Source of the DNA: a bacterium
Lineage (GTDB): Bacteria; Patescibacteriota; Saccharimonadia; Saccharimonadales; Saccharimonadaceae
Assembly: GCA_030429975.1 (NCBI GenBank)
Contig: JAUIGB010000001.1
Span: forward strand, 108,190-172,189
DNA length: 64,000 nucleotides
Direction of reading: 5' to 3'
Shown: piece after piece, positions 1 to 64,000 of the stretch
Position numbering within the stretch: position 1 is the stretch's first letter
Layout of the letters: each line of letters begins with the position of its first letter
Position numbers and translations under genes: made by a program
Notes under the pieces: generated by a model
Databases searched by the model: none
What the model was told of the DNA's origin: nothing
Seen by the model: the letters and a program-made list of their open reading frames with translations, nothing else

Positions 1-124
1 CGTTATCCCTCCTCTCAAATCCCCAAACAGCCAAGGCCTGGTTTGATGATTTGGGCGGCTACGCCGTAGGTAACAACGCCCTACCAGTATAACATCGCTC
101 GTTTATACATCGATGCAGGTATGT

Positions 125-130
125 TATAGT
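125..130 (+). promoter_or_regulatory. -10 element of the first gene
   Basis: TATAGT lies 10 bases before the ATG at 141, so the predicted mRNA leader is only a few bases long and no Shine-Dalgarno is visible. The rest of 1-124 has no supported gene. Near the left edge the minus strand reads GAGAGGAGGGATAACG, which looks like the ribosome-binding site of a leftward gene whose start lies just outside the window. Confidence 0.45.
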
Positions 131-140
131 TGCCTCCATC

Positions 141-824
141 ATGAATAGTGAACGACCAAGTTTGGACAAATTAGCATATGGCTTCGAAAAAGCCAACGTT
201 ATGCAATTGTCACAGCCAGATAGTATTCCGTATCAGGCAAATGTACTGGGCGTAGGCCCAACGGTCGCGGAACTAGGCAAGGATATTGCCTTTTGGCGAA
301 GAGATTTGATGTGGACCAACGTGGCCGAAACGTATGAAGGGACCGACGTGGCGGTCGGGGCGCAAGATAACACTAGTTTTGAGCTTTATGACATGACGGA
401 TATTGAAGACATAGCGCCACCAGAATATTTCGATCGTATATACGGATATGCGCCAGACTTTGAACAACTAACCAACAAAGAACGTAAAGCGCTCTTCAAG
501 TCCCTCATTAGCTTACTCAAATACGATGGTTCGTTACTTGTTACAGAGTCAGAGCAAAACGCCCTGCCGAGCGAAACACGTTACGTAAAACAACGAAGAT
601 TATCTATACACACAAAGTCACGATACAAAGCAAAGACCGCGCCGGAAAATACGGTTATTAATTATGGATCAATGACATCGCATTACGACGCGGAACCTAT
701 GGTTTCCGCCATATCACCGGACTCGAAAAAATTATTTGATTCCGTGTTAAAAGTGAGCGGCCTAGCAGTTGCTTCCGCGATTTTTGGCCTGATAGCTACG
801 AAAAAATTTGGAAAAAGTAATTAA
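141..824 (+). CDS. hypothetical tail-anchored membrane protein
   Basis: This is a 227-residue protein that I do not recognise. The first ~195 residues are hydrophilic with no signal peptide. One hydrophobic helix near residues 200-220 (VSGLAVASAIFGLIATKK) is followed by a short basic tail, which suggests a cytoplasmic protein anchored by its C-terminus. The middle (KERKALFKSLISLLKYDGSLL) is predicted helical. The ATG at 141 is the first in frame and sits behind a -10 box. The next gene has its own promoter, so this is probably monocistronic. It is likely real because the frame is long and no competing frame is plausible. Confidence 0.7.
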   Translation: MNSERPSLDKLAYGFEKANVMQLSQPDSIPYQANVLGVGPTVAELGKDIAFWRRDLMWTNVAETYEGTDVAVGAQDNTSFELYDMTDIEDIAPPEYFDRIYGYAPDFEQLTNKERKALFKSLISLLKYDGSLLVTESEQNALPSETRYVKQRRLSIHTKSRYKAKTAPENTVINYGSMTSHYDAEPMVSAISPDSKKLFDSVLKVSGLAVASAIFGLIATKKFGKSN

Positions 825-847
825 TCCCACAAAAACAGCGCATATGG

Positions 848-877
848 TTGCGATTGGCACCCGTCCGTCTCTATAAT
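848..877 (+). promoter_or_regulatory. promoter of the ABC transporter operon
   Basis: TTGCGA (848-853), an 18-base spacer and TATAAT (872-877). The start codon follows 8 bases after the -10, so the transcript would have almost no leader. Confidence 0.55.
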
Positions 878-885
878 GGAACGTA

Positions 886-1695
886 ATGCCAAAATCTGCC
901 TCACAACCTGTTATCGCATTAAAGAGCCTTGTAAAACGGTATGGAATGGGCGATGCCGAGCAAACGGTTTTAAACAAAATAGATCTGAAAATAAACAAAG
1001 GCGAGTTCATAGCAATTATGGGACCAAGTGGCTGTGGCAAAACCACCCTCCTAAATGTCATCGGTCTGTTAGATCACGCCGATGATGGTGATTACAAACT
1101 AGACGGTCGGTCAGTCGATACGTTGTCTAGTTGGCGCAGAGCACGCATTCGTAGCGAACAAATAGGGTTTGTTTTCCAAAGCTTTAATTTAATCCCCCGA
1201 CTAAGCGTCATTGATAATGTAGCACTACCCTTAACATACAAAGGTTTTAGCAAAACAAAACGCTCGATAAAGGCAAGCGAGATGCTCAGTACCTTTCACC
1301 TATCGAATCGAGAGTACTATATGCCCTGGCAACTGTCCGGCGGGCAGACTCAGCGAGTCGCCATAGCACGGGCACTTGTAAATAATCCGTCTATTATTCT
1401 AGCGGACGAGCCCACCGGTAACCTAGATAGTCGATCCAGCCACGTAATCATGGAAGAACTTTCTGACATTCATCAGCGCGGTAATACGATTATTATGGTT
1501 ACCCATAACCCAAACCTTACTAGCTATGCTAGTCGTGTGATAACTATGCTGGATGGCCAGATTGCAAGCGATACGCAGGCACCGCGAAGCAAACGATCAA
1601 AATCAGCGTTAAAACGTCGCCTAGATTCACAGCGAAAGCCTACCAAATCGACCAATCGAAAGACAAAAAAGACTACCAAAAAGGGGTCTAAATAA
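886..1695 (+). CDS. ABC transporter ATP-binding protein, MacB/LolD type
   Basis: This is the ATPase subunit of an ABC exporter. Visible motifs are Walker A GPSGCGKTT (residues ~45-53), a Q-loop in FVFQSFNLIPRLS, the signature LSGGQTQRVAIARAL, Walker B IILADEPTGNLD and the switch histidine in VTHN. The layout matches the MacB/LolD/FtsE family that pairs with FtsX-fold permeases. After residue ~230 there is a ~40-residue Lys/Arg/Ser/Thr-rich tail that is not part of the core fold. The stop overlaps the next ATG by one base (TAATG), so the two proteins are translationally coupled and form one complex at the membrane. The substrate cannot be read from sequence; peptides, lipoproteins or drugs are typical of the family. 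Confidence 0.93.
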   Translation: MPKSASQPVIALKSLVKRYGMGDAEQTVLNKIDLKINKGEFIAIMGPSGCGKTTLLNVIGLLDHADDGDYKLDGRSVDTLSSWRRARIRSEQIGFVFQSFNLIPRLSVIDNVALPLTYKGFSKTKRSIKASEMLSTFHLSNREYYMPWQLSGGQTQRVAIARALVNNPSIILADEPTGNLDSRSSHVIMEELSDIHQRGNTIIMVTHNPNLTSYASRVITMLDGQIASDTQAPRSKRSKSALKRRLDSQRKPTKSTNRKTKKTTKKGSK

Positions 1696-2930
1696 TGCGA
1701 CTGTTGCTACTTTATCATCTGGGGTGTGCCGTAGAGTCATTGCGAGCTAATCGTTCACGGACTATTCTGACCGTTTTAGGAATTACAATTGGCATCGCGA
1801 GCATTATTGTTATCTTGGCCCTTAGCGCCGGGGCTTCGCGGATCGTCAAAGAACAAGTGAGCGATCTGGGTGGTGGCGTGGCAGTGGTCCGCGCTGGCGT
1901 AACGGAAACGGAGCCACAAATCAACAACATAACGGCGGCCCTGTCCGGCACGAAGACGGCCAGCAACCTGAGCGAATATGACCTAGAAGATATCAAGTCC
2001 ATTGAAGGCGTCACCGCTGTAGCCCCGTTAATGCTAATCGGGGGTGATGTAACAGCTGGCGAAAACACGCCAAAGGTCGTGCAAATAGTAGCCACCAATC
2101 CTGCCCTGCCCGACGTGATTGATCTAACGATGGACGAAGGCCAATTTATCGATAGCGTTACCAATGAACAAACGGCAGTCGTCGGCGCGCAACTGGCAAT
2201 TGACCTATTTGGTACCGAGCAGGCAGCCGGTCGCACGTTTACTACGCACGGTCAAAAGTTCACGGTTATCGGTATATTAAAACGTCAAAACAAACCGATA
2301 AACTACAACAACGTGGATTTTGATTACGCCGCCATCATCAGTATCAATAGTGGCAAAAGGTTCAACCAAGACATAGCGTCTATACAACAGATCAACATTC
2401 GCGCCATAAACAACGAAAAATTACCTGAAGTTATAAATCAAATTGACAAAGAACTGACGGAAAATCATTTTGGCGAAAAGGATTTTACGATACTCGCCGG
2501 CGATGACCTGGCCCGCCCGGCTAACGAGATGTTTTATGCCGTAGGTGCCGTGTTATCAATCGTCGCGGGTATTTCACTACTGGTTGGCGGTATAGGCGTG
2601 ATGAATATAATGCTCGTCGGAGTCGCTGAACGTACGCGCGAGATTGGTATTCGTAAGGCCTTGGGAGCTTCTAACACTCACATAGTTTGGCAATTTCTAT
2701 TGGAATCACTGGTGATGAGTATCGTTGGCGGGCTACTAGGATATGTATTCGGCTACCTATTCGCTTTCGGTATAGCCAGAACGTTCCTAACCTTCAATCC
2801 AGAATTCAACTGGGAGATCGCTGGCGCGGCGTTTGGCATCGCTCTCATCGTAGGTCTATTGTTCGGTTTGTACCCGGCGATACGCGCCGCGCGTAAGGAC
2901 CCCATAGCATCACTGCGACAGTATCATTAA
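1695..2930 (+). CDS. ABC transporter permease, MacB/FtsX family
   Basis: This 411-residue membrane subunit partners with the preceding ATPase. An N-terminal transmembrane helix (LTVLGITIGIASIIVILAL) is followed by an extracytoplasmic MacB-type domain (~residues 55-265). Three C-terminal helices carry the family-typical GGIGVMNIMLVGVAERTREIGIRKALGA segment in shortened form. The end, PAIRAARKDPIASLR, is the classical MacB/FtsX permease terminus. Four helices in a 1+3 arrangement with a large external domain indicate a mechanotransmission-type exporter and not a channel importer. No adaptor (MacA-like) gene is adjacent, which fits a cell with one membrane. Confidence 0.92.
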   Translation: MRLLLLYHLGCAVESLRANRSRTILTVLGITIGIASIIVILALSAGASRIVKEQVSDLGGGVAVVRAGVTETEPQINNITAALSGTKTASNLSEYDLEDIKSIEGVTAVAPLMLIGGDVTAGENTPKVVQIVATNPALPDVIDLTMDEGQFIDSVTNEQTAVVGAQLAIDLFGTEQAAGRTFTTHGQKFTVIGILKRQNKPINYNNVDFDYAAIISINSGKRFNQDIASIQQINIRAINNEKLPEVINQIDKELTENHFGEKDFTILAGDDLARPANEMFYAVGAVLSIVAGISLLVGGIGVMNIMLVGVAERTREIGIRKALGASNTHIVWQFLLESLVMSIVGGLLGYVFGYLFAFGIARTFLTFNPEFNWEIAGAAFGIALIVGLLFGLYPAIRAARKDPIASLRQYH

Positions 2931-2943
2931 TACGAAAATATGA

Positions 2944-2949
2944 TATAAT
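2944..2949 (+). promoter_or_regulatory. -10 element upstream of the gene at 3001
   Basis: ATGATATAATATCC contains a consensus TATAAT. A transcript from here would have a ~45-base leader ending in a good Shine-Dalgarno (AAGGAG). A second GATAAT lies about 15 bases further downstream. Confidence 0.45.
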
Positions 2950-3000
2950 ATCCGAATTGTTTTGATAATCCTATGTCAAAACTCGTTCGAAGGAGTAGTT

Positions 3001-3399
3001 ATGCCCATTGAGGTGCATACTGGGTCGGAATACGGCTGGGTCAAGGAGGTCGTCAAAGAGCGACCGCGCAAGATCGAGCCACTCCGGTTCAGTAGCCGTG
3101 ACATCCATGGCGTTCTGTGGACATGGCAAAGAGAAGGTTGGCCCCAAAGGCTAATCGTCAGCGCGATGCCATCACGCCTCGTTGAGTATCCGTCACCCAC
3201 TCGTGGCCTATCCATGGTTCGTATGTGGGCCGAAGGTATGGACATCGAGATGAACATTCCCGTCGCGGAATTACCTCATGTGGTACTTGGCGGTACGTTC
3301 ATCATCACCACCGTGTTGCCGATGGGTAATGACGAATTGATCCAACCCGTCGATGGCCTATCAGAAGCCCTGACCGATATCTACGGCCTGCGCCGATAA
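3001..3399 (+). CDS. hypothetical protein, 132 residues
   Basis: I do not recognise this protein. The ORF track begins at 2962, but the ATG at 3001 has GAAGGAG placed seven bases upstream, so 3001 is the better start. The product is soluble, with no signal peptide or membrane helix. The central part (PQRLIVSAMPSRLVEYPSP) looks like short beta strands, suggesting a small beta-rich domain. It has its own promoter and a strong hairpin immediately after the stop, so it is a single-gene unit. Confidence 0.7.
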   Translation: MPIEVHTGSEYGWVKEVVKERPRKIEPLRFSSRDIHGVLWTWQREGWPQRLIVSAMPSRLVEYPSPTRGLSMVRMWAEGMDIEMNIPVAELPHVVLGGTFIITTVLPMGNDELIQPVDGLSEALTDIYGLRR

Positions 3400-3410
3400 T
3401 CGAACGAACA

Positions 3411-3464
3411 CCGCCCCCTGGGGAGACTGGCAGTCGCCAGACCCACGGGGCGGTTTCGCATTTT
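3411..3464. terminator. nested GC-rich hairpin between convergent genes
   Basis: CCGCCCC (3411-3417) pairs with GGGGCGG (3447-3453), and an inner CTGG...CCAG stem (3427-3440) sits in the loop. The right side continues TTTCGCATTTT. It follows the stop of the rightward gene and abuts the stop of the leftward isomerase gene at 3463. It is probably the terminator of the rightward gene; the two-level stem is unusual for a simple terminator. Confidence 0.65.
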
Positions 3465-4509
3465 AGGCTAGTTCTTTTTTGAGCTTTTCAACCAAATCAA
3501 CCGGTGTTGGGTCAACGCCGTTGAGAATAGCCACGTAAATACTAGCAAAGTCGGCGAATATGCATGCGTATAGCATTTGCTTTAGTGGCGTATCACCGAC
3601 TAATTCTATGCGTTTTGCCTTTGGTCGTTTTCCGGATAGTAGTTTGTCGCTAATCTCGAAACGTTTTAGTATTCGCGGGTGTTCAAACGAACCGATTATA
3701 TCGAAAACGACGAAAGGTTTTTCGACCGGATGCGATGACCAGCCAATAAACTCATTGTGATTCATCTCTGGGTAGACGTTCCAAAAAGCAATGTTTTTGG
3801 CATTTTCGTTCCAACTAATCTTCCACTTATAGGCCAGCGGACCCGTCAATCTACCACCATAAAATACAGGTGTTTTACCGACGGATTCCAACGCCAATTG
3901 CTTGGCGGGGTTCTTTTCTGTAGGTACGCTAGCCTCCCAATTCTGGGTTTGTTCATGTAACCATTCAGCCGTCTTTGCAATTTCATCGTAATAATCACCG
4001 GAACTAACGCCAAAATGAGCTAGTAGCGCTGTTAGCGCGCGCATTTGCGCGACAACAGTCATACGTGGCTCTACGAGCTTTCGGTCTGGCAATACTACGT
4101 GCGTGGTATTGCCCTCTTTTGCTCGCTCTAGAAGCTTGCCGCCAGACGTCGCGATAGCCACCTGCGCGCCTCGATCCAAAGCAACGTCCAAAGCACTCAA
4201 TGTTTCTTCCGTGTTGCCCGAACAACTGGTTACTATTACCAGCGTATTCTTCCCTACGTAGGCGGGTAGATTGTAGTTGCGCACTACCTCTAGTGGTAAG
4301 GTTAGTTCTTCCTTTAACCACTCATTGACCACCAATGCAGCTAGCACCGATCCACCCATGCCGGTTACTACAACCTGGGCTATTTCACGTCCGTCATGGT
4401 CTGGATTTACTATTCGTGCATCAAAATTAACCTGCTCCCATTCCCCTGCTGCTACTCCCAATGCTCCTTCTGGGTCGCGTTGTTTCAAGACATTTGCGTC
4501 GTCTAGCAT
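3463..4509 (-). CDS. bifunctional phosphoglucose/phosphomannose isomerase
   Basis: It interconverts fructose 6-phosphate with glucose 6-phosphate and with mannose 6-phosphate, linking central sugar metabolism to cell-surface sugar synthesis. An N-terminal SIS domain shows VVVTGMGGSVLAA and the phosphosugar loop VIVTSCSGNTEETLSAL. The C-terminal bacterial PGI/PMI domain shows YPEMNHNEFIGW, where the conserved Glu and His residues of this family lie. The 348-residue length is normal for the family. AGGAGG lies just before the ATG at 4509. The gene is transcribed divergently from the next one; the shared spacer has -10-like sequences on both strands. Confidence 0.92.
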   Translation of the reverse strand: MLDDANVLKQRDPEGALGVAAGEWEQVNFDARIVNPDHDGREIAQVVVTGMGGSVLAALVVNEWLKEELTLPLEVVRNYNLPAYVGKNTLVIVTSCSGNTEETLSALDVALDRGAQVAIATSGGKLLERAKEGNTTHVVLPDRKLVEPRMTVVAQMRALTALLAHFGVSSGDYYDEIAKTAEWLHEQTQNWEASVPTEKNPAKQLALESVGKTPVFYGGRLTGPLAYKWKISWNENAKNIAFWNVYPEMNHNEFIGWSSHPVEKPFVVFDIIGSFEHPRILKRFEISDKLLSGKRPKAKRIELVGDTPLKQMLYACIFADFASIYVAILNGVDPTPVDLVEKLKKELA

Positions 4510-4599
4510 TATTCCTCCTGTTTAGGCTATTGCAAGCTCTGATATTACTATGATACACTTTTTACAGTTAAAGCATAAGTTTTACGGTAAAAGGTGGGA

Positions 4600-5283
4600 A
4601 TGCCAGAAACATCTACAGACGAGCAGGAATTAGCTAAGGCGCTGGATAGCGTTGCTAGTCTTGGTCAAGCAAAACCTAGCGTATCGGCAAACGACGTCGC
4701 AAACAGCCCTCATGACAAGGGTATGCAGCCTATTGTTCCAGCCGGTTCACCTGTCGCCCCTAGTCCGACTACTCCACCAACAGATGGGACCGATAATGCC
4801 GTCGTGGCTGACAACACTAGTGTGCCGGACGTACCAGAACACACGACTATTACTATGCCTAGTTCACAAAACGACGCTGTCGATGAAATCGCTGCGGAAG
4901 AAGATGAAACGAACGATGAAGCTGTCACCGCGCCAACGCCAGAAGCCGAAGAGCCTGTCGAAAAGCCCGCGGATGAAAGTCCTCCCGTCGAAATGCCAAA
5001 GCCTAACGACGCACCCGAACCTCCCGTAGGCTCTGGACCACTGGATTCAATCAAGTCTGAGGCTTTGAACGAATTGCGACCATTGGTCGGCAAACTAGAG
5101 CTACCGCCAGAGGAAAAGTTTGACACATTACTATTGCTACTACGAAGCACGGACGATACCGACCTAATCGCCCCAGCGCACGAAGCCGCTAAATCTATTA
5201 CGGACGAGACAAAACGTGCCGCCGCCCTACTAGAAGTTATCAAAGAAATAGACTACCTCACCAAACAAAAACCAGCCAACTAA
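4600..5283 (+). CDS. hypothetical acidic protein with a disordered N-terminus
   Basis: I do not recognise this protein. The track starts at a GTG (4594), but AAAAGG sits better in front of the ATG at 4600, giving 227 residues. The first ~145 residues are Pro/Glu/Asp/Thr-rich and almost certainly disordered. The last ~80 residues (from SIKSEALNELRPLVGKLELP to the end) form a compact helical region with repeated leucines (FDTLLLLLRSTDD). There is no signal peptide or membrane helix, so a cytoplasmic scaffold or adaptor is possible. It ends in a strong terminator. Confidence 0.7.
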   Translation: MPETSTDEQELAKALDSVASLGQAKPSVSANDVANSPHDKGMQPIVPAGSPVAPSPTTPPTDGTDNAVVADNTSVPDVPEHTTITMPSSQNDAVDEIAAEEDETNDEAVTAPTPEAEEPVEKPADESPPVEMPKPNDAPEPPVGSGPLDSIKSEALNELRPLVGKLELPPEEKFDTLLLLLRSTDDTDLIAPAHEAAKSITDETKRAAALLEVIKEIDYLTKQKPAN

Positions 5284-5310
5284 AAATCCTCCGTAGCGGA
5301 GGATTTTTTT
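5284..5310. terminator. bidirectional intrinsic terminator
   Basis: AAATCCTCCG-TAG-CGGAGGATTT is followed by TTTT on the plus strand and by a U-run on the minus strand. It serves both converging genes (stop codons at 5283 and 5321). Confidence 0.92.
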
Positions 5311-5320
5311 AATCTATGAA

Positions 5321-6619
5321 CTAGTCCTTGTCATCGTGATGGCGAATGTGTGGTGGGTCTATGAGAGTCTTGGAGTGTTTGTGAGCGTCCATGACGGCAG
5401 TATCTAGATCTCGGCGACTCTTTAGATAGTACACCACGCCAAACGTTATAGCGGACACACCTACTAGTCCCGCTATAACTTCTAACGGTCCTGTTTGCGG
5501 CAGGGCTTCTACGCCCGCACATTCTTTGTTAATCTTGACCGTCGCGGTGTCGTCCTTTTCACCATTCTGAGTACTGATTGTCCCTGTGTTTACTAGCGTG
5601 TTCAGGCCACATTCTAGTTTGGACGCTTTTGGTAGCGTCGCGGTGAACCATACATAGGCATTGCCACCTGGTGAATAACTGCCTATATTAACGCCACTGC
5701 TTGATACGATGTTGTTGCTACTGACACTCTTACCCTCTGGGTAACTGCCGTTTTTAATATTGGTCGAGCCGTTTACCATGCTAACGCCACTAGGCAGTTG
5801 GTCTATGGCGACTACGTCCAGCTGATTGGAGTTGCCGGTGTTATCGTAATATATCTGATAGTCGACCTTTTGGCCTGGTTTCGCCGTAATACTATCGTGC
5901 CACTTGTTGCTTCCGTGCGGACGGACACTTTTTTCGACAATGAAATCTGGCGATGACATCGATACTTTTACCTTGAATACCGCGTAACCAGAGTATTGAT
6001 TACATCCCGGCAACTGACCATTCATAGACTGATAGCCTACTAGCGCACCGGTATTGGTAACTATGTTGTCAGACAGAGTGAATCCGCTGGTATTATTCAC
6101 GTTGTTGTAATACCGCGCCGAACCCTGAACATAGCTGACATTAAACCTCTTGTCGCTAGTCATGACGGCGTCATCCCAAATTTCCTGTGGGCTCGCGTTG
6201 TCGGCGCTAATAAAACCGTCTAATTGTACCGACTTGCCATAGTCACTAGGTACACTGACGGCGATTCGAGTGTTAGTCGCCGTTAGATTCAAATCAGCTT
6301 TAGCATTGTTGTGCACAAACACGCGCACCCAATATTCCTTGCCGTCCTGAACTTCCAGGTTATTCTGCCAACCACCCGAACTAGTGTTGCTGGTTGGCTT
6401 TATGTTCATGAAATCCCGTTCGTCACCATAACTAGAGTTGTTGGTAATTGAATTAAACGTGATATGCGGCGCTGCATTTTGGATCGTATACGTTGGTCGC
6501 TGAGGTCCATAGGCGGTTGCTACGCTAGCACTCGCCAATAAGGCGACGGATACACTGAACACTATAGTTATCCGGTTGATAACTAGCTTTCTGACATTGG
6601 TAAGTATTTTGTTGTTCAT
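5321..6619 (-). CDS. LPQTG-anchored surface protein with DUF11-like domain
   Basis: This is a secreted protein probably fixed to the cell wall by sortase. The track starts at 6634, but GAAAGG lies seven bases before the second ATG at 6619, which is preferred. A signal peptide (IVFSVSVALLASASVATAYG) precedes a beta-rich ectodomain. A DUF11/isopeptide-like repeat (residues ~230-365) includes KPGQKVDYQIYYDNTG. The C-terminus has LPQTG, a hydrophobic span and KSRR. The tail after the span is ~30 residues and ends DPPHIRHHDDKD, much longer than the usual few residues of sortase substrates. It is co-transcribed with the 778-residue gene, 20 bases upstream. A sortase is not in this window. Confidence 0.85.
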   Translation of the reverse strand: MNNKILTNVRKLVINRITIVFSVSVALLASASVATAYGPQRPTYTIQNAAPHITFNSITNNSSYGDERDFMNIKPTSNTSSGGWQNNLEVQDGKEYWVRVFVHNNAKADLNLTATNTRIAVSVPSDYGKSVQLDGFISADNASPQEIWDDAVMTSDKRFNVSYVQGSARYYNNVNNTSGFTLSDNIVTNTGALVGYQSMNGQLPGCNQYSGYAVFKVKVSMSSPDFIVEKSVRPHGSNKWHDSITAKPGQKVDYQIYYDNTGNSNQLDVVAIDQLPSGVSMVNGSTNIKNGSYPEGKSVSSNNIVSSSGVNIGSYSPGGNAYVWFTATLPKASKLECGLNTLVNTGTISTQNGEKDDTATVKINKECAGVEALPQTGPLEVIAGLVGVSAITFGVVYYLKSRRDLDTAVMDAHKHSKTLIDPPHIRHHDDKD

Positions 6620-6638
6620 TTCCGTGCCTTTCATTTGT

Positions 6639-8975
6639 TTATAATCTGCCGTTCAAACTATCGCCACCTATACTAGGTCCAGCACTTGGTCGCGGAATAT
6701 TAGGCCTAGCGCCTGGCGCTATACTACTGTTGCCACTATCTGGGCGGAACGATGGAATGATACTATCCGGCCTAGAAAAAGGCAAACTAAACTGCGGAGT
6801 TCCTGGTTGTCGACCCTGGAAAGGTGTCGGTGGCTTAGGATCTAACCATGGTGGCTTATCCAATCCGGGTGGGTTATCCGTCGGTGGGTTGTCGTCAGGC
6901 GGAGGAGGGGGGATATTAGGTGGTGGAGGATTATTAGGCGGAGGCGGGTTGTTAGGCGGTGGAGGATTATATGTCTCCCTAGGGGGCGTGTAGTTATTTA
7001 CCGGCGCACGGTATGTTTGTTGCGGTTGATAGACCGGCTTTGGAGGCGGAGGAGGCAACTCACGAATCCGCTGTCCACCACACTGCTCACGAAGCTCCAA
7101 AGTCTTCATATGATGAGGAGGGTTTGGGTCTTTGAAGGTGATAATCGTCTTGGTACCGTTCGGACCATCGGGATCAACATAATTATCCCAGGCTAGCTGG
7201 AAGTCACTTCCCGGATGACGTACACCGGTGTTTTCGAAATCATAGTCAGCGCCCCATTCACTCTCGTAGGCATGATTGATTGGCACGCCCGTTTCGATCT
7301 TTGTCGACGGATCAGTCAATATATCCATCACGCGCTGGTGATATTCAGAATACATCGCCGTGTTTATCTTGAATTCATTTGCCAGCCGGTTGGCGGACTG
7401 CATATCATCCGGCAAGTTATCCAATCCCATAGCATGAACAATAGACGAGAATTGATGTGGAGAGTTTTTCCAGCGGTTTTCCGTCAGATCATGCAGGCCA
7501 GGTTTGTTTAATAATTGCGTATCGCCATTTAGCTCGGGACCCATCCCATGGGTGCTGGTTTTGTCGTGATAGAAGGGATTCTCGTCCGCTTTGTAGCCAA
7601 ACTCCTTGTTGGCTATTTGCTCTGGCGTTAGGGGTACGTCTTCCGTACCATGTTTTGGTACACTACCATCACCTTCGCCATTGTTCGGCAGGCCAGACCG
7701 CGATCCTGATTCCACGCCACGACCAGTAAAGTAGTTTACTTCATCACGTATCCATTGACCCGGATTATTACGTAGCCAGTTAACCCCCGGTGTCTTTTTG
7801 ACCATAGTGTCGAACGCACCAGTATTACTCAGTATCTGGCCGACAGCACCGCCGGCAACAGCGAACAATCCAGCCATGCCCAATGCACGTTTCATGACCT
7901 TTTGACGAACCTCGACCACGCCGTTATACATCTCGGCCACCGCAGAGGCGCTAGCTTCCATAACTTTGTCAACGTCCTCGTTAACACCCTCGAACATCTT
8001 TTGCAGTTGACCGCGCTTATGTTCCTCTAGTTGTCGTCCAGAACGCGAATCCGCGGAAGCGAATCCACGAAAACCACGAAGCCCCATGGTCACGCCAAAT
8101 CCGGCCATAGCACCAAATGCCGCTCCACCAGTAAGTGCACCTACAGCGAGTCCCGATCCGGCTATGGCCGCGCCAAACAATATGTGTTTTGCCAGGCGAC
8201 GTACGCGCCCGCCTTTATTCAGGGCCTTGCAGAACTTGCCGTACAGCGTGCCTTCTAGTTTTTCGTTGGTCATGTCGCGCAGACGAGTCTGATCTTCGTC
8301 CATCATCATCCAGCCTTTTTCATAGGCTTTTTGACGAAGTTCAGCCTTGCGACTATCATCAATATCTTTGCCGTCGGCGTCTTTGCCCTGCCAAAGTTCC
8401 GTCAGTTCACTATCGGCACTTAGTTTTAATTGGACAAGCTTGCTCAACTTTGCGCTATATTCACCCTCGACTTGCGCGTAATCAATCTTTTTCTGAACAT
8501 CGTTTTCGTCGACATCCTTAATCTTTACGCCTTTTTTGCCAAACATGCGAGTAGAACCACGTTTTTTGCCCAAGGCGGCCATTTTTTCGCGAAGCTCGTC
8601 CAGGTCAGCCTCTAGATCCGCTATCCTGTCGGCGATTGGCCTCTTGCGCTCCTCTTCCTCACTTGCTAATACCTCTTCGGTAGAACGAGCATTTTTAGGG
8701 GCACCGATTATATCTGGCTCATCCGGGTTTGCTTCGTTTTCGTCCGGCTTATTCTCGGATTCCGGGGAATCATTAGGTTTTGACTCGTCATCAATGGCCC
8801 CTAGCCCATAGTGACCCATGCTCTGGTTATATCTTTGTAGAGCCTTTTCGTCATCAGACAGATTCTCGTGTTTTTTTCTGCCGAAACGACGAACAGAACG
8901 AACAGCCGCTGCTTTTGCATCGGCCGGAGATGGTTTCTTCTCTGAACCGTCCTTTGGGGCGTCTTCTTCTGGCAT
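6639..8975 (-). CDS. large membrane protein with proline-rich C-terminus
   Basis: This is an unrecognised 778-residue protein. The N-terminus is acidic and charged. Residues ~118-135 form a coiled-coil-like stretch (RIADLEADLDELREKMAAL). Two hydrophobic regions follow at ~262-300 (Gly/Ala-rich) and ~362-382. The remaining ~390 residues are probably external: a folded middle, then from ~637 a proline-rich region with PPPPNN-type repeats. That layout suggests a protein anchored in the membrane that crosses the wall with a stiff Pro-rich arm. It heads a two-gene operon with the LPQTG protein. There is no clear Shine-Dalgarno before 8975; the leader is A-rich. Confidence 0.78.
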   Translation of the reverse strand: MPEEDAPKDGSEKKPSPADAKAAAVRSVRRFGRKKHENLSDDEKALQRYNQSMGHYGLGAIDDESKPNDSPESENKPDENEANPDEPDIIGAPKNARSTEEVLASEEEERKRPIADRIADLEADLDELREKMAALGKKRGSTRMFGKKGVKIKDVDENDVQKKIDYAQVEGEYSAKLSKLVQLKLSADSELTELWQGKDADGKDIDDSRKAELRQKAYEKGWMMMDEDQTRLRDMTNEKLEGTLYGKFCKALNKGGRVRRLAKHILFGAAIAGSGLAVGALTGGAAFGAMAGFGVTMGLRGFRGFASADSRSGRQLEEHKRGQLQKMFEGVNEDVDKVMEASASAVAEMYNGVVEVRQKVMKRALGMAGLFAVAGGAVGQILSNTGAFDTMVKKTPGVNWLRNNPGQWIRDEVNYFTGRGVESGSRSGLPNNGEGDGSVPKHGTEDVPLTPEQIANKEFGYKADENPFYHDKTSTHGMGPELNGDTQLLNKPGLHDLTENRWKNSPHQFSSIVHAMGLDNLPDDMQSANRLANEFKINTAMYSEYHQRVMDILTDPSTKIETGVPINHAYESEWGADYDFENTGVRHPGSDFQLAWDNYVDPDGPNGTKTIITFKDPNPPHHMKTLELREQCGGQRIRELPPPPPKPVYQPQQTYRAPVNNYTPPRETYNPPPPNNPPPPNNPPPPNIPPPPPDDNPPTDNPPGLDKPPWLDPKPPTPFQGRQPGTPQFSLPFSRPDSIIPSFRPDSGNSSIAPGARPNIPRPSAGPSIGGDSLNGRL

Positions 8976-9006
8976 GTTTTTTGTTTTTGATTAGAACTCT
9001 GACTTG

Positions 9007-9035
9007 ATGCTAGCATAACCATAATTAACAGTCAA
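9007..9035 (-). promoter_or_regulatory. promoter of the surface-protein operon
   Basis: On the minus strand TTGACT (9030-9035), a 17-base spacer ending in TG-containing sequence, and TAGCAT (9007-9012). It predicts a leader of ~25-30 bases before the ATG at 8975. Confidence 0.65.
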
Positions 9036-9060
9036 GAGAACAAACAGAGGCGTAGATGCC

Positions 9061-9097
9061 ACACAAAACCCCGACACTAGGTCGGGGTAATTTGTGT
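9061..9097 (-). terminator. intrinsic terminator of the small proline-rich gene
   Basis: ACCCCGAC-ACTAG-GTCGGGGT forms a perfect 8-bp stem, extended by outer arms ACACAAA/TTTGTGT. On the minus strand it is followed by TTTTGTGT, just after the stop at 9110. Confidence 0.8.
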
Positions 9098-9109
9098 ATC
9101 CAACTTGTT

Positions 9110-9421
9110 CTATGCAACAGGTTTTTGTTCGTCCGAACCACCCTCTGCTGGTGGCGTAGCTGGCGGAGGAGTCGCCGGTGGAACTTGAGTCGAGGTATCT
9201 GGAACTCCAGGTACAGCGCCGGGTACGGTCGTATCGCCCGCTGGCTTTTCTGCAGATGGATCCACTGGCGCGGTTTCGTCATTTCCTAATTGTGGAGGTG
9301 GCGTGTTATTGCCGTGTGGTGGCACTGCTGGCACATCTGATTTTGGCTTCTTGCCAAATAGCTTTGCCCAAAAGCCTACTTTTTCTTCTTTTTTTGGTGG
9401 TTGTGCGTCTGATGGTTGCAT
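9110..9421 (-). CDS. small proline-rich protein with an amphipathic N-terminus
   Basis: This 103-residue protein is not recognised. The N-terminus carries a basic amphipathic stretch (KVGFWAKLFGKKPK) that could attach to the membrane surface. The remainder is Pro/Ala/Thr/Gly-rich and likely disordered (PPATPPPATPPAEGG). AGGA in TAAATAGGAAAAAACT supports the ATG at 9421. It lies 55 bases downstream of groEL, so it could be expressed as readthrough from the chaperonin operon, and it is closed by a strong terminator. The reverse-frame ORF 9025..9282 is a shadow. Confidence 0.65.
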   Translation of the reverse strand: MQPSDAQPPKKEEKVGFWAKLFGKKPKSDVPAVPPHGNNTPPPQLGNDETAPVDPSAEKPAGDTTVPGAVPGVPDTSTQVPPATPPPATPPAEGGSDEQKPVA

Positions 9422-9476
9422 AGTTTTTTCCTATTTAGTCCTTTTAACACTAGCGGATTCGTCGAATGATGTCAAA

Positions 9477-11129
9477 CTACATCATTCCCATTCCAGGCAT
9501 GCCTCCACCCATTTGTGGAGACGCGGGTGTTTCTGGCTCTGGAATCTCCACTACCAGTGCGCCCATAGTGATAGCGGTCGCCGCGATCGATACGGCATTT
9601 TGGACAGCTTCACGGGTCACGCGAGTTGGGTCTATCACTCCAGCTTTTTTCACGTCGACTAGCTTCCCACTAGTGTCATTGACGTCTACGCCCATTCCAG
9701 CCTTTGCCGACTCCACCCCTGCCAGAAGTGCCTCGCTGTTGAGTCCGGCGTTGCTGGTTATGAGGGTAAAGGGTACGCGCAAAGCGGATTTTAGGATTTG
9801 CCTACCCGCGTTGATGCTATCAGAACCGTCGGCCTTGATAGATGCGGCCAAATTCACCAGAGTTACTCCACCACCAGGCACGATTCCCTCTGAAAGTGCA
9901 GCCTTGGTGGCGGCAACGGCATCGTCCACGCGAAACTTCTTTTCGTCGATTTCGGTTTCAGTAGCACCACCAACTTTTATTACGCCCACCTTGCCCGCGA
10001 GCGCGGCGGCGCGTTTTTCGTGTTGTTCCTTGTCATATTCACTACTAGCGTTTTCGGCCATTGATTGGATTTGAGCGATTCGTGATTTGACCGCGGATTG
10101 CTTGCCAGCACCTTCGATAATAGTCGTACTGTCTTTGCCTACGATAACTTTTCGCGCGCTACCAATCACATCCAGTTCGGCGGTTTCGAATGTCAGTCCA
10201 CTCTCGTCGCTAATCACGGTAGCTCCGGTCAAAACTGCCATATCCTCTAGAATCTCTTTGCGCCTGTCGCCAAACGACGGAGCTTTTACAGCCACGGTAT
10301 TGAGCATTCCTTTTAGCTTGTTCAATATAAGGATACTCATAGCCTCGCCTTCGACTTCATCGGCAACTAGTACGAGGTCTTTTTTACCTGCTGCGGCCAG
10401 CTTTTCGATTAGAGGCAAGAACTCAGATACATTACTGATCTTTTTGTCGGTCAACACGATAGCCGGCTTTTCATAAACAGCCTCTTGGCGACTCGTGTCC
10501 GTGACGAAGAACGGTGATGACCAACCACGATCCAAGTTAAAGCCTTCAACCACTTCTGCCTCTAGCTCTAATCCTTGACCCGCCTCGACGGTGATTATCG
10601 CGTCTTTGCCAACTTTTTGAATCATGCCGGCTATCTTGTCGCCGATCTCCTTGTCACCCGCGCTAATTGTTGCAACCTCCGCGACTCTCGCGGTCTTGCC
10701 AGTGATACTTTCGGATACCTTATCGAGTTGCTTTACTACCTCGGCACCTGCTGACTCGATACCTTTTCGCAGTTCCATAGGATTATGACCAGCGGCAATC
10801 ATGCGATTCGCTTGTTCTAATATGTTATACGTCAGCACGGTCACGGTCGTGGTACCGTCACCCGCTGCCTTATTCAGTTGCGTCGCTGCTTGTTTGATCA
10901 ATTCCGCGCCGGTTTTATAGCCGAGCGTTTCGTCGTCTTCCTCGGGTAAATCCACGGCGTCCGCGACAGTCACGCCGTCGTGCGTTACCGTAGGTCCACC
11001 GTATCCTTTCGCGATTACTACATTTCGGCCCTTTGGACCGTATGTTACCTTGACCGCGTCATAGAGCGCTTTTGCGCCACCAAGTACTCGTTCACGCGCG
11101 TCATCATCATAAAAAACTCTTTTTGCCAT
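9477..11129 (-). CDS. groEL: chaperonin GroEL (Hsp60)
   Basis: This is the ATP-driven folding chamber of the cytosol. Its 550 residues cover the whole family length. The nucleotide motif [12 protein letters not shown] is present near residue 85, and the protein closes with the usual Gly/Met tail ([10 protein letters not shown]). AGGAGG precedes the ATG at 11129. It follows groES by 11 bases and shares its CIRCE-controlled promoter. Confidence 0.98.
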
Positions 11130-11140
11130 AGTGATTCCTC

Positions 11141-11404
11141 CTATACTGTCGCTAGTACGTCTTCTTCGTTAACAATCAAATATTCTACGCCGTCGATTTT
11201 TAATTCGGTCGTCGCGTATTCCCTAAACACAATCCGGTCGCCCTTTTTGACGAATCTTACATCTGGGCCGACAGCTTCGACCTTGGCAGAAACCGATTTT
11301 TCCTTCGCTGTGTCTGGTAGATATATACCGCTAGCGGTCTTTGTCTTTGCCTGTTCGCGAACAGCAACCACGCGCGCGGCAAGGGGTTTAATTGGCGTAC
11401 TCAT
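11141..11404 (-). CDS. groES: co-chaperonin GroES (Hsp10)
   Basis: This is the lid of the GroEL chamber. The 87 residues show the family start (MSTPIKPLAARVVAV), the mobile-loop region (KTASGIYLPDTAKEK) and GDRIVFREYATTELKIDG. GGAGG stands nine bases before the ATG at 11404. It is the first gene of the groES-groEL operon, expressed from a promoter whose -35 lies inside a CIRCE operator, so repression by HrcA is expected although hrcA is not in this window. Confidence 0.97.
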   Translation of the reverse strand: MSTPIKPLAARVVAVREQAKTKTASGIYLPDTAKEKSVSAKVEAVGPDVRFVKKGDRIVFREYATTELKIDGVEYLIVNEEDVLATV

Positions 11405-11446
11405 GTACGTGATCCTCCGTTTTTCGCATTAACTAATGTACTTTTT

Positions 11447-11475
11447 AGTTTAAACAAAAATATTGGCACTTGCAA
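11447..11475 (-). promoter_or_regulatory. groESL promoter
   Basis: On the minus strand TTGCAA (11470-11475), 17-base spacer, TAAACT (11447-11452). Transcription would start near 11440, leaving a ~36-base leader with GGAGG. The -35 overlaps the CIRCE element. Confidence 0.7.
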
Positions 11476-11489
11476 TAGTAGAGTGCCAA
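11463..11489. promoter_or_regulatory. CIRCE operator (HrcA binding site)
   Basis: TTGGCACTT-N9-GAGTGCCAA matches the CIRCE consensus TTAGCACTC-N9-GAGTGCTAA in arm length and exact 9-base spacing, with one changed position mirrored in both arms. It overlaps the groES -35 and lies 17 bases upstream of the rightward promoter at 11506. Confidence 0.92.
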
Positions 11490-11505
11490 TTTGTATCTAT
11501 GCATC

Positions 11506-11534
11506 TTGACTTTTTATTATGTTTATGCTAAAGT
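11506..11534 (+). promoter_or_regulatory. strong promoter of the gene at 11562
   Basis: TTGACT (11506-11511), 17-base spacer, TAAAGT (11529-11534). It is divergent from the groES promoter, with CIRCE between the two start sites. Confidence 0.7.
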
Positions 11535-11561
11535 GATAGAGAGTAAGTTAATAAAACAAAA

Positions 11562-12482
11562 ATGCCAGGATACAGAGATAAAAGCCCTAGAAACGGCGAA
11601 CGGAATAACCAACTACGCTTCGTAGACGCAGCGAGCAAGACCTTTTCTGATATAAAGACAAAGATGCACATGTCGCGACGCGCCTCTTCCGACATGGCTC
11701 CCAATAATCATAATGGTCAGTTCGACCGCCACGAACACGCACGTGCAGCCGGAGAATACGCAGACGGCATAGATATAAAAGACCCCCGTATGATACCAGC
11801 CATGCTGATGTCGCGCCTGCCAGATTACGCGCACGCCTTGATGACTCTGCCCGACAAACGAGACCATCGTCATAGAAAGCGATTCATCAGCAAAGAAGTA
11901 CGCGAACAAGAAGTCGAAAAGACCATTGCCTATAACGACGTACTTCGCGATATTATCGATAATCACCCTCATATCCAGGAAAAGACCTTGGTACGTATGG
12001 CTTCTGCCTGCATGATGCGTATGGGGTTCGATGACCATGAACGCGAATTAGTTATCGATCGTACAAGGGGTGACCTAAAAGGTATGCGTCACGAACTAGC
12101 CGTAGAAACTGCATTAATATTCTTGCCCGAAGGCTTTGAAATCGTCGAAACCGACGACGGAGATGACGCGGAAGGCGCTGACTTCAAGGTTCGTTGCCCA
12201 AATGGCGTAGTCGTATCCATCGACGTAAAGGCCACTCCTCGACTAGAAGACGAAGCTACAGAGAGACGAATCAACTGGGCCTCGTCACATGGTCGCAAAA
12301 TTCCAAAAAACGAAATTATTATGTACTCGGGCTTTGAGTTGAGCGACTTTGACGAGAACAACAACCCTTGGCGACCCACGCAGAACTCAATAGACCGTGT
12401 ACTGCCCTATATAGAACGAAGGTTGTTAGAAGCATCTGGCGACCATTCTACTCCAGTTAATAGTCTTGCTCAACAGTATTAA
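11562..12482 (+). CDS. PD-(D/E)XK-nuclease-like protein of unknown function
   Basis: This 306-residue soluble protein belongs to no named family I can identify. The N-terminal ~150 residues are charged and helical. Residues ~180-250 show a restriction-endonuclease-like arrangement: a Glu in the helix RHELAVETAL, an Asp in GADFKV, and (D)xK in SIDVKATPR about 20 residues later. That order and spacing fit the PD-(D/E)XK core. Nuclease activity is inferred from the motif only. There is no recognisable methylase or toxin-antitoxin partner next door. The ATG at 11562 follows a strong promoter, and no good Shine-Dalgarno is visible in the A-rich leader. Confidence 0.72.
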   Translation: MPGYRDKSPRNGERNNQLRFVDAASKTFSDIKTKMHMSRRASSDMAPNNHNGQFDRHEHARAAGEYADGIDIKDPRMIPAMLMSRLPDYAHALMTLPDKRDHRHRKRFISKEVREQEVEKTIAYNDVLRDIIDNHPHIQEKTLVRMASACMMRMGFDDHERELVIDRTRGDLKGMRHELAVETALIFLPEGFEIVETDDGDDAEGADFKVRCPNGVVVSIDVKATPRLEDEATERRINWASSHGRKIPKNEIIMYSGFELSDFDENNNPWRPTQNSIDRVLPYIERRLLEASGDHSTPVNSLAQQY

Positions 12483-12488
12483 TTGTGG

Positions 12489-12494
12489 TATAAT
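12489..12494 (+). promoter_or_regulatory. -10 element upstream of 12514
   Basis: TATAAT 19 bases before the ATG at 12514. The short leader contains AGGA in Shine-Dalgarno position. Confidence 0.5.
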
Positions 12495-12513
12495 ACCGCC
12501 CTAGGAATTAGTG

Positions 12514-12822
12514 ATGGCTGAGTATATCGTTGCTACAGATAACACCGAGCGGCTCGAACGAGAGTTGTTTGCTGGTATTCTATCTGCCGTCGCTCTAGAT
12601 TTAACCTTATCAAATGGCAATGGGAGCAGACACGTCTGGTTTTTGCCTGACGACGTATCTAGAATACCCGGGTCTGAGGGTGACGAAACGAAACACGAGA
12701 TACGCTACCTTGGCCAGGCGTGGGAATCCGAAAATAAAGACGACGTTCATCCAGACGACGTATCACCTGCCTATGTAGAGTCAGAAGGCTCTATGTTAGT
12801 TTTTCACACCGACGAGATTTAA
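12514..12822 (+). CDS. hypothetical small acidic protein
   Basis: This is a 102-residue soluble protein without a recognised domain. The track uses GTG at 12511; the adjacent ATG at 12514 has AGGA seven bases upstream and is preferred. It is rich in Glu/Asp. Its last four bases overlap the end of the converging phosphohexomutase-like gene. Confidence 0.6.
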   Translation: MAEYIVATDNTERLERELFAGILSAVALDLTLSNGNGSRHVWFLPDDVSRIPGSEGDETKHEIRYLGQAWESENKDDVHPDDVSPAYVESEGSMLVFHTDEI

Positions 12823-13256
12823 TCGCGAGTTACTATCTTACCCTTTTCACGGGCAGGTATCATCTGACCGGCGTCCACTAACTGGCTAACTTCCGTCAGT
12901 CCGTTTTTGTCTGTAATCTCTGCCCCGTTCGCATCAAACAAAGAAATAACTTCAACGTCGTAGGCCTGATCATGCGCGACCATTGCGCCACCAACTATTT
13001 TTTCATCAACTAGTGCGCTAGCTATATCGTCTTTCTTGCCTTCACCAGCGTCCACGACGTCACGCCCCATTAGTAACAGGCCTTCTATGAATGAGTTGTA
13101 TATATCCATGTTGACCGATGTGTTTTTATAAACGATTACTGGGCCCGGATCTGGTAACCATTCCGAGAAGGCCTTGCCCGCGTTCCAGGCATGCTCTTTG
13201 GTGAGAGTATCGCCCGCCCTGCCCCGTATATCGTATGCCGAAAAAACCGTGCTCAT
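12819..13256 (-). CDS. stand-alone phosphohexomutase domain I, catalytically degenerate
   Basis: The start MSTVFSAYDIRGRAGDTLT is a near-perfect phosphomannomutase/phosphoglucomutase N-terminus, and the fold-typical order continues (PVIVYKNTSVNMDI, FIEGLLLMGRDVVDAG). The protein stops after 145 residues, whereas the full enzyme has ~450 residues in four domains. Where the enzyme carries the phosphoserine loop (T[AG]SHNP), this has AMVAHDQAYD, so the catalytic Ser is missing. It cannot be a working mutase. It could be a sugar-phosphate-binding or regulatory relic, or decaying. AAGG precedes the ATG, seven bases after the stop of the 351-residue gene, so the two are co-transcribed. Confidence 0.78.
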   Translation of the reverse strand: MSTVFSAYDIRGRAGDTLTKEHAWNAGKAFSEWLPDPGPVIVYKNTSVNMDIYNSFIEGLLLMGRDVVDAGEGKKDDIASALVDEKIVGGAMVAHDQAYDVEVISLFDANGAEITDKNGLTEVSQLVDAGQMIPAREKGKIVTRD

Positions 13257-13263
13257 ACGTACC

Positions 13264-14319
13264 TTATTTTTCCGGTCTCTCTCGAGTGAATACTAGATCC
13301 TTGGTCTGGAAGTCCGTACCAACAATCGTGATTGGATCATAGCTACTATAGTACGAGTTGTCACGGTATTGAATTCTATGTTCCTTGCCCCCAGACGGCA
13401 TGATTACTGGTTGCAAACCAACAACAAGCTTGTCTAGTTGCACGACGTCTCGGCCGTTGCGTAGGTCCCTGTTTACAACGCCAACTGATACGAATCTATC
13501 GGAGAGTTTTGATATAGAGAGCATGTCGCCATTGCCCTTCCTATAGTGAAGTCTTTCTTGTTCTGGTGTTTCACATACCCAGCCCAGCCCATCGTTCGCG
13601 TCTTTGGTCCAGACAAAGACCAGGGTTTTCTTTTCGCCCTTTTTGGTTTCGCAATGCAACAAAAGCTTGTCACCGACCTCTATGAGTTTTTTGACGCTTG
13701 CAGACGCCAGATCTAGCTCCTTGTCAAAGGCAAACTTCACGTCTAGTAGGTTTAATTCTAGTTGCCGTTCCGCCTCAGCATTGACAACCTCTTGTTCTCT
13801 GTCACTAATTTGATTGCTTATTACACCCATAGCACGAGCACCGATTTCGCGACGAGCGCTATCACGCGCCTTCAATGCCTCATCGGGATTAGTTTCGATT
13901 TTTTGTCGCACCTCGTCCATGATGTCGGCGCCTTCGTGATGCTCGACTTCTACTAAAACACGCTTGTATATCTCGGACTGAAGCCTCTTCTCTTTATTAG
14001 CTCTGGACTCTTCACGCAATTCGTTAATAACATCAACAAACAAGTCGATGTATGGCTCCATGCCTTCTTCGATGAGTCGTTCCTGTACCTCTGCGATAGC
14101 GATGTCATCAACATCACCAAACTCATACTTAAAAGTTTCGGGATCTGGAGCACTGCCATCATCAGGATACTTTGCCCTGATTAAATCCCTTACTCGGTCA
14201 TGAATCTCTTTAGCAAGCCACAAGTACGAACGATACTGTTCGTATTCACGTAATTCATCCCTTAAACGGTCCTCTCTACGCTGTTGGTCAACTTGTTCTT
14301 GTTTTGATATTCGTGGCAT
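13264..14319 (-). CDS. hypothetical helical protein with C-terminal beta domain
   Basis: This is an unrecognised 351-residue cytoplasmic protein. Residues 1-205 are highly charged and probably alpha-helical or coiled coil (QRREDRLRDELREYEQYR, ANKEKRLQSEIYKRVLVEVE). Residues ~205-350 look beta-rich (KKTLVFVWTKDANDGLGWVC). There is no signal peptide or membrane helix. It leads a two-gene operon with the degenerate phosphohexomutase domain, so the two may form one complex. A TACAAT -10 stands 10 bases before the ATG, which predicts a very short leader. Confidence 0.72.
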   Translation of the reverse strand: MPRISKQEQVDQQRREDRLRDELREYEQYRSYLWLAKEIHDRVRDLIRAKYPDDGSAPDPETFKYEFGDVDDIAIAEVQERLIEEGMEPYIDLFVDVINELREESRANKEKRLQSEIYKRVLVEVEHHEGADIMDEVRQKIETNPDEALKARDSARREIGARAMGVISNQISDREQEVVNAEAERQLELNLLDVKFAFDKELDLASASVKKLIEVGDKLLLHCETKKGEKKTLVFVWTKDANDGLGWVCETPEQERLHYRKGNGDMLSISKLSDRFVSVGVVNRDLRNGRDVVQLDKLVVGLQPVIMPSGGKEHRIQYRDNSYYSSYDPITIVGTDFQTKDLVFTRERPEK

Positions 14320-14379
14320 TTATACTTTTATTGTATCACACTTGTGCTTATTTGTAAAGTATATGCTCATGCTTGGTGT

Positions 14380-14385
14380 TATACT
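14380..14385 (+). promoter_or_regulatory. extended -10, leaderless type
   Basis: TGtTATACT followed by exactly six bases (GTTGCT) and then ATG at 14392. Transcription starting seven bases after the -10 would begin at the start codon. Confidence 0.65.
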
Positions 14386-14391
14386 GTTGCT

Positions 14392-15435
14392 ATGACTCTT
14401 CGTTTTGCGACTGATAGCGAAATAGCCGAATGGGACACGCATGTCCTGACAAACCCCGACCACGGTAACGTTTTTCAGGGAGATCTATTCGCTGAACAGA
14501 AAAAACTGGGTAGCTGGAGACCGATCTATCTAATGGCCGACAAGCTCGCCTTACTTGTCCTGCAAAAGCATGTAATCGGACTGGGAAATATGTGGTACAT
14601 ACCTAAAGGTCCGGGAATAGATACACCCAGACACCTGACTCGTGTTCTGCAAGATTTGCGTGAATTCGCCAGCAAACAAAATGTTTTTGTCGTAAAAATC
14701 GAGCCAGAACTGCCAAAAACAGAGGAAAATACAAAGTCACTGACCGAGGACGGATTATTGCACGTACGGCCAATTCAGCCAATGAACTCGACGATTTTGC
14801 TAGACCTAAGGCCAGAACTAGATGACATATTATCAGGACTTAACCAAAAGGGCCGTCACGCCATCAACCGAGCCGAGCGCGATGGTGCAACCGTAAAACG
14901 GGTAGAGACCGACGACGAAAACTGTCGCTTGTTTTACGAAATGTTCTCTACGACGGCCAGGGCGCAAGGTTTCGTAATACGACCGTTTGAGTATTATGCC
15001 AAGTTTTGGCGTAGATATGCCGACGCCGATATGGGGCAAATGTTCTTTACGTATAATGGCGACAACTTGATAGCCTGCGGATTCGCCATGGTATTCGGCG
15101 AAAAAAGCCTCTACAAGGACGCTGCTAGTATCCGTGACGGCTCTGTTTACGGCGCGGGGCATTTGATGCAATGGGAAATTATTAAATGGGCCCGAGAACA
15201 AGGATCCAAGATACATGACCTAGGTGGGGCACCCCCTAGCGACAAAGCACTCGACAAAAACCACCCACACTATGGAATTGGACGATTCAAAACCAGTTTT
15301 AACAAAGAAATTACCGACTGGGTAGGCGCGTATGACATGCCTATCAAATCAACGCAGTACGGTATATGGCAGAAGTTTGGCGAACGTCTTGTTAAACGAT
15401 TTTGGTGGAAAAAACACGGCGAATCTTGGTATTAA
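14392..15435 (+). CDS. FemAB-family peptidyltransferase, copy 1
   Basis: FemX/FemAB-type GNAT-fold enzymes use aminoacyl-tRNA to add amino acids to the stem peptide of peptidoglycan precursors on the inner face of the membrane. This 347-residue protein shows the family pattern: MWYIPKGPGID near residue 65, SGLNQKGRHAINRAERDGA in the middle and the C-terminal FKTSFNKEITDWVGAYDMPI. The track opens at 14344, but the -10 box directly before the ATG at 14392 fixes the start. A second family member lies at 22074-23057. The two may add different residues or act in sequence. Confidence 0.88.
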   Translation: MTLRFATDSEIAEWDTHVLTNPDHGNVFQGDLFAEQKKLGSWRPIYLMADKLALLVLQKHVIGLGNMWYIPKGPGIDTPRHLTRVLQDLREFASKQNVFVVKIEPELPKTEENTKSLTEDGLLHVRPIQPMNSTILLDLRPELDDILSGLNQKGRHAINRAERDGATVKRVETDDENCRLFYEMFSTTARAQGFVIRPFEYYAKFWRRYADADMGQMFFTYNGDNLIACGFAMVFGEKSLYKDAASIRDGSVYGAGHLMQWEIIKWAREQGSKIHDLGGAPPSDKALDKNHPHYGIGRFKTSFNKEITDWVGAYDMPIKSTQYGIWQKFGERLVKRFWWKKHGESWY

Positions 15436-15445
15436 TCCGGCATTT

Positions 15446-17467
15446 CTAGGTTTTTATGTGTGCGCCGGGTACGCCAGGCACGTTTTTAACTGACGTTTTC
15501 GGCTGTTCACTGGACAGTGGAAACGTGAAATGGAACACCGTACCCTTGCCGTGTTCGGACTCGAACCATAGCTTGCCACCCATTCCCTCTATAAACTTTT
15601 TCGTGATAAACATACCTAGGCCAGTTCCCGGTATCTTGGCACGATCGTCGCCTTCCACGCGGAAGAATTTTTGGAACATCTTTGCTTTTTGGTCGTCGGG
15701 TATCCCAAGCCCCGTGTCTTGAACATTAATCTGTACATGATCACCGCTTAGCTCTTGGGTAATTATCAACCTACCCTGTGGGCGGTTGTATTTGATGCCG
15801 TTTGATATAAAGTTGGTCAAAACTATTTCTAGTTTTGTTTTGTCCGCGGTCACGGTAATAGGATCGTCAGGAGGCTGATATTCTATGGTAATTCCTTTTT
15901 CGTTGGCTGGCGTACGTTGGACTTCTATCATTTCCTTTATCTCGGCGACTAAGTCTATCGGTTCTAGATCAAACCTCGAGCTACCTGATTCTAGCCGTGC
16001 GATGTCCAACAGCTCGTTGACTAGTTCGCGTAGGCGCACGGTTCCTTTGTATGCCTGAGTAGACAACTTGCGAGCAGTCTCGTCGATAGCGCCCATGCCG
16101 TCATCCAACATCATGGACAGATTGCCAATGATGGCGGTTATGGGCGCCTTTATTTCGTGAGTAGCAACACTAATAAATTCCTTGTTCTTTTGGTCTATGG
16201 CTTTTTCGGCCTCTTGAATTTTGCCTGCCATTTTGTTCATTGTTTCTGCTAGTTGCGCGAATTCTTTGTCGCTCATTTTGGCCGAATCTATACGATGGTC
16301 TAGGCCACCGGCCGAGAATATAACTGCTCCACCGACTAGCCCCATAATGCTGCCAATCGTTCGCCTAATAAACAATGACCCCGCCCATATAAAAATCACC
16401 AGCAGTAGACCAGCTACGAATACGACTAATAACTGGGTATTTGCCAGCGTTTCTAAAGCTATCGCGGCTGGGGACGAAGCAATAACGAACCAACCGGTGT
16501 TTCCCACGGGCTCGGACGTAGCCAGATAGTTAATTTTGGCACTGGAAAAGTCGCCGTTTCCGGAATCCTGGGACGCTTCTAGCGCCGATACGTACAGCGT
16601 TTCATCCTGCAGTTTTGGATAGCTGGTTTTACTGTTGCTATCCGCGACAACCACGTAGGCTTTGCTGTTATCTATCGGCGCGGACTTCCACGAAGGATAC
16701 AAAAAGTTCGCGTTGTCCAAATTGTATGACGCCAACACCGCGCCCTCTTTTATTGGATATGCGAATATCATTTGCCTACTATTGCCGTCGTTCGCCGCCA
16801 ACGCCTCTACAGGTTCATCCAAAGCCCTGCTGGCAACGTTTTCGACATACTCCGCATAGGCTGGATCCGGCGTCACGCCGTTTTCCGCGCGACTAATTAT
16901 TCCACGCTCGGTATCCGTAATGAGTATCTGTGACGTTTCGGGGAAGTATTTTACGAACTCGCGCACGCGCTTGTTAATATCATCCTGTTCCTCGATTAGT
17001 AATTCGTCCGTTCGCTCCGTATAGGCAGTATTTATAGCGGCCTGCAGGTTGGTGTCGTTTTGTAGCGCCACCGCGAACTGAGCATAGAATGGCTTGCATG
17101 AATCGCCCGGTGCTTCCGTGAAATTATTGCTTGTTTCGACATGTTTTCGACAGGCTTTATAATCTTTTTCCAGTTCTTTGCGGATTTCTAGCTGTTCTTT
17201 TTTGATCTCAAACAGTTCTACTCCCGTGTTTTTCAGAATTGTTTGACGCAAAGCGAACTCGCGATCAAACTTTGCAGCGGTGGCGGCCGCTACACGTTGC
17301 AAATTGGATATCTCACCGTCACGCACCGCGGCGGACAGCAAAACGAACCCTGCAATACTAATGATGAGTAGCGTCAAAAACGGAGGCACCAAAACACGAA
17401 ACAAAAAACGTGACTGTAAACTACCTCTCTTCAAACTCTCTGGTTTTTTTATTCTAGGAAACTTCAT
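15446..17467 (-). CDS. sensor histidine kinase with extracellular Cache-like domain
   Basis: This 673-residue membrane sensor has TM1 at residues ~22-48, a large external region of ~300 residues ending in the Cache-typical NTGWFVIASSP, and TM2 at ~346-370. A HAMP linker follows, then the H-box VATHEIKAPITAI (phospho-acceptor His ~435), N-box NFISNGIKYN, DTGLGIP and GTGLGMFI. All ATPase and kinase motifs are intact. No response regulator is adjacent, so it is an orphan here. It is the third gene after murE and the anchored 254-residue protein with gaps of only 3-5 bases, which suggests a role in sensing wall or envelope state. Confidence 0.94.
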   Translation of the reverse strand: MKFPRIKKPESLKRGSLQSRFLFRVLVPPFLTLLIISIAGFVLLSAAVRDGEISNLQRVAAATAAKFDREFALRQTILKNTGVELFEIKKEQLEIRKELEKDYKACRKHVETSNNFTEAPGDSCKPFYAQFAVALQNDTNLQAAINTAYTERTDELLIEEQDDINKRVREFVKYFPETSQILITDTERGIISRAENGVTPDPAYAEYVENVASRALDEPVEALAANDGNSRQMIFAYPIKEGAVLASYNLDNANFLYPSWKSAPIDNSKAYVVVADSNSKTSYPKLQDETLYVSALEASQDSGNGDFSSAKINYLATSEPVGNTGWFVIASSPAAIALETLANTQLLVVFVAGLLLVIFIWAGSLFIRRTIGSIMGLVGGAVIFSAGGLDHRIDSAKMSDKEFAQLAETMNKMAGKIQEAEKAIDQKNKEFISVATHEIKAPITAIIGNLSMMLDDGMGAIDETARKLSTQAYKGTVRLRELVNELLDIARLESGSSRFDLEPIDLVAEIKEMIEVQRTPANEKGITIEYQPPDDPITVTADKTKLEIVLTNFISNGIKYNRPQGRLIITQELSGDHVQINVQDTGLGIPDDQKAKMFQKFFRVEGDDRAKIPGTGLGMFITKKFIEGMGGKLWFESEHGKGTVFHFTFPLSSEQPKTSVKNVPGVPGAHIKT

Positions 17468-17472
17468 GTCGT

Positions 17473-18237
17473 TTAAAAGCAGGAGTGGTTAAAGTTGATT
17501 GTTTTCTGCTTTTCCTGTGGGCTCAGAATCTCTATCCTCACCCAACGCCCATCATCGCTTGAACCGCCTATAGTCCAGGGGTGCGACACCGTCTTTGAAT
17601 CATCGTTAGCACCAAAGTTGATTTGTTTTGATTCCTGTGGAGGCCCCGTGTCGCGAACCCACCTGTAAGTTACGCTGCCCGGAGAATTTTCCACGTCTAT
17701 GTCCGCATAAAATGCGTAGTCTCTGTAGCAACCTCCTATACCCAATAACCCCCTGGGAATTGGAGAGGACTGCGTATAATTAGTAAATCCTATAATAGCC
17801 GTGAACGGTGGTGGATCAGCTGGCTCTTGATCGCCCCCACCGCCTGCGTCAGGGTTGTTTCCTCCACCATTTCCTCCACTAGGAGCGCCCCCAGCTCCGC
17901 CCCCACTATTCTTGTTGTCACCGTTATTGGCTTTTTTACTGTCGGCATTTGTACCACTATTGCTCGCAACCTTGTCATCGTCATCGTTCTTGCTCTCTAC
18001 CACCTTCTGAACCTCTATGACACCGGTATTGTCCTGCGAGGCAACCAGTTCGTTTTGTTCAGAAGTTATCAGCGGGTTCAATTTGGTCAGATCACGCAAA
18101 CTAGATACGTCACTATACCTTGTTAACAGCAAGACGCATAGGATTAATACCAGCAAACCCGTAGCCGACATGGCTATCGAGTATTCTCTCGCGAGTCTTT
18201 TTATCGTTCGTACTTTGTCATCCACCCTAACAGTCAC
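17473..18237 (-). CDS. membrane-anchored protein with low-complexity linker
   Basis: This 254-residue protein is not recognised. One N-terminal helix (AMSATGLLVLILCVLLL) anchors it with the rest outside. A Lys/Asn/Gly/Ser-rich linker (residues ~85-140) leads to a ~105-residue C-terminal domain of beta character with two cysteines (GIGGCYRDY and NHSCF at the very end) that could form a disulfide. The start is a GTG at 18237, immediately after the murE stop; a second in-frame GTG lies four codons on. Being between murE and the histidine kinase, it may be an accessory sensor or wall-associated partner. Confidence 0.72.
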   Translation of the reverse strand: MTVRVDDKVRTIKRLAREYSIAMSATGLLVLILCVLLLTRYSDVSSLRDLTKLNPLITSEQNELVASQDNTGVIEVQKVVESKNDDDDKVASNSGTNADSKKANNGDNKNSGGGAGGAPSGGNGGGNNPDAGGGGDQEPADPPPFTAIIGFTNYTQSSPIPRGLLGIGGCYRDYAFYADIDVENSPGSVTYRWVRDTGPPQESKQINFGANDDSKTVSHPWTIGGSSDDGRWVRIEILSPQEKQKTINFNHSCF

Positions 18238-18240
18238 CTA

Positions 18241-19524
18241 TTATTTCAACAGCTCACGCACCACGTCGGCATCGTTCCACGGCTCTTTGTTTCCATTGAT
18301 AATACGGAATTTTTCGTGACCCATGCCCGTGATCAGTACCATGTCACCCTTTTTCGCGGCATCAAGTCCTTTTTTGATCGCTTCACGACGGTCGGCTATT
18401 TCAGTTGTTTTTCCGCCGCCCCTGACGTTTTCGATACCAGCCATGATTTCGGCGCGAATTTTATCCGGATCCTCGTTGTAGCTTTCTTCGTCCGTCAAAA
18501 ATATTCGGTCTGCCATTTTGGCGGCTATTTCACCCATGATTGGACGTTTGGCTTTATCACGATCACCGCAGGCCCCAAATACCAGAATGACTCTATTTTT
18601 AGTAATATCCTGGGCCGCTTTTAGAAACTTCTCTAGTCCGTCTGGGGTGTGTGCGTAGTCCACGATAACATCAAAGTCCCTGCCCGTCTCGACCCGTTCG
18701 AAGCGTCCCGGAACACCTTCTAAGTTGGCAACGCCTTCGATGATGTCGTTTACCTTCAAGCCGAGCAGGTAGGCAGTGGCAGTAGCGGCTGTCATGTTAT
18801 AAACGTTGAATTCCCCTGGCAGGGCCGTGGCTAGATTTATCGTTGTCTGATGATCGATGACTACCCGCGCTTCACTTCCCTTGCGATAGAGTTTCGTGTG
18901 GACTATCTTTGCTTCTGCTTCGTTGTCTTTGCCGTAAGTAATCTTTTGTGCGCCCGCATAGAACTGGTTGAAATATTCATACCATTCATCATCACGGTTT
19001 AATACGATAAATTCCGGCTCGCCCTCGAACAGTTTTCCCTTGGCCGCGGCGTAATTGTCCATGGTTTTGTGATAGTCCAAATGATCCTGCGTAAGGTTGG
19101 TCATCACGGCGGCTTTTATTGGCACGCCGTCTAGCTTGTGTTGGTGTAATGCATGGCTAGTAACCTCTAGTAGCGTATAGTCTACCTTTGCCCTTTTGGC
19201 ATCTCGGAAAAACCTTTGCATTTCAGCTGTTAAAGCTACTGTCGCGTTCAGGTCATTAATCTTACTTTTGCCATTTATCTCTATGACAGCCGTAGTAAAC
19301 ATCGCTGTTTTGTATCCGGCTTCTTTTAGGATTTCATTCAAATAGCAAATCGTGGTTGTTTTGCCGTTTGTACCAGTAACCGCAATCACTTGTAAATTTT
19401 TGGCAGGATTGCCGTAACGTGCGCGCACCAGTCGTACCCTACCCTTACGATAACCCTCTTCTAGCCGTCGTACTGGCCCTTTTGGAAGGGCCTTTCTGGC
19501 CACACTCACCAGTAATTTCTTCAT
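18241..19524 (-). CDS. murE: MurE-like UDP-MurNAc-dipeptide amino acid ligase
   Basis: This is a cytosolic ATP-dependent ligase adding the third residue to the peptidoglycan stem peptide. It has the P-loop GTNGKTTT at residue ~52, EVTSHALHQHKLDG, TNLTQDHLDYH, the carbamylated-Lys region AAAKGKLF, and DYAHTPDGLEKFL. Its 427 residues are ~65 fewer than typical MurE, the loss being in the N-terminal UDP-binding domain. The specificity motif that reads DNPR for diaminopimelate enzymes is EESY here (TDEESYNEDP), so the third amino acid cannot be assumed. It heads the operon with the anchored protein and the kinase. The start is supported by TAAAAT six bases upstream. Confidence 0.9.
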   Translation of the reverse strand: MKKLLVSVARKALPKGPVRRLEEGYRKGRVRLVRARYGNPAKNLQVIAVTGTNGKTTTICYLNEILKEAGYKTAMFTTAVIEINGKSKINDLNATVALTAEMQRFFRDAKRAKVDYTLLEVTSHALHQHKLDGVPIKAAVMTNLTQDHLDYHKTMDNYAAAKGKLFEGEPEFIVLNRDDEWYEYFNQFYAGAQKITYGKDNEAEAKIVHTKLYRKGSEARVVIDHQTTINLATALPGEFNVYNMTAATATAYLLGLKVNDIIEGVANLEGVPGRFERVETGRDFDVIVDYAHTPDGLEKFLKAAQDITKNRVILVFGACGDRDKAKRPIMGEIAAKMADRIFLTDEESYNEDPDKIRAEIMAGIENVRGGGKTTEIADRREAIKKGLDAAKKGDMVLITGMGHEKFRIINGNKEPWNDADVVRELLK

Positions 19525-19530
19525 GCATTT

Positions 19531-19539
19531 ATTTTAACA
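19531..19539 (-). promoter_or_regulatory. extended -10 of the murE operon, leaderless type
   Basis: On the minus strand TGtTAAAAT, then AAATGC (six bases) and the murE ATG. Confidence 0.6.
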
Positions 19540-19589
19540 TTCGCTGGTCTGTTTAACCACTAGAAATACTGCGTGATACGATGGTTACC

Positions 19590-20153
19590 ATGAATACAAT
19601 AGAAATAAGTCAGGTTGCCCAGGCATTCATGGGAGGCATGGTCGGCGTTATCCCGACGGATACGGTATATGGTCTCGCGGCTCGCGCCAGCGATGAATCA
19701 GCCGTAAAAAAAATGTATGGCCTGAAAAATCGCGAAAAAAAACCGGGCACCTTAATAGCGGCAAACATACAACAACTACTCGACTTAGGTGTGTCCCAGG
19801 GTGATATTGACCAGATATCAATGTACTGGCCCGGTCCCGTAAGCGCCGTTCTAACCCTGCATTCTAGCGGATATCTGCACCAAGAAGTTGGAACACTAGC
19901 AATGCGTGTCGTTGACGATGAAAATTTGGTAAAAATCCTAGAGACCACAGGCCCCCTCATAACATCCAGCGCCAACCAACCCGCGCAACCTCCAGCCACG
20001 ACGATCGACGAGGCCTACGTTTACTTTGGTGATAGCGTGGACTTTTACGTCGATGGCGGCGTGATTGATAACGTTCAACCTTCGACCATCGTCCGACCAA
20101 CGACAGACGGCCTAGAAATCCTACGCCAAGGCGCTGTCGAAATCAGCAATTGA
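19590..20153 (+). CDS. tsaC: threonylcarbamoyl-AMP synthase (TsaC/Sua5/YrdC family)
   Basis: It makes L-threonylcarbamoyl-AMP from Thr, bicarbonate and ATP, the first step of t6A37 tRNA modification. The YrdC fold is evident: GGMVGVIPTDTVYGLAARA, KNREKKPGTLIAA, MYWPGPVSAVL, LAMRVVDDE, PLITSSANQPAQPPATT and STIVRPTTDGLEILRQGAV. The track starts at 19581; the ATG at 19590 has an extended -10 (TGaTACGAT) seven bases upstream, so I prefer it (187 residues). tsaD, which uses the product, follows one gene later. Confidence 0.92.
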   Translation: MNTIEISQVAQAFMGGMVGVIPTDTVYGLAARASDESAVKKMYGLKNREKKPGTLIAANIQQLLDLGVSQGDIDQISMYWPGPVSAVLTLHSSGYLHQEVGTLAMRVVDDENLVKILETTGPLITSSANQPAQPPATTIDEAYVYFGDSVDFYVDGGVIDNVQPSTIVRPTTDGLEILRQGAVEISN

Positions 20154-20174
20154 CACTCACCCCTGTTGGTGTAA

Positions 20175-20180
20175 TAATAT
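20175..20180 (+). promoter_or_regulatory. -10 element, leaderless type, before a GTG start
   Basis: TAATAT, six bases (ACCTCT), then GTG at 20187, the same spacing as for the ATG genes nearby. Confidence 0.5.
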
Positions 20181-20186
20181 ACCTCT

Positions 20187-20948
20187 GTGAAATACATGGA
20201 GCAACTACAGCAAGATTACGAAACACTGGGTCTGACGAATAACTCGCCGGCTCGGTTTAATTTCCGTATTCAGCCATCAGAGGTAGAAAACTACACCGAT
20301 CTGCATAACCTAATGATGGGATTATCCTTGAGTATTTCGTATTCCAGAGACAACAACTGTGATTTTGAAATGGCCAGTAAAACCGACGAACTAACGACCG
20401 ACCTAGGACGACGGCTATTGTATCTATGTTCGACGCAAAACAGGGTACGACAAGTGGATCACTCTATTTGTAGTGATTGCGAACCCAGGCTCGTATCTAG
20501 TACAAAGCCTAAAAAAATCGAAATGGTTAGTGGCACATCACCGGTAGTTGTTACCAAAAACGATGAGCCTATTGGGGTGATAAAACGATACGGTTCTAGG
20601 GTTTACTATCCACTTCGCGATGACATAGACACCTCTACCTACGCTGGTTTTGTTTACGACACTAATGTCGGCAACTACTCGCACCCATTCCAAAAAATGA
20701 ACAATTCCACGCGCGCCGGCAATATACCCCTCGAAGAAGTAAGCGATTTTTTTGGAGGTGGTCGATTAACGAGTCTGGTCCTTCCCGTGGAGGCCAAGCA
20801 AGACTTACAGCTAGGTTTTATGCAAAAACAAAACCGCGAAGCCCTGACTTCAACTCACAAGACAGTGGCAAATAACGTGAATCGTGCGTTCAAGAATTCA
20901 GTTAGGGTTTGGCTGGGATCGTTTCATCCTGATGGAGCGGACAGATGA
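20187..20948 (+). CDS. hypothetical protein between tsaC and tsaD
   Basis: This 253-residue soluble protein has no family I recognise. Three cysteines occur, two of them as SICSDCEP. The C-terminal half contains TSLVLPVEAKQDLQLGFMQKQNREAL and a terminal helix. It does not show the actin-like phosphate motifs of TsaB, so it is not an evident TsaB. Its last four bases overlap tsaD (ATGA), so translation of tsaD is coupled to it. The start is GTG at 20187 by the -10 spacing; an ATG three codons later is the alternative. Confidence 0.68.
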   Translation: MKYMEQLQQDYETLGLTNNSPARFNFRIQPSEVENYTDLHNLMMGLSLSISYSRDNNCDFEMASKTDELTTDLGRRLLYLCSTQNRVRQVDHSICSDCEPRLVSSTKPKKIEMVSGTSPVVVTKNDEPIGVIKRYGSRVYYPLRDDIDTSTYAGFVYDTNVGNYSHPFQKMNNSTRAGNIPLEEVSDFFGGGRLTSLVLPVEAKQDLQLGFMQKQNREALTSTHKTVANNVNRAFKNSVRVWLGSFHPDGADR

Positions 20949-22054
20949 AAATTCTAGGTATTGAGTCTAGTTGTGATGAAACCGCGGCGGCCGTCGTCGA
21001 AGACGGGCGGCGACTTTTATCGAACGTCGTTCATACCCAAATAGATATCCATAAACAGTATGGGGGCGTGGTACCCGAGGTAGCGGCACGAAGTCACATC
21101 GAAGTAATCAACCCAGTCATCAATAAGGCCCTAACTGATGCTGGCTGCACCTGGGATGATATAGACGCAATCGCCGTTACCTACGCACCCGGCCTGATAG
21201 GCTCTCTGTTAGTTGGCACCCTCGCCGCCCGCACGCTAGCGATCATTCATAACAAACCGTTGTATGCAATACATCATGTTGAAGCACATGTGTATGCCAA
21301 TTTCATTACGGAAATTGGCGGGGTTGGAGATTCGGAAATAGGAAATGGGTTGAAAAAACTAGCCCCACTTCCCAGTTCCCAACCCCTATTCCCTATGCTT
21401 GCCTTAATTGTCAGCGGTAACCATTCCAACCTAGTGCTGTTCCGAGACCATGGTGATTACGAGCTACTGGGGCAAACCCAAGACGATGCAGTTGGCGAAG
21501 CCTTCGACAAAGTCGCGAAAATCATTGGCCTGCCCTACCCGGGTGGACCTTCAATAGCCAAGGCGGCCGAAAATGGAGATCCGCATAAATACAAGTTACC
21601 CAAGTCTAAGCTAGACAATCCATACAATTTTAGCTTCTCTGGGCTTAAGACAGCCACTCTGAGGGCCGTTCAGGCTCAAACCGGTAATGACTACACGTTT
21701 CCGTCTCATCAACTTGCAGAGCTCTTAGACGACGTCACACGCAATGACTTCGCCGCCAGCTTTCAGCAAACTGCCATAGAAACCCTTGTAGACAAAGCCG
21801 AGAAAGCTTTCCACGACTTTTCCCCAGCCTCCGTCGTCATCGCTGGAGGCGTCGCGGCAAACCAGGAACTACGTCGTCAACTGCGTGAAAGACTACCTTT
21901 AGATATCGAATACGCACCCATGCAACTTTGTACCGACAATGGCGCTATGATCGCGACGCTTGGCTATTACGTCGCGCAAAAAAAGGATCCTGTGGATCCG
22001 TATGATTTCGAGGTAACTCCTAGCCTGTCTATGACCAAAACTCCGTGGGCATAA
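20945..22054 (+). CDS. tsaD: tRNA threonylcarbamoyladenosine transferase TsaD
   Basis: It transfers the threonylcarbamoyl group to A37 of ANN-decoding tRNAs. The N-terminus (MKILGIESSCDETAAAVVED) and the metal-binding HHVEAHVYANF at ~residue 110 are textbook. The third metal ligand lies in CTDNGAMIA. The phosphate-loop position reads VSGNHSNLVLF where most homologues have SGGHT. A ~25-residue insertion after the His motif (EIGGVGDSEIGN...) is extra compared with typical proteins. TsaC is upstream; no TsaB or TsaE is recognisable in the window. Confidence 0.95.
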   Translation: MKILGIESSCDETAAAVVEDGRRLLSNVVHTQIDIHKQYGGVVPEVAARSHIEVINPVINKALTDAGCTWDDIDAIAVTYAPGLIGSLLVGTLAARTLAIIHNKPLYAIHHVEAHVYANFITEIGGVGDSEIGNGLKKLAPLPSSQPLFPMLALIVSGNHSNLVLFRDHGDYELLGQTQDDAVGEAFDKVAKIIGLPYPGGPSIAKAAENGDPHKYKLPKSKLDNPYNFSFSGLKTATLRAVQAQTGNDYTFPSHQLAELLDDVTRNDFAASFQQTAIETLVDKAEKAFHDFSPASVVIAGGVAANQELRRQLRERLPLDIEYAPMQLCTDNGAMIATLGYYVAQKKDPVDPYDFEVTPSLSMTKTPWA

Positions 22055-22073
22055 ACCTTATAATCTCGTCTGT

Positions 22074-23057
22074 CTAACGCTTTATGAGTCTGATGATCTT
22101 TTTTGCCCACGGTAGACCGACAGACCAGACGAAATACAGGGGCGAAAGTGGTTTGTCATACGTGCCAACCAGATTGTCTTCGTGATCAGCGAATCCGCGT
22201 TTGAAGTTACTAACGCCATCAGATACCAAACCGTTCATGTCATACCGCTCAATTCCCCATTCTTTCATTTTACGGATGGCATGCCACTTCAGTGCGTAGT
22301 TCGCGCGTAGTTCCTGTCCTTGTTCGTTCATGCCTCCGTATAGTTCAAATGCCGTATGGGCGCTAATAGCCAACCATAGAAATGCTACCGGCCAGCCGTC
22401 CTTGTATGCCGCGAACACCGGAGAGGCCTCGTCTAGATTGTCAAAAACATCGTAATAGTACTGATCATCATGAAGTGCAAAACCTGCTCTTTTCGCGGTT
22501 TCCCGATAAACCTGCATGCACTTTTCCAGCTCTTCCCTACCCTTTACCTGTCGTATTTCCAAGCCTTCTTCTCCGTCGGATTTTCGTATGTACTGCCGGG
22601 TTTTTTTGCTCATTGGTTCTAGTAGTTTTTCTTCGGACATATTGAGGTTCAGTATGAGAGTGCGTGGTATTAGAATCGTGTTTTTGCTAGACTTCCAACC
22701 CTGTGGTATATCTGGCAAATCGGTCCAGTCTGGTTCGATACTCACAGCTACGGCGCCGTGATGAGACTTGGCATAGCTAGACAGAGCATCCAACACGGCA
22801 CCGATGTGGTCGCTCGTCGCAACGGGACCACGGGGTACATACACCAGTGAACCTAATGGACCAGGTAGTGGTTTGACTAGTAGTTGTATCGCCCCTACCC
22901 CATTTCCATCCATATCCGCGGCGAACAAACGTTCCGCCTTCCACCCATGCGAAGCCTTAGTCTGTCCCCAACCCCACAGTTGCAATGGATGACCATCGTG
23001 CTCCAACACATAATCATCCCATTCATCTCTGTTGTGGCATTCGCGCAACGAAATCAT
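22074..23057 (-). CDS. FemAB-family peptidyltransferase, copy 2
   Basis: Same family and role as the gene at 14392: addition of bridge amino acids to peptidoglycan precursors. Characteristic parts are YVPRGPVAT, SKKTRQYIRKSDGEEG, the C-terminal GGMNEQGQELRANYALKW and GVSNFKRGFADHEDNLVGTYD. The track opens at 23072, but TATAAT stands six bases before the internal ATG at 23057, so the shorter 327-residue form is preferred. It converges with tsaD. Confidence 0.87.
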   Translation of the reverse strand: MISLRECHNRDEWDDYVLEHDGHPLQLWGWGQTKASHGWKAERLFAADMDGNGVGAIQLLVKPLPGPLGSLVYVPRGPVATSDHIGAVLDALSSYAKSHHGAVAVSIEPDWTDLPDIPQGWKSSKNTILIPRTLILNLNMSEEKLLEPMSKKTRQYIRKSDGEEGLEIRQVKGREELEKCMQVYRETAKRAGFALHDDQYYYDVFDNLDEASPVFAAYKDGWPVAFLWLAISAHTAFELYGGMNEQGQELRANYALKWHAIRKMKEWGIERYDMNGLVSDGVSNFKRGFADHEDNLVGTYDKPLSPLYFVWSVGLPWAKKIIRLIKR

Positions 23058-23063
23058 ACCCCT

Positions 23064-23069
23064 ATTATA
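23064..23069 (-). promoter_or_regulatory. -10 element, leaderless type
   Basis: Minus strand TATAAT-AGGGGT-ATG. This -10 lies inside the longer ORF of the track, which argues against the upstream start. Confidence 0.65.
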
Positions 23070-23225
23070 CATCGTGATCGCTATGTTATACTCGTATCAG
23101 TAGTATCCATGTGAAAAACGCTACGCTTGCAAATTATCGTATTTTCTGTTTTTGCACGTGAAAAAATTGCAATAAAATGATCTAATAGTATCGCTAAAAC
23201 ATATAGATAGGAATATTGAAAGCAT

Positions 23226-25775
23226 ATGAAATTAGGCAAGGCCTACAACCCCCAAGAATTCGAACCTACCATTTATCAGATGTGGGAAGCTTCTGGTGCA
23301 TTCAAACCTACGGGCAAAGGAGATCCTTACGGTATCGTCATGCCCCCGGCAAACGCAAATGGAAACCTGCACATTGGTCATGCACTCACCATAGGCCTAG
23401 AGGACATCTTGACTCGCTTTTATCGAATGCAGGGTAGGGATGTAATCTTTATTCCCGGTGAGGACCACGCTGGTCTAGAAACCTGGGTTGTATACGAAAA
23501 AGACCTTGAGAAGCAGGGGAAGTCACGCTTTGATTTCAACAGAGACGAAAACTACGCGAACGTTCGTGATTTCGTGGATGGTCACCGTAAAAACACCGAA
23601 TCACAACTGCGCGCCCTTGGTGCAAGCGCATCATGGGATGATCTAGTCTATACCTTGGACAAAAAAGTAGTCGACAGGGCGTACAAAACTTTCAAAAAAA
23701 TGTGGGACGAGGGACTTGTTTACAGAGGTGAGCGAGTAGTAAACTATAGCACGAAATACCAGACTGGCTATGCTGATATCGAGGTAAAATACCAGACCGA
23801 AAAGGGCACTTTGTGGAAAATAGCATACCCTGTCATGGACCACGTAGACGAGATAGTCGTCGCCACTACACGCCCAGAGACGCTACTGGGGGACACGGCA
23901 ATAGCTGTGCACCCAGAAGATGATCGATATAAGCACTTGGTTGGCTCAAAGGTTATGGTACCTCTAACAAACAGAGAAGTGCCAATAGTAGCCGACAATC
24001 ATGTTGATCCAGAATACGGTACCGGTGCGGTAAAGGTAACCCCTGCGCATGACCCTAATGACTTTGAAATAGGCAAGCGTCATGACCTCGAGAGAATCCA
24101 GGTAATAGGCTATGACGGCAAGATGCAGAACGTACCTGCCAGATTCAAAGGTAAAACCGTCGAAGAGGCTAGGAAAGCAGTGCTAGACGCCCTAAAAGAG
24201 GCTGAGCTGCGCCGTGGAGAAGAAAGCATAGAACACTCGGTAGGCTATGACTACAAAAGTGGCTTGCCTATCCAGCCCTTGTTAAAAGAACAGTGGTTTC
24301 TAAAGATGAAACCATTAGCCGATCGCGCTATAGAAGCCATAAAATCTGGCGAAATAACCTTCTATCCAACCAGCAAAAAGTCAGCGCTGATAAACTACTT
24401 AGAAAATATCCACGACTGGAATCTATCCCGTCAAATACCTTGGGGAATTCCTATTCCAGCGTTTCAGAATACCAAAGACCCCGAAGATTGGATATTTGAC
24501 GACAGGGTAGACCAAGCAACTATTGATGTAAATGGCACAACATATACCAGAGAAGAAGATACCTTTGATACATGGTTCAGCAGTGGTCAGTGGCCCTTTG
24601 TCGCAACTGATTTCCTAGATGATGGGGGATTGGCAAAATATTATCCTTTAAGCGTCATGGAAACGGGTTACGACATCTTGTTTCCTTGGGTTAGCCGAAT
24701 GATTATGTTTGGCCTATACGCTACCGACCAGGTACCTTTCAAAGAAGTATACTTGCATGGTTTGGTTTTGGACGAGCACGGCCAAAAGATGAGTAAGAGC
24801 AAGGGAAACGTGGTCAACCCAATGGACATGGTGATAAAACACGGTTCTGATGCGTTGCGCGTGGGGCTCGTGGCTAGCCGTAGCGCGGGGCAAAACCAAG
24901 CGTTTGGTGAATCGCGCGTAGTCACAGGCAGAAACTTCTGTAACAAACTGTGGAATATCGCCAGGTATATCGAGGGTACTCTACCTGACGACTTTGAACT
25001 GGGCAAGCCTATCCCGACTACTATTGCTGACCACTGGATCGTCCGGCAATTAAACAACTCGGCCAACACTATATCTGATCAACTAGCAAATTACCGCTTT
25101 GCCGAGGCGAATGAAACCGTGTACCACACAATTTGGGACGACGTAGCGGATTGGTACGTGGAGGCCAGCAAGAAACATATCAACACCCATATGCTGGGCT
25201 GGGTTTTGGACACCGCTTTGCGCATCGCGCATCCGTTCGCGCCATTCGTGACGGAGGCTATCTGGCAAACTCTAGAGTGGCACAAGGGTGACATGCTCAT
25301 CAGTAGTCGTTGGCCAGAAGCCGTAGAATTTGATGACATAGCGGCAGGAGAGTTCGAACAACTACAAAAACTCGTGGTAGAAACCCGTTATGTGACCAGT
25401 GAACTTCCCGCAGGAAAAAAGTACGGCATGCTGTATCAGCAAGATTCACTGATACATGACAATCGCGAGCTGATAGCATGGCTGGCGCGACTGGGCGAAG
25501 TCAAAAAAGCTGACCAACCCAAAGGGCTGCGACTAGCGGCGCAGAATCGTGAGGCATGGCTGGAAATTGACGAGGATACCCTGTACGAGCACCAGACTAA
25601 TCTAGAGGGTCGCCTGGCTGAAGCACGCGAAGACGTGTCAACCCTGTCAGCGCGCCTAGAAAACCCACGATACGTCGAAAAAGCCCCTAAACACCTAGTA
25701 GAAGAAACTCACAAGCAGTTGGACGAGAAAAAGGCGTTGATCGGACAACTAGAGCGCGAACTAGACGTGCTTTAG
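23226..25775 (+). CDS. valS: valyl-tRNA synthetase
   Basis: This class I synthetase charges tRNA-Val. The HIGH motif appears as NANGNLHIGHALT (~residues 43-55) and KMSKSKGN at ~520. The CP1 editing domain lies between them (VVATTRPETLLGDTAIAVHP). The anticodon-binding region is followed by the C-terminal coiled coil typical of ValRS (residues ~790-849, rich in Glu/Lys/Leu). The 849-residue length is full. The ATG at 23226 follows ATAGGAATATTGAAAGCAT, a modest ribosome site. The ~150 bp upstream shows no T-box-like structure that I can recognise. Confidence 0.97.
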   Translation: MKLGKAYNPQEFEPTIYQMWEASGAFKPTGKGDPYGIVMPPANANGNLHIGHALTIGLEDILTRFYRMQGRDVIFIPGEDHAGLETWVVYEKDLEKQGKSRFDFNRDENYANVRDFVDGHRKNTESQLRALGASASWDDLVYTLDKKVVDRAYKTFKKMWDEGLVYRGERVVNYSTKYQTGYADIEVKYQTEKGTLWKIAYPVMDHVDEIVVATTRPETLLGDTAIAVHPEDDRYKHLVGSKVMVPLTNREVPIVADNHVDPEYGTGAVKVTPAHDPNDFEIGKRHDLERIQVIGYDGKMQNVPARFKGKTVEEARKAVLDALKEAELRRGEESIEHSVGYDYKSGLPIQPLLKEQWFLKMKPLADRAIEAIKSGEITFYPTSKKSALINYLENIHDWNLSRQIPWGIPIPAFQNTKDPEDWIFDDRVDQATIDVNGTTYTREEDTFDTWFSSGQWPFVATDFLDDGGLAKYYPLSVMETGYDILFPWVSRMIMFGLYATDQVPFKEVYLHGLVLDEHGQKMSKSKGNVVNPMDMVIKHGSDALRVGLVASRSAGQNQAFGESRVVTGRNFCNKLWNIARYIEGTLPDDFELGKPIPTTIADHWIVRQLNNSANTISDQLANYRFAEANETVYHTIWDDVADWYVEASKKHINTHMLGWVLDTALRIAHPFAPFVTEAIWQTLEWHKGDMLISSRWPEAVEFDDIAAGEFEQLQKLVVETRYVTSELPAGKKYGMLYQQDSLIHDNRELIAWLARLGEVKKADQPKGLRLAAQNREAWLEIDEDTLYEHQTNLEGRLAEAREDVSTLSARLENPRYVEKAPKHLVEETHKQLDEKKALIGQLERELDVL

Positions 25776-26089
25776 ACGCTGGGCCAGACGACGCCACTAC
25801 CACCAAAGTAGCTGTTTTTTCCAAAGAATCGCTCCAGGTTGTACTTCCTGTCCTGGGCTGGAACCATTCTAGGAACTCCAGCAAATACATGCGACAAAGA
25901 GGCCCTCTCTACGTGTGTATGGGCGTTACCGCCGAGATCTAACGCGTGACTACTAAGGCCAAATGCAACCGTAGCAACAGGCAACGCCAGCTTTACGGCC
26001 TTGTCGAACTTGGTGTCGTGTATCAATATGCCAAGAGACGTTATGACGGCTATACAGATTATGATTCGTTGTATTACTGTGGTGGACAT
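25772..26089 (-). CDS. small two-helix membrane protein
   Basis: This 105-residue protein is not recognised. Two hydrophobic segments near the N-terminus (IIICIAVITSLGILI and LALPVATVAFGLSSHAL) are followed by a ~55-residue soluble tail. AAAGGG lies in the leader and an extended -10 (TGCTATTAT) further up. Its stop overlaps the valS stop by four bases, tail to tail. The 174 bases between this gene and the HIT gene show no feature I can support. Confidence 0.6.
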   Translation of the reverse strand: MSTTVIQRIIICIAVITSLGILIHDTKFDKAVKLALPVATVAFGLSSHALDLGGNAHTHVERASLSHVFAGVPRMVPAQDRKYNLERFFGKNSYFGGSGVVWPSV

Positions 26090-26263
26090 GTTTGTATTAT
26101 TACGTTTTACCCTTTCATAATAGCATAAGCTGTATTTTTTGTCAACTAGGTGCTGTTGCTATTAACGTAACCTGTTCTAGGGCTTTGTATGAAAAATGTC
26201 TGTTGCACACGTAAAATCATTCGACCGGTACTAAAAGTCGCGACACGGGCGTTCTACGTGGGT

Positions 26264-26665
26264 TTATAGCGCGATTTTTTGGGCCAATGCAGATAGGGCA
26301 GTGTGGTCTGGCTCTTTTGCCATTTTTTCAGCCTGGTGCTCGTCGTGCTTTGCATGATTGGCCGGATCATAAGGAACCACATGTATATGCGCGTGAGGCA
26401 CGTCCACGCCGATTACATGAAAAATAACGCGTTTTCCCAAGGTTTCCTCGTAATGTTTGGCGATTTTTTTAGCCACCATCCATAGATGACCATAGTCTTC
26501 GTCGTTCAAATCATAGATTTTATCTACTTGAACCTTTGGTACTACTAGCGTATGCCCCTCCTCATCGGGATAGATGTCTAGGAATGCAAAAGTCTTGTCG
26601 TCTTCGTATATCTTGTGGCTAGGTATCTCACCCTTGATTATCTTCGTGAATATTGAATCTTGCAT
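26264..26665 (-). CDS. HIT-family nucleotide hydrolase/transferase
   Basis: This is a histidine-triad protein of the HinT type, which hydrolyses nucleoside phosphoramidates and adenylates. The active-site motif is HAHIHVVPYD near residue 100. The N-terminus SIFTKIIKGEIPSHKIYED is the family hallmark, and GHTLVVPKVQ follows. The track opens six codons earlier; TATCAT exactly six bases before the ATG at 26665 supports the 133-residue form. Confidence 0.93.
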   Translation of the reverse strand: MQDSIFTKIIKGEIPSHKIYEDDKTFAFLDIYPDEEGHTLVVPKVQVDKIYDLNDEDYGHLWMVAKKIAKHYEETLGKRVIFHVIGVDVPHAHIHVVPYDPANHAKHDEHQAEKMAKEPDHTALSALAQKIAL

Positions 26666-26702
26666 ACCTCTATGATACACCATTTGCTACCTCTGTTATA
26701 TA

Positions 26703-26731
26703 TTGACGCTTATGTTAAAAAATGCTATAAT
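26703..26731 (+). promoter_or_regulatory. full consensus promoter, leaderless type
   Basis: TTGACG (26703-26708), 17-base spacer, TATAAT (26726-26731), six bases GAAAAG, ATG at 26738. This is the clearest example of the leaderless layout because both promoter elements are near consensus. Confidence 0.8.
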
Positions 26732-26737
26732 GAAAAG

Positions 26738-27268
26738 ATGGGGTCTCCCGAAACAAAAATTTCACCAGAAATAATACAAACTGACAAAAACGACGTAACT
26801 GTTCGTTTGTTTCGTGACGAAGACTTAGAGGAATTCTCACATTTGTTCAATAAAGATTTATCACACATACGTGCTCATAGTTACGGGCTGGATGTCGCGG
26901 GATTCGTTACATGGGCAGAAGATATCGTTGAAGGTAATCCACCCGACGGAGTGCGACTAATGATGGTATGTAGTGATGACAAAATTGCTGGCTGTATTGT
27001 CCTTGGAACCGAGCAAGACGGTACACAGAATATTGCGTACGCCGCCGGAAAGGACTACGAAGGTCAGGGAGTTATGTCGTCTGCAGTAAAGGCCGTTGTA
27101 GATAACGAGGCAAAAAACGGCAAGGATGTAATCGCACAGGTAAAGCGCGATAACTTACGCAGTACGCGACTTTTAGGTAGAGTTGGTTTTAAATTTGATC
27201 ACTGGGACTTCGAATTTCGCGAAGAAGTCTATAAGTACGCTCATGACGACAAAGCCAAAGATAGCTAA
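26738..27268 (+). CDS. GNAT-family N-acetyltransferase
   Basis: This is probably an acetyl-CoA-dependent acetyltransferase of the RimJ/RimL type. The order of elements fits: VTVRLFRDEDLEEFSHLF at the N-terminus, CIVLGTEQDGTQNIAYAAGKDYEGQGVMSS (a YxGQGV variant of the acetyl-CoA loop), then AQVKRDNLRSTRLLGRVGFK and a final beta strand. It is 176 residues from the ATG at 26738. The 26 extra codons in the track lie upstream of the promoter and are unlikely to be translated. The substrate is unknown. Confidence 0.87.
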   Translation: MGSPETKISPEIIQTDKNDVTVRLFRDEDLEEFSHLFNKDLSHIRAHSYGLDVAGFVTWAEDIVEGNPPDGVRLMMVCSDDKIAGCIVLGTEQDGTQNIAYAAGKDYEGQGVMSSAVKAVVDNEAKNGKDVIAQVKRDNLRSTRLLGRVGFKFDHWDFEFREEVYKYAHDDKAKDS

Positions 27269-27290
27269 TCTGTTAAAATAATCCAAGCGG

Positions 27291-27378
27291 GGAGAGGTGC
27301 AGGAGTGGTTGAACTGGCCGCTCTCGAAAAGCGGTATGGCGCAAGTCATCGAGGGTTCGAATCCCTCTCTCTCCGCCA
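27291..27378 (+). tRNA. tRNA-Ser (anticodon CGA)
   Basis: Acceptor GGAGAGG/TCTCTCC, anticodon arm CCGCT-CTCGAAA-AGCGG, long variable arm (type II), T arm GAGGG-TTCGAAT-CCCTC, discriminator G and an encoded CCA. It reads UCG codons. Confidence 0.96.
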
Positions 27379-27379
27379 A

Positions 27380-27417
27380 TTTAAATTCACGACCTTCGCG
27401 GTCGTGTATTTAAATTG
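27380..27417. terminator. long inverted repeat after tRNA-Ser(CGA)
   Basis: An AT arm ATTTAAAT, a GC arm CACGACC, the loop TTCG, then CGGTCGTG and ATTTAAAT. The TTCG loop and 3' AT-rich arm make it a stable hairpin right after the CCA, most likely the tRNA terminator, although a clean U-run is lacking. Confidence 0.6.
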
Positions 27418-27469
27418 GACAAGCAGAGGCCCCGTGCGAGAATGCGCGAGTACCTACTGCTTTCGCTCA

Positions 27470-27853
27470 TTACCCATACGGGGCTGGATCGGCCTGACTC
27501 CTGGTCGGCCTCGGCTGTTTGCTGTGACCACAGTGCCACATACGTTCGCCGGATTTATTGACGCAAAACGCGTACTTGCATTTGTAGGCTTTTACGGTGT
27601 CGTCGCCCCTGTGTCGACGTCTCTTTGCCGACTGTTTGGCTTCGGACTCCGTCCTGACGAGCTTTCTTCCGCAGGCATGATACCATTCCCGCTGCTCGCT
27701 AAACGACAGGTCATACACCTCACGAGGAATCCGTTCGCGGGACACCAGGTTCAAAAAAGGGTGAAATGACTTTTTTGGCCTATTGCGTTTTCTACGTGTT
27801 TTGCTCCTAGGTGCGTTCTCGCTGTGTCGTCTTGTCAACGACACCACCTCCAT
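27470..27853 (-). CDS. small basic protein with Cys/His zinc-ribbon-like end
   Basis: This 127-residue protein is not recognised by name. It is very rich in Arg/Lys. The C-terminal part has YKCKYAFCVNKSGE followed by MWHCGHSK, a C-x4-C...H-C-x-H arrangement that could bind zinc. The start is uncertain: the ATG at 27853 lies inside the sequence GGAGG belongs to, whereas GGAGG is well placed for a TTG at 27838. A TATAAT about 35 bases upstream supports leftward transcription. The opposite ORF 27305..27769 is a tRNA artefact. Confidence 0.55.
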   Translation of the reverse strand: MEVVSLTRRHSENAPRSKTRRKRNRPKKSFHPFLNLVSRERIPREVYDLSFSEQREWYHACGRKLVRTESEAKQSAKRRRHRGDDTVKAYKCKYAFCVNKSGERMWHCGHSKQPRPTRSQADPAPYG

Positions 27854-27930
27854 TCTACGGGGTTACTCTGCAAGAGTTAATGCTATTATAACACCTTAAA
27901 GTTTGTTGTCAAACCGGGTACGATAACAAA

Positions 27931-27954
27931 GAAAAAAACCCACTTACGTGAGTT
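27931..27954 (-). terminator. intrinsic terminator of tRNA-Arg
   Basis: On the minus strand AACTCAC-GTAA-GTGGGTT followed by a run of T, eight bases after the tRNA CCA end. Confidence 0.85.
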
Positions 27955-27962
27955 ATTTTCTC

Positions 27963-28039
27963 TGGTACACCCGATACGATTCGAACGTACGACCTTTGGC
28001 TCCGCAAGCCAACGCTCTATCCAGCTGAGCTACGGGTGC
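27963..28039 (-). tRNA. tRNA-Arg (anticodon GCG)
   Basis: A 77-base cloverleaf: acceptor GCACCCG/CGGGTGT, D arm GCTC/GAGC, anticodon arm TTGGC-TTGCGGA-GCCAA, T arm GTACG-TTCGAAT-CGTAT, discriminator A and encoded CCA. The loop puts GCG at positions 34-36. Most bacteria use ACG (deaminated to ICG) for this codon box. Confidence 0.93.
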
Positions 28040-28101
28040 GCAATGCTCGCAATGCGAACAACTTGGCAAGTTTACCATAATTTTACAGAGGTGGCAAGCC
28101 T

Positions 28102-28800
28102 CTAAAGACGGAGCATGCGTACTAATCGATCGACCGCATCCAGCTTCAAATCTTTCATGGGCATACGCTCACCTAGAATATCCACTATATCTTCGCCTAC
28201 TTCCTCTGGAAAATACACGGTCAGGGCTTGCTGGAACCTCTGCGTGGGTATCAACATTATCGAGAACTGGTCACCATCCTCTACGACGCCAAACGATTTA
28301 AATGAGTCGTACTTATAGATCTTGCCATCAATAGTCAGTCCGTCGTTTGACAGGGAGTAGGTTAGTTCACGAGGGGGCCGACGCAGATATACGATCACGA
28401 TAAAGGCGATGACCGCGATTAGGGCCGTGAATGACCATGCTTGCATCCACACCGAAAATCCTGCGAATGCCAGACATACCACGATAAACAGCATGAACCA
28501 GCCTGCGCCCTTTTCTTGATGTATAAATTCATGCGCCGTCCATGACACGGGCTGGTCTAGGTCGGTTTCTTGATTTTCAAACTGTTCTGATTCATCAACG
28601 TTACCCGCTGACTCTTCGGTCGCCACGGCCTGCTCTGACACGGGAGTTGCTGACTGCTCCTCTGATAACATGTTTTGCAAATCTTGTTGATTTACCGCGC
28701 CGGGCGCCGATCCAACCGGAGCAGGAGGTGCAGGCGAAACGGGCTGAACAGGCTGACCCTGGTCAGGGCTCTCCGGATCCTGAGGTTGGTTCGGATTCAT
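28102..28800 (-). CDS. two-helix membrane protein with disordered N-terminus
   Basis: This 232-residue protein has no recognised family. Residues 1-95 are Pro/Gln/Glu-rich and disordered. Two adjacent transmembrane helices (GWFMLFIVVCLAFAGFSVW and SFTALIAVIAFIVIVYL) span ~105-150. A compact C-terminal domain (~80 residues, YSLSNDGLTIDGKIYKYDSF) resembles a PH-like/bPH beta domain by pattern only. The track start at 28911 is rejected: an extended -10 (TGCTATAAT) lies six bases before the ATG at 28800. Confidence 0.78.
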   Translation of the reverse strand: MNPNQPQDPESPDQGQPVQPVSPAPPAPVGSAPGAVNQQDLQNMLSEEQSATPVSEQAVATEESAGNVDESEQFENQETDLDQPVSWTAHEFIHQEKGAGWFMLFIVVCLAFAGFSVWMQAWSFTALIAVIAFIVIVYLRRPPRELTYSLSNDGLTIDGKIYKYDSFKSFGVVEDGDQFSIMLIPTQRFQQALTVYFPEEVGEDIVDILGERMPMKDLKLDAVDRLVRMLRL

Positions 28801-28806
28801 GGTGCA

Positions 28807-28815
28807 ATTATAGCA
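28807..28815 (-). promoter_or_regulatory. extended -10, leaderless type
   Basis: Minus strand TGCTATAAT, six bases TGCACC, then ATG. Confidence 0.7.
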
Positions 28816-28880
28816 TGAGCAAGATGTGGATGATTGAATAATTTCGTTGTGATGACAAACAGGCAAAGATGTCGCCAGGT

Positions 28881-28909
28881 GGCGGTCACGGCTCTCGCGC
28901 GTGACCGCC
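28881..28909. repeat. GC-rich hairpin downstream of the small zinc-protein gene
   Basis: GGCGGTCACG-N9-CGTGACCGCC forms a perfect 10-bp stem 10 bases after the stop at 28919. No U-run follows on the minus strand, so it may be a processing or stability stem and not a true intrinsic terminator. Confidence 0.6.
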
Positions 28910-28918
28910 ACTCTGGTA

Positions 28919-29119
28919 TTAGTTCAGACAACCCCAAGAGGCGCAACCGGGCGCACCGCAAAGCTTCTTGCAGTCGCCTTCGCGCGCAGGGTTGTGGTCA
29001 CCATTTGGTGGAATGGTCGGCGACCAGTCCTCGGTGCCGTCAACCGGACACACCCAGTGCACGTCTTTCGTGCCAAAACCCCGTAGGTCCATGGGCGCGT
29101 TGCAAGCGGGACAATTCAT
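28919..29119 (-). CDS. small zinc-ribbon-like protein
   Basis: A 66-residue protein beginning MNCPACNAPMDLRGFGTKD, a CxxC knuckle, with HWVCPVDGTEDW as a possible second zinc site and further cysteines in CKKLCGAPGCASWGC. AGGAG sits four bases before the ATG. It follows the 100-residue gene by 7 bases, so the two form an operon. Function unknown; DNA, RNA or protein binding is typical of such ribbons. Confidence 0.65.
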   Translation of the reverse strand: MNCPACNAPMDLRGFGTKDVHWVCPVDGTEDWSPTIPPNGDHNPAREGDCKKLCGAPGCASWGCLN

Positions 29120-29126
29120 AGTGCTC

Positions 29127-29429
29127 CTATGTAACTCTCGCTGGGTGCAAGCTATCGACTAGCTCGTTATGCTTAGCCCTAGCATGCTCGAACTCCTCGG
29201 CACTCTTCGGGTTCATCAGTCGTTCGGCCCAATAGCTCATTCTCTCCTTGGGCGACATACCCTCGGTTGGGTCGACGTCGACCACTTCTTGCTCGGCTAG
29301 CCCATGTGTATCGCAGGGCTTGATGATCTCCACGCCGGAGACACGATCAAAGAAGTGATGCATCTCGGTTTTTACATAAACCTTGACCCTGCAACCGCAC
29401 TCTGCGGTCACGGTCTGAGTTTCAGACAT
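29127..29429 (-). CDS. hypothetical small protein, operon with the zinc-ribbon gene
   Basis: A 100-residue soluble protein with ECGCRVKVYVKTEMHHFFD near the start, where Cys and His residues cluster and might hold a metal. The C-terminal half is helical (NPKSAEEFEHARAKHNELVDSL). GAGAGG lies seven bases before the ATG at 29429. No family recognised. Confidence 0.62.
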   Translation of the reverse strand: MSETQTVTAECGCRVKVYVKTEMHHFFDRVSGVEIIKPCDTHGLAEQEVVDVDPTEGMSPKERMSYWAERLMNPKSAEEFEHARAKHNELVDSLHPARVT

Positions 29430-29526
29430 AGCGAGTCCTCTCTGCCTGTTTGTCGAATTACTATCCCTTTGGGACTAGGGATATTTTGCTGTTTTATTGA
29501 TTAGATTGCAAGCATAAGAATAGTTG

Positions 29527-30312
29527 CTACATGCCATGCATCGGGATTACGTCACCATCTGATAGCCTGCTCGGATTGCTTTCATCATCGACGTACAGGT
29601 GCACGTTGGCGAGATAGTCTTTGTACTCTTGAGTTTGCGGAAGGAGGCTCCTGACGTGCGCTAGGCCACTAACGCATACTAGGGCAGCATAGGTATCGAT
29701 ACCAACAGCGTATTCCCATTCACCTTCGTGCTCGTGCAAAAAGCTAGAGAACAATGCTTGTTTGCTTCGTCCCAAGTTGTCTGTATCAGAATAGTGAGCC
29801 ATCACCCATGAACCGAACATTTTAGCCTCCTCTACAGGCTCAAAGTCCCAATGTTCGCCCTTTTCTACGTCGTAATAATTTGAATCGCTAAACCCAACAT
29901 TAAACCAAATCATGGCACCGGCGCTACCACCCGATGCTACAACGTCACCTGAATCTACCCTCTCGCGCATGTCGGTCGTCAGTCCGGCCTCGTTCCAGCG
30001 GTTAATCGCGTTTCTACTGGCACCTCCCGTTACATACAGTACATCAGCTCTATCTAGTAGCGCATTGGCCCTGTCGCGCGACAATGGTTCATCGGCATAG
30101 TCCTGTATCATCAACGGTTCGGGTATATTTTTGTCTTCCGCGATTTTCTTCCAGGTACGTCTTTTGTTATCCAGACTCTCCTGTGTGACACAGGGTGATC
30201 CATCGATAACTAGCTGCGGCGTATCTGTACCGGCCAGATCGAAAATCTCATCAAAAAGAGGCGCCGAGATGACACCACCGCTTAATACCATTTTTCGCTC
30301 ATGTATGGACAT
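29527..30312 (-). CDS. peptidase family S51 protein (peptidase E/cyanophycinase-like)
   Basis: Serine peptidases of this family cleave Asp-X or beta-Asp dipeptides using a nucleophile elbow. Here VASGGSAGAMIWF carries the Ser nucleophile and LYVTGGASRNAINRW the preceding Gly loop. The start KMVLSGGVIS and the 261-residue length fit the family. No signal peptide is present, so it is a cytosolic peptidase. The substrate is not known. A second in-frame ATG lies seven codons in. Confidence 0.83.
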   Translation of the reverse strand: MSIHERKMVLSGGVISAPLFDEIFDLAGTDTPQLVIDGSPCVTQESLDNKRRTWKKIAEDKNIPEPLMIQDYADEPLSRDRANALLDRADVLYVTGGASRNAINRWNEAGLTTDMRERVDSGDVVASGGSAGAMIWFNVGFSDSNYYDVEKGEHWDFEPVEEAKMFGSWVMAHYSDTDNLGRSKQALFSSFLHEHEGEWEYAVGIDTYAALVCVSGLAHVRSLLPQTQEYKDYLANVHLYVDDESNPSRLSDGDVIPMHGM

Positions 30313-30432
30313 CGTGATATTGCCTAATTATTTTATATAAAATGACATAGATTATAGTTTTTGTCAATAGACAGTGGTTGTCCTGTTCTTTTGCCGCTAT
30401 CGTGGATGGCGCGCGGGAGATTATCTACGAGG

Positions 30433-31419
30433 TTAGGAGTAGCCTAGCTGGTTCAGAATAGCATCATCGACATCGACATAGCCGGACTCCTCGGCAGCTT
30501 TGCGGCTCTGGCTTGAACGTATACCTGGTAGACGAATTTCGGAAACACCATCGGCTTTACGCGCAATCAATATATCACGAATCATCCGCGAGGCGTTTCT
30601 CTTGAAATCTACCGTATCAATAAGCAGGTTTGGATCAATAGCGATAAACAATGAGCCCCATTCCTCTTTAAAGGTCTTATTGTCTACCCAAGCGCCGTTC
30701 AGGAGTGGTCCTGCCAACATTTCGACCATCATGCCAAGACCTGAACCCTTATAACTATGATCAAATGGCAACAAAGCTCCACTCATGGCAGATGTAGGGT
30801 CGGTCGTCGGGTTGCCGTTGTGATCGATGGCCATATTTTTGGGTATCTGCTCATTTTTTGCCTTAGCAAGTACAAGCCCATAAAAAGTCATGGCGGAGGT
30901 CGCCATATCAAACACAAAGGGATCATCCTCGGTAGGGAACGCATAGCCCAGAGGATTTGTACCAAAAATTGGGTCAAAACTGCCAAATCCTGCCGTCGAG
31001 GCAGGTGAGCGGCTGCAAACAATCCCAATAAGATCCTGCGTAGCAATTTGCTCCGCGTAGTAGGCTTGCGCGCCGTTGCTCGAAAAGGTGTTTTTGACAC
31101 CGACAATGCCAACGCCATGTTCTTTTGCTTTTTGGATCGCTACTTCCATACCAAGCGAAGCAGCAACCGGCGCCGGGTTCGCCCCACCGTCAATGAGTTG
31201 CGATAACTGCGTGTCGCGCTCAACTTTTGGCTCGTACTGAGGTTTGATGTTCTGGAGTGGCTCGGTGCCGGTCATTTTTATAAGACCCTGAGTCTTATTG
31301 TTAGACATTTCCGCCCATAGAAGATAGTCTACAGTGCGCGCAGTATCGACTGTGTTGAATCCGCTCTCCTGAAATGTATTAGTTATTTTTACTCGTAGGT
31401 CTGTAATGGCTAATTTCAT
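30433..31419 (-). CDS. Ldh2-family malate/lactate-type NAD(P)-dependent dehydrogenase
   Basis: Ldh2 enzymes reduce 2-oxoacids (pyruvate, oxaloacetate, 2,3-diketogulonate and relatives) with NAD(P)H through a fold unrelated to classical LDH. Family segments are NNKTQGLIKM, NTFSSNGAQAYYAEQIA (the SNHFG-like active-site region), GTNPLGYAFPTEDDPFVFDMATSAM and YKGSGLGMMVEMLAGPL. At 328 residues it is full length. A leaderless-type -10 (TATGAT) six bases upstream supports the ATG at 31419. The substrate cannot be decided from sequence. Confidence 0.85.
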   Translation of the reverse strand: MKLAITDLRVKITNTFQESGFNTVDTARTVDYLLWAEMSNNKTQGLIKMTGTEPLQNIKPQYEPKVERDTQLSQLIDGGANPAPVAASLGMEVAIQKAKEHGVGIVGVKNTFSSNGAQAYYAEQIATQDLIGIVCSRSPASTAGFGSFDPIFGTNPLGYAFPTEDDPFVFDMATSAMTFYGLVLAKAKNEQIPKNMAIDHNGNPTTDPTSAMSGALLPFDHSYKGSGLGMMVEMLAGPLLNGAWVDNKTFKEEWGSLFIAIDPNLLIDTVDFKRNASRMIRDILIARKADGVSEIRLPGIRSSQSRKAAEESGYVDVDDAILNQLGYS

Positions 31420-31425
31420 GCACTC

Positions 31426-31431
31426 ATCATA
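31426..31431 (-). promoter_or_regulatory. -10 element, leaderless type, before the Ldh2 gene
   Basis: Minus strand TATGAT-GAGTGC-ATG. Confidence 0.5.
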
Positions 31432-31465
31432 TCAAAAAGACGATCAAATAGTCGTCTCTCTGATA

Positions 31466-31483
31466 TGGCGGAGGAGGGGAGAT
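31466..31483 (-). repeat. copy of the 3' end of tRNA-Ser(GCT)
   Basis: On the plus strand TGGCGGAGGAGGGGAGAT is identical to 31650-31667, i.e. the last 18 bases of the tRNA including CCA. It is followed by GCAGG, which also occurs in the tRNA a little further in. Confidence 0.8.
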
Positions 31484-31611
31484 GCAGGCTAAAGTCCTCC
31501 GCTCGTTCGCAAAAGAAAATGCTACGCGCTTTCTTTTACTTCTCTCGCTTCACCGAACTCCTGCTTGGCACCGTCACAGACGGCGCGCGGGAGTTCTAAT
31601 CTCGCCACAAC

Positions 31612-31649
31612 AAGAAGAAAAACGAGACGTAAAGCCTCGTTTCTCTTCT
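31612..31649 (-). terminator. intrinsic terminator of tRNA-Ser(GCT)
   Basis: Minus strand AAACGAG-N9-CTCGTTT followed by TTCTTCTT directly after the tRNA. Confidence 0.85.
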
Positions 31650-31742
31650 TGGCGGAGGAGGGGAGATTCGAACTCCCGCTGCAGGTTTCCCCACACTAAC
31701 GATTTAGCAAACCGTCCCCTTCAGCCACTTGGGTACTCCTCC
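31650..31742 (-). tRNA. tRNA-Ser (anticodon GCT)
   Basis: A 93-base type II tRNA: acceptor GGAGGAG/CTCCTCC, anticodon arm ACGGT-TTGCTAA-ATCGT, long variable arm, T arm CGGGAG-TTCGAAT-CTCCC, discriminator G and encoded CCA. It reads AGC/AGU. Confidence 0.96.
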
Positions 31743-31777
31743 GTGCTTGCGAGTCACATGTAACACGTTTCACGCAG

Positions 31778-31793
31778 CAGCCACTTGGGTACT
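31778..31793 (-). repeat. copy of a 5' segment of tRNA-Ser(GCT)
   Basis: CAGCCACTTGGGTACT is identical to 31722-31737 (tRNA positions ~6-21) and lies 36 bases upstream of the intact tRNA. Confidence 0.75.
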
Positions 31794-31812
31794 GCCTGTG
31801 TATTGTAACACT

Positions 31813-31902
31813 TGGCGGAGAGGGAGGGATTCGAACCCTCGAAGGCTTTTACACCTTGCCGGTTTTCAAGACCGGTACCATCAACCACTCGGTCACCTCT
31901 CC
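31813..31902 (-). tRNA. tRNA-Ser (anticodon TGA)
   Basis: A 90-base type II tRNA: acceptor GGAGAGG/CCTCTCC, anticodon arm CCGGT-CTTGAAA-ACCGG, long variable arm, T arm GAGGG-TTCGAAT-CCCTC, encoded CCA. It reads UCA and by wobble other UCN codons. ORF 31729..31920 is an artefact of it. Confidence 0.96.
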
Positions 31903-31934
31903 ATACTTGGATTATACTAGCAAATTAACCCCTG

Positions 31935-32603
31935 TTAGTCCATAGGTTGACGGCTAATAGAAGCAACCCAAACACGTCTCGCGCCAGAATCACATAAAGT
32001 TTTGGTAGCGTATTTCACCGTTGCCCCTGTTGTTATTACGTCGTCCAGTAATAGATAAATCTTTTCAGGATCTAGGCTCTTGCTACATGTAAACGCACGT
32101 TTGGCCTGTTCTATGCGTTTGGCGCGCCCTACGGACCTCTGTTGAGCGGTTGTTGCTCTTCGTAGACTCGTTTGCATGGAAAGACCACGCATTTTTGCGA
32201 ACTGTCGTGCTATCAACAACATGTGATCATATCCTCTTTGGCGAATATGGGGGCTAATGGTCGGCACCGGTACGACAATTACGCTTGCTGGCATGTCTGG
32301 CAACTGATCATGTAACAACTGGGCCAGGGTAGTGCTCGCTGATTTCGTATTGGTAAATTTGAAATTACCAATTAGTCGTTGTAGATGATCGCGCCTATCC
32401 GCTATACACCACACGCGTTCGTATGGCACCTTGCATTCCTTGCAAATTCCATTTTTACCCGCAGGCCTTTTGGCACAGGCACCGCAGTACAAAAACGGCT
32501 CCTCTGTAATGTCGTTTTTACAACTATCGCACAATAAGACACCCTCTGTTCCGCATCCAGAACAGAGGTGAGGGGCAAGAAAAGCAATATAGTTATCAAT
32601 CAT
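31935..32603 (-). CDS. comF: ComF-family phosphoribosyltransferase-like protein
   Basis: ComF proteins are needed for DNA uptake in competent bacteria and have a type I phosphoribosyltransferase fold. The N-terminal zinc part has CSGCGTEGVLLCDSC and YCGACAKRP...GICKEC. The PRPP-binding motif is YLLLDDVITTGATV near residue 185. The 222-residue length is normal. With the VirB2/VirB4/VirB6-like genes and type IV pili usual in CPR genomes, it is consistent with DNA import as a nucleotide source. That link is inference. The start at 32603 has no visible Shine-Dalgarno. Confidence 0.9.
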   Translation of the reverse strand: MIDNYIAFLAPHLCSGCGTEGVLLCDSCKNDITEEPFLYCGACAKRPAGKNGICKECKVPYERVWCIADRRDHLQRLIGNFKFTNTKSASTTLAQLLHDQLPDMPASVIVVPVPTISPHIRQRGYDHMLLIARQFAKMRGLSMQTSLRRATTAQQRSVGRAKRIEQAKRAFTCSKSLDPEKIYLLLDDVITTGATVKYATKTLCDSGARRVWVASISRQPMD

Positions 32604-32634
32604 TGTAATTTTTACGTTTACCCACCAGGATAGG

Positions 32635-32663
32635 TTGATTATCCCACTAGTATTAGCTATACT
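32635..32663 (+). promoter_or_regulatory. hsp20 promoter
   Basis: TTGATT, 17-base spacer, TATACT. The leader is ~40 bases and ends in GGAGG. No CIRCE-like repeat is seen here, unlike groES. Confidence 0.65.
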
Positions 32664-32709
32664 GTAGGAGACTAATTGTCAAGAGCCAAGTGTAAAAGTG
32701 GAGGATACA

Positions 32710-33180
32710 ATGGCCCGTAAACCAAACGAAGACGATCTCTTGATGGAGGACGAGTTGGCCGCAGCGTTTCTAAACGATGACGACCTGAGCGATAGCGACA
32801 ACAGTGCCGCTGCAGCACCAGCAACAACCGAAGAAGATTCTACCGAAGAAGATTTTCCGGGCCAGCTTGCCGTTGATGTCTTTGAGACCGAAGAAAAGCT
32901 AGTAGTAAAAGCGAGAACTGCTGGCGTAAACAAGGATGATTTGGATGTCAGTATTTCCGATGGAATTCTGACAATCAGCGGAACGCTGAGCGGTGGCGAC
33001 GAATCAGGAACAACTAACTGGCACATCCAGGAATGCTATTGGGGCGAATTTAGCCGTACGCTAGCATTGCCTGTGGCCGTAAAAGAAGATGAAGTAGAAG
33101 CTGTCCTAAAAGACGGTGTACTAACTATCGGCTTTACAAAGGTCAAACAAGAACAGGCCAAAAAGATCCAGGTTCTATAG
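32710..33180 (+). CDS. Hsp20/alpha-crystallin small heat-shock protein
   Basis: This is an ATP-independent holdase that binds unfolding proteins. The alpha-crystallin domain covers residues ~50-150: GQLAVDVFETEEKLVVKARTAGV, DGILTISGTL, GEFSRTLALPVAV and DGVLTIGFTKV. The N-terminal arm is acidic and Ala-rich. GGAGG lies five bases before the ATG at 32710, so the GTG of the track (32698), which is inside the leader, is rejected. Monocistronic and closed by a strong terminator. Confidence 0.94.
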   Translation: MARKPNEDDLLMEDELAAAFLNDDDLSDSDNSAAAAPATTEEDSTEEDFPGQLAVDVFETEEKLVVKARTAGVNKDDLDVSISDGILTISGTLSGGDESGTTNWHIQECYWGEFSRTLALPVAVKEDEVEAVLKDGVLTIGFTKVKQEQAKKIQVL

Positions 33181-33202
33181 TATAGACCCCGATCGCACAA
33201 AA

Positions 33203-33224
33203 ACCCCGCATCAGCGGGGTTTTT
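33203..33224 (+). terminator. intrinsic terminator of hsp20
   Basis: ACCCCGC-ATCA-GCGGGGT-TTTT. Confidence 0.93.
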
Positions 33225-33250
33225 GGTATAGGTAGATTTGTTATGCTAAA

Positions 33251-33283
33251 CATAAAAAAATAGCCCCTTGAGTCGGGGCTATT
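33251..33283 (-). terminator. intrinsic terminator of the VirB2-like operon
   Basis: Minus strand AATAGCCCC-GACTCAA-GGGGCTATT followed by TTTTT, 17 bases after the stop at 33300. Confidence 0.93.
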
Positions 33284-33299
33284 TTGATTTGCGCGTGTG

Positions 33300-33713
33300 T
33301 TAGGCTCCGTCTGTAAAGCTCGATATGACAAAGTTGACGACAGCGTAGGCCAGAATAGCAACTACGACACCTACGATTGCATATAGTATCGTATTTTTTG
33401 CTTCCTGCACCTTGGTGGAGTCACCACCAGATACCACATAGCGTATACCACCGATAATCAACATAATGACGCTGATCGCACCGATGATAAATAGCATGAC
33501 GTTTGTGATGGTTCGGAAAATTCCACCCTGGCCACCTTCGCCAAATAGGCTGGCAGCATCACCTTGCTGATCTTTTCCTTGCGCTGCGTTTGCGCCATCC
33601 TGCAGACCCATATCAAAAACGGCGTGTGCTGGTACTGCCGCGAATACCCCAAAACCTAGCGCTAGCGCTGGCACCATCAAGGCAGACGACATTAATTTCT
33701 TTAGTTTATTCAT
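33300..33713 (-). CDS. VirB2-like pilin/two-helix membrane protein 1
   Basis: A 137-residue protein with a signal peptide cut near AVPAHA, a short Gln/Gly-rich loop, then two hydrophobic helices separated by the paralogue signature GGIRYVVSGGDSTKVQEAKNTILYAIVGVVVAILAYAVVNFV (split here in text only by position). This is the TrbC/VirB2-type topology: exported subunits that form the shaft or base channel of type IV secretion machines. AAAGG precedes the ATG by ten bases, and the 70-base gap upstream may carry its own promoter. Last gene of a seven-gene array; a strong terminator follows. Confidence 0.82.
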   Translation of the reverse strand: MNKLKKLMSSALMVPALALGFGVFAAVPAHAVFDMGLQDGANAAQGKDQQGDAASLFGEGGQGGIFRTITNVMLFIIGAISVIMLIIGGIRYVVSGGDSTKVQEAKNTILYAIVGVVVAILAYAVVNFVISSFTDGA

Positions 33714-33782
33714 TTTCTAATACCTTTCGCTTTGTATTAATCTGCTTATACTTATACCAAACTATCAGTAATTTGTTAAGGC

Positions 33783-34154
33783 TTAGCCATTTCCGCTAAA
33801 GGCGTCTAGAACGAAGTTTACTATTGCATATGCCAGTATAGCGACCACCAGGCCTACGACCGCGTACAGAACAATGTCTTTAGCCGCCTTAATGTTACTT
33901 GCATCGCCGTTGCTAGTGGCGTAACGTATACCGCCTATAATTATCATAATAACGGCTATCGCACCCAGAATAAATAGCATCATATTGACGATGGTCTTTA
34001 TTCCTTCCTGCAGACTAGTGTCGTTACCGTCATTTATATCATCCACTGATTGACGTATGTCATCAGCGGCGCTCGCATGTACCGTTGCGACTGGCGCGGC
34101 CATGACACCAAACATCATTGCCAGACTAGTGAGTGTTAAGGTTAGTTTTTTCAT
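33783..34154 (-). CDS. VirB2-like pilin/two-helix membrane protein 2
   Basis: A 123-residue paralogue of the neighbours. The signal peptide ends around ATVHASA, followed by an acidic stretch (DDIRQSVDDINDGND) and two helices around GGIRYATSNGDASNIKAAKD. The last third (YAVVGLVVAILAYAIVNFVL) is almost identical to gene 3. AGGAGGAG lies directly before the ATG. It could be a minor or alternative pilin subunit. Confidence 0.82.
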   Translation of the reverse strand: MKKLTLTLTSLAMMFGVMAAPVATVHASAADDIRQSVDDINDGNDTSLQEGIKTIVNMMLFILGAIAVIMIIIGGIRYATSNGDASNIKAAKDIVLYAVVGLVVAILAYAIVNFVLDAFSGNG

Positions 34155-34165
34155 ACTCCTCCTAT

Positions 34166-34555
34166 TTATGGTCCGCCCGTGAAAAAGTCCAAGACGAAGT
34201 TTACTATTGCATATGCCAATATGGCAACGACCAAACCTACGACTGAATATAGTATGGTATCCTTGGCAGCCTTGGTATTGTTTGAATCGCCGTTACTGGT
34301 GGTGTATCGTATGCCACCTATGATAATCATGATTACCGCGACAAAGCCTAATACCGCCAGCAGAAGGTTCACTACGTTTTTAATCAATGGTTCTAATTCT
34401 TCGTCCGAACTGTCACATAGTGGCGAACCGGCACCGGCACCCTGACAAGAGTTATCAACGATATTCAGGGCACTAACGTCAGATACTCCAACAAGCGGCA
34501 GGGCAACCATAAAGGCGACCAATAGCGCTACTAGTGCTGATTTGATGTATTTCAT
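34166..34555 (-). CDS. VirB2-like pilin/two-helix membrane protein 3
   Basis: A 129-residue paralogue with signal peptide (ALVALLVAFMVALPLVGVSDVSA), two cysteines in the loop (NSCQGAGAGSPLCDSS) that could form a disulfide, and the paired helices around GGIRYTTSNGDSNNTKAAKD. Its ATG overlaps the stop of gene 4 by one base (TAATG), so translation is coupled. Confidence 0.82.
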   Translation of the reverse strand: MKYIKSALVALLVAFMVALPLVGVSDVSALNIVDNSCQGAGAGSPLCDSSDEELEPLIKNVVNLLLAVLGFVAVIMIIIGGIRYTTSNGDSNNTKAAKDTILYSVVGLVVAILAYAIVNFVLDFFTGGP

Positions 34556-34899
34556 TATGGCGTTCCTCCTGTGCCACCAGCCTGTCCCGCCACCATCGCG
34601 ACAACGAAGTTTGTTATGGCCGCGGCTATTATTACTACTATTAGCCCCACGACGGCGTACATTATAGTGTTTTTCGCGGTTTGTATACCATTACTATCGC
34701 CATTGCTAGACGTATAGCGAATTCCGCCTACTATTATAACTATAATGGCAGCAAAGGCCGCTACGGCATATACGATATTCAATATATCCGCGACGACTTC
34801 ACCTGTAATTTGTGTCGGTGCCGTGGCGTCTAGGCCTATGTCGCTTGGATCAATAGTGATGTCTGTTTGCTGATTAGCCACGACCGCCGCCTCCGCCAA
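34555..34899 (-). CDS. VirB2-like protein 4, possibly frameshifted, no signal peptide
   Basis: The 114-residue frame opens at a TTG and has the paralogue core (GGIRYTSSNGDSNGIQTAKN) but lacks the signal peptide of the other members. The expected start, an ATG at 34927 overlapping the previous stop as TAATG, opens a 17-codon frame (MNFSNIGNFFGGGGGRG) that ends inside this gene. A one-base shift in the GGC/GGA run would join the two into a single protein of ~120 residues. It is therefore either a frameshift mutation, a sequencing error, a programmed shift or a member with a leader peptide. Confidence 0.65.
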   Translation of the reverse strand: MAEAAVVANQQTDITIDPSDIGLDATAPTQITGEVVADILNIVYAVAAFAAIIVIIVGGIRYTSSNGDSNGIQTAKNTIMYAVVGLIVVIIAAAITNFVVAMVAGQAGGTGGTP

Positions 34900-34926
34900 A
34901 GAAGTTTCCGATATTTGAAAAGTTCA

Positions 34927-35370
34927 TTATCCAAAGAATCCTGTAATAAAGTTGATTACTGCTACGGCCATTATGGAGATAACTAGGCCTATTATGGCGT
35001 TTGTTATTGTCTTGCGTGCCGCTTGAGTGCCGCTACTGTTGTCTCCAGAGGTTATGTATTTAAAACCGCCGTATATCACGAATGCCAGCGATACATAAGC
35101 CGCCGCCGTAAGTATCATCGTCGCGATATTTAGCGCTATTCTAGACAGCCAGCCACCTATGCCTTGACCTGTGTCCTGCGCTGAATTTCCTCCGTTAGTT
35201 GGAGGCATTATGTTTCCAGTCCCAGCCTCACACAGACCATCATACCAGCTAGGGAAAAACGGATTTTGATTAGGGCAGTCAGCCGCCTGTGCCGTGGACG
35301 ACGGACCAAACACCAGCCCCCCTACTACGAACGATGCGATCATTGTCATACTAATTATTAGGCGTTTCAT
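34927..35370 (-). CDS. VirB2-like pilin/two-helix membrane protein 5
   Basis: A 147-residue member with signal peptide ending near STAQAA. Two cysteines occur in ADCPNQNPFFPSWYDGLCEAG. The paired helices have a diverged signature GGFKYITSGDNSSGTQAARK. It starts six bases after the stop of gene 6 without a clear Shine-Dalgarno, so coupling is likely. Confidence 0.8.
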   Translation of the reverse strand: MKRLIISMTMIASFVVGGLVFGPSSTAQAADCPNQNPFFPSWYDGLCEAGTGNIMPPTNGGNSAQDTGQGIGGWLSRIALNIATMILTAAAYVSLAFVIYGGFKYITSGDNSSGTQAARKTITNAIIGLVISIMAVAVINFITGFFG

Positions 35371-35375
35371 TGCGC

Positions 35376-35876
35376 TTATTCTACCACGTCACCAGATGAG
35401 TTATCAATCGGTTGGCCCGTTTCTGGATCTATTTGTTCAGACTGTTCGGTTGGTTCCGGAGCGTTTATGACATTGCTAGGTATCAGCCATGCTATCAATG
35501 CTATCGTCAACACGTACATTAATATTCCAACTACGACGTTCCGGACTACTTTTATGGCCTGCGAGACTTTCTGTTTGTCGTCGCGCGCGCTGGCATACAG
35601 GATGCCCGCATAGGCGAGAGCGCCCATTGAAATCGCCCCTATCAAAGTCGTCATGACGATCAGAGCTATTTGTATCATCTGCCCGATAGCTTCTACGCCC
35701 GTCTCGCCCTCACACCCTACGAGGTGTGTCTTTGTGTCACCGCAACCACCACCAGTTCCGCCACTACTACCACCGCCAAACAGGTTCTGCAGAAAACCTT
35801 GAGCCTCTACCTGAGCAGGGTTGGCGATGACTAGTGCTAGTACGGCAACCGAGATTAGTATTATTTTCTTTATCAT
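35376..35876 (-). CDS. two-helix VirB2-like protein 6, diverged
   Basis: 166 residues from the preferred ATG at 35876, which overlaps the stop of gene 7 as ATGA and has AGGAGG 12 bases upstream; the track start 35906 is less likely. A signal peptide is followed by FLQNLFGGGSSGGTGGGCGD, with Cys residues in GCGDTKTHLVGC. Two long helices (LIVMTTLIGAISMGALAYAGILYASA and VVVGILMYVLTIALIAWLI) follow. It lacks the GGIRY signature but keeps the layout, so it is probably a structural partner of the pilin-like set. Confidence 0.75.
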   Translation of the reverse strand: MIKKIILISVAVLALVIANPAQVEAQGFLQNLFGGGSSGGTGGGCGDTKTHLVGCEGETGVEAIGQMIQIALIVMTTLIGAISMGALAYAGILYASARDDKQKVSQAIKVVRNVVVGILMYVLTIALIAWLIPSNVINAPEPTEQSEQIDPETGQPIDNSSGDVVE

Positions 35877-37111
35877 GGTCCGAATAACCCTCCTGGAACA
35901 AGCCAATTAACTAGTGCCAATAGTAGCACGTATAGTAATAACCCAATTACAATATTGCGGATCAACTCCTTTGATGCCGCGACGTTGCCCTCGTTATCCT
36001 CAGCCTTGGCGTACAATACCGACGCCCAGGCTAATCCCGCAACTGCCGCCGCACCTACTGCGAACGATAGGACAATAGCCGCGATCTTTAACAAATTCTG
36101 AAAGGCCAAGTTGCCCTCGTCTGTACCGCAGGCCAATAGGTTTACACGGGCCTTGCCACAACGTGAATCCGGAACAAAAGGCGAGTCACCATCAACCCCA
36201 TCTGCCGCATCTGGCTCGGAGCCGTCTAAGCATTTTGATGGATCGTTAGGGTCTATGCCGCCACGTCCCTCACAAGGATCTGGTGGGGGTGGTGGCGCAG
36301 GCGACTCACATTTAGGACTTCCGTTTTCGTTCCAGTTTCCTCCCCGACTTTCACATTCCGTTGGATCAGTTGTTCGATTGCGCATTTCGTCGTTCAAGCA
36401 TTGCTCGTACGCGGCTCTGTCCGCTAACAAATACTCCATATCGCCGATATCACCCCCGTCGTTATTCGGAGACTCAAAACCAGGTTGGCGTGATTGGTCG
36501 CTACAGTGCCTAACCACGTCGTTATATAAATTGTCACAACGCCGATTCGCTTCAGCGGCACTCTCTCCGTTTATTCTAGTACACGATTCACCTATGAGTT
36601 GTTCTACCGGCTTTTCTACACCCTCGACTATCGGTTGGTTTATATCCCTAATCGGATCGCATCCATGCTCATCAGTGTCCGAACCGTGATTACAACCAAT
36701 CGCAACCCTCTGAATCAGCTCGTTGTCTTCGCATCGCGAGACGTCCATTGAACGAGTGTTGCAGTACACCAGCGCATTCACACATTCACCACCCCTTGTA
36801 TTGATGCCGAACCAGGGTGACTCTACACACCCTCTAGCCCTGTCTACATAATTGTCATAACCTTGCGCGTTATCTCCACCGAAGTTAGCTTTTACATTGC
36901 TTGGTAGCCTGTTCCATGTTTCTTCTAGGCAGTTATCGTATCTAGCGCTATTCTTATCAGAAGTATAGTCATCTCCTATCTCGCTGGTACTACGACACCA
37001 GCCCTCATCGGTGACCTCAGCGCTAACTGATTGGGGCTGAACCACTAGTCCCACAATAAAGATGAGAGGCGCGAGGATAATTGATTTTATTATTGTTTGT
37101 TTTATGCTCAT
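35873..37111 (-). CDS. cysteine-rich secreted protein with VirB2-like C-terminus
   Basis: This 412-residue protein opens the array. It has a signal peptide (ending SVSA), a ~280-residue ectodomain with about 20 cysteines (e.g. CVESPWFGINTRGGEC, CEGRGGIDPNDPSKC) and a Pro-rich spacer. It ends in a two-helix unit (IAAIVLSFAVGAAAVAGLAWASVLYAKA and IVIGLLLYVLLLALVNWLV) that mirrors gene 6, including a preceding CGKARVNLLACG. A disulfide-bonded head on a pilin-type anchor would suit a tip or adhesin subunit; that is inference. A TATACA -10 lies nine bases before the ATG. Confidence 0.8.
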   Translation of the reverse strand: MSIKQTIIKSIILAPLIFIVGLVVQPQSVSAEVTDEGWCRSTSEIGDDYTSDKNSARYDNCLEETWNRLPSNVKANFGGDNAQGYDNYVDRARGCVESPWFGINTRGGECVNALVYCNTRSMDVSRCEDNELIQRVAIGCNHGSDTDEHGCDPIRDINQPIVEGVEKPVEQLIGESCTRINGESAAEANRRCDNLYNDVVRHCSDQSRQPGFESPNNDGGDIGDMEYLLADRAAYEQCLNDEMRNRTTDPTECESRGGNWNENGSPKCESPAPPPPPDPCEGRGGIDPNDPSKCLDGSEPDAADGVDGDSPFVPDSRCGKARVNLLACGTDEGNLAFQNLLKIAAIVLSFAVGAAAVAGLAWASVLYAKAEDNEGNVAASKELIRNIVIGLLLYVLLLALVNWLVPGGLFGP

Positions 37112-37172
37112 AATTCTTTATGTATAGAATATCCCGACTAGGGTTAAAACACAAGCATTACAGTAGTCAGAA

Positions 37173-38174
37173 TTACTGTGTGTCAGCGCCTGTATAATCA
37201 TTTGGAAAACTTACTTTTATTGCTTTTGGATATGAGACGTTCGTTGTTTTGGTCGCTTTGTAGTTAGTGCTTTTCCATTGAATTTCCTCGACTATCCTTA
37301 CGGGCAAGTTTTTTTCTTGGTCTACCCAGATATCTACATTATTATCTAGCCCACTTATTGCGACAGGCCCCTTGATCCCGATAACTTCATTGAGCCTTTC
37401 GCTCAGTTTTGCCATGGCTTCACCATTGATTGCGACTTCGTACACTTTATAATCTTTGTTGTTCTCCGACTCCGTTCTTACATTCATGATGCTATAGACG
37501 TTATTACTGGATATATAATCTATGAGTTCTTTTCTGTCGTTGTCTTTAAAGTTACCAAGAATGATAGCCCCCATAGTGCGGGTAATATAGGTTCGCAAAA
37601 AGCCCGGGTCGTTTACTAGGCCGTATTCTGGTCCAGGAGCCTCAACCCATTCTTGCAGTGGAGTATCTTCAAAGCTGGATAGTGTCGACTCTTCTAGGCG
37701 CATAATTTGGCCTTTATCCTGCATAGAAACCACGCTGCCACTCGCAACAAGTTTATCGCTACTCTCGCTACTTTCTGTAATCTCGGTATCTTTTACCGAA
37801 TATTCGAAGTCGTATGCATTATTTGGTGCAGCGGGGTTACTAAAATCCGATTGCACCTTTAGCTGTACTTCGCGCTCACTAACATCTCCCGAATTCTCGA
37901 CTCTACTTTGATCTTTTATATCTCTTTCTACATAAGACACCTGCATTGCGTTATCTAACATCGCGTAGAAATTTCGCTCATTTGCTCCCAATAGCCACAA
38001 AGCTCCTGCCAAAGCCGCGAACACTACTAATAAAAACGTGAACAAGATGGTTATCGCTTTAGTAATCTTGTTCCTATTTTTTTGTGCTTGCTGTGGATCC
38101 GGTATTGGCTCCATGCCCAAATAATCCGGAATATTCGGGTTTGGATTGTTTGAACTTTGTTGCTCGGGTTGCAT
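37173..38174 (-). CDS. anchored extracytoplasmic protein, divergent from the VirB6 gene
   Basis: This 333-residue protein is not recognised. A Pro/Asn-rich cytoplasmic start is followed by one transmembrane helix (AITILFTFLLVVFAALAGALWLL, residues ~38-60) and a large external domain of beta character. The tail NVDIWVDQEKNLPVRIVEEIQW...YPKAIKVSFPNDYTG resembles LppX/LolA-like half-barrel proteins by pattern only. A TATAAT 10 bases before the ATG gives a very short leader. It lies between the VirB2-like array and the first VirB6 block, so it may belong to the apparatus. Confidence 0.7.
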   Translation of the reverse strand: MQPEQQSSNNPNPNIPDYLGMEPIPDPQQAQKNRNKITKAITILFTFLLVVFAALAGALWLLGANERNFYAMLDNAMQVSYVERDIKDQSRVENSGDVSEREVQLKVQSDFSNPAAPNNAYDFEYSVKDTEITESSESSDKLVASGSVVSMQDKGQIMRLEESTLSSFEDTPLQEWVEAPGPEYGLVNDPGFLRTYITRTMGAIILGNFKDNDRKELIDYISSNNVYSIMNVRTESENNKDYKVYEVAINGEAMAKLSERLNEVIGIKGPVAISGLDNNVDIWVDQEKNLPVRIVEEIQWKSTNYKATKTTNVSYPKAIKVSFPNDYTGADTQ

Positions 38175-38191
38175 ACTGCATATGATTATAT

Positions 38192-38220
38192 CATTGACAC
38201 CACAAGCGGTATAACAGATA
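38192..38220 (+). promoter_or_regulatory. promoter of the first VirB6 block
   Basis: TTGACA, 17-base spacer, GATAAT, followed by AAAAGGG before the ATG at 38234. The leftward gene's -10 lies just on the other side, so this is a divergent control region. Confidence 0.6.
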
Positions 38221-38233
38221 ATAAAAGGGTAAT

Positions 38234-40291
38234 ATGTTGCAGAGATGGTCTAAACACATGACCGGTGTTCTGCACGCACATCTTAGGCGTGGGGCATTGC
38301 TGTTTTTGGGCGTCGCTCTGGCAGTCGTAATGGTCGCGTCACCGATGATGGCACGCCCTGCGCACGCGCAGGGCATATCAGATCTTCTATCTCTAGGGGG
38401 GTCGTTCACGAACGGACTCTCTAGTTGTTCGATAGAGACCGTCGGCTGGGTCATTTGCCCGACTATGCGCTCTATCGCGAAGCTTGCTGACTATGGATTT
38501 GCTTATATAAACGACAACTTCCTGCGTATCGACTACGCGCTCGTGGACGATCAAAGCGGAACGTATACCGCATGGGAAATCATGCGTACCGTGGCCAACG
38601 CGGCGTTTGTTGTCGCTTTTATGGTTCTAGTCTATTCGCAGATATCCGGGCGAGGTAGTGGCGGTTATAGCATCAAACGATTGCTACCGCGATTGATTGT
38701 AGCGGCGATAGCCGTCAATATATCTTATTTCCTGTGCGTGATATTGATAGATATATCAAATATCATGGGTGACTCCATACTGTTCATAATGAATGATCAG
38801 GTGGCATCGCGTATAGGAAATTCCGTCATGCCTATTGGCGGTAACGCTGGCGGAGCATTCCAGGACGGAACATTAGCCACCTTAACCGCCGCCGTACTGC
38901 AGAAGACAGGCGTCGCGTGGGTGTTGCTGGCTCCGGTAGCGGCAGTTATCGTTTCAGTTGCGACTATATGTGCCGCTATGTTGATTCTGTTGATTATGCG
39001 GAAGACTATTGTAGCCCTACTAGTACTGGTTTCGCCACTCTTGTTCGTTGCCTACCTGCTACCCAACCTAGAAAGGTTCTTTACTGCTGGCGTTCGGCTA
39101 TTTATACAAATGATTATGCTGTACCCTATAATCGCCCTTCTTTTGGGTGCGGGTCAGATAGCCAGCACCACGATAGTTAGTGTTGGCTCAAATGATGCCA
39201 ATTATCGTGCGGCAAATGATTTCTACTTTTCTCGGACTGGCGGTAGCGGTAGCGCAATTACTGACGCGACCGCGGCAGCGGCAGCGGTGGTTCCATTGCT
39301 TGGTGTGTGGTTCCTTTTCAAGAACATGTCATCAGTCATGAATATGGCCAGCTCTAGACTTTCCGCCGCCGTAAAGGGCAGGAGGGGAGACGAGGACAAA
39401 GAGGCACGAGTTACTGGAAAAGCCACCGCCGGTGCACAAAATCGCAAGCAAATGTTCGGCGAAGCACCTAATCGTAGACAGGCATTCACTCGCGGTCGTA
39501 GACGTACATTGGGTGGTAGCACGCTGACCGGTAGCCTAGATGATCGCAGCAGACAACCTGCACCAATTGCAGGCCCGCAACCATCTTCATCCCTTGCCGA
39601 ACAAGGTGGTGCAAAACCAAAAGACGAGGCTGCGTTAGAGGAAGAAAAACGACGGCAAGATCAAGAAGCCGCCGCGCTAAACGGCAACCTGGAAGAAATG
39701 AATCTGGAAGGCCTACAGGCAGAGGGTGGATCCAAGGATGGTGACGAAAAAGAAAAGGTCATCGCCGGCAAGGACGAGAACGAACAGGTTACTGCCAAGG
39801 ATATATTTAGCCAAATGAACCGCAAACAGGGCACCGACTCAAAGGACAAAGAGCGCAAGCTCAGCGCCGGTCCACCGCCCGCAGGAACTAGTGGTGGTGG
39901 CGAATCAGGCGGTGGCGCAAGTCAACCTTCCGCTCCAACCAGCGCGTATAGGGCTCCCCAAATGGCACAAAGCTCGAATATTGTATCTGGCAGCTCCGGT
40001 CCTGTTCAGCCCGTAAAGGCAGTGGCCGTTCCTGTTCAGGTAGACTCATCGTCTTTACTGGGTAATAAAGATCGTGGCCCCGGCACAAACGGAGAATTTA
40101 CTCCGCCAATTAGTGGCACTCAGGAAAAGGCAAAAGCTCGTGCTAATAAATACATATATGACTCGGAAAAAGAGCTGGATGATGCTCGAAACCGTGACGA
40201 TATCTTAGGTAAAAAACATTCCAACCATGATGATGAACCTCACGATTTAGACGTTCGTGGCAACAAAGAAAATGACAAGGACAATGAATAA
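38234..40291 (+). CDS. VirB6/TrbL-like polytopic membrane protein, copy 1
   Basis: This is an inner-membrane channel component of type IV secretion-like systems. An N-terminal signal-like helix is followed by SCSIETVGWVICPTMRSI and six or so long helices, including FVVAFMVLVYSQISGRG and RLIVAAIAVNISYFLC. From ~residue 380 a 300-residue hydrophilic tail rich in Gly/Ser/Glu/Lys follows, with an R-rich patch (RRQAFTRGRRR). The membrane half is clearly paralogous to the protein at 49242 (same VGWxxCP, SGRG/TGRG and IAAIAVNISYF segments). AAAAGGG precedes the ATG. It overlaps the next gene by one base. Confidence 0.85.
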   Translation: MLQRWSKHMTGVLHAHLRRGALLFLGVALAVVMVASPMMARPAHAQGISDLLSLGGSFTNGLSSCSIETVGWVICPTMRSIAKLADYGFAYINDNFLRIDYALVDDQSGTYTAWEIMRTVANAAFVVAFMVLVYSQISGRGSGGYSIKRLLPRLIVAAIAVNISYFLCVILIDISNIMGDSILFIMNDQVASRIGNSVMPIGGNAGGAFQDGTLATLTAAVLQKTGVAWVLLAPVAAVIVSVATICAAMLILLIMRKTIVALLVLVSPLLFVAYLLPNLERFFTAGVRLFIQMIMLYPIIALLLGAGQIASTTIVSVGSNDANYRAANDFYFSRTGGSGSAITDATAAAAAVVPLLGVWFLFKNMSSVMNMASSRLSAAVKGRRGDEDKEARVTGKATAGAQNRKQMFGEAPNRRQAFTRGRRRTLGGSTLTGSLDDRSRQPAPIAGPQPSSSLAEQGGAKPKDEAALEEEKRRQDQEAAALNGNLEEMNLEGLQAEGGSKDGDEKEKVIAGKDENEQVTAKDIFSQMNRKQGTDSKDKERKLSAGPPPAGTSGGGESGGGASQPSAPTSAYRAPQMAQSSNIVSGSSGPVQPVKAVAVPVQVDSSSLLGNKDRGPGTNGEFTPPISGTQEKAKARANKYIYDSEKELDDARNRDDILGKKHSNHDDEPHDLDVRGNKENDKDNE

Positions 40292-43071
40292 TGGCAAAGA
40301 CTCGCCTGAATCCGGCCGACAAATCGGTATCCGAGTCTGATTACGAATCCAAGTTCAATCGTTCCGGTAAAAAAGATGGTGCAGACGATGCCAAAAACCT
40401 AAAAGACAAAGAGTCTGACCCAGATGTTGAGTGGCAGACCGGCAAGCTAAAGTACAAAGACAAAAAGAACGAGAAGGGTGCGTTTAGATTTGCCGGCCGA
40501 CACGCGGGAAAGGCACGTAAGGGTTCGGCCTTTATATTTGTGTTAGTCCTCATTGTCGGCGGAGTTTGGTATAGTTCAATATTCGCGCCAAACATACTGC
40601 TAGTGAACATCAAAGAAATGTATACCAACGATTTGGCCGATGCCACGATTGCTCTCGACACTTACTACAAAAAAATAATGAACTATAAGATTGGGCGTAG
40701 TAATTGTGGTGAGAAAGATCATATAAAGTGCAAATTATCGACGATGAGTCGAGCTCAAAAACAGGCCTTTGAAAAGCAAGGTTTTATCGTTCTTGGTTCG
40801 AAAGTAGAAGAGGACAATCGCGACGATGGCCAACCTGGCAATGAACGACCCGAAGAACGATATCAGGTTGCGTCCATAATACCCCCCGTTCAAAGTCCTG
40901 GCCTAATTGCGACAGGCGACATGCTGTTCCTCTACGCAAATCTCAGTAGCGCCAATAAAGCGCTCGTATACAATGTATTTAATCCAAAATCGGGTTTCTT
41001 CTTAGATACGCGTTTCAAACAAGTTCTCAAAACTAGATATAACTTAACAAAGGGTAATACCGTGGGAGGAAATACCGAACAGCAGGTGAACAAGTCTTTC
41101 GACAACTCGGTGAGGAACGGCGGCTCTATAGACCTATATGGCAGGCCTGGATCCAGTGGTGTTAGCCTGGGGTCTCTCAGTAATCCTCTGACTATCGCGC
41201 AACTAGAGGCGTTTATGTTACCGCTGGCACTTCAAACATACTCGTACGGCGGACTACAGTGTGCTTGGTACTCGTTCGGAAAGGCCGTCACCAACAATGC
41301 CAAATCGGCGAAGGCAGCCACTGTGGCCAGGTTTGCCATGCAATATCTAAAGGCCGCCGACGCCATAAAGGCGGGTAGTGGCGAAGAAGTCACATCAAAC
41401 GTATTAGCTAGCAAATTAGCTGAAAGCACTTTTGGAGGCTATAACGGTCCAAACGCAACGGATTCCTCTATGTACAAAGCGATTGTATACAATAACCTGC
41501 CCGTACCATCTATCTATGGCCTTTTGTACTATCTGGACACGTTTGATTTAATAGCAGCGTTGGCTCCTTCTTGGTCGCAAATAATGGCGTCGGCGGGGGC
41601 ACAAGGTGCGGCATCACAGTTACCGGGTCAACTAGGTATGCCACCGCTAAACCTCACGGGCAGTGACCGCGAGTATTGCCTGGCGGCGGAAACAACAACA
41701 AATCACGAAGCGATAAAGGACACCGAAAAAGAGTGTGTACCACAGGTAGAGGCAAGCGCCCCTCCCGGTTGGCAGGCTGGTTTGGCACACGCAATAGAGG
41801 TCGCGCAAGAGACATGCCCGGTAACACACTATGACGAACCTCATCGTCATATACATGGAGAGGGCCTTACTCAGCCATCATTAAAGGCGACTGGTCAGAC
41901 GCTCTCGGCGTATGTAGCCGGTATATTTGGTGCGAACGTCGTCGCCTGGGCAAACGCGATGTCCCTTTTGTTTACGTCGCAAACAAAAGGAGTGGCAGCT
42001 AGCGACGCTATCTTCGCGGGAACCGGACAGATACTTGGTGACATGGCAATGTCCCGTGGAATGATGCCGAGTAACGCCCTGTTTATGGCAGAGTATCTAG
42101 CTAAAAAAGACGAGGTAATGAAGGAATACAACGAAGTCGCACGTTACAACGCACGCAAAAATCCATTTGATGCCTATAACAAATTCTCGTTCCTCGGTTC
42201 GATAATGCGAAAGTTAACTCCAACATATGGCGATGAGGCTCCTCTATTCTCATCGCTAGCAAACGTTTTCTCTCTCGTGAAAGATGGCTTTAATCGCCTT
42301 AATCCGTCTGCCGATGCAATTTATTATCTACAGCCCGCACCATTTAATCCTCTCCGCCTATCGTGTCCAGATCCAGAATATCTGGCGATATTAATCATGG
42401 CCGATACTGCCTGTAATGTTCGCTATAGCTTCAGTAGGTTAGAGCTGGCAGCGCAAATAGATAGTGTTCTAGATTATATGACGCAATCCCATTCAGACGC
42501 ATACCAAGACAAAATAACGGAACTGCAAGAGCGCGCGGCACTGGCTGATCCGGAGGGAGATCTACAAAATGTCGAGCGAATGGTTGCCGAAGTAACATCC
42601 GTATCGCAACAACCGTTCATAGATGAAAGAACGGGCAAAGCAATACCCAACAGTGAATACGACAAGTTTCTACAATACTGCGTAAACCGTGCAGACCCGT
42701 GGGGCAGGAGTGCTATTCACGTTCAATACGCCAGCCTGTCCGACGAGGAGATACAAAAAAGACGAGCAGACAAGCGCGGTGGAATAGAACCAATTAGTAT
42801 ATATGACCGTGGCGACCCGTATGCAAAAATACCTATCGTAGGATTCCAGTCAATCGTAGAGGGCGCAGCGGCAGACCAAGATTGGTACACTGGCAAAAAG
42901 TGTACCGAGCAGAGCGAAATGTTAACTAATTTCCGTGCATACACTATGATATGTTCCGTGGACGGATCCTTGGCAGGCTCAGTCGACTGTACACATCCCG
43001 ACAACCAGGCCGGCGCGAGTTATCTGAACCCGTATTATATGAGTAATGATATTCTGTACTCTGGTTACTAG
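40291..43071 (+). CDS. large anchored partner of VirB6-like protein, copy 1
   Basis: This 926-residue protein has no named family that I know. A charged cytoplasmic start (~75 residues) leads to one transmembrane helix (SAFIFVLVLIVGGVWYSSIF) and a long external part with paired cysteines (NCGEKDHIKCKLSTMSR). It is homologous to the N-terminal ~870 residues of the protein at 56584: both share the NC..KIKCK segment after the helix and QPFIDxxTGK...DWYxGxxC near the end. It lacks the amidase domain of that paralogue. It is coupled (TAATG) to the VirB6-like gene, and such pairing suggests they assemble together. Confidence 0.8.
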   Translation: MAKTRLNPADKSVSESDYESKFNRSGKKDGADDAKNLKDKESDPDVEWQTGKLKYKDKKNEKGAFRFAGRHAGKARKGSAFIFVLVLIVGGVWYSSIFAPNILLVNIKEMYTNDLADATIALDTYYKKIMNYKIGRSNCGEKDHIKCKLSTMSRAQKQAFEKQGFIVLGSKVEEDNRDDGQPGNERPEERYQVASIIPPVQSPGLIATGDMLFLYANLSSANKALVYNVFNPKSGFFLDTRFKQVLKTRYNLTKGNTVGGNTEQQVNKSFDNSVRNGGSIDLYGRPGSSGVSLGSLSNPLTIAQLEAFMLPLALQTYSYGGLQCAWYSFGKAVTNNAKSAKAATVARFAMQYLKAADAIKAGSGEEVTSNVLASKLAESTFGGYNGPNATDSSMYKAIVYNNLPVPSIYGLLYYLDTFDLIAALAPSWSQIMASAGAQGAASQLPGQLGMPPLNLTGSDREYCLAAETTTNHEAIKDTEKECVPQVEASAPPGWQAGLAHAIEVAQETCPVTHYDEPHRHIHGEGLTQPSLKATGQTLSAYVAGIFGANVVAWANAMSLLFTSQTKGVAASDAIFAGTGQILGDMAMSRGMMPSNALFMAEYLAKKDEVMKEYNEVARYNARKNPFDAYNKFSFLGSIMRKLTPTYGDEAPLFSSLANVFSLVKDGFNRLNPSADAIYYLQPAPFNPLRLSCPDPEYLAILIMADTACNVRYSFSRLELAAQIDSVLDYMTQSHSDAYQDKITELQERAALADPEGDLQNVERMVAEVTSVSQQPFIDERTGKAIPNSEYDKFLQYCVNRADPWGRSAIHVQYASLSDEEIQKRRADKRGGIEPISIYDRGDPYAKIPIVGFQSIVEGAAADQDWYTGKKCTEQSEMLTNFRAYTMICSVDGSLAGSVDCTHPDNQAGASYLNPYYMSNDILYSGY

Positions 43072-43073
43072 AT

Positions 43074-43715
43074 TTAATAGTTGGCTTTTTGGGCTATATT
43101 CTTCAAAACTGCCAGCGACGAGACTTCCGGTATCGTCACTTTTCTCACTGGCTGAGAAATCACGTATTTATACACCGTCAGGCCATCAATGACAATCATT
43201 CTGTGTTCTCGTTCCTGGCCTAACGTTTGCGCATGCAGAAAGTAGGCCGATTTACCTTGAACGTCTCCGGCCTTTTGCGAAGCTTTAAGTATGTTTTGAC
43301 TGTCCATGACTACAGAATTATTGAACTGGACAATATCCGCATACAGTACAGCCGATTTGCCGTCTTCTCTAACAAAATCATACTTAACGGACTGGCTTCG
43401 TATCCCGTTTAAATTCAAAACCTTGCTACTTTCCGCGTCCGAGACAGATTTCGCTTTGTTGCCCAGAGCCTCCGCAACCAAATCTTTGGTTACTAGTTTG
43501 CTTGCGCCCAAGTCGGCGCCTTGCTCGATTAATGCCGATCGAAATCCATTCGCACCAACGCCCTGTTGTTTTGGATCATAAGAAGGGAAAGCTATTATCA
43601 ACACGATCGCGATTAATACAGCAGCAGCGGCTATCAACGCCATAACGGGTAATACTATTAGCTGGGTCCGTTTGCTGACTCGTCGAGGTTTGTCGTTTTT
43701 CGTGTCTTCGGTCAT
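43074..43715 (-). CDS. small anchored extracytoplasmic protein
   Basis: 213 residues from the ATG at 43715, chosen because TATACT lies exactly six bases upstream. One transmembrane helix at ~25-47 (VMALIAAAAVLIAIVLIIAF) is followed by an external domain of ~165 residues. SVSDAESSKVLNLNGIRSQS and EREHRMIVIDGLTVYKYVI suggest a mixed alpha/beta fold. No family recognised. It converges on the 926-residue gene with a two-base gap. Confidence 0.7.
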   Translation of the reverse strand: MTEDTKNDKPRRVSKRTQLIVLPVMALIAAAAVLIAIVLIIAFPSYDPKQQGVGANGFRSALIEQGADLGASKLVTKDLVAEALGNKAKSVSDAESSKVLNLNGIRSQSVKYDFVREDGKSAVLYADIVQFNNSVVMDSQNILKASQKAGDVQGKSAYFLHAQTLGQEREHRMIVIDGLTVYKYVISQPVRKVTIPEVSSLAVLKNIAQKANY

Positions 43716-43721
43716 ATTCCA

Positions 43722-43727
43722 AGTATA
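43722..43727 (-). promoter_or_regulatory. -10 element, leaderless type
   Basis: Minus strand TATACT-TGGAAT-ATG. Confidence 0.6.
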
Positions 43728-43811
43728 TATTACCACAAGCAAAATGCCAGCGCCCTCGGCGTAACGCTTGTCCTTAACTGATTACTGTTGTATTCTGATT
43801 ATGGTATTATT

Positions 43812-46169
43812 ATGCGCAAAAAGATACTGGGCATTAACGTATATTTATTAGGCTCAAGAGCAGGCAGTCGCTTGCTTGTGGGTTTAATGTTTTTCGTTTT
43901 TCTAGCCGGAACGATTGTTTCTGGCAGCCTGGCTACCGTGCAGAATGTAAGCGCGGAAACCGTAGAGGAGTATTGCGCACAGTACACTTCTAGCAGTGAC
44001 AAGAACGCTTGCCGTGATGGCACCAAAGCAAACTTTGACTGTAATGATTACTTTATTACTTTCGGCCAAGCGACGGCGGATATCTGTCGTGGCGCCGCGA
44101 ACGCCAAAAAGAATGGCACTATAAACGGAGTCTCTTCATCGCCATCACCACAACCAGCGTCAGGGGCCTGCCAAGGCTTTAGCGGTGACTTGCTAGAATA
44201 TTGCCAAACTGGACAACAAAGTAGTTCATGTAATCAAAGCATCGCCCAGGTAAATTTAGAGTACTATAATGCCTGCGCCGTAGGTGCCGGACTAGATACT
44301 CTTGATCGAGTGCCAAGCGATACTAATACACCTGCGACTGGCCGATGTCGTGGATTTACGGGTGATTTACTCAAGGCCTGTCAGGGCGGTCAAGAGTATG
44401 GTGAATGTAACCAAAATGTTGCTACGGTAGATCTAGAGCTATACAATGCCTGTGCTCTGGGCGCAGGTCAGAAGACTTATCGCTCTACACCTTCGCCATC
44501 ATCAAACCCATTCAGCGACGCGGGCAGTTACTTCCAACTACAAGACCAGCTAAACCAGGCGGGTAACTTAACTGAATTAATTGACGTATTACACGCCAAC
44601 GGTCAAGATGCCGATGTTAATACTGGTGAGATAGCAGATAACAATTATGGCTCATATATAAATGGCGCGGGCAAAAAACAGTCAATCAAGGTATATCCTA
44701 GTGAATGTACAGCTCAGGGGGTCCCTAATGCAGCGGGTAACGCCGTCCAATCCAGCTACGATCAGGCATACCAAGAAGGCTTTAAGGCGGCCCAACAAGC
44801 AGCCCAATACGCGAACAATTTGGACGATCTGCGCGGTTTACTAAATGACCCAGATAATCAATCCGGTCTGTTCGGGTCAGAGCAAACAGATCTGGACGAG
44901 TTATTTGAGTCCAATCAAAACGCTCAAAACGGATACGAAGAGGGTTACCTGGGTGGCTATCAGTCTATATTCGGCGGAGGCGGTGGTCTACTGAATAGTT
45001 TGGGTGGCCTAGGTGGCGGATCTGGTCTACTGGGCAATCTAGGTGGCCTGGGCGGCGGAGGCTCAAGCAATCAAGGTAACACTTTAAGTAATTTCAATTT
45101 TAGCGGTGGCGGTTGTCCTGCTGTCTTGTTCTTTAACGGCGGCGGCTGGCATGCGAACGATCATAACAGTGACAAAATATGGGAAACAGGCCAGCTACAG
45201 CAACGAGGCTATGCAGTATTTGATGTTACATATAGGCTAGGTTCCGACGGTATATATTATATATACGAAGACGTCCTGCGTGGCATCCGACACATGATCA
45301 ATAATTCCGGTATGTACGGAATAGATCCTAGCAGAATCGTAATATGGGGTGACAGCGCAGGCGGACACCTAGTAACCAGGGCCGGTGCCAGTGGCAAATC
45401 AGGCGCGAAAGCCGTAGTTGGTTGGTCGGCGCCTACGAATGCCTACACTGCGTTATTCAAATCATTCGAGTCATTCGCGATTAGCATAGACCATTCTACG
45501 TGTATTCCTACCGACCTCGCAGGCTTGGCCAATACGACTAACTTGCTAGCTGGCGGAAGCGGTAACGTGGTCAAGGAAGGTGAAGGACTTGCGAGTAATG
45601 ATTTCTCTAGTATTGGTCTCGATTTATCCGCGGGCGGTTTTAACGCCGACTCTATCAACCCCGTTGGTGTTATATTTGAGGCCTTAACTGTCATGCAGGC
45701 AGTGTCACAGACTGCACAGGATCTAGAAACGGTAACACAACAAATACAAAATGGTGACTTCCAGGGCTTGTCTAGTGGCGTTATCAATCTGGCTACACAC
45801 AAATTAATAGAATGTATAGACAATCTCAATTCCGCGTCGCCAGCATTATTTGCCAGTCCCGAAACACCACCTACTTTCCTCGCGGGATTCTATAACGACC
45901 AACTAATCGACCCCCAGCAGGCATATGATTTGCGAGACAAGCTACAGGCTCTCGGAGTTCGCTCTGAAGCCTTGATTCTAGAGGGCGACGAAAATGCCAC
46001 CGAGGGAGGCTGTACACAGGGAGCGGCCGGAAACAATGATGGATTCTCGTTTAATCACCTTGGTTATGACTGTCGCTTCATCTGTCCAACCCTCAATTTC
46101 CTAGACGAAATAATACAGCCAGGGGCAACTAAGTACGATTGTGCAACGGGATTACCCCAGTTAGGTTAA
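43812..46169 (+). CDS. secreted cysteine-rich protein with alpha/beta-hydrolase domain
   Basis: 785 residues from the ATG at 43812 (TATGGT six bases upstream). The signal anchor is at ~15-40. Residues ~115-225 hold two ~58-residue tandem repeats (CQGFSGDLLEYC... and CRGFTGDLLKAC...) with matching CNQ and YNACA; a looser third copy precedes them. A Gly/Leu-rich linker leads to a carboxylesterase/feruloyl-esterase-like domain from ~435: LFFNGGGWHAND (oxyanion loop), IVIWGDSAGGHL (nucleophile Ser), YNDQLIDPQQAY (likely Asp) and FNHLGYDC (likely His). The triad looks complete. The target could be a host-surface or wall polymer ester, which is speculation. Confidence 0.83.
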   Translation: MRKKILGINVYLLGSRAGSRLLVGLMFFVFLAGTIVSGSLATVQNVSAETVEEYCAQYTSSSDKNACRDGTKANFDCNDYFITFGQATADICRGAANAKKNGTINGVSSSPSPQPASGACQGFSGDLLEYCQTGQQSSSCNQSIAQVNLEYYNACAVGAGLDTLDRVPSDTNTPATGRCRGFTGDLLKACQGGQEYGECNQNVATVDLELYNACALGAGQKTYRSTPSPSSNPFSDAGSYFQLQDQLNQAGNLTELIDVLHANGQDADVNTGEIADNNYGSYINGAGKKQSIKVYPSECTAQGVPNAAGNAVQSSYDQAYQEGFKAAQQAAQYANNLDDLRGLLNDPDNQSGLFGSEQTDLDELFESNQNAQNGYEEGYLGGYQSIFGGGGGLLNSLGGLGGGSGLLGNLGGLGGGGSSNQGNTLSNFNFSGGGCPAVLFFNGGGWHANDHNSDKIWETGQLQQRGYAVFDVTYRLGSDGIYYIYEDVLRGIRHMINNSGMYGIDPSRIVIWGDSAGGHLVTRAGASGKSGAKAVVGWSAPTNAYTALFKSFESFAISIDHSTCIPTDLAGLANTTNLLAGGSGNVVKEGEGLASNDFSSIGLDLSAGGFNADSINPVGVIFEALTVMQAVSQTAQDLETVTQQIQNGDFQGLSSGVINLATHKLIECIDNLNSASPALFASPETPPTFLAGFYNDQLIDPQQAYDLRDKLQALGVRSEALILEGDENATEGGCTQGAAGNNDGFSFNHLGYDCRFICPTLNFLDEIIQPGATKYDCATGLPQLG

Positions 46170-46180
46170 TTGGATTATTT

Positions 46181-46873
46181 ATGGAAAAATCACCTAATAA
46201 AAAACTTCTCGTCTTTATCTCTTTCGTAATTCTGCTCATCGTTCTGGTTGCCACGTACTTTTTGGCATGGAGGCCATCCGATAGCGATTATGATGTCGCA
46301 TCAAAAAATCTCGACGCCGTCACGAATAGCTACGCTACCTTAGAGTTAGAATTATTGATGGCAAAAAGTCCGGACAAAATCTCCAATATAACCTCATTAA
46401 AAATAGGCGTGTTGTCGGAATTGTTCGACGAATCTCTCGGTACCTTTTTAGGCAATGGCGTGATTTCGCGTGATTTCGCTGTCGGCGCGACCATGAATAA
46501 GCACCGGGAGTCGTTCACTAAATATAATGATTCCGTCAAAGAACTGGCGCAATCCATGGAGATCTATACGACTATTGTCAATTCCTGCAATGCGTATATA
46601 AATTCCGATAAACAGAATACTACTGACCTGCTGAATAGGTGCGAGAACGCGCTTGAAAATGGTTCAAAATCAGAGTACGAGCCATTCAATAATCAATTTT
46701 TTGATAATTATCGAACCCAGGTGGGTGATTTCGTATCCGACATGGACAATAAAAAAGGTAAACTACCTCAACCACCTAGCAAACAACTAGATTACAAACT
46801 GCCTGTTCTGATAGACGGAATCGAAGAAATCGAAACTGTCCTAAACACCCAAAAAACCGCATTCTGGCGATAA
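46181..46873 (+). CDS. hypothetical single-helix anchored protein
   Basis: 230 residues from the ATG at 46181; the extra N-terminal codons in the track overlap the previous gene and are unlikely. One transmembrane helix near the start (LLVFISFVILLIVLVATYFLAW) is followed by an external, mainly helical region (NLDAVTNSYATLELELLMAK, ENALENGSKSEYEPFN). No family recognised. It follows the hydrolase gene by 11 bases, so the two are probably co-transcribed. Confidence 0.7.
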   Translation: MEKSPNKKLLVFISFVILLIVLVATYFLAWRPSDSDYDVASKNLDAVTNSYATLELELLMAKSPDKISNITSLKIGVLSELFDESLGTFLGNGVISRDFAVGATMNKHRESFTKYNDSVKELAQSMEIYTTIVNSCNAYINSDKQNTTDLLNRCENALENGSKSEYEPFNNQFFDNYRTQVGDFVSDMDNKKGKLPQPPSKQLDYKLPVLIDGIEEIETVLNTQKTAFWR

Positions 46874-46874
46874 A

Positions 46875-47813
46875 TTAGGTTAGTCGAGCGCTTCTTTTGT
46901 AATCACCGTGTTTTATTTGTACAGTGATATTATCTAGAATTTTGTCTATATTTTGCACAGTTGCAATGGACTGCCATCCCTTTTTGCCGATGTATATATG
47001 GGTATCCTCGGCCACCATGTCGGTATTTGGTGCGCCGTAAAAATTGTTGCTATATGACAGATTTGATAGTTGGCTAACCAATCTGTCTTTAAAGTCTGAT
47101 GACATAATTTTGTTGGAAACAGACAAGAAATCCCACAACATTGCATCGATCTCCTTGTCAGTCTGCTCTCCAGCTACCAATAGTTTAGCTCGACATGCGG
47201 AGCTTCTACTGTGAACAGAGTTTGAATCTAGATATGTATTATATTTAGCACATATTATATCTGTTGCGGTGAGGATAATTATATTGGATAGCTTCCAGAA
47301 CAGGGGAGTAAGTTTTCGCTCTATCGACTCTTTCTCAACGTGAACATCTATAGTTATCTTTTCGACATCAGTAGATTGTTTCGTATGTTTTATTGGATAA
47401 TCTACCAGCTCAGCATCTTCTTCGTCAAAAGCCTCGTAATCATCTAGTGAAACCCAACCCTGTTCATCAATTTCTATCAGCGCCCGCCGAACAGCATCCA
47501 TATCGCTAACTTCTAACAGCTTGTCGTTCTCTACAATAACCTGCGTTAGTGCAGTACTCAAGCGTTCCAGAGAAGTATCCACCGATAGTTTTGGCACTTT
47601 CGATAATACTTCTATTGCGTCTGGGGTGTAGGCGTCTATGTCGACAGTAATTAGTCCAGAATAAGTGTATGTTGTACCTCTCAAGAAATAATCCAGCCCT
47701 TTATATAGTCCATGCGCAAAAAACAGTTCGTTTACTGCGCGCGAGAACAGGTGCTCATAGACATGGGCACTTTGTATATTTGAATACTGTTTTATAATCG
47801 TTAAGTTTTTCAT
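46875..47813 (-). CDS. M16-like (inverted zinc motif HxxEH) protein
   Basis: 312 residues from the ATG at 47813; the 107 extra N-terminal codons of the track are low-quality and lie upstream of the promoter. SAHVYEHLFSRAVNELFF carries HxxEH, the inverted zinc-binding motif of M16 metallopeptidases, followed by a beta strand (YSGLITVDIDAY) and a candidate third ligand Glu in TALTQVIVENDKL. The overall pattern fits one M16 half-domain. Most M16 enzymes need two such halves in one or two chains, and no partner is nearby. Activity is uncertain. Confidence 0.6.
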   Translation of the reverse strand: MKNLTIIKQYSNIQSAHVYEHLFSRAVNELFFAHGLYKGLDYFLRGTTYTYSGLITVDIDAYTPDAIEVLSKVPKLSVDTSLERLSTALTQVIVENDKLLEVSDMDAVRRALIEIDEQGWVSLDDYEAFDEEDAELVDYPIKHTKQSTDVEKITIDVHVEKESIERKLTPLFWKLSNIIILTATDIICAKYNTYLDSNSVHSRSSACRAKLLVAGEQTDKEIDAMLWDFLSVSNKIMSSDFKDRLVSQLSNLSYSNNFYGAPNTDMVAEDTHIYIGKKGWQSIATVQNIDKILDNITVQIKHGDYKRSARLT

Positions 47814-47838
47814 AATTACTTGATTAGTATATAAAAGT

Positions 47839-47863
47839 TGAGTCAGTTTTGCGACATGACTCA
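47839..47863. promoter_or_regulatory. operator-like inverted repeat
   Basis: TGAGTCA and TGACTCA form a perfect 7-base inverted repeat with 11 bases between. It sits over the expected -35 region of the leftward M16-like gene and just upstream of the small rightward ORF, as expected for a repressor or activator site. Confidence 0.45.
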
Positions 47864-47871
47864 GGTCATAG

Positions 47872-48114
47872 ATGCTATCACCACCGCGTACGGCCCTGAT
47901 TGTTTTTACCCTTGTTGTCGTGCTCTTTGCGAGTTGTCCTTTTTCGACTACCTCGCAGATCTCCGCTCCGTTGACGCGCGTTGTTGCGCCGGGTTGTGCA
48001 GTTGTGGCACACACAGACACTCTTGTCCATAGTTGTGTTTCTGCACTTACTTCCGCTTGCCATGATGTACTTACCAATCTCTTGCGGTCACGGGTGCTCC
48101 GTGACAGTGAGTGA
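47872..48114 (+). CDS. candidate small cysteine-containing secreted peptide
   Basis: An 80-codon frame starting MLSPPRTALIVFTLVVVLFASC, which reads like a signal peptide ending in an imperfect lipobox (FASC). Three more cysteines follow (residues 42, 55, 63). CAGG lies before the ATG in a reasonable position. It is listed only as a candidate, because the region is otherwise non-coding and the frame is short. Confidence 0.3.
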   Translation: MLSPPRTALIVFTLVVVLFASCPFSTTSQISAPLTRVVAPGCAVVAHTDTLVHSCVSALTSACHDVLTNLLRSRVLRDSE

Positions 48115-48224
48115 CTGTGTATGATACCAGTCAATCGTCACGGTTGTGACGAACTATGCTATAATAACATAAGTTTCAAAAAAATCAAGCTTTAGGTTTA
48201 TTCCTATTTTACTGCCTTAAGCAC

Positions 48225-48253
48225 TTGCATTTTGGTAAGTTTTGGTGTATAAT
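48225..48253 (+). promoter_or_regulatory. promoter of the lipoprotein gene
   Basis: TTGCAT, 17-base spacer, TATAAT (48248-48253), with the ATG eight bases later. It predicts an almost leaderless mRNA. Confidence 0.7.
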
Positions 48254-48261
48254 AGGAATAT

Positions 48262-49158
48262 ATGGCTAGAAAAAACCACCACGAACAGCAGTCAACATTC
48301 TCAAAAAAAGAAAAGCTAATAACTGCACTTGCCGCGCCTTTCGCGGTAGTAGCCCTAGCTGCGTGTAATAGTGGCGACAGGGTAGAAATCCGCGTTGATC
48401 GTCCAGGTGTTTCACAAGACGCTAATCCTGATACAAGCAATGTATCACACGAAAGCCGTAGTGATCTGACCCTAGAAAACTCAACTCCCGAAGAGTTTTA
48501 TAACGATGCTAATTTTACGGACGAAGAGCGCGTACGCTGGGCGCACGACCAACTACAACAACCTCACCCAGAATTTCCTGACAAGTCCGTGGAGAGGGTC
48601 GCGTACGAGAGAATGCTCGCTGACCTGACAGCAGAGGGTCGTGAAGTATCATTAAATGTCGATTATTTACCGACACCGTCTAGATCAAATACCGCAGGCG
48701 AAGCAAACACCTTGACGCACGTCGTAACCGCCACTGCTTTATACTCTGATAATTCCGCCCTTGCAGAAAAACTATTAGCTGCCGGGTTTGATAACAATAG
48801 TAGTATCATAGGAAGAATACGCAATGGTGTAGTTGATTTTGTAAACCAAGGACCGGATGTAAAAAACAACATCGCTTTCGATATTGCATACATACCAGCA
48901 GATGGGTCAACCCGGCAATCAACTGGAGCGACTGTTGATATGGCTACAAAGCCTACTAGCAACCAGACCATAGGTGGTAGGGTTGTACCTGAAAATGGAG
49001 TTCTAACACGTGTCGCATACCAGAAAGACGACCAAGACCAAAGCTTAGTCAGTGAAGAGATACAGGCTTTTGTTGGCGGTCGCTGGATTTCAAAAGATGT
49101 GTACAGCGATAGTGATTCCAGGTGGATTCCACCTCGCGATCTAGTGAATCTACCCTAG
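48262..49158 (+). CDS. lipoprotein of unknown function
   Basis: 298 residues. A long n-region is followed by a hydrophobic core and the lipobox VALAAC (Cys ~35), so the mature protein is lipid-anchored outside the membrane. The rest is acidic and soluble, first helical (TDEERVRWAHDQLQQPHPEF), then beta-rich (LTHVVTATALYSDNSALAEK, GRVVPENGVLTRVAYQKDD). No family recognised. It lies directly before the second VirB6 block but has its own promoter. Confidence 0.8.
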   Translation: MARKNHHEQQSTFSKKEKLITALAAPFAVVALAACNSGDRVEIRVDRPGVSQDANPDTSNVSHESRSDLTLENSTPEEFYNDANFTDEERVRWAHDQLQQPHPEFPDKSVERVAYERMLADLTAEGREVSLNVDYLPTPSRSNTAGEANTLTHVVTATALYSDNSALAEKLLAAGFDNNSSIIGRIRNGVVDFVNQGPDVKNNIAFDIAYIPADGSTRQSTGATVDMATKPTSNQTIGGRVVPENGVLTRVAYQKDDQDQSLVSEEIQAFVGGRWISKDVYSDSDSRWIPPRDLVNLP

Positions 49159-49241
49159 TAGTTTTTTTACACCGAATATACTATACTTAGTAGCATAACC
49201 AGTATGTAACTATTGGGAGTAAAAGCAGGTTTTAGTATAGT

Positions 49242-51419
49242 ATGCTTTTGGCACAAAGACGGTTTCTTTTCATGTTTCTTGTCCCGTTCGTGGTGGCTAC
49301 TTTAGTTATTGGCGGGCTGTTTTTAAATAGTAGTACCGCAAACGCATACCCCCCGCCCTGTAACCCTGGCGATAACGAGGTTCAACAACCCGATGGTAGT
49401 GTCGACTGTCAACCCGCATCACCCACACCCCAGACCGGTAACAATCCCCAGACCGGTGGAGAGAACCCCGACGACGAAGAAGTATCCTGCGCCGTCGATA
49501 AAATCGGTTGGATCGTCTGTCCTGTCATAGAGAAGGCCGCATGGATAGGCGACCAAGCATTTGGCTTTTTGGCTGGCCAGTTTTTAGAGATTGAACCAGA
49601 ACTAGTAGCAACTTTTGACACCAGCAGCAATGATACCGGAACATATGCTACGTGGCAATTGGCGCGAAACATCGCCAATGTCATGTTCGTTATCGCGCTG
49701 TTGGTCATCATTATGTCGCAAGTAACCGGACGGGGTATTGACAACTACGGTATCAAAAAGCTCGTACCGCGACTGATAATAGCCGCTATCGCCGTGAATA
49801 TATCATACTTTATTTGTCAGGCAATGGTGGATTTGTCTAATATCCTAGGTTACGAGACAAAGAACTTCCTAGTAAATGCGGCCGCTTCCGTGTCTGATAG
49901 AACAGCCATGCCAGCCGCCAGTGATACTGGCATACAGACTGGCACGGGCGCATTGGCCGTGATAGCCGACATAGTGCTAGCAACCGTGGCAATTGTTTGG
50001 CTGGTCATGCCCTTGTTAGTATCGGCCATCGGCATAATCCTAGCGACTGTTCTGATAATCATTATTATCCTATTAATGCGAAAGGCCTTCATAATACTGC
50101 TAGTCGTAGTATCGCCAATCGCATTTGTCCTATATCTACTGCCAAACACAGAACAATACTTCCGTAAATGGTTGTCGATGTTTTGGAAATTGTTGATGGT
50201 GTTCCCGGTCGTGGGGCTCCTATTTGGTGCAGGCCAGTTAGCTAGTGCGGTCATCCTGGTAGCCGGTACAAACGGAGGCGGGACTTCTGCCACTGTTAGT
50301 TATTACGAAGACGGTGGCGACAAGTGTGTCACCTTGCCTCTCAGCAATCCAAACGCCAGACCGCAAGGACAAGACCAAGCCTTAGCTCAGCAAGGCAGCT
50401 GTGGAGATAGGTCAACACCCGTAATGTTGGGCTTGGTAGCCGCTCTCATCGCAGTCGCACCGATGCTAGCGGTATGGAGCGTACTAAAAGCAGCCCTACA
50501 GGGTGCTGGTCAGATTGGTGGCAAGATATCCGGCGCCGTCGAAACATATTCTGGCAAAGCAGGAACCAAAGCCCAAGAGCGCATGAACAGAAGTGCGATT
50601 GGTCGTGGAATGGAGACTAGGAAGGCTATTAAGAAGAACTATCAGGATCAGCAGTTCGCCGACAAGATGAGCAGGAAGGGTAGATTTGGTGGCACCTATA
50701 CACGCATAGCGTCACGCGGACTTCAGGGGAATGTTGGTCGAGTAGCAGGTGGGTCATGGGGTGCGCAGGACAGAAAACTGTCTGCTAACTTTGCTGGATC
50801 TGCAGAAAAGCTCCGCGATCAAGAAAAGGAAGAGCGAAAGGCATCCTTAAACCAGTTATTAAGAGACCGCCCTGGGGACCTACCAGAAAACGTATTGGCT
50901 CCAGAATTACGAAAAGCCCTAGCGTCTGGAGATGAAGTTGGCGCCTTAGCCGCACAAGAAATGCTCACAAGCGTAGCCGGTAAAGAAGGCGTGCATGAGA
51001 TGCGTAAAATGTTCAACGACATTGATAGCAAGAAGTTGAAGGTAGACGAGAAATCATTTTCTCATCTCATGCAACATATACTATCGCAAAGCAGTATCAA
51101 GAGCTCTGATGCCGACGTTTATAAATATGCTCAGGGCGGAAGCACAATGGCCGCTATTAGAAGTAATTCAGGAACATGGGATGGACTTACTGATGAGCAA
51201 GCGGCCAGCCAGACAAAGTTCGCTACGGGCGGAGATGGAGTAACGATGGGTGTTGCATCCGGATTTGTTGGTGCCATGACTAAGAAATCTAGCATCATCG
51301 GACCCGACGGTAAGGCTATCGAGGTCAATCGTGCAAACGTTGTATTGAACAACGCTACGGCGCAAAAGGCGCTAAAGGACAAGACTCGAGAAATTGTAGA
51401 GAAATCTGTAAGCAAGTAG
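49242..51419 (+). CDS. VirB6/TrbL-like polytopic membrane protein, copy 2
   Basis: 725 residues. A signal-like first helix and a Pro/Asn-rich loop precede SCAVDKIGWIVCPVIEKAAW, then six or more helices including FVIALLVIIMSQVTGRG, RLIIAAIAVNISYFICQ and VSAIGIILATVLIIIIILL. From ~residue 415 a long cytoplasmic or luminal tail is Lys/Arg/Gln-rich and helical. The membrane half aligns segment by segment with the protein at 38234, so the two arose by duplication. It opens the block leading to the VirB4 genes. The translation start lacks a good Shine-Dalgarno. Confidence 0.86.
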   Translation: MLLAQRRFLFMFLVPFVVATLVIGGLFLNSSTANAYPPPCNPGDNEVQQPDGSVDCQPASPTPQTGNNPQTGGENPDDEEVSCAVDKIGWIVCPVIEKAAWIGDQAFGFLAGQFLEIEPELVATFDTSSNDTGTYATWQLARNIANVMFVIALLVIIMSQVTGRGIDNYGIKKLVPRLIIAAIAVNISYFICQAMVDLSNILGYETKNFLVNAAASVSDRTAMPAASDTGIQTGTGALAVIADIVLATVAIVWLVMPLLVSAIGIILATVLIIIIILLMRKAFIILLVVVSPIAFVLYLLPNTEQYFRKWLSMFWKLLMVFPVVGLLFGAGQLASAVILVAGTNGGGTSATVSYYEDGGDKCVTLPLSNPNARPQGQDQALAQQGSCGDRSTPVMLGLVAALIAVAPMLAVWSVLKAALQGAGQIGGKISGAVETYSGKAGTKAQERMNRSAIGRGMETRKAIKKNYQDQQFADKMSRKGRFGGTYTRIASRGLQGNVGRVAGGSWGAQDRKLSANFAGSAEKLRDQEKEERKASLNQLLRDRPGDLPENVLAPELRKALASGDEVGALAAQEMLTSVAGKEGVHEMRKMFNDIDSKKLKVDEKSFSHLMQHILSQSSIKSSDADVYKYAQGGSTMAAIRSNSGTWDGLTDEQAASQTKFATGGDGVTMGVASGFVGAMTKKSSIIGPDGKAIEVNRANVVLNNATAQKALKDKTREIVEKSVSK

Positions 51420-51431
51420 CGGGTATGAATT

Positions 51432-51956
51432 ATGCGCAATCTAATATATAGAATCGGATACCTGTGCCTGACTCTGTTGATTCTGCAGGCGATATCACTA
51501 CCTATAATCGCACTGTTACAGTTCACTGTATTTAATCATATGGAACCCGCCTATGGGGGTGTTGATGAAACGAAGCAAATCGTGCACACCTATGGCGCCC
51601 CTATAATCACCGTACAGCCCGACACTGGTAACTGGGTCGTGGTTTCGACTCTATGGATAGCTTTGTCTTTTGTTATCGCTCTGATTGTCCTATATACCAG
51701 CAATGTGATGTCAGTACTCCTAAAAAAAGCCCTACGTCATTGGCGAGGTAGGGTAACTGTAGGGAATTTGTTCACAACAAAGTTTGTATTACCTGGCACC
51801 ACCTATGTTTTCGTATCGTTGTTCGCGCTATTACTACCAGCCGTTTACTTGTTGTTACCAGTAAATGCCTTGGTCGCATTGCTGGCACTCGTTTGTTTTT
51901 GGATTCAATACAACCAAGCTCACAAAAATAAAACCCCCGTCTCGAAGATTCTATAA
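51432..51956 (+). CDS. hypothetical polytopic membrane protein
   Basis: 174 residues with about four hydrophobic helices (CLTLLILQAISLPIIALLQF, STLWIALSFVIALIVLYTS, TYVFVSLFALLLPAVYLLL, VNALVALLALVCFWI). No family recognised. It starts 12 bases after the VirB6-like gene and is probably co-transcribed with it. A large palindrome with terminator potential follows. Confidence 0.68.
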   Translation: MRNLIYRIGYLCLTLLILQAISLPIIALLQFTVFNHMEPAYGGVDETKQIVHTYGAPIITVQPDTGNWVVVSTLWIALSFVIALIVLYTSNVMSVLLKKALRHWRGRVTVGNLFTTKFVLPGTTYVFVSLFALLLPAVYLLLPVNALVALLALVCFWIQYNQAHKNKTPVSKIL

Positions 51957-51993
51957 CCATTCACGGCCACACACCCACAATCACATTATTTTA

Positions 51994-52037
51994 AATAGTT
52001 TAATTATCCGTCCGGCCGGACAAAAAATTAAACTATT
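51994..52037. terminator. 44-base palindrome with a GTCCGGCCGGAC core
   Basis: AATAGTTTAATT and AATTAAACTATT are perfect 12-base arms enclosing the self-complementary GTCCGGCCGGAC (52010-52021). It lies between converging stops and reaches into the stop codon of the PaaX-like gene. It can act as a bidirectional terminator and, through its core, as a protein-binding site. Confidence 0.75.
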
Positions 52038-52521
52038 CGATTGGTGCTGATTCAAACATTTTTATCCAGTCTTTGGCGCCTAAATCGTTTATTATTTCCT
52101 GTAGTTCTTTTGTGTACTCTTTGTCGGTCATCCATACGCTCTGTTGAATCTGATCAAATTGCAAGTCACGCAATACCGAACGAAACTGACGCCTTATGTG
52201 CGAATACTCCTCTGGTATGTCAAAGATAACCATCAGCCGCACATTGCCTAGGAGTTTACTTGCGGTATAGGGTAAGATCGTACGTTTTGCCCTGTTAGAC
52301 AGGCTTACTCTGCCTTCGTCTACCGTAATGAGCTTGTTTTTCTTTGCCCTATAATACGCCTGTTTATATGAATCGCCGGAATACATACCAATTCTATCCA
52401 GTTCGTTAAAAAACCTATTAGGGGAGTAGGTAAGCATGAGGTTTTGACGAGTATACGGAACTAGCGCGAGCAGCAACTCGGTCGTTACGCTTTTTTGTCT
52501 TTTTTCTTTTACTTTTTTCAT
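52033..52521 (-). CDS. PaaX-like regulator with Cas2-type domain
   Basis: 162 residues: an N-terminal winged-helix-like region (MLTYSPNRFFNELDRIGMY, YKQAYYRAKKNKLITVDEGRVSLS) followed by the Cas2-like ferredoxin domain characteristic of PaaX regulators (VRLMVIFDIPEEYSHIRRQF, LRDLQFDQIQQSVWMTDKEY). It is not a CRISPR Cas2: there is an added DNA-binding head, and no cas1 or repeat array is in the window. GTCCGGCCGGAC lies on both sides of the gene, one copy over its promoter, which suggests autoregulation. The divergent PrgI-VirB4 operon may be a target. Confidence 0.78.
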   Translation of the reverse strand: MKKVKEKRQKSVTTELLLALVPYTRQNLMLTYSPNRFFNELDRIGMYSGDSYKQAYYRAKKNKLITVDEGRVSLSNRAKRTILPYTASKLLGNVRLMVIFDIPEEYSHIRRQFRSVLRDLQFDQIQQSVWMTDKEYTKELQEIINDLGAKDWIKMFESAPIE

Positions 52522-52542
52522 ATTTATATAGTATCATTTTAT

Positions 52543-52554
52543 GTCCGGCCGGAC
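52543..52554. promoter_or_regulatory. GTCCGGCCGGAC palindrome upstream of the PaaX-like gene
   Basis: Identical to the 12-base core at 52010-52021, and followed by a similar AT-rich run (AGAAAATTAAGATAT versus AAAAAATTAAACTAT). It overlaps the spacer/-35 region of the leftward promoter (GATACT eight bases before the ATG), as expected for an autorepressor operator. Confidence 0.7.
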
Positions 52555-52718
52555 AGAAAATTAAGATATTTTTTTTACGCTATATTGGATGGGGATTTTG
52601 TGGGCAAAAAGTAAAGGTAAAAAGTTTGTTTTGATTTGTATTCGAAAACATTTTGGAATATATTTATAAACTAGCCAAAAAGTCGTTCTCAAACCTCGCA
52701 AAAGCATAAGTAGTACGG

Positions 52719-52724
52719 TATAAT
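52719..52724 (+). promoter_or_regulatory. -10 element of the PrgI-VirB4 operon
   Basis: TATAAT 10 bases before the ATG at 52735. It would drive the run of tightly packed genes up to 62614. Confidence 0.6.
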
Positions 52725-52734
52725 CGTAACAGAT

Positions 52735-53742
52735 ATGGCGGTATACAAAGTACCTCAAGACGTCGAGGCGGACGACAAGCTAATCGGTCCGTTTAGTTTT
52801 CGTCAATTTATTTACCTTATTATCGTCGCTATTTCCTTGGCGGGCGCATGGGGTCTGGGTCAACTTTTCCCCGTTTTGGCAATCCTGCCTCTGCCGGTAA
52901 TTCTATTTTTTGGTACTCTAGCGCTACCACTGCGCAAAGATCAGCCCATGGAGGCTTATCTGTCCGCAGTGGTTTCTTTTTACTTCCTAAAATCCCATAA
53001 AAGGCTTTGGTTGCCAGATGGAATTGATTCATTCGTGACTATCATTCCGCCAAAAAACTCAGAGAGAATTTTGACGAAACAATTCGACGACGCCGAAGCA
53101 AACAAGCGTTTAGACTATTTGACCAGCCTGGTCGATTCACATGGCTGGGCTATTAGAGGTGTTCAGGCTGCCGACACATCCGTAAGCAATGACCTGTATT
53201 ATGAGTCGCAACAAGCAGCCGACGTGATGGATAATTCTAGCCCATCGGCCCAGGCTATGACCGAGAGGTTACAAAACGCCGCCACTTCTAGGCGCGAAAG
53301 TGCCGTGAGCAACATGAAAACCTCGACTAAAACACCCCCTGCCCAGGCTTCTGACCAGGCGCAAAAAACAACTACAAACACCGACGATACCGCAACTAGC
53401 GACCCCGGTTCGGTCGTTCCATCTGATGATGAGTTGAGAAAGAAAGAGGAGGCCGCGGTAAAGAAACATGCCGAGAAGCAAGGTAGGGACGTAGCCGCCT
53501 ACGCCGCCGCGCTAGCCGAAGAGGCTGCCGAAAACCGTGGAAAACCTGTGCAAAAACCGAGTACAAACACTAGCGCTTCTACCCCTGATACTGATACAAT
53601 GGAACTGACGAATAAGCAGGCGAAGGACTTGTCTAGTCAAGAGGGCGTGACAATAGCGACCATTGCGCATCAGGCAAAGCGCGTTGCTACGGACAACAAG
53701 TCACTAAAAGAAGGCGAGGAAGTGACGATATCACTTCATTAA
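52735..53742 (+). CDS. PrgI-family membrane protein
   Basis: PrgI proteins are small VirB3-like membrane components found next to VirB4 in Gram-positive conjugation systems. The N-terminal ~110 residues fit: YKVPQDVEADDKLIGPFSFRQ, two helices (FIYLIIVAISLAGAWGLGQL and LAILPLPVILFFGTLALPL) and PMEAYLSAVVSFYFLKSHKRLW. The remaining ~220 residues are a Ser/Thr/Ala/Glu-rich, probably disordered tail that is not part of the family core. It is first in the operon with VirB4. Confidence 0.87.
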   Translation: MAVYKVPQDVEADDKLIGPFSFRQFIYLIIVAISLAGAWGLGQLFPVLAILPLPVILFFGTLALPLRKDQPMEAYLSAVVSFYFLKSHKRLWLPDGIDSFVTIIPPKNSERILTKQFDDAEANKRLDYLTSLVDSHGWAIRGVQAADTSVSNDLYYESQQAADVMDNSSPSAQAMTERLQNAATSRRESAVSNMKTSTKTPPAQASDQAQKTTTNTDDTATSDPGSVVPSDDELRKKEEAAVKKHAEKQGRDVAAYAAALAEEAAENRGKPVQKPSTNTSASTPDTDTMELTNKQAKDLSSQEGVTIATIAHQAKRVATDNKSLKEGEEVTISLH

Positions 53743-53762
53743 GGCAAAGGGGATTATAGGGC

Positions 53763-54671
53763 ATGCCTCCAGAACAACAACCACAGGAAGTCGCAAGCGC
53801 ACCACCAGATGGTGCCCCTGCTAATGCTCCTGCGGGCCAGCCCCAACAACCCACGCCACAACAGGGGCAACCGGCAGCTCCTGCGCCACCAGCCGCCGAC
53901 CCACGCGAGGCACACACGCCAGCACCGCCAACGAACCCAAATACTACGCAAAATTCACTACTGTTTTCCGAACTGCGTGATGACATGGTAATCATGAATG
54001 ACGGCAGTTTTCGGGCCGTAGTAGCCTGTAAGTCAATCAACTTTGATCTAATGAGTAGTAAGGAACGCGAAGGTATCGAGTATAGCTACCAGAACTTTTT
54101 GAATTCATTGTACTTCCCCGTGCAAATTCTTATTCGCTCGCAAAGAGTTGATATAGGGCCATATCTAGAACGCCTGACTGATATCCGCAAGGACCAAGAA
54201 AATATGCTTTTGAACATCCTAACCGATGACTATATTGACTTTATCGACACCCTATCCCAAGAAGCCAATATCATGGACAAGACGTTTTACGTAGTCGTTC
54301 CATACTGGCCAATGGGCGATATAGATTCGCTAAAAAGGGGTAGCAAGAGCTTGTTTGGAACTATTTTTGGCGGTACCCCGAAACAACGAGCAATAGTGGT
54401 CAGCGCGGAACAATACGAAAAAGCCAAGGACGAGATAAAAAATCACGTCGATGCTGTAATGAGCGGGCTATACCAACTAGGGGTAAAGTGTGTTCAGCTA
54501 AAGACCAAGGAGCTAGGTGAGTTGTATTACAATTTCTACAATCCAGATACTGCCGTACGTGAACCACTAGGAGATTTTGGAAGCGTAACGGCGATGTATG
54601 TGAAGAAAGGTGAGGGCGATGCGCCTAAATATCACCTAATGCGCGAGGAGGATGCCAACAATGGCCAGTAA
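53763..54671 (+). CDS. TraC/VirB4 N-terminal-domain-like protein
   Basis: 302 residues. A Pro/Gln/Ala-rich disordered start (~60 residues) is followed by LLFSELRDDMVIMNDGSFRAVVACKSINFDLMSS and FLNSLYFPVQILIRSQ, which match the N-terminal, non-ATPase part of TraC/VirB4 proteins. It has no Walker motifs. The neighbouring gene encodes a VirB4 with ATPase, so the N-terminal function appears split or duplicated into a separate subunit. AGGGG is present before the ATG, and the stop overlaps the next gene by 11 bases. Confidence 0.82.
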   Translation: MPPEQQPQEVASAPPDGAPANAPAGQPQQPTPQQGQPAAPAPPAADPREAHTPAPPTNPNTTQNSLLFSELRDDMVIMNDGSFRAVVACKSINFDLMSSKEREGIEYSYQNFLNSLYFPVQILIRSQRVDIGPYLERLTDIRKDQENMLLNILTDDYIDFIDTLSQEANIMDKTFYVVVPYWPMGDIDSLKRGSKSLFGTIFGGTPKQRAIVVSAEQYEKAKDEIKNHVDAVMSGLYQLGVKCVQLKTKELGELYYNFYNPDTAVREPLGDFGSVTAMYVKKGEGDAPKYHLMREEDANNGQ

Positions 54672-56577
54672 AAACAACAAGCTTGACGTTGCCGCGCAAC
54701 AGCGGGCTCGCGAACAAGCCGAGGTAGAGCAGGCTTTTCAAAAAGGCATCACTACTCTACGTGATTTGATAGCTCCGTCTAGTATAGAGATTCACGCGGC
54801 ATACTTCCGACTAGGTACGAAATACGGCAAAACTCTGTACGTTTATGCCTACCCTCGTCAGATTTACACCGGCTGGCTCTCTAGTATCATCAACATCGAC
54901 GAAGTACTCGATGTTAGTATGTTCTTTTATCCCGTCGAGTCCGAAGTGGTCCTAAAGAACCTGCGAAAAAAAGTCACGCAAATGCAGGCGACTATCGCTA
55001 TTAACGAAGAAAAAGGACGCACACGCGACCCTGGCCTAGAGGCCGCGCTAAACGACGCCGAAGAACTTCGTGACGAAATTCAGGTCGGTTCAGAAAGGTT
55101 TTTCCGATACGGCCTGTACATCACCATGTATGCAGATAGCCTGGATGAGCTTAGTTTTATCCAGCACAAGATAGAGACTATATTTGGTCAGCAATTAGTA
55201 TTCAGCAAAGTGGCATCCAGCCAGCAAGAGCAAGGCCTGAATAGCACGTCACCACAAATGACGGATCAACTGCAAATTCGCCGAAACATGAATACGGGTG
55301 CAATTTCTACTAGCTTTCCTTTTACTAGCGCCGACTTGTCGCAAGAAAAAGGAATCCTATACGGAATCAACATGCACAACAATGGCCTAATAATCTTCGA
55401 TAGGTTTACGCTAGAGAACGCAAACATGGTCGTGTTCGCGAAGTCTGGTTCAGGCAAGTCATTCACGGTCAAACTAGAAGCTATTCGCTCTATGATGATG
55501 GGTACCGACGTCCTGATTGTCGACCCCGAAAACGAATATCAAAAACTTTCTGACGCCGTGGGTGGTAGTTACTTACGATTGTCATTGAATTCCGACGTTC
55601 GTGTAAATCCTTTTGATTTGCCTCATGTGGTTGACTCGTCAGAGGCAGACGACGCTTTGCGTGCAAACCTAGTGACTCTTCATGGCCTACTACGGTTAAT
55701 GCTTGGTGGTGCTACGTTGCAAGCCAGTGGTCAAACCAACGTTACCGCCATGACGCCAGCCGAAGAGGCAGACCTAGACCAAGCGTTGATAGACACCTAT
55801 GCCCGCGCCGGTATCACGAGTGACCCGTTGACGCACACTTCGCCTCCTCCCACTATGGTCGACCTATATGACACCCTGGTGCATATGGAGGGTAATGGAC
55901 CTGCGCTTGCCCAGCGCCTAAGAAAATATACCAGCGGTACTTTTGCCGGAATATTCTCGCAACAATCAAATATTGATATAGACAACCAGATGGTTATCTT
56001 TAACATTCGAGACCTAGAGGATGAACTCCGACCGGTAGCCATGTACATCGTCCTATCCCATATTTGGAACGTTGTCAGAAGCCACCTAAAAAAGCGAATG
56101 TTGATCGTAGACGAGGCATGGCAGTTGATGAAGTACGAGGATAGCGCCAACTTCCTATTCAGCCTAGCGAAACGTGCCCGTAAATATTACCTTGGTGTCA
56201 CGACAATCAGTCAAGACGTCGAAGATTTTATGGCTAGTAAAATGGGTCGCGCCATCGTAGCTAACAGTTCTATGCAATTGCTATTAAAACAGTCTCCGAG
56301 CGCCGTTGACGTCTTGGCCGACGTGTTCAAGTTGACAGACGAAGAGCGTAAGCGTTTGTCTAATTTCCCTGTTGGGCAAGGATTGTTCTTTGCGGGCGCC
56401 AATCACGTACATATACAGGTCGTTGCGTCCCGAACCGAGCATCAATTGGTAACAACAAGCCCCGTCCAAATGCTACAACAACAAGAGGAGGCCAGAATGC
56501 AGGCCGAGGCTCAAAAACGCGCCGAGCAAGATCAACAAAAAGCGGCTGGTGGGGCTGGACAACAGGCTGGAGGTTAG
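54661..56577 (+). CDS. virB4: VirB4-family secretion ATPase
   Basis: This is the hexameric ATPase that powers type IV secretion or pilus assembly at the inner membrane. Walker A is FAKSGSGKSFTVK (~residue 265) and Walker B MLIVDEAWQLM (~480), with VLIVDPENEYQKL after the first and VTTISQDVEDFM near the end, as in TraC/VirB4. 638 residues from the ATG at 54661, which has GAGGAGG nine bases upstream; the ATG at 54652 directly abuts that site and is unlikely. A Gln/Ala-rich tail closes the protein. Confidence 0.95.
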   Translation: MASKNNKLDVAAQQRAREQAEVEQAFQKGITTLRDLIAPSSIEIHAAYFRLGTKYGKTLYVYAYPRQIYTGWLSSIINIDEVLDVSMFFYPVESEVVLKNLRKKVTQMQATIAINEEKGRTRDPGLEAALNDAEELRDEIQVGSERFFRYGLYITMYADSLDELSFIQHKIETIFGQQLVFSKVASSQQEQGLNSTSPQMTDQLQIRRNMNTGAISTSFPFTSADLSQEKGILYGINMHNNGLIIFDRFTLENANMVVFAKSGSGKSFTVKLEAIRSMMMGTDVLIVDPENEYQKLSDAVGGSYLRLSLNSDVRVNPFDLPHVVDSSEADDALRANLVTLHGLLRLMLGGATLQASGQTNVTAMTPAEEADLDQALIDTYARAGITSDPLTHTSPPPTMVDLYDTLVHMEGNGPALAQRLRKYTSGTFAGIFSQQSNIDIDNQMVIFNIRDLEDELRPVAMYIVLSHIWNVVRSHLKKRMLIVDEAWQLMKYEDSANFLFSLAKRARKYYLGVTTISQDVEDFMASKMGRAIVANSSMQLLLKQSPSAVDVLADVFKLTDEERKRLSNFPVGQGLFFAGANHVHIQVVASRTEHQLVTTSPVQMLQQQEEARMQAEAQKRAEQDQQKAAGGAGQQAGG

Positions 56578-56583
56578 TAGCCC

Positions 56584-59500
56584 ATGGCCTTGCCAAACAG
56601 ACAAAAACCATCAGTATCTGACGACGATGTAACTCGAGAGATCGCGGATAGAGAAAGTTCGCCAGAATTCGATGATATTCGAGGCGACTTCGACCAGTTG
56701 TCGGATAATGACGAGATCGACGAAGGAGATAGCGAGCCTATCAACTGGGAAGATGATAGTGATGCTAATCCCGTGGAAGACTTTTATAAAAGGAAAGAAA
56801 AAGAACGTAAAAAACGTGGCGCCAAAGTTAACGGCGAATCGAGCGTAAAGGACGAGGAAGAAAATCCGGACGACGTGCCTACGGGTGTTAGCCCAAAAAA
56901 ACTCAATCGATTCAACCGCCTGCGAAACGCATTTATGCGAGGTGGCCCGACGGCAGGAATAATAGGCGGATTAGTTGGCACCTTTGGTCTGGGCTCTATC
57001 GTTTTAGGCCCCGCTAGCTTGCTAGTCAATTTGTCGGATTTACTAGCGAATCATTCCGATCACGGCAATCGTGTCTTTGTAAAAACTGGCCGATCGTACA
57101 TTGCGGCTGTACTGACAGGACAGACCAGAAACTGCGCTGAATCCAAAATAAAATGTAAGTTCGCGACGATTAGCGAATCACGCCTACAACAGTGGCGCGA
57201 GCGCGGAATTACCGTCGATATCGGTGATGGACAAAAGAACACGCTTGGTAGATATAAAGTCCGCGGCCTGGAATATAAAGGCACGAAGGTGACAAATATC
57301 GTCGATTACAAAGGCTTGCGATATACTCATCCGCAATTCAATAGTCTACTCAAGCGCTTTCCGGTAAAGGCAGGTTACATAAACGCCAAGAGCTCATTCA
57401 ACAAAACCCTCACCAAGTTCGGTTTGAACGTATCGGATAGATTTAGGTCCAGCAAGAGTCCAGACAAAGAAACCCGAGAAGCAGAGAATAGAGAAAGGAT
57501 GAACTCTCAAACGGGAGCAAGCGTAGACGCAGATGGTAATACAGACCCCGACAGGGTCAGGAGTACTGTTGATGGAGAGACCGAAAAAGTAAGCTCTGAT
57601 GCAAAAAGCAAACTATCCGGTATTAGAACGGCGGCGGCGGCCACGAGCGGGGTTGCCATACCAGCTATGTTTGCATGTCTTGGTTACGACATTATTCGCG
57701 CAACTCAGGCGGCAATAACACTTTATTGGCACACAGAACTATTAAAATTCGCAACGCCTTTTCTAAAACCGGGCGCGGAACTAAAGGAGGCCGGGGATGG
57801 CGGAAATATAGACTGGGAAACAGTTGAATATTTCGGCGATAGGCTCACTAGACCGGTAACTCAAAAAGAAGCCGACGCGGATCCGAATGATAATATAACC
57901 GACGATATGGTTGGTAAAACCGCTATGGATTCCAAGGGTATAAACGCCGCCCTAAATGGCGATCCTGTACAGAATCCAGACTATACAGCCTGGGCACCTA
58001 GCGTTACTGGAATTGGACTGGTTAGAGAGGCCCAAAAACAATTCGGATCAGACAATATTAGAACCGCATGTAATGCAGCAAAGATAGCCGCCTACACAGG
58101 AGCAATACAGTGCGCCTTTGGCCCTCTTGCCTTGATCAAGTGTGCCGGAGCGGTAGTAGCACAACAGGCTTTCGTACAGATATGGGGCGATGACGTGATA
58201 AAAGTCATCACTGAAAAATTGTCAGAACCCGCCATAGAAGCTATAACAAAAGCGAACCTTACAGATAATCTACATGGTCCGGCTCTCGGCGATGCGCTTG
58301 TTTCGGCCAGTGGAGTGATCGGCGGAAATATGGATAGGTCATCTGGATTCGCAGCGGCTGGTGACGATGCGCAGGCATATCAAGCATATTTAGATATGCT
58401 AAATGACAAAGATTACCAAGATGAACTAATCGCAGATGCTAAGTACGAAGCATCAAAGAATCAACTGAATCCGAATAACCCGTATTCATTCGCGGGGCAG
58501 TTTGCGTCGGGTATATCAACGATGGCCTGGAACGGCACGGGATTCTCGGTGATTTCTAATATGCTAGGTAGCGTGGCATCTATTCCAAAGATAGGAGTCG
58601 CACACGCTGCAAAGGATGGACTATTCATGCCGATACAGATATATGAATCGCAAGCAACCTTTCAGGCTGCCCTAGACAAATGCAACGACCCAGGGCTAGG
58701 GGAGCTAGGCATACCTTGTGCGAACGAATCCGGCAGGGCTATTCCCTATATGTTACCGGTCGTCGAAGAGTGTATGGAAAGCGAAGCCAACGGATCACAA
58801 AGAGTGTGCATAGACGAAGCGATAGACTATCTATACGCACAAAAATACGAAGACGACGACAAGGAAGAGCCTCAACCATTTATCGATCGCGATACCGGAA
58901 AACCTACCGGTATGAATAAATATAGCGCCGAGGAAAAGGAATATAAAAACCCCTTCCTGATGTTCATGCGACATTGCGGAAATGACCGCGAATACCCATT
59001 GGGATATACGGACACGAGCGTCGAGGAAGATAACGAAGACTGGTATATTGGCGCTGAATGTGCAGCCGGAAAAGGATCAAAAATTAACGATGAACAACTA
59101 GCCTGGATGTCATATTACTATCATATGTGCATAGCACTATATGCCAGCGAAGAAAACATTGAATACTGTTGGGAAGACGCACCAACACAAACCGCGACCA
59201 CGACAACGTGTGGAATAGCCGACACTTCCACTCTGGGTGATTTTGCCACTGGTAATAGCACCAGGGGCGAGCCTAGAATGATACTTGTCCATACAACCGA
59301 GGGCGACAGTCTACAAGGTATGGCCGATGCTCTACTGGCTGGAGGAAATTCATATCACGTAGCTATCGAAGAAAGCGGGATGGCACACCGTCTAGTGCCC
59401 GATAATCAGATAGCTAATGGTGCCCGAGGTGCCAATACAGACAGCCTCAATATCGCGTTGGTTGGTTTTGCAGACAAAGGTGCACGACTAGACGCGAGCT

Positions 59501-59715
59501 CGCCGCAAAACCAAACGCTATCGAAATGTATCGCGGAATGGTCGTCCAAATTTAATATACCTACCGAAAAAGTAAGTGGCGCGGGCATATTAAATGGCGG
59601 GTCAACCCGAGGTGTAGCAGGTCATATCGACGTAGCACAAGCAGCCGGTTACAATGATCGTACAGACCCAGGAATAAATTTCCCATGGTCGGAGGTGCTA
59701 GCAAATGCAAAATAG
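56584..59715 (+). CDS. VirB6-partner paralogue fused to a peptidoglycan amidase
   Basis: 1043 residues. Acidic cytoplasmic start; hydrophobic Gly-rich segment at ~119-150; then NCAESKIKCKFATISES, homologous to the 926-residue protein at 40291, with further hydrophobic stretches at ~345-380 and ~495-530. From ~872 to the end is an Amidase_2 (N-acetylmuramoyl-L-alanine amidase/PGRP) domain: MILVHTTEGD (first zinc His), SYHVAIEESGMAHRLVPDNQ, SLNIALVGFA, GVAGHIDVAQ (second His) and RTDPGINFPWSEVL. GGAGG precedes the ATG, six bases after virB4. It probably opens the wall where the machine crosses it. Confidence 0.88.
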   Translation: MALPNRQKPSVSDDDVTREIADRESSPEFDDIRGDFDQLSDNDEIDEGDSEPINWEDDSDANPVEDFYKRKEKERKKRGAKVNGESSVKDEEENPDDVPTGVSPKKLNRFNRLRNAFMRGGPTAGIIGGLVGTFGLGSIVLGPASLLVNLSDLLANHSDHGNRVFVKTGRSYIAAVLTGQTRNCAESKIKCKFATISESRLQQWRERGITVDIGDGQKNTLGRYKVRGLEYKGTKVTNIVDYKGLRYTHPQFNSLLKRFPVKAGYINAKSSFNKTLTKFGLNVSDRFRSSKSPDKETREAENRERMNSQTGASVDADGNTDPDRVRSTVDGETEKVSSDAKSKLSGIRTAAAATSGVAIPAMFACLGYDIIRATQAAITLYWHTELLKFATPFLKPGAELKEAGDGGNIDWETVEYFGDRLTRPVTQKEADADPNDNITDDMVGKTAMDSKGINAALNGDPVQNPDYTAWAPSVTGIGLVREAQKQFGSDNIRTACNAAKIAAYTGAIQCAFGPLALIKCAGAVVAQQAFVQIWGDDVIKVITEKLSEPAIEAITKANLTDNLHGPALGDALVSASGVIGGNMDRSSGFAAAGDDAQAYQAYLDMLNDKDYQDELIADAKYEASKNQLNPNNPYSFAGQFASGISTMAWNGTGFSVISNMLGSVASIPKIGVAHAAKDGLFMPIQIYESQATFQAALDKCNDPGLGELGIPCANESGRAIPYMLPVVEECMESEANGSQRVCIDEAIDYLYAQKYEDDDKEEPQPFIDRDTGKPTGMNKYSAEEKEYKNPFLMFMRHCGNDREYPLGYTDTSVEEDNEDWYIGAECAAGKGSKINDEQLAWMSYYYHMCIALYASEENIEYCWEDAPTQTATTTTCGIADTSTLGDFATGNSTRGEPRMILVHTTEGDSLQGMADALLAGGNSYHVAIEESGMAHRLVPDNQIANGARGANTDSLNIALVGFADKGARLDASSPQNQTLSKCIAEWSSKFNIPTEKVSGAGILNGGSTRGVAGHIDVAQAAGYNDRTDPGINFPWSEVLANAK

Positions 59716-60979
59716 ATTAAAGAGTATCAAAAAACAGCTAAAGCTGATCTTTGCTATATCCCTAGCCATTCCTCTAGTTAATCCAGTAGAAACGAGTTAC
59801 GCGGCCCGTGTTCTATTTTGCGAAACAAATTACGCCCTATATGGCTGCACTGTAAACGAGTGCACGAACGACCCGTCCTCATCTGCCAGGCCAGCATCTA
59901 GCGTTATTGGCGACGGTGGCGGATGTGGCAATAACGCAGGCGAAGACCAGGCGAACAAAGATCAGGTATGGGGATATTTTGTAAATAAATTCACCCAAGA
60001 AGGCTATACGAAAGACGAGGCTGAAAAAGCGACCGCCGGAATAATGGGCAACTGGCTACAGGAGAGTGGATTTAATCCCTATAGGCACGAAGCCCCTAAT
60101 CCCGGTAGCGGATGCAATGGAGCCTCTGGTCCAATCACCGGAACGGTAGGTTTGGGTATAGCGCAGTGGTGCGGATCTAGGCAACAAGACTTAGCAGACT
60201 ACGCCGCAGAAAGAGGAACGGATATTACCTGTCTGGGAACACAGCTGGAATTTACGTGGAAGGAAATGCAGGAGCGCAATCTGCATGTAGATATGAAAGG
60301 ATTGTCGCCAGCGGAATCATCGCAGATTTTTGACGAAATATTCGAAGTATCAAACGGCACCGGTGAACGACAGAAAAAGGGCGAGGATTTGTATAAGGAA
60401 TATACCGGCAAAGACCCTGGAACACTTACTGCTTCCGCCCAAGACACCGGTAATGGCTGCACCACACCCGGTGTTATAGGATCGGGAGCAATACCGGGTG
60501 AAACCTGTGCAGAAGCGCAGCCAGCTGTTCAGGAAGCGATAGCAGACGATAGAGTTATTCTAGGCGGTAATGCTGAAACGGAACATGAAGATTTAAGTAT
60601 ATGTTCGGATACACCCTTGGAAAATTGCACCGAAGGGACAAGGGGGATAACTCAACGCGGACTTATGGCAGGGGTTAATAGTACTGGAACTAACAGCGTT
60701 ACCTTGACCTCTATACACCAGGACCATGGTTGCGATAGTGGCGACCACCCAAATGGACTTGCGTTAGATATAGGGGCAGTTAATGGCGAGTTATGTCATA
60801 CAGATTCTACTGCCTGTGATGCGTTATTCAAATATTATATTGAAAATGCCGAGGAACTAGGTATTCGCTGGATAATCTATAATGGTTCTGGTTGTCAGGA
60901 AGCAGTATCTGGCAACGAAAATATCTCAGAGTGTAGAGGTGATCATAGCGACCACATACATGTGAGTTTTAGAGAGTAG
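59705..60979 (+). CDS. secreted two-domain wall hydrolase: phage-tail lysozyme plus M15-like peptidase
   Basis: 424 residues. A signal peptide-like start (LIFAISLAIPLVNPVETSYA) is followed by a phage-tail-lysozyme domain (~85-238): GIMGNWLQESGFNPYRHE with the catalytic-type Glu, and GTVGLGIAQWCGSRQQDL. The C-terminal region (~265-424) has DHPNGLALDIG and SDHIHVSF, the His/Asp/His set of M15/LAS carboxypeptidases. It could thus cut both glycan and peptide. GGAGG in front of the ATG lies within the end of the amidase gene (11-base overlap). This is the VirB1-type role in type IV systems. Confidence 0.87.
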   Translation: MQNRLKSIKKQLKLIFAISLAIPLVNPVETSYAARVLFCETNYALYGCTVNECTNDPSSSARPASSVIGDGGGCGNNAGEDQANKDQVWGYFVNKFTQEGYTKDEAEKATAGIMGNWLQESGFNPYRHEAPNPGSGCNGASGPITGTVGLGIAQWCGSRQQDLADYAAERGTDITCLGTQLEFTWKEMQERNLHVDMKGLSPAESSQIFDEIFEVSNGTGERQKKGEDLYKEYTGKDPGTLTASAQDTGNGCTTPGVIGSGAIPGETCAEAQPAVQEAIADDRVILGGNAETEHEDLSICSDTPLENCTEGTRGITQRGLMAGVNSTGTNSVTLTSIHQDHGCDSGDHPNGLALDIGAVNGELCHTDSTACDALFKYYIENAEELGIRWIIYNGSGCQEAVSGNENISECRGDHSDHIHVSFRE

Positions 60980-60994
60980 GTGATGTAAGATACC

Positions 60995-62614
60995 ATGGAA
61001 GAAAACGAAGGAATAATATATAAAATCATAAAGTGGACACTCGACCACGTGAAATTGGTTATTTTTCTCGGATTTATTCTTGCACTGATTTTGTTTTGCC
61101 TCCACTTATTTAATTCTTACGCACTGGTCTTTATAGATACCGACGCCGATTTTGAAACAGAGAATGTCGCCGTATACATAGGATCAGACTCCACGGATGA
61201 CACGCTGGAAAAAGCCGGCGTGACAGGAAGTATGCTAATATTACCACGCAGCACAAAGAGTGTTGTCGTTTCCGGCGGAGAAAACATCAAAACTCGTGTC
61301 AATTTAGAAATACCTTGGTATGGCGTCGTGGACAAAAAAGTTTCGTTGTACAAAGACAAAAACGCCGAAAAGGTAGCATACAAGAGCACGACTGCGACCA
61401 TTTGCGCGCTGTACAGGCCAAGCTCCGATAGGTTAGCCTACTACAATTGCCGAGACACCAATGCAGGATTGTTCGAATATGAAACACCGACCTCAAACCC
61501 TTGGTTTTTAAATAAGGTAAGCCCTATATATTACCCCCTCAATCAACCAAGACCTGGAAGCTACTTAGGTGTACTATTTTCGTCACCCGCGCAAATAGTA
61601 GGAATAAATGAAAAAAATAAGTTAACATACTTCAACGCACCTCCTCTGGATATTCCCAATACACATGAGCCCAAAGAGGGGGAGTTTGCAGATCATCATA
61701 ATGTAGATACCGTGGCAGTGCGTATATATTCAGATACTAATGACACAAGCAATGATAAATTCGCTGTCGTCGAGTCGGTTAGCGGCAAAATCTTCATTGG
61801 AACACCTACTGGTGGAAAAAGTGTTGACTATCACTCCATTGAAGCGCCCGATAATTATCGAAACCTGTACAATCAAACCCTATGTTCAATTAACGAGAAC
61901 TACGCATATTGTTACCGTGGTCCGGCAGTAATAGGAGACACGTCGCCGGATTTCAACTTTAGCGAGGTTACTCAATCGCAACTAGTCGTACATTCATTCG
62001 CAAACAATACTACGGAGATTTACAAATTTTCCGACAATCTATTTACCCTCACTGATATACACGCGACGGACAAAGGGGAATTATATGGCTATAAGTTCGG
62101 TCAACTGTATCATTTCAAGAAATCGGGAGATACCTACAAACCCGTGGAGGTATCGAACAATGTTAGTTCTGTCGCGGCTAGCGACAAACTCTATTACGTA
62201 AATAACGATAGCGTATATGCGATAGACCCCGATGACAATTCAGTTGCCCATCAGGTTTTTTATTCATCTAACGTGGTGCCTAAGGCTCTATATCCCGTTG
62301 ACGGAAATGTCTTTATTATCGGTACCACTCCTTTCGACTCCAGTACCACCTATGCCTATAGACTATTAAACCAAGATAACAATGGCGAAATTCGCCCCAT
62401 AGACAGATTTCCTTTTGATACCAAAAAGACCAGCGACATAATAAACAACGACTTGGTCGGAAATAGGGTTTACGTGGCACTGGCAACGCCATTAGTTCGA
62501 GTATCTGGCGGAAAAAACATAGATATAGAAAAATACAAACAGATAAAATCACAGGCAGAAGAATACGTTCAGAGCAGAAACGTCTCGGGCCTTACTGTAC
62601 AATACAGCAACTAG
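60995..62614 (+). CDS. anchored beta-propeller-like protein of the secretion operon
   Basis: 539 residues, no named family. One transmembrane helix at ~16-42 (VKLVIFLGFILALILFCLHLF) puts the rest outside. From ~130 on, repeated short beta motifs (GELYGYKFGQLYHFKK, KLYYVNNDSVYAIDPDDNS, NVFIIGTTPF, GNRVYVALATPLV) suggest a propeller. It follows the hydrolase by 15 bases and ends the operon, converging with recF (four-base overlap). A scaffold or receptor-binding role is possible. Confidence 0.75.
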   Translation: MEENEGIIYKIIKWTLDHVKLVIFLGFILALILFCLHLFNSYALVFIDTDADFETENVAVYIGSDSTDDTLEKAGVTGSMLILPRSTKSVVVSGGENIKTRVNLEIPWYGVVDKKVSLYKDKNAEKVAYKSTTATICALYRPSSDRLAYYNCRDTNAGLFEYETPTSNPWFLNKVSPIYYPLNQPRPGSYLGVLFSSPAQIVGINEKNKLTYFNAPPLDIPNTHEPKEGEFADHHNVDTVAVRIYSDTNDTSNDKFAVVESVSGKIFIGTPTGGKSVDYHSIEAPDNYRNLYNQTLCSINENYAYCYRGPAVIGDTSPDFNFSEVTQSQLVVHSFANNTTEIYKFSDNLFTLTDIHATDKGELYGYKFGQLYHFKKSGDTYKPVEVSNNVSSVAASDKLYYVNNDSVYAIDPDDNSVAHQVFYSSNVVPKALYPVDGNVFIIGTTPFDSSTTYAYRLLNQDNNGEIRPIDRFPFDTKKTSDIINNDLVGNRVYVALATPLVRVSGGKNIDIEKYKQIKSQAEEYVQSRNVSGLTVQYSN

Positions 62615-63648
62615 AGCTTTATTATCTTCGCGCCCTTTAGCTTATTTGGTACGGCGACACTAGTCATAACTATTTGGTTCTTATGGAAATTCGAAACTAG
62701 TTGCGTTTGCCTAGCTTCATCCAGTTCGCTAAATACATCGTCCAATAAAACTATAGGTTTTTGGTTAATGGCGATTTCTATCATGGCGACTTCTATAAAC
62801 TTCAAAGCCAGAACAATAGTTCTTGTCTCGCCACGTGAGGCAGACGTCTCTGCTAATTTATTGTTAAAATAAACTTCTATATCGTGTCTGTGCGGCCCCA
62901 CGCTAGTACTCCCGATTATTAGATCTTTTTGAATATTAGCCTCTAGCTCCGCGAGTAGTCTTTGCTCAACGTTACCGCTAGTAGGGTACGGGTAATTAAG
63001 CTTAACGCTATCTTTGGTTTTCGCGATTTTATTATATACAGTCTCTATTGATTGGTTTATCTTATCGACGATATCTTTTCTGGCCGATATTATTTGTGAT
63101 CCGTATTTTGCCAGACTTACATTCCATGCAAATAATCGATTCGTGTCCGTACCTTTTTCTTTCAGCAAAGCATTTCTTTGTTTTAGTATCTTTTCATATC
63201 TATTCACTATCGTTTGATATTCTGGATTTGTCTGCGTCACTAACAGATCAAAAAACCTTCGTCGCCGGGAAGGAGAGCCGTGCAATAATCTCAAATCATC
63301 AGGTTCGAATAGCACTACCGGATACTTGGATGTTTTTGGCAGACGAGCAAACTTTTTTTCATCCAACTCAAAGATTTTTGATTTGTATTGATCGCCTGGC
63401 TGATATTTTACGGTTCTTTCTTCGTCGTCCAATCCTAGGTCTATGCGATACCATGATTTGTTATGTCGCAACATCTCTTTATCTGTGCCCTTGAAAGACT
63501 TTCCGCGCAGGCCAACATACAAAGATTCTAATAAGGTAGTTTTTCCGCTACCATTTTTGCCTGTTATGACAGTCGTACCGTCAGAAAAAACACCGTTAAA
63601 ATCATCGTGCGAACGAACGTTTTTTACATTTATTGATTTGACAATCAT
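62611..63648 (-). CDS. recF: DNA replication and repair protein RecF
   Basis: This SMC-like ATPase loads RecA at gapped DNA. Walker A is GKNGSGKTTLLESLYVG (~residue 33), the signature region is TSASRGETRTIVLALKF, and Walker B is PIVLLDDVFSELDEARQ. 345 residues, slightly shorter than the usual ~360. dnaN lies just upstream (22 bases), the standard dnaA-dnaN-recF order of an origin region, transcribed leftward. Confidence 0.95.
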   Translation of the reverse strand: MIVKSINVKNVRSHDDFNGVFSDGTTVITGKNGSGKTTLLESLYVGLRGKSFKGTDKEMLRHNKSWYRIDLGLDDEERTVKYQPGDQYKSKIFELDEKKFARLPKTSKYPVVLFEPDDLRLLHGSPSRRRRFFDLLVTQTNPEYQTIVNRYEKILKQRNALLKEKGTDTNRLFAWNVSLAKYGSQIISARKDIVDKINQSIETVYNKIAKTKDSVKLNYPYPTSGNVEQRLLAELEANIQKDLIIGSTSVGPHRHDIEVYFNNKLAETSASRGETRTIVLALKFIEVAMIEIAINQKPIVLLDDVFSELDEARQTQLVSNFHKNQIVMTSVAVPNKLKGAKIIKL

Positions 63649-63669
63649 GACACCAACTAAACTAGTCGA

Positions 63670-64000
63670 TTAGCTTTTCAATGGCATTATGACGTGCAGA
63701 TAGTCACTATCTTTTTTATTACCCGCAAGCACGCATGGAGATAACTTGCCGCTAAACCTAAATACTACCTCGTCGCTATCGACCACGTTCAGTGATTCTA
63801 TCAAATATCGGGAATTCAACGTAACCTCACCATCTGCGCTGACCTTTGCCGGAGTTTCAGATGTATTCTCGCCCAATTCGGTAGCTACGGAATGTAATGA
63901 CAGCTTATCTTTAGACGAGTTGGCCGTAATAGTAACACTTCCGCCAGACTCACGAGCAAACAATCCCGCCACCTTTGTTATCTGCGCAAAATCAGAACAC
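63670..64000 (-). CDS. dnaN: DNA polymerase III beta clamp, C-terminal part (cut by window edge)
   Basis: The last ~110 codons of the sliding clamp, open to the right edge. The frame continues upstream of the track's GTG as CSDFAQITKVAGLFARESGG, so that GTG is internal. Domain III features are SVTITANSSKDKLSLHS, ITLNSRYLIESLNV-like LNSRYLIESLNVVDSDEVVF and the C-terminal LHVIMPLKS. It encircles DNA behind the polymerase. Confidence 0.93.
   Translation of the reverse strand, partial: CSDFAQITKVAGLFARESGGSVTITANSSKDKLSLHSVATELGENTSETPAKVSADGEVTLNSRYLIESLNVVDSDEVVFRFSGKLSPCVLAGNKKDSDYLHVIMPLKS

What the first reader, a model, noticed from the sequence alone, without database searches (positions are those of the whole stretch)
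33300..37111. Seven-gene array of small VirB2-like two-helix proteins
Five proteins share a GG(I/F)(R/K)Y...S.GD motif and a near-identical last helix; two more (176- and 412-residue ORFs) share a second, diverged two-helix unit. Known VirB2/TrbC systems usually carry one pilin gene. Seven adjacent versions with different exposed loops (acidic, Gln-rich, disulfide-forming, or a 280-residue Cys-rich head) suggest a heteropolymeric filament or swappable subunits.
Basis: partly seen in the sequence, partly recalled or inferred. Interest (0 to 1): 0.72.

Follow-up and report, generated by a model that had tools for sequence, protein, structure and literature searches.

The report
Saccharibacterial seven-gene T4SS pilin array
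Seven neighbouring genes in an ultra-small epibiotic bacterium encode related pilin-like subunits of its type IV secretion system; such arrays were already known, but comparison across related species shows that each copy keeps its own place and features, with one (probably the main subunit) under its own promoter, so they look like fixed parts of one mixed filament or conduit rather than interchangeable spares.

Summary
In detail: seven intact minus-strand ORFs (33300-37111) encode homologous two-helix pilin-like proteins. Five pass Pfam T4SS_pilin (PF18895). The 176- and 412-residue ones are remote members of the same family. The window is saccharibacterial and lies in its T4SS locus (PrgI/VirB3, VirB4, amidase, lysozyme). 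The kind is not new: arrays of 2-11 VirB2-like pilins in Patescibacteria, and an essential one in Southlakia epibionticum, are published. New here, from 80 related loci: (1) the paralogues are ancient, and the order p6/7-p5-p4-p3-p2-p1 is kept; array position needs 87 changes on the tree, against 202 for within-locus shuffles. (2) The last gene, p1, is the most conserved and carries its own promoter (TTAACA-N14-TGN-TATAA) in 36 of 52 arrays, against at most 3 of 52 at other junctions. (3) p4 lacks a signal peptide class-wide, and in 12 loci it is fused to p5. (4) The 412-residue protein is a duplicate, limited to near relatives, with a Cys-rich head of unknown fold. Best reading: a heteromeric T4SS pilus or conduit with p1 as major pilin, p5:p4 as a 1:1 pair, and p7 as an exposed, fast-evolving subunit. 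'Swappable subunits' is disfavoured. Nothing here shows that a filament is actually built.

The parts
33300..33713 (-). p1: last pilin of the array (137 aa), signal peptide + two-helix hairpin, no Cys; proposed major pilin
   Evidence: PF18895 46 bits; 94-98% hairpin identity to L003/L005; own promoter
33752..33779 (-). Promoter-like element upstream of p1: TTAACA-N14-TGG-TATAA, extended -10
   Evidence: score 13/13; 36 of 52 arrays reach >=11 at this junction; only exact match in the 1.02-Mb genome
33257..33285 (-). Intrinsic-terminator-like hairpin (11-bp stem, T tail) just after p1
33783..34154 (-). p2 pilin (123 aa)
   Evidence: PF18895 45.8 bits
34166..34555 (-). p3 pilin (129 aa), two Cys before the first helix; AF2 helical hairpin 54-86/91-125
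   Evidence: PF18895 54.3 bits; model mean pLDDT 80
34555..34899 (-). p4 pilin (114 aa as called, TTG start), no signal peptide
   Evidence: PF18895 37.2 bits; 3 of 34 class members have a signal-like segment; start codon uncertain
34927..35370 (-). p5 pilin (147 aa), two Cys in the exposed segment
   Evidence: PF18895 27.1 bits; fused to p4 in 12 relatives
35376..35906 (-). p6 (176 aa, TTG start): diverged pilin with Cys pair before helix 1 and acidic C-terminal tail
   Evidence: NF045849 33.1 bits, below cut-off; class-6 profile 74 bits
35873..37111 (-). p7 (412 aa): same class as p6, with ~280-residue Cys-rich extracellular head (18 Cys in all)
   Evidence: found only in near relatives
37173..38174 (-). 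333-aa one-helix membrane protein upstream on the same strand, probably co-transcribed (inference)
   Evidence: no confident family match
38234..40291 (+). Divergent polytopic membrane protein, VirB6-like by position and helix pattern (inference)
   Evidence: 7 hydrophobic helices; no Pfam or NCBIfam match
52735..53742 (+). PrgI/VirB3-like protein
   Evidence: PF12666 45.7 bits
54652..56577 (+). VirB4-like ATPase
   Evidence: PF19044 TraG P-loop 99.1 bits
56584..59715 (+). Large protein with Amidase_2 domain (wall hydrolase of the T4SS locus)
   Evidence: PF01510 46.6 bits
59705..60979 (+). Phage_lysozyme2 protein
   Evidence: PF18013 80.4 bits

Best explanation
The array encodes the pilin set of the saccharibacterial T4SS, built as a heteromeric assembly with fixed roles. 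p1 is the major subunit, made from its own promoter and ended by a terminator. p2-p7 are minor subunits made from closely packed, often overlapping genes. p5 and p4 act as a 1:1 pair. p7, a duplicate of the p6-type subunit, displays a disulfide-rich head outside the cell, perhaps at the tip or cap where VirB5 would sit in other systems. Shown computationally: homology, positional orthology and order, the p1 promoter signature, p5-p4 fusions, the p4 lack of signal peptide, and restriction of the p7 head to near relatives. Inferred: that one structure contains all subunits, that p1 is most abundant, that the structure reaches the host cell, and the p7 role.
For: Order p6/7-p5-p4-p3-p2-p1 recurs in the related loci. 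Tree of 293 hairpins: array position needs 87 changes, within-locus shuffles mean 202, lowest 189. The clade with p4 holds members from 41 of 42 loci, that with p5 from 40. p1 promoter: 36/52 arrays at score >=11, other junctions 0-3 of 52 and shuffled p1 upstream regions 3/52. Median p2-p1 spacer 69 nt; the junctions upstream of p3 have medians from 0 to -4. Position 1 is the most conserved hairpin across six-gene arrays (0.675, falling to about 0.43 at positions 5 and 6). Fusion: first domain is class 5 in 12/12, second is class 4 in 11/12, with 5 fused/separate changes on the tree, at least 2 forced by well-supported branches. 59 of 61 family genomes carry the family, typically about 7 matches. 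The S. epibionticum pilins are essential (PMC10633639).
Against: No filament, expression or stoichiometry data for these genes. The promoter score was designed after seeing the motif in eight arrays (28 of the other 44 still reach 11). p1 conservation might mean a base or channel role rather than the major subunit. p2 and p3 are poorly separated by class profiles and on the tree. Foldseek gave no significant solved pilin match for the hairpin, and no match for p7. Other T4SSs of Gram-positive bacteria lack pili (PMC12857230).
Confidence: 0.6

Rival explanations
1. The copies are a repertoire for variation: alternative pilins exchanged or varied to fit different host strains or escape recognition, as proposed for Bartonella Trw pilins and suggested for Patescibacteria in PMC12102498.
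For: Low identity among paralogues within arrays (0.41 of hairpin positions); exposed segments diverge faster than hairpins in all seven; the p7 head is only 24-31% identical between near relatives.
Against: Positions are orthologous across the class and order is fixed; p5-p4 fusions; dN/dS 0.07-0.54 in exposed segments where computable, never above 1 (many comparisons saturated).
Confidence: 0.15
2. The proteins form a short membrane- or wall-embedded conduit of the T4SS, not an extended pilus; subunits occupy different rings or layers.
For: Fixed one-each gene set and a fused pair suit a defined complex; relatives in Gram-positive T4SSs lack pili (PMC12857230); no filament evidence here.
Against: The p1 own-promoter pattern suggests that one subunit is needed in excess, as in a polymer; family resemblance to TrbC/VirB2 pilins (below cut-off).
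Confidence: 0.25
3. Redundant or decaying duplicates, only one of which matters.
For: p1 is far more conserved than the rest.
Against: All seven intact, strongly conserved hairpins, same set in most relatives; a pilin series is essential in S. epibionticum (PMC10633639).
Confidence: 0.03

Closest known systems
VirB2-like pilin arrays of Patescibacteria (PMC12102498; Southlakia epibionticum SEML1_0006-0019, PMC10633639)
   Same: Same class, same T4SS locus type, same protein family (PF18895), several divergent pilins side by side (6 in S. epibionticum per PMC12857230)
   Different: The window has 7, with a p6/p7 duplication and a ~280-residue Cys-rich head. Positional orthology, the p1 promoter, the p5-p4 fusion and the signal-less p4 are not reported in the passages of those papers that I read.
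VirB2/TrbC conjugative pilins (PF04956)
   Same: Small two-helix hairpin, mostly with signal peptide
   Different: Matches stay below the Pfam cut-off (22.7 and 24.5 bits vs 27.9); several genes per system instead of one
Mbov_0395 / ICE_MMCAP2_0565 pilin-like conjugal transfer proteins (NF045849)
   Same: Hairpin region matches in all seven
   Different: Only p3 passes the cut-off; the model (80 positions) covers no long exposed head
Bartonella Trw T4SS with multiple sequence-variable VirB2 and VirB5 homologues
   Same: Several sequence-divergent pilin genes in one T4SS (as described in PMC12857230)
   Different: There the copies are thought to serve antigenic variation; here positions are ancient, orthologous and in one case fused

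Membership tests
T4SS_pilin (PF18895) | Profile score over the curated cut-off of 26.6 bits | tested here: met
   p1-p5 27.1-54.3 bits. p7 19.6 bits and p6 no match: not met for these two
VirB2/TrbC (PF04956) | Profile score over the curated cut-off of 27.9 bits | tested here: not met
   best 24.5 bits (p3), 22.7 (p2)
VirB2/TrbC (PF04956) | Assembles into an extracellular helical pilus | not testable with these tools
   needs imaging
Patescibacteria VirB2 array | Two or more adjacent VirB2-like pilin genes near virB4 | tested here: met
   seven genes; VirB4 17.5 kb away in the same locus
Patescibacteria VirB2 array | Member of the saccharibacterial T4SS locus by synteny | tested here: met
   array - HSP20 - ComFC-like phosphoribosyltransferase also in oral taxon 348 (L033)
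Variable pilin repertoire (Bartonella Trw type) | Copies interchangeable or under diversifying selection | tested here: inconclusive
   positional orthology speaks against; dN/dS below 1 but often saturated, no strain-level data

The most novel reading that the evidence does not exclude
Saccharibacteria build a true heteropolymeric T4SS pilus of about six non-interchangeable pilins, with a promoter-marked major subunit, an obligate p5:p4 heterodimer whose second member enters the membrane without a signal peptide, and in this lineage a disulfide-rich headed pilin replacing the VirB5 tip.
Probability: 0.3. Interest if true: 0.8.

Novelty: new variant of a known kind. Interest (0 to 1): 0.5.

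Why it matters
The saccharibacterial T4SS is essential for epibiotic growth in the one strain tested, and its pilins are an unexplained departure from other Gram-positive T4SSs. The comparison turns 'many pilins, perhaps for host range' into a specific, testable layout: which subunit should be abundant, which two should pair, which lacks a signal peptide, and which carries the exposed lineage-specific head.

Tried and rejected
dnaA between array and the downstream convergent pilin was guessed from the 1.3-2 kb gap, but no dnaA was found in those loci; in L033 that gap holds HSP20 and a ComF-like gene. Foldseek against PDB for the p3 hairpin and for p7: no significant match; profile searches of PDB sequences: none. 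NG86 dN/dS is saturated for many comparisons, so diversifying selection is not excluded at strain level. The weak C18 hit to PF18895 (E 0.005) looks like chance and was not counted.

Full report
WHAT IS THERE. Seven minus-strand ORFs lie head to tail between 37111 and 33300. I call them p7 (first transcribed, 412 aa) to p1 (last, 137 aa). All pairs are similar beyond 200 shuffles. p1-p5 pass Pfam T4SS_pilin; p7 is below its cut-off, and p6 is caught only by NCBIfam NF045849 below its cut-off. Profiles of array position trained on other loci put both p6 and p7 in the same class, 'position 6' (74 and 87 bits, next class about 30). Six of the proteins show three hydrophobic helices, the first fitting a signal peptide; p4 shows only two.

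WHERE IT IS. The genome is 1.02 Mb in 38 contigs, 99% complete, and its nearest relatives are Saccharibacteria. The window also holds PrgI/VirB3 (52735), a VirB4-type ATPase (54652), an amidase (56584) and a lysozyme (59705), a T4SS locus. dnaA lies just beyond the right end of the window. The flank HSP20 - ComF-like gene after p1 is the same in oral taxon 348.

WHAT IS KNOWN. PMC12102498 reports 441 VirB2 arrays of 2-11 pilins in 383 Patescibacteria assemblies, especially Microgenomatia and Saccharimonadia, on average 25% identical within an array, and suggests adaptation to different host strains. PMC10633639 found a series of predicted pilins essential in S. epibionticum, with no coupling protein or relaxase recognised. 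The review PMC12857230 counts six there. The array as such is therefore not new.

ARE THE COPIES INTERCHANGEABLE? In 80 loci plus the window I found 486 pilin ORFs; 61 arrays are complete, most often of 6 genes. Best-hit labels run in the same order, p6/7-p5-p4-p3-p2-p1, in most loci. On a tree of 293 hairpins, array position needs 87 changes; shuffling labels within loci gives a mean of 202 and a minimum of 189. Clades holding p4 and p5 take in 41 and 40 of the 42 loci (support 85 and 44). p2 and p3 separate less cleanly. In the family, 59 of 61 genomes carry PF18895, commonly six to nine copies. This is the pattern of subunits with separate, old roles.

p1 IS SPECIAL. Across six-gene arrays its hairpin is the most conserved (0.675 identity, against 0.629, 0.499, 0.464, 0.427 and 0.432 for positions 2-6). 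Against L003 and L005 its hairpin is 94-98% and its exposed part 75-82% identical, while the p7 head is 29-31%. The p2-p1 spacer has a median of 69 nt, whereas the junctions upstream of p3 are at or near overlap. That spacer holds TTAACA-N14-TGN-TATAA, an extended -10 promoter: 36 of 52 arrays score at least 11 of 13, against 0-3 of 52 before every other array gene and 3 of 52 shuffled p1 spacers. I designed the score after seeing the motif in eight arrays; of the other 44, 28 still reach 11. Upstream regions of the other genes are mostly coding, so they are an imperfect control; the shuffles share base composition only. In this genome the exact pattern occurs once, before p1; near matches elsewhere, mostly TTGACA, look like ordinary promoters. 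A terminator-like hairpin follows p1. Inference: p1 is made in excess, as a major pilin would be.

p5 AND p4. The p4 class lacks a signal-like segment (3 of 34, against 46 of 48 for p5). In 12 loci one ORF holds two pilin hairpins; the first is class 5 in all 12, the second class 4 in 11. Fused and separate forms need 5 changes on the tree, at least 2 forced by starred branches. If p5 keeps its C-terminus outside, as a signal peptide plus two helices implies, the fusion places the N-terminus of p4 outside as well; the acidic stretch before helix 1 and the basic loop fit. A fusion implies 1:1 stoichiometry and proximity, by inference.

p7. The long Cys-rich head with the p7-type hairpin occurs in the window and nine relatives; four Cys of the head proper and the C-x9-C pair before helix 1 align in all ten, while the head is otherwise divergent. 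In most other arrays a single protein, typically around 150 residues, holds this class. AlphaFold2 gave a mean pLDDT of 62.8, with a mostly helical head at about 70-80 and no PDB match. A tip or host-contact role is a guess.

SELECTION. Where dS is computable, dN/dS is 0.07-0.54 in the exposed segments and 0.01-0.18 in hairpins; there is no sign of diversifying selection, but saturation limits the test.

VERDICT.

Noticed in passing
L108:1955-3391 (G023 contig C2): 478-aa protein in the window's sister genome joins a pilin-like hairpin to a polytopic VirB6-like membrane region, beside a lone pilin gene: seemingly a second, different T4SS.
   Followed up: partly
L044:7808-9424 and L071:4733-6313: Pilin hairpins carrying about 400 further residues after the hairpin (538 and 526 aa), a different kind of enlarged pilin from p7.
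   Followed up: no
35 related loci, e.g. L033:12442-12894: A lone p1-like pilin on the opposite strand about 1.2-4.8 kb downstream of the array; in this genome the p1-like extra copy is on contig C21 instead (L085:1477-1926).
   Followed up: partly
31482-31920: Short ORFs with 'RGRDSNPRR...HQPLGH' type peptides, which are typical of mis-translated tRNA genes; tRNAs probably lie here (recalled, not run).
   Followed up: no
L009 (SEAL01000040.1) and L030 (JAIROX010000001.1): Records titled Chloroflexi and Nomurabacteria carry saccharibacterial-type arrays; L009 groups closely with the window's relatives, so mislabelling or bin contamination is likely.
   Followed up: no
49242-51419: 725-aa protein with about eight hydrophobic helices in the T4SS locus and no Pfam match: possible second VirB6-like protein.
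   Followed up: no
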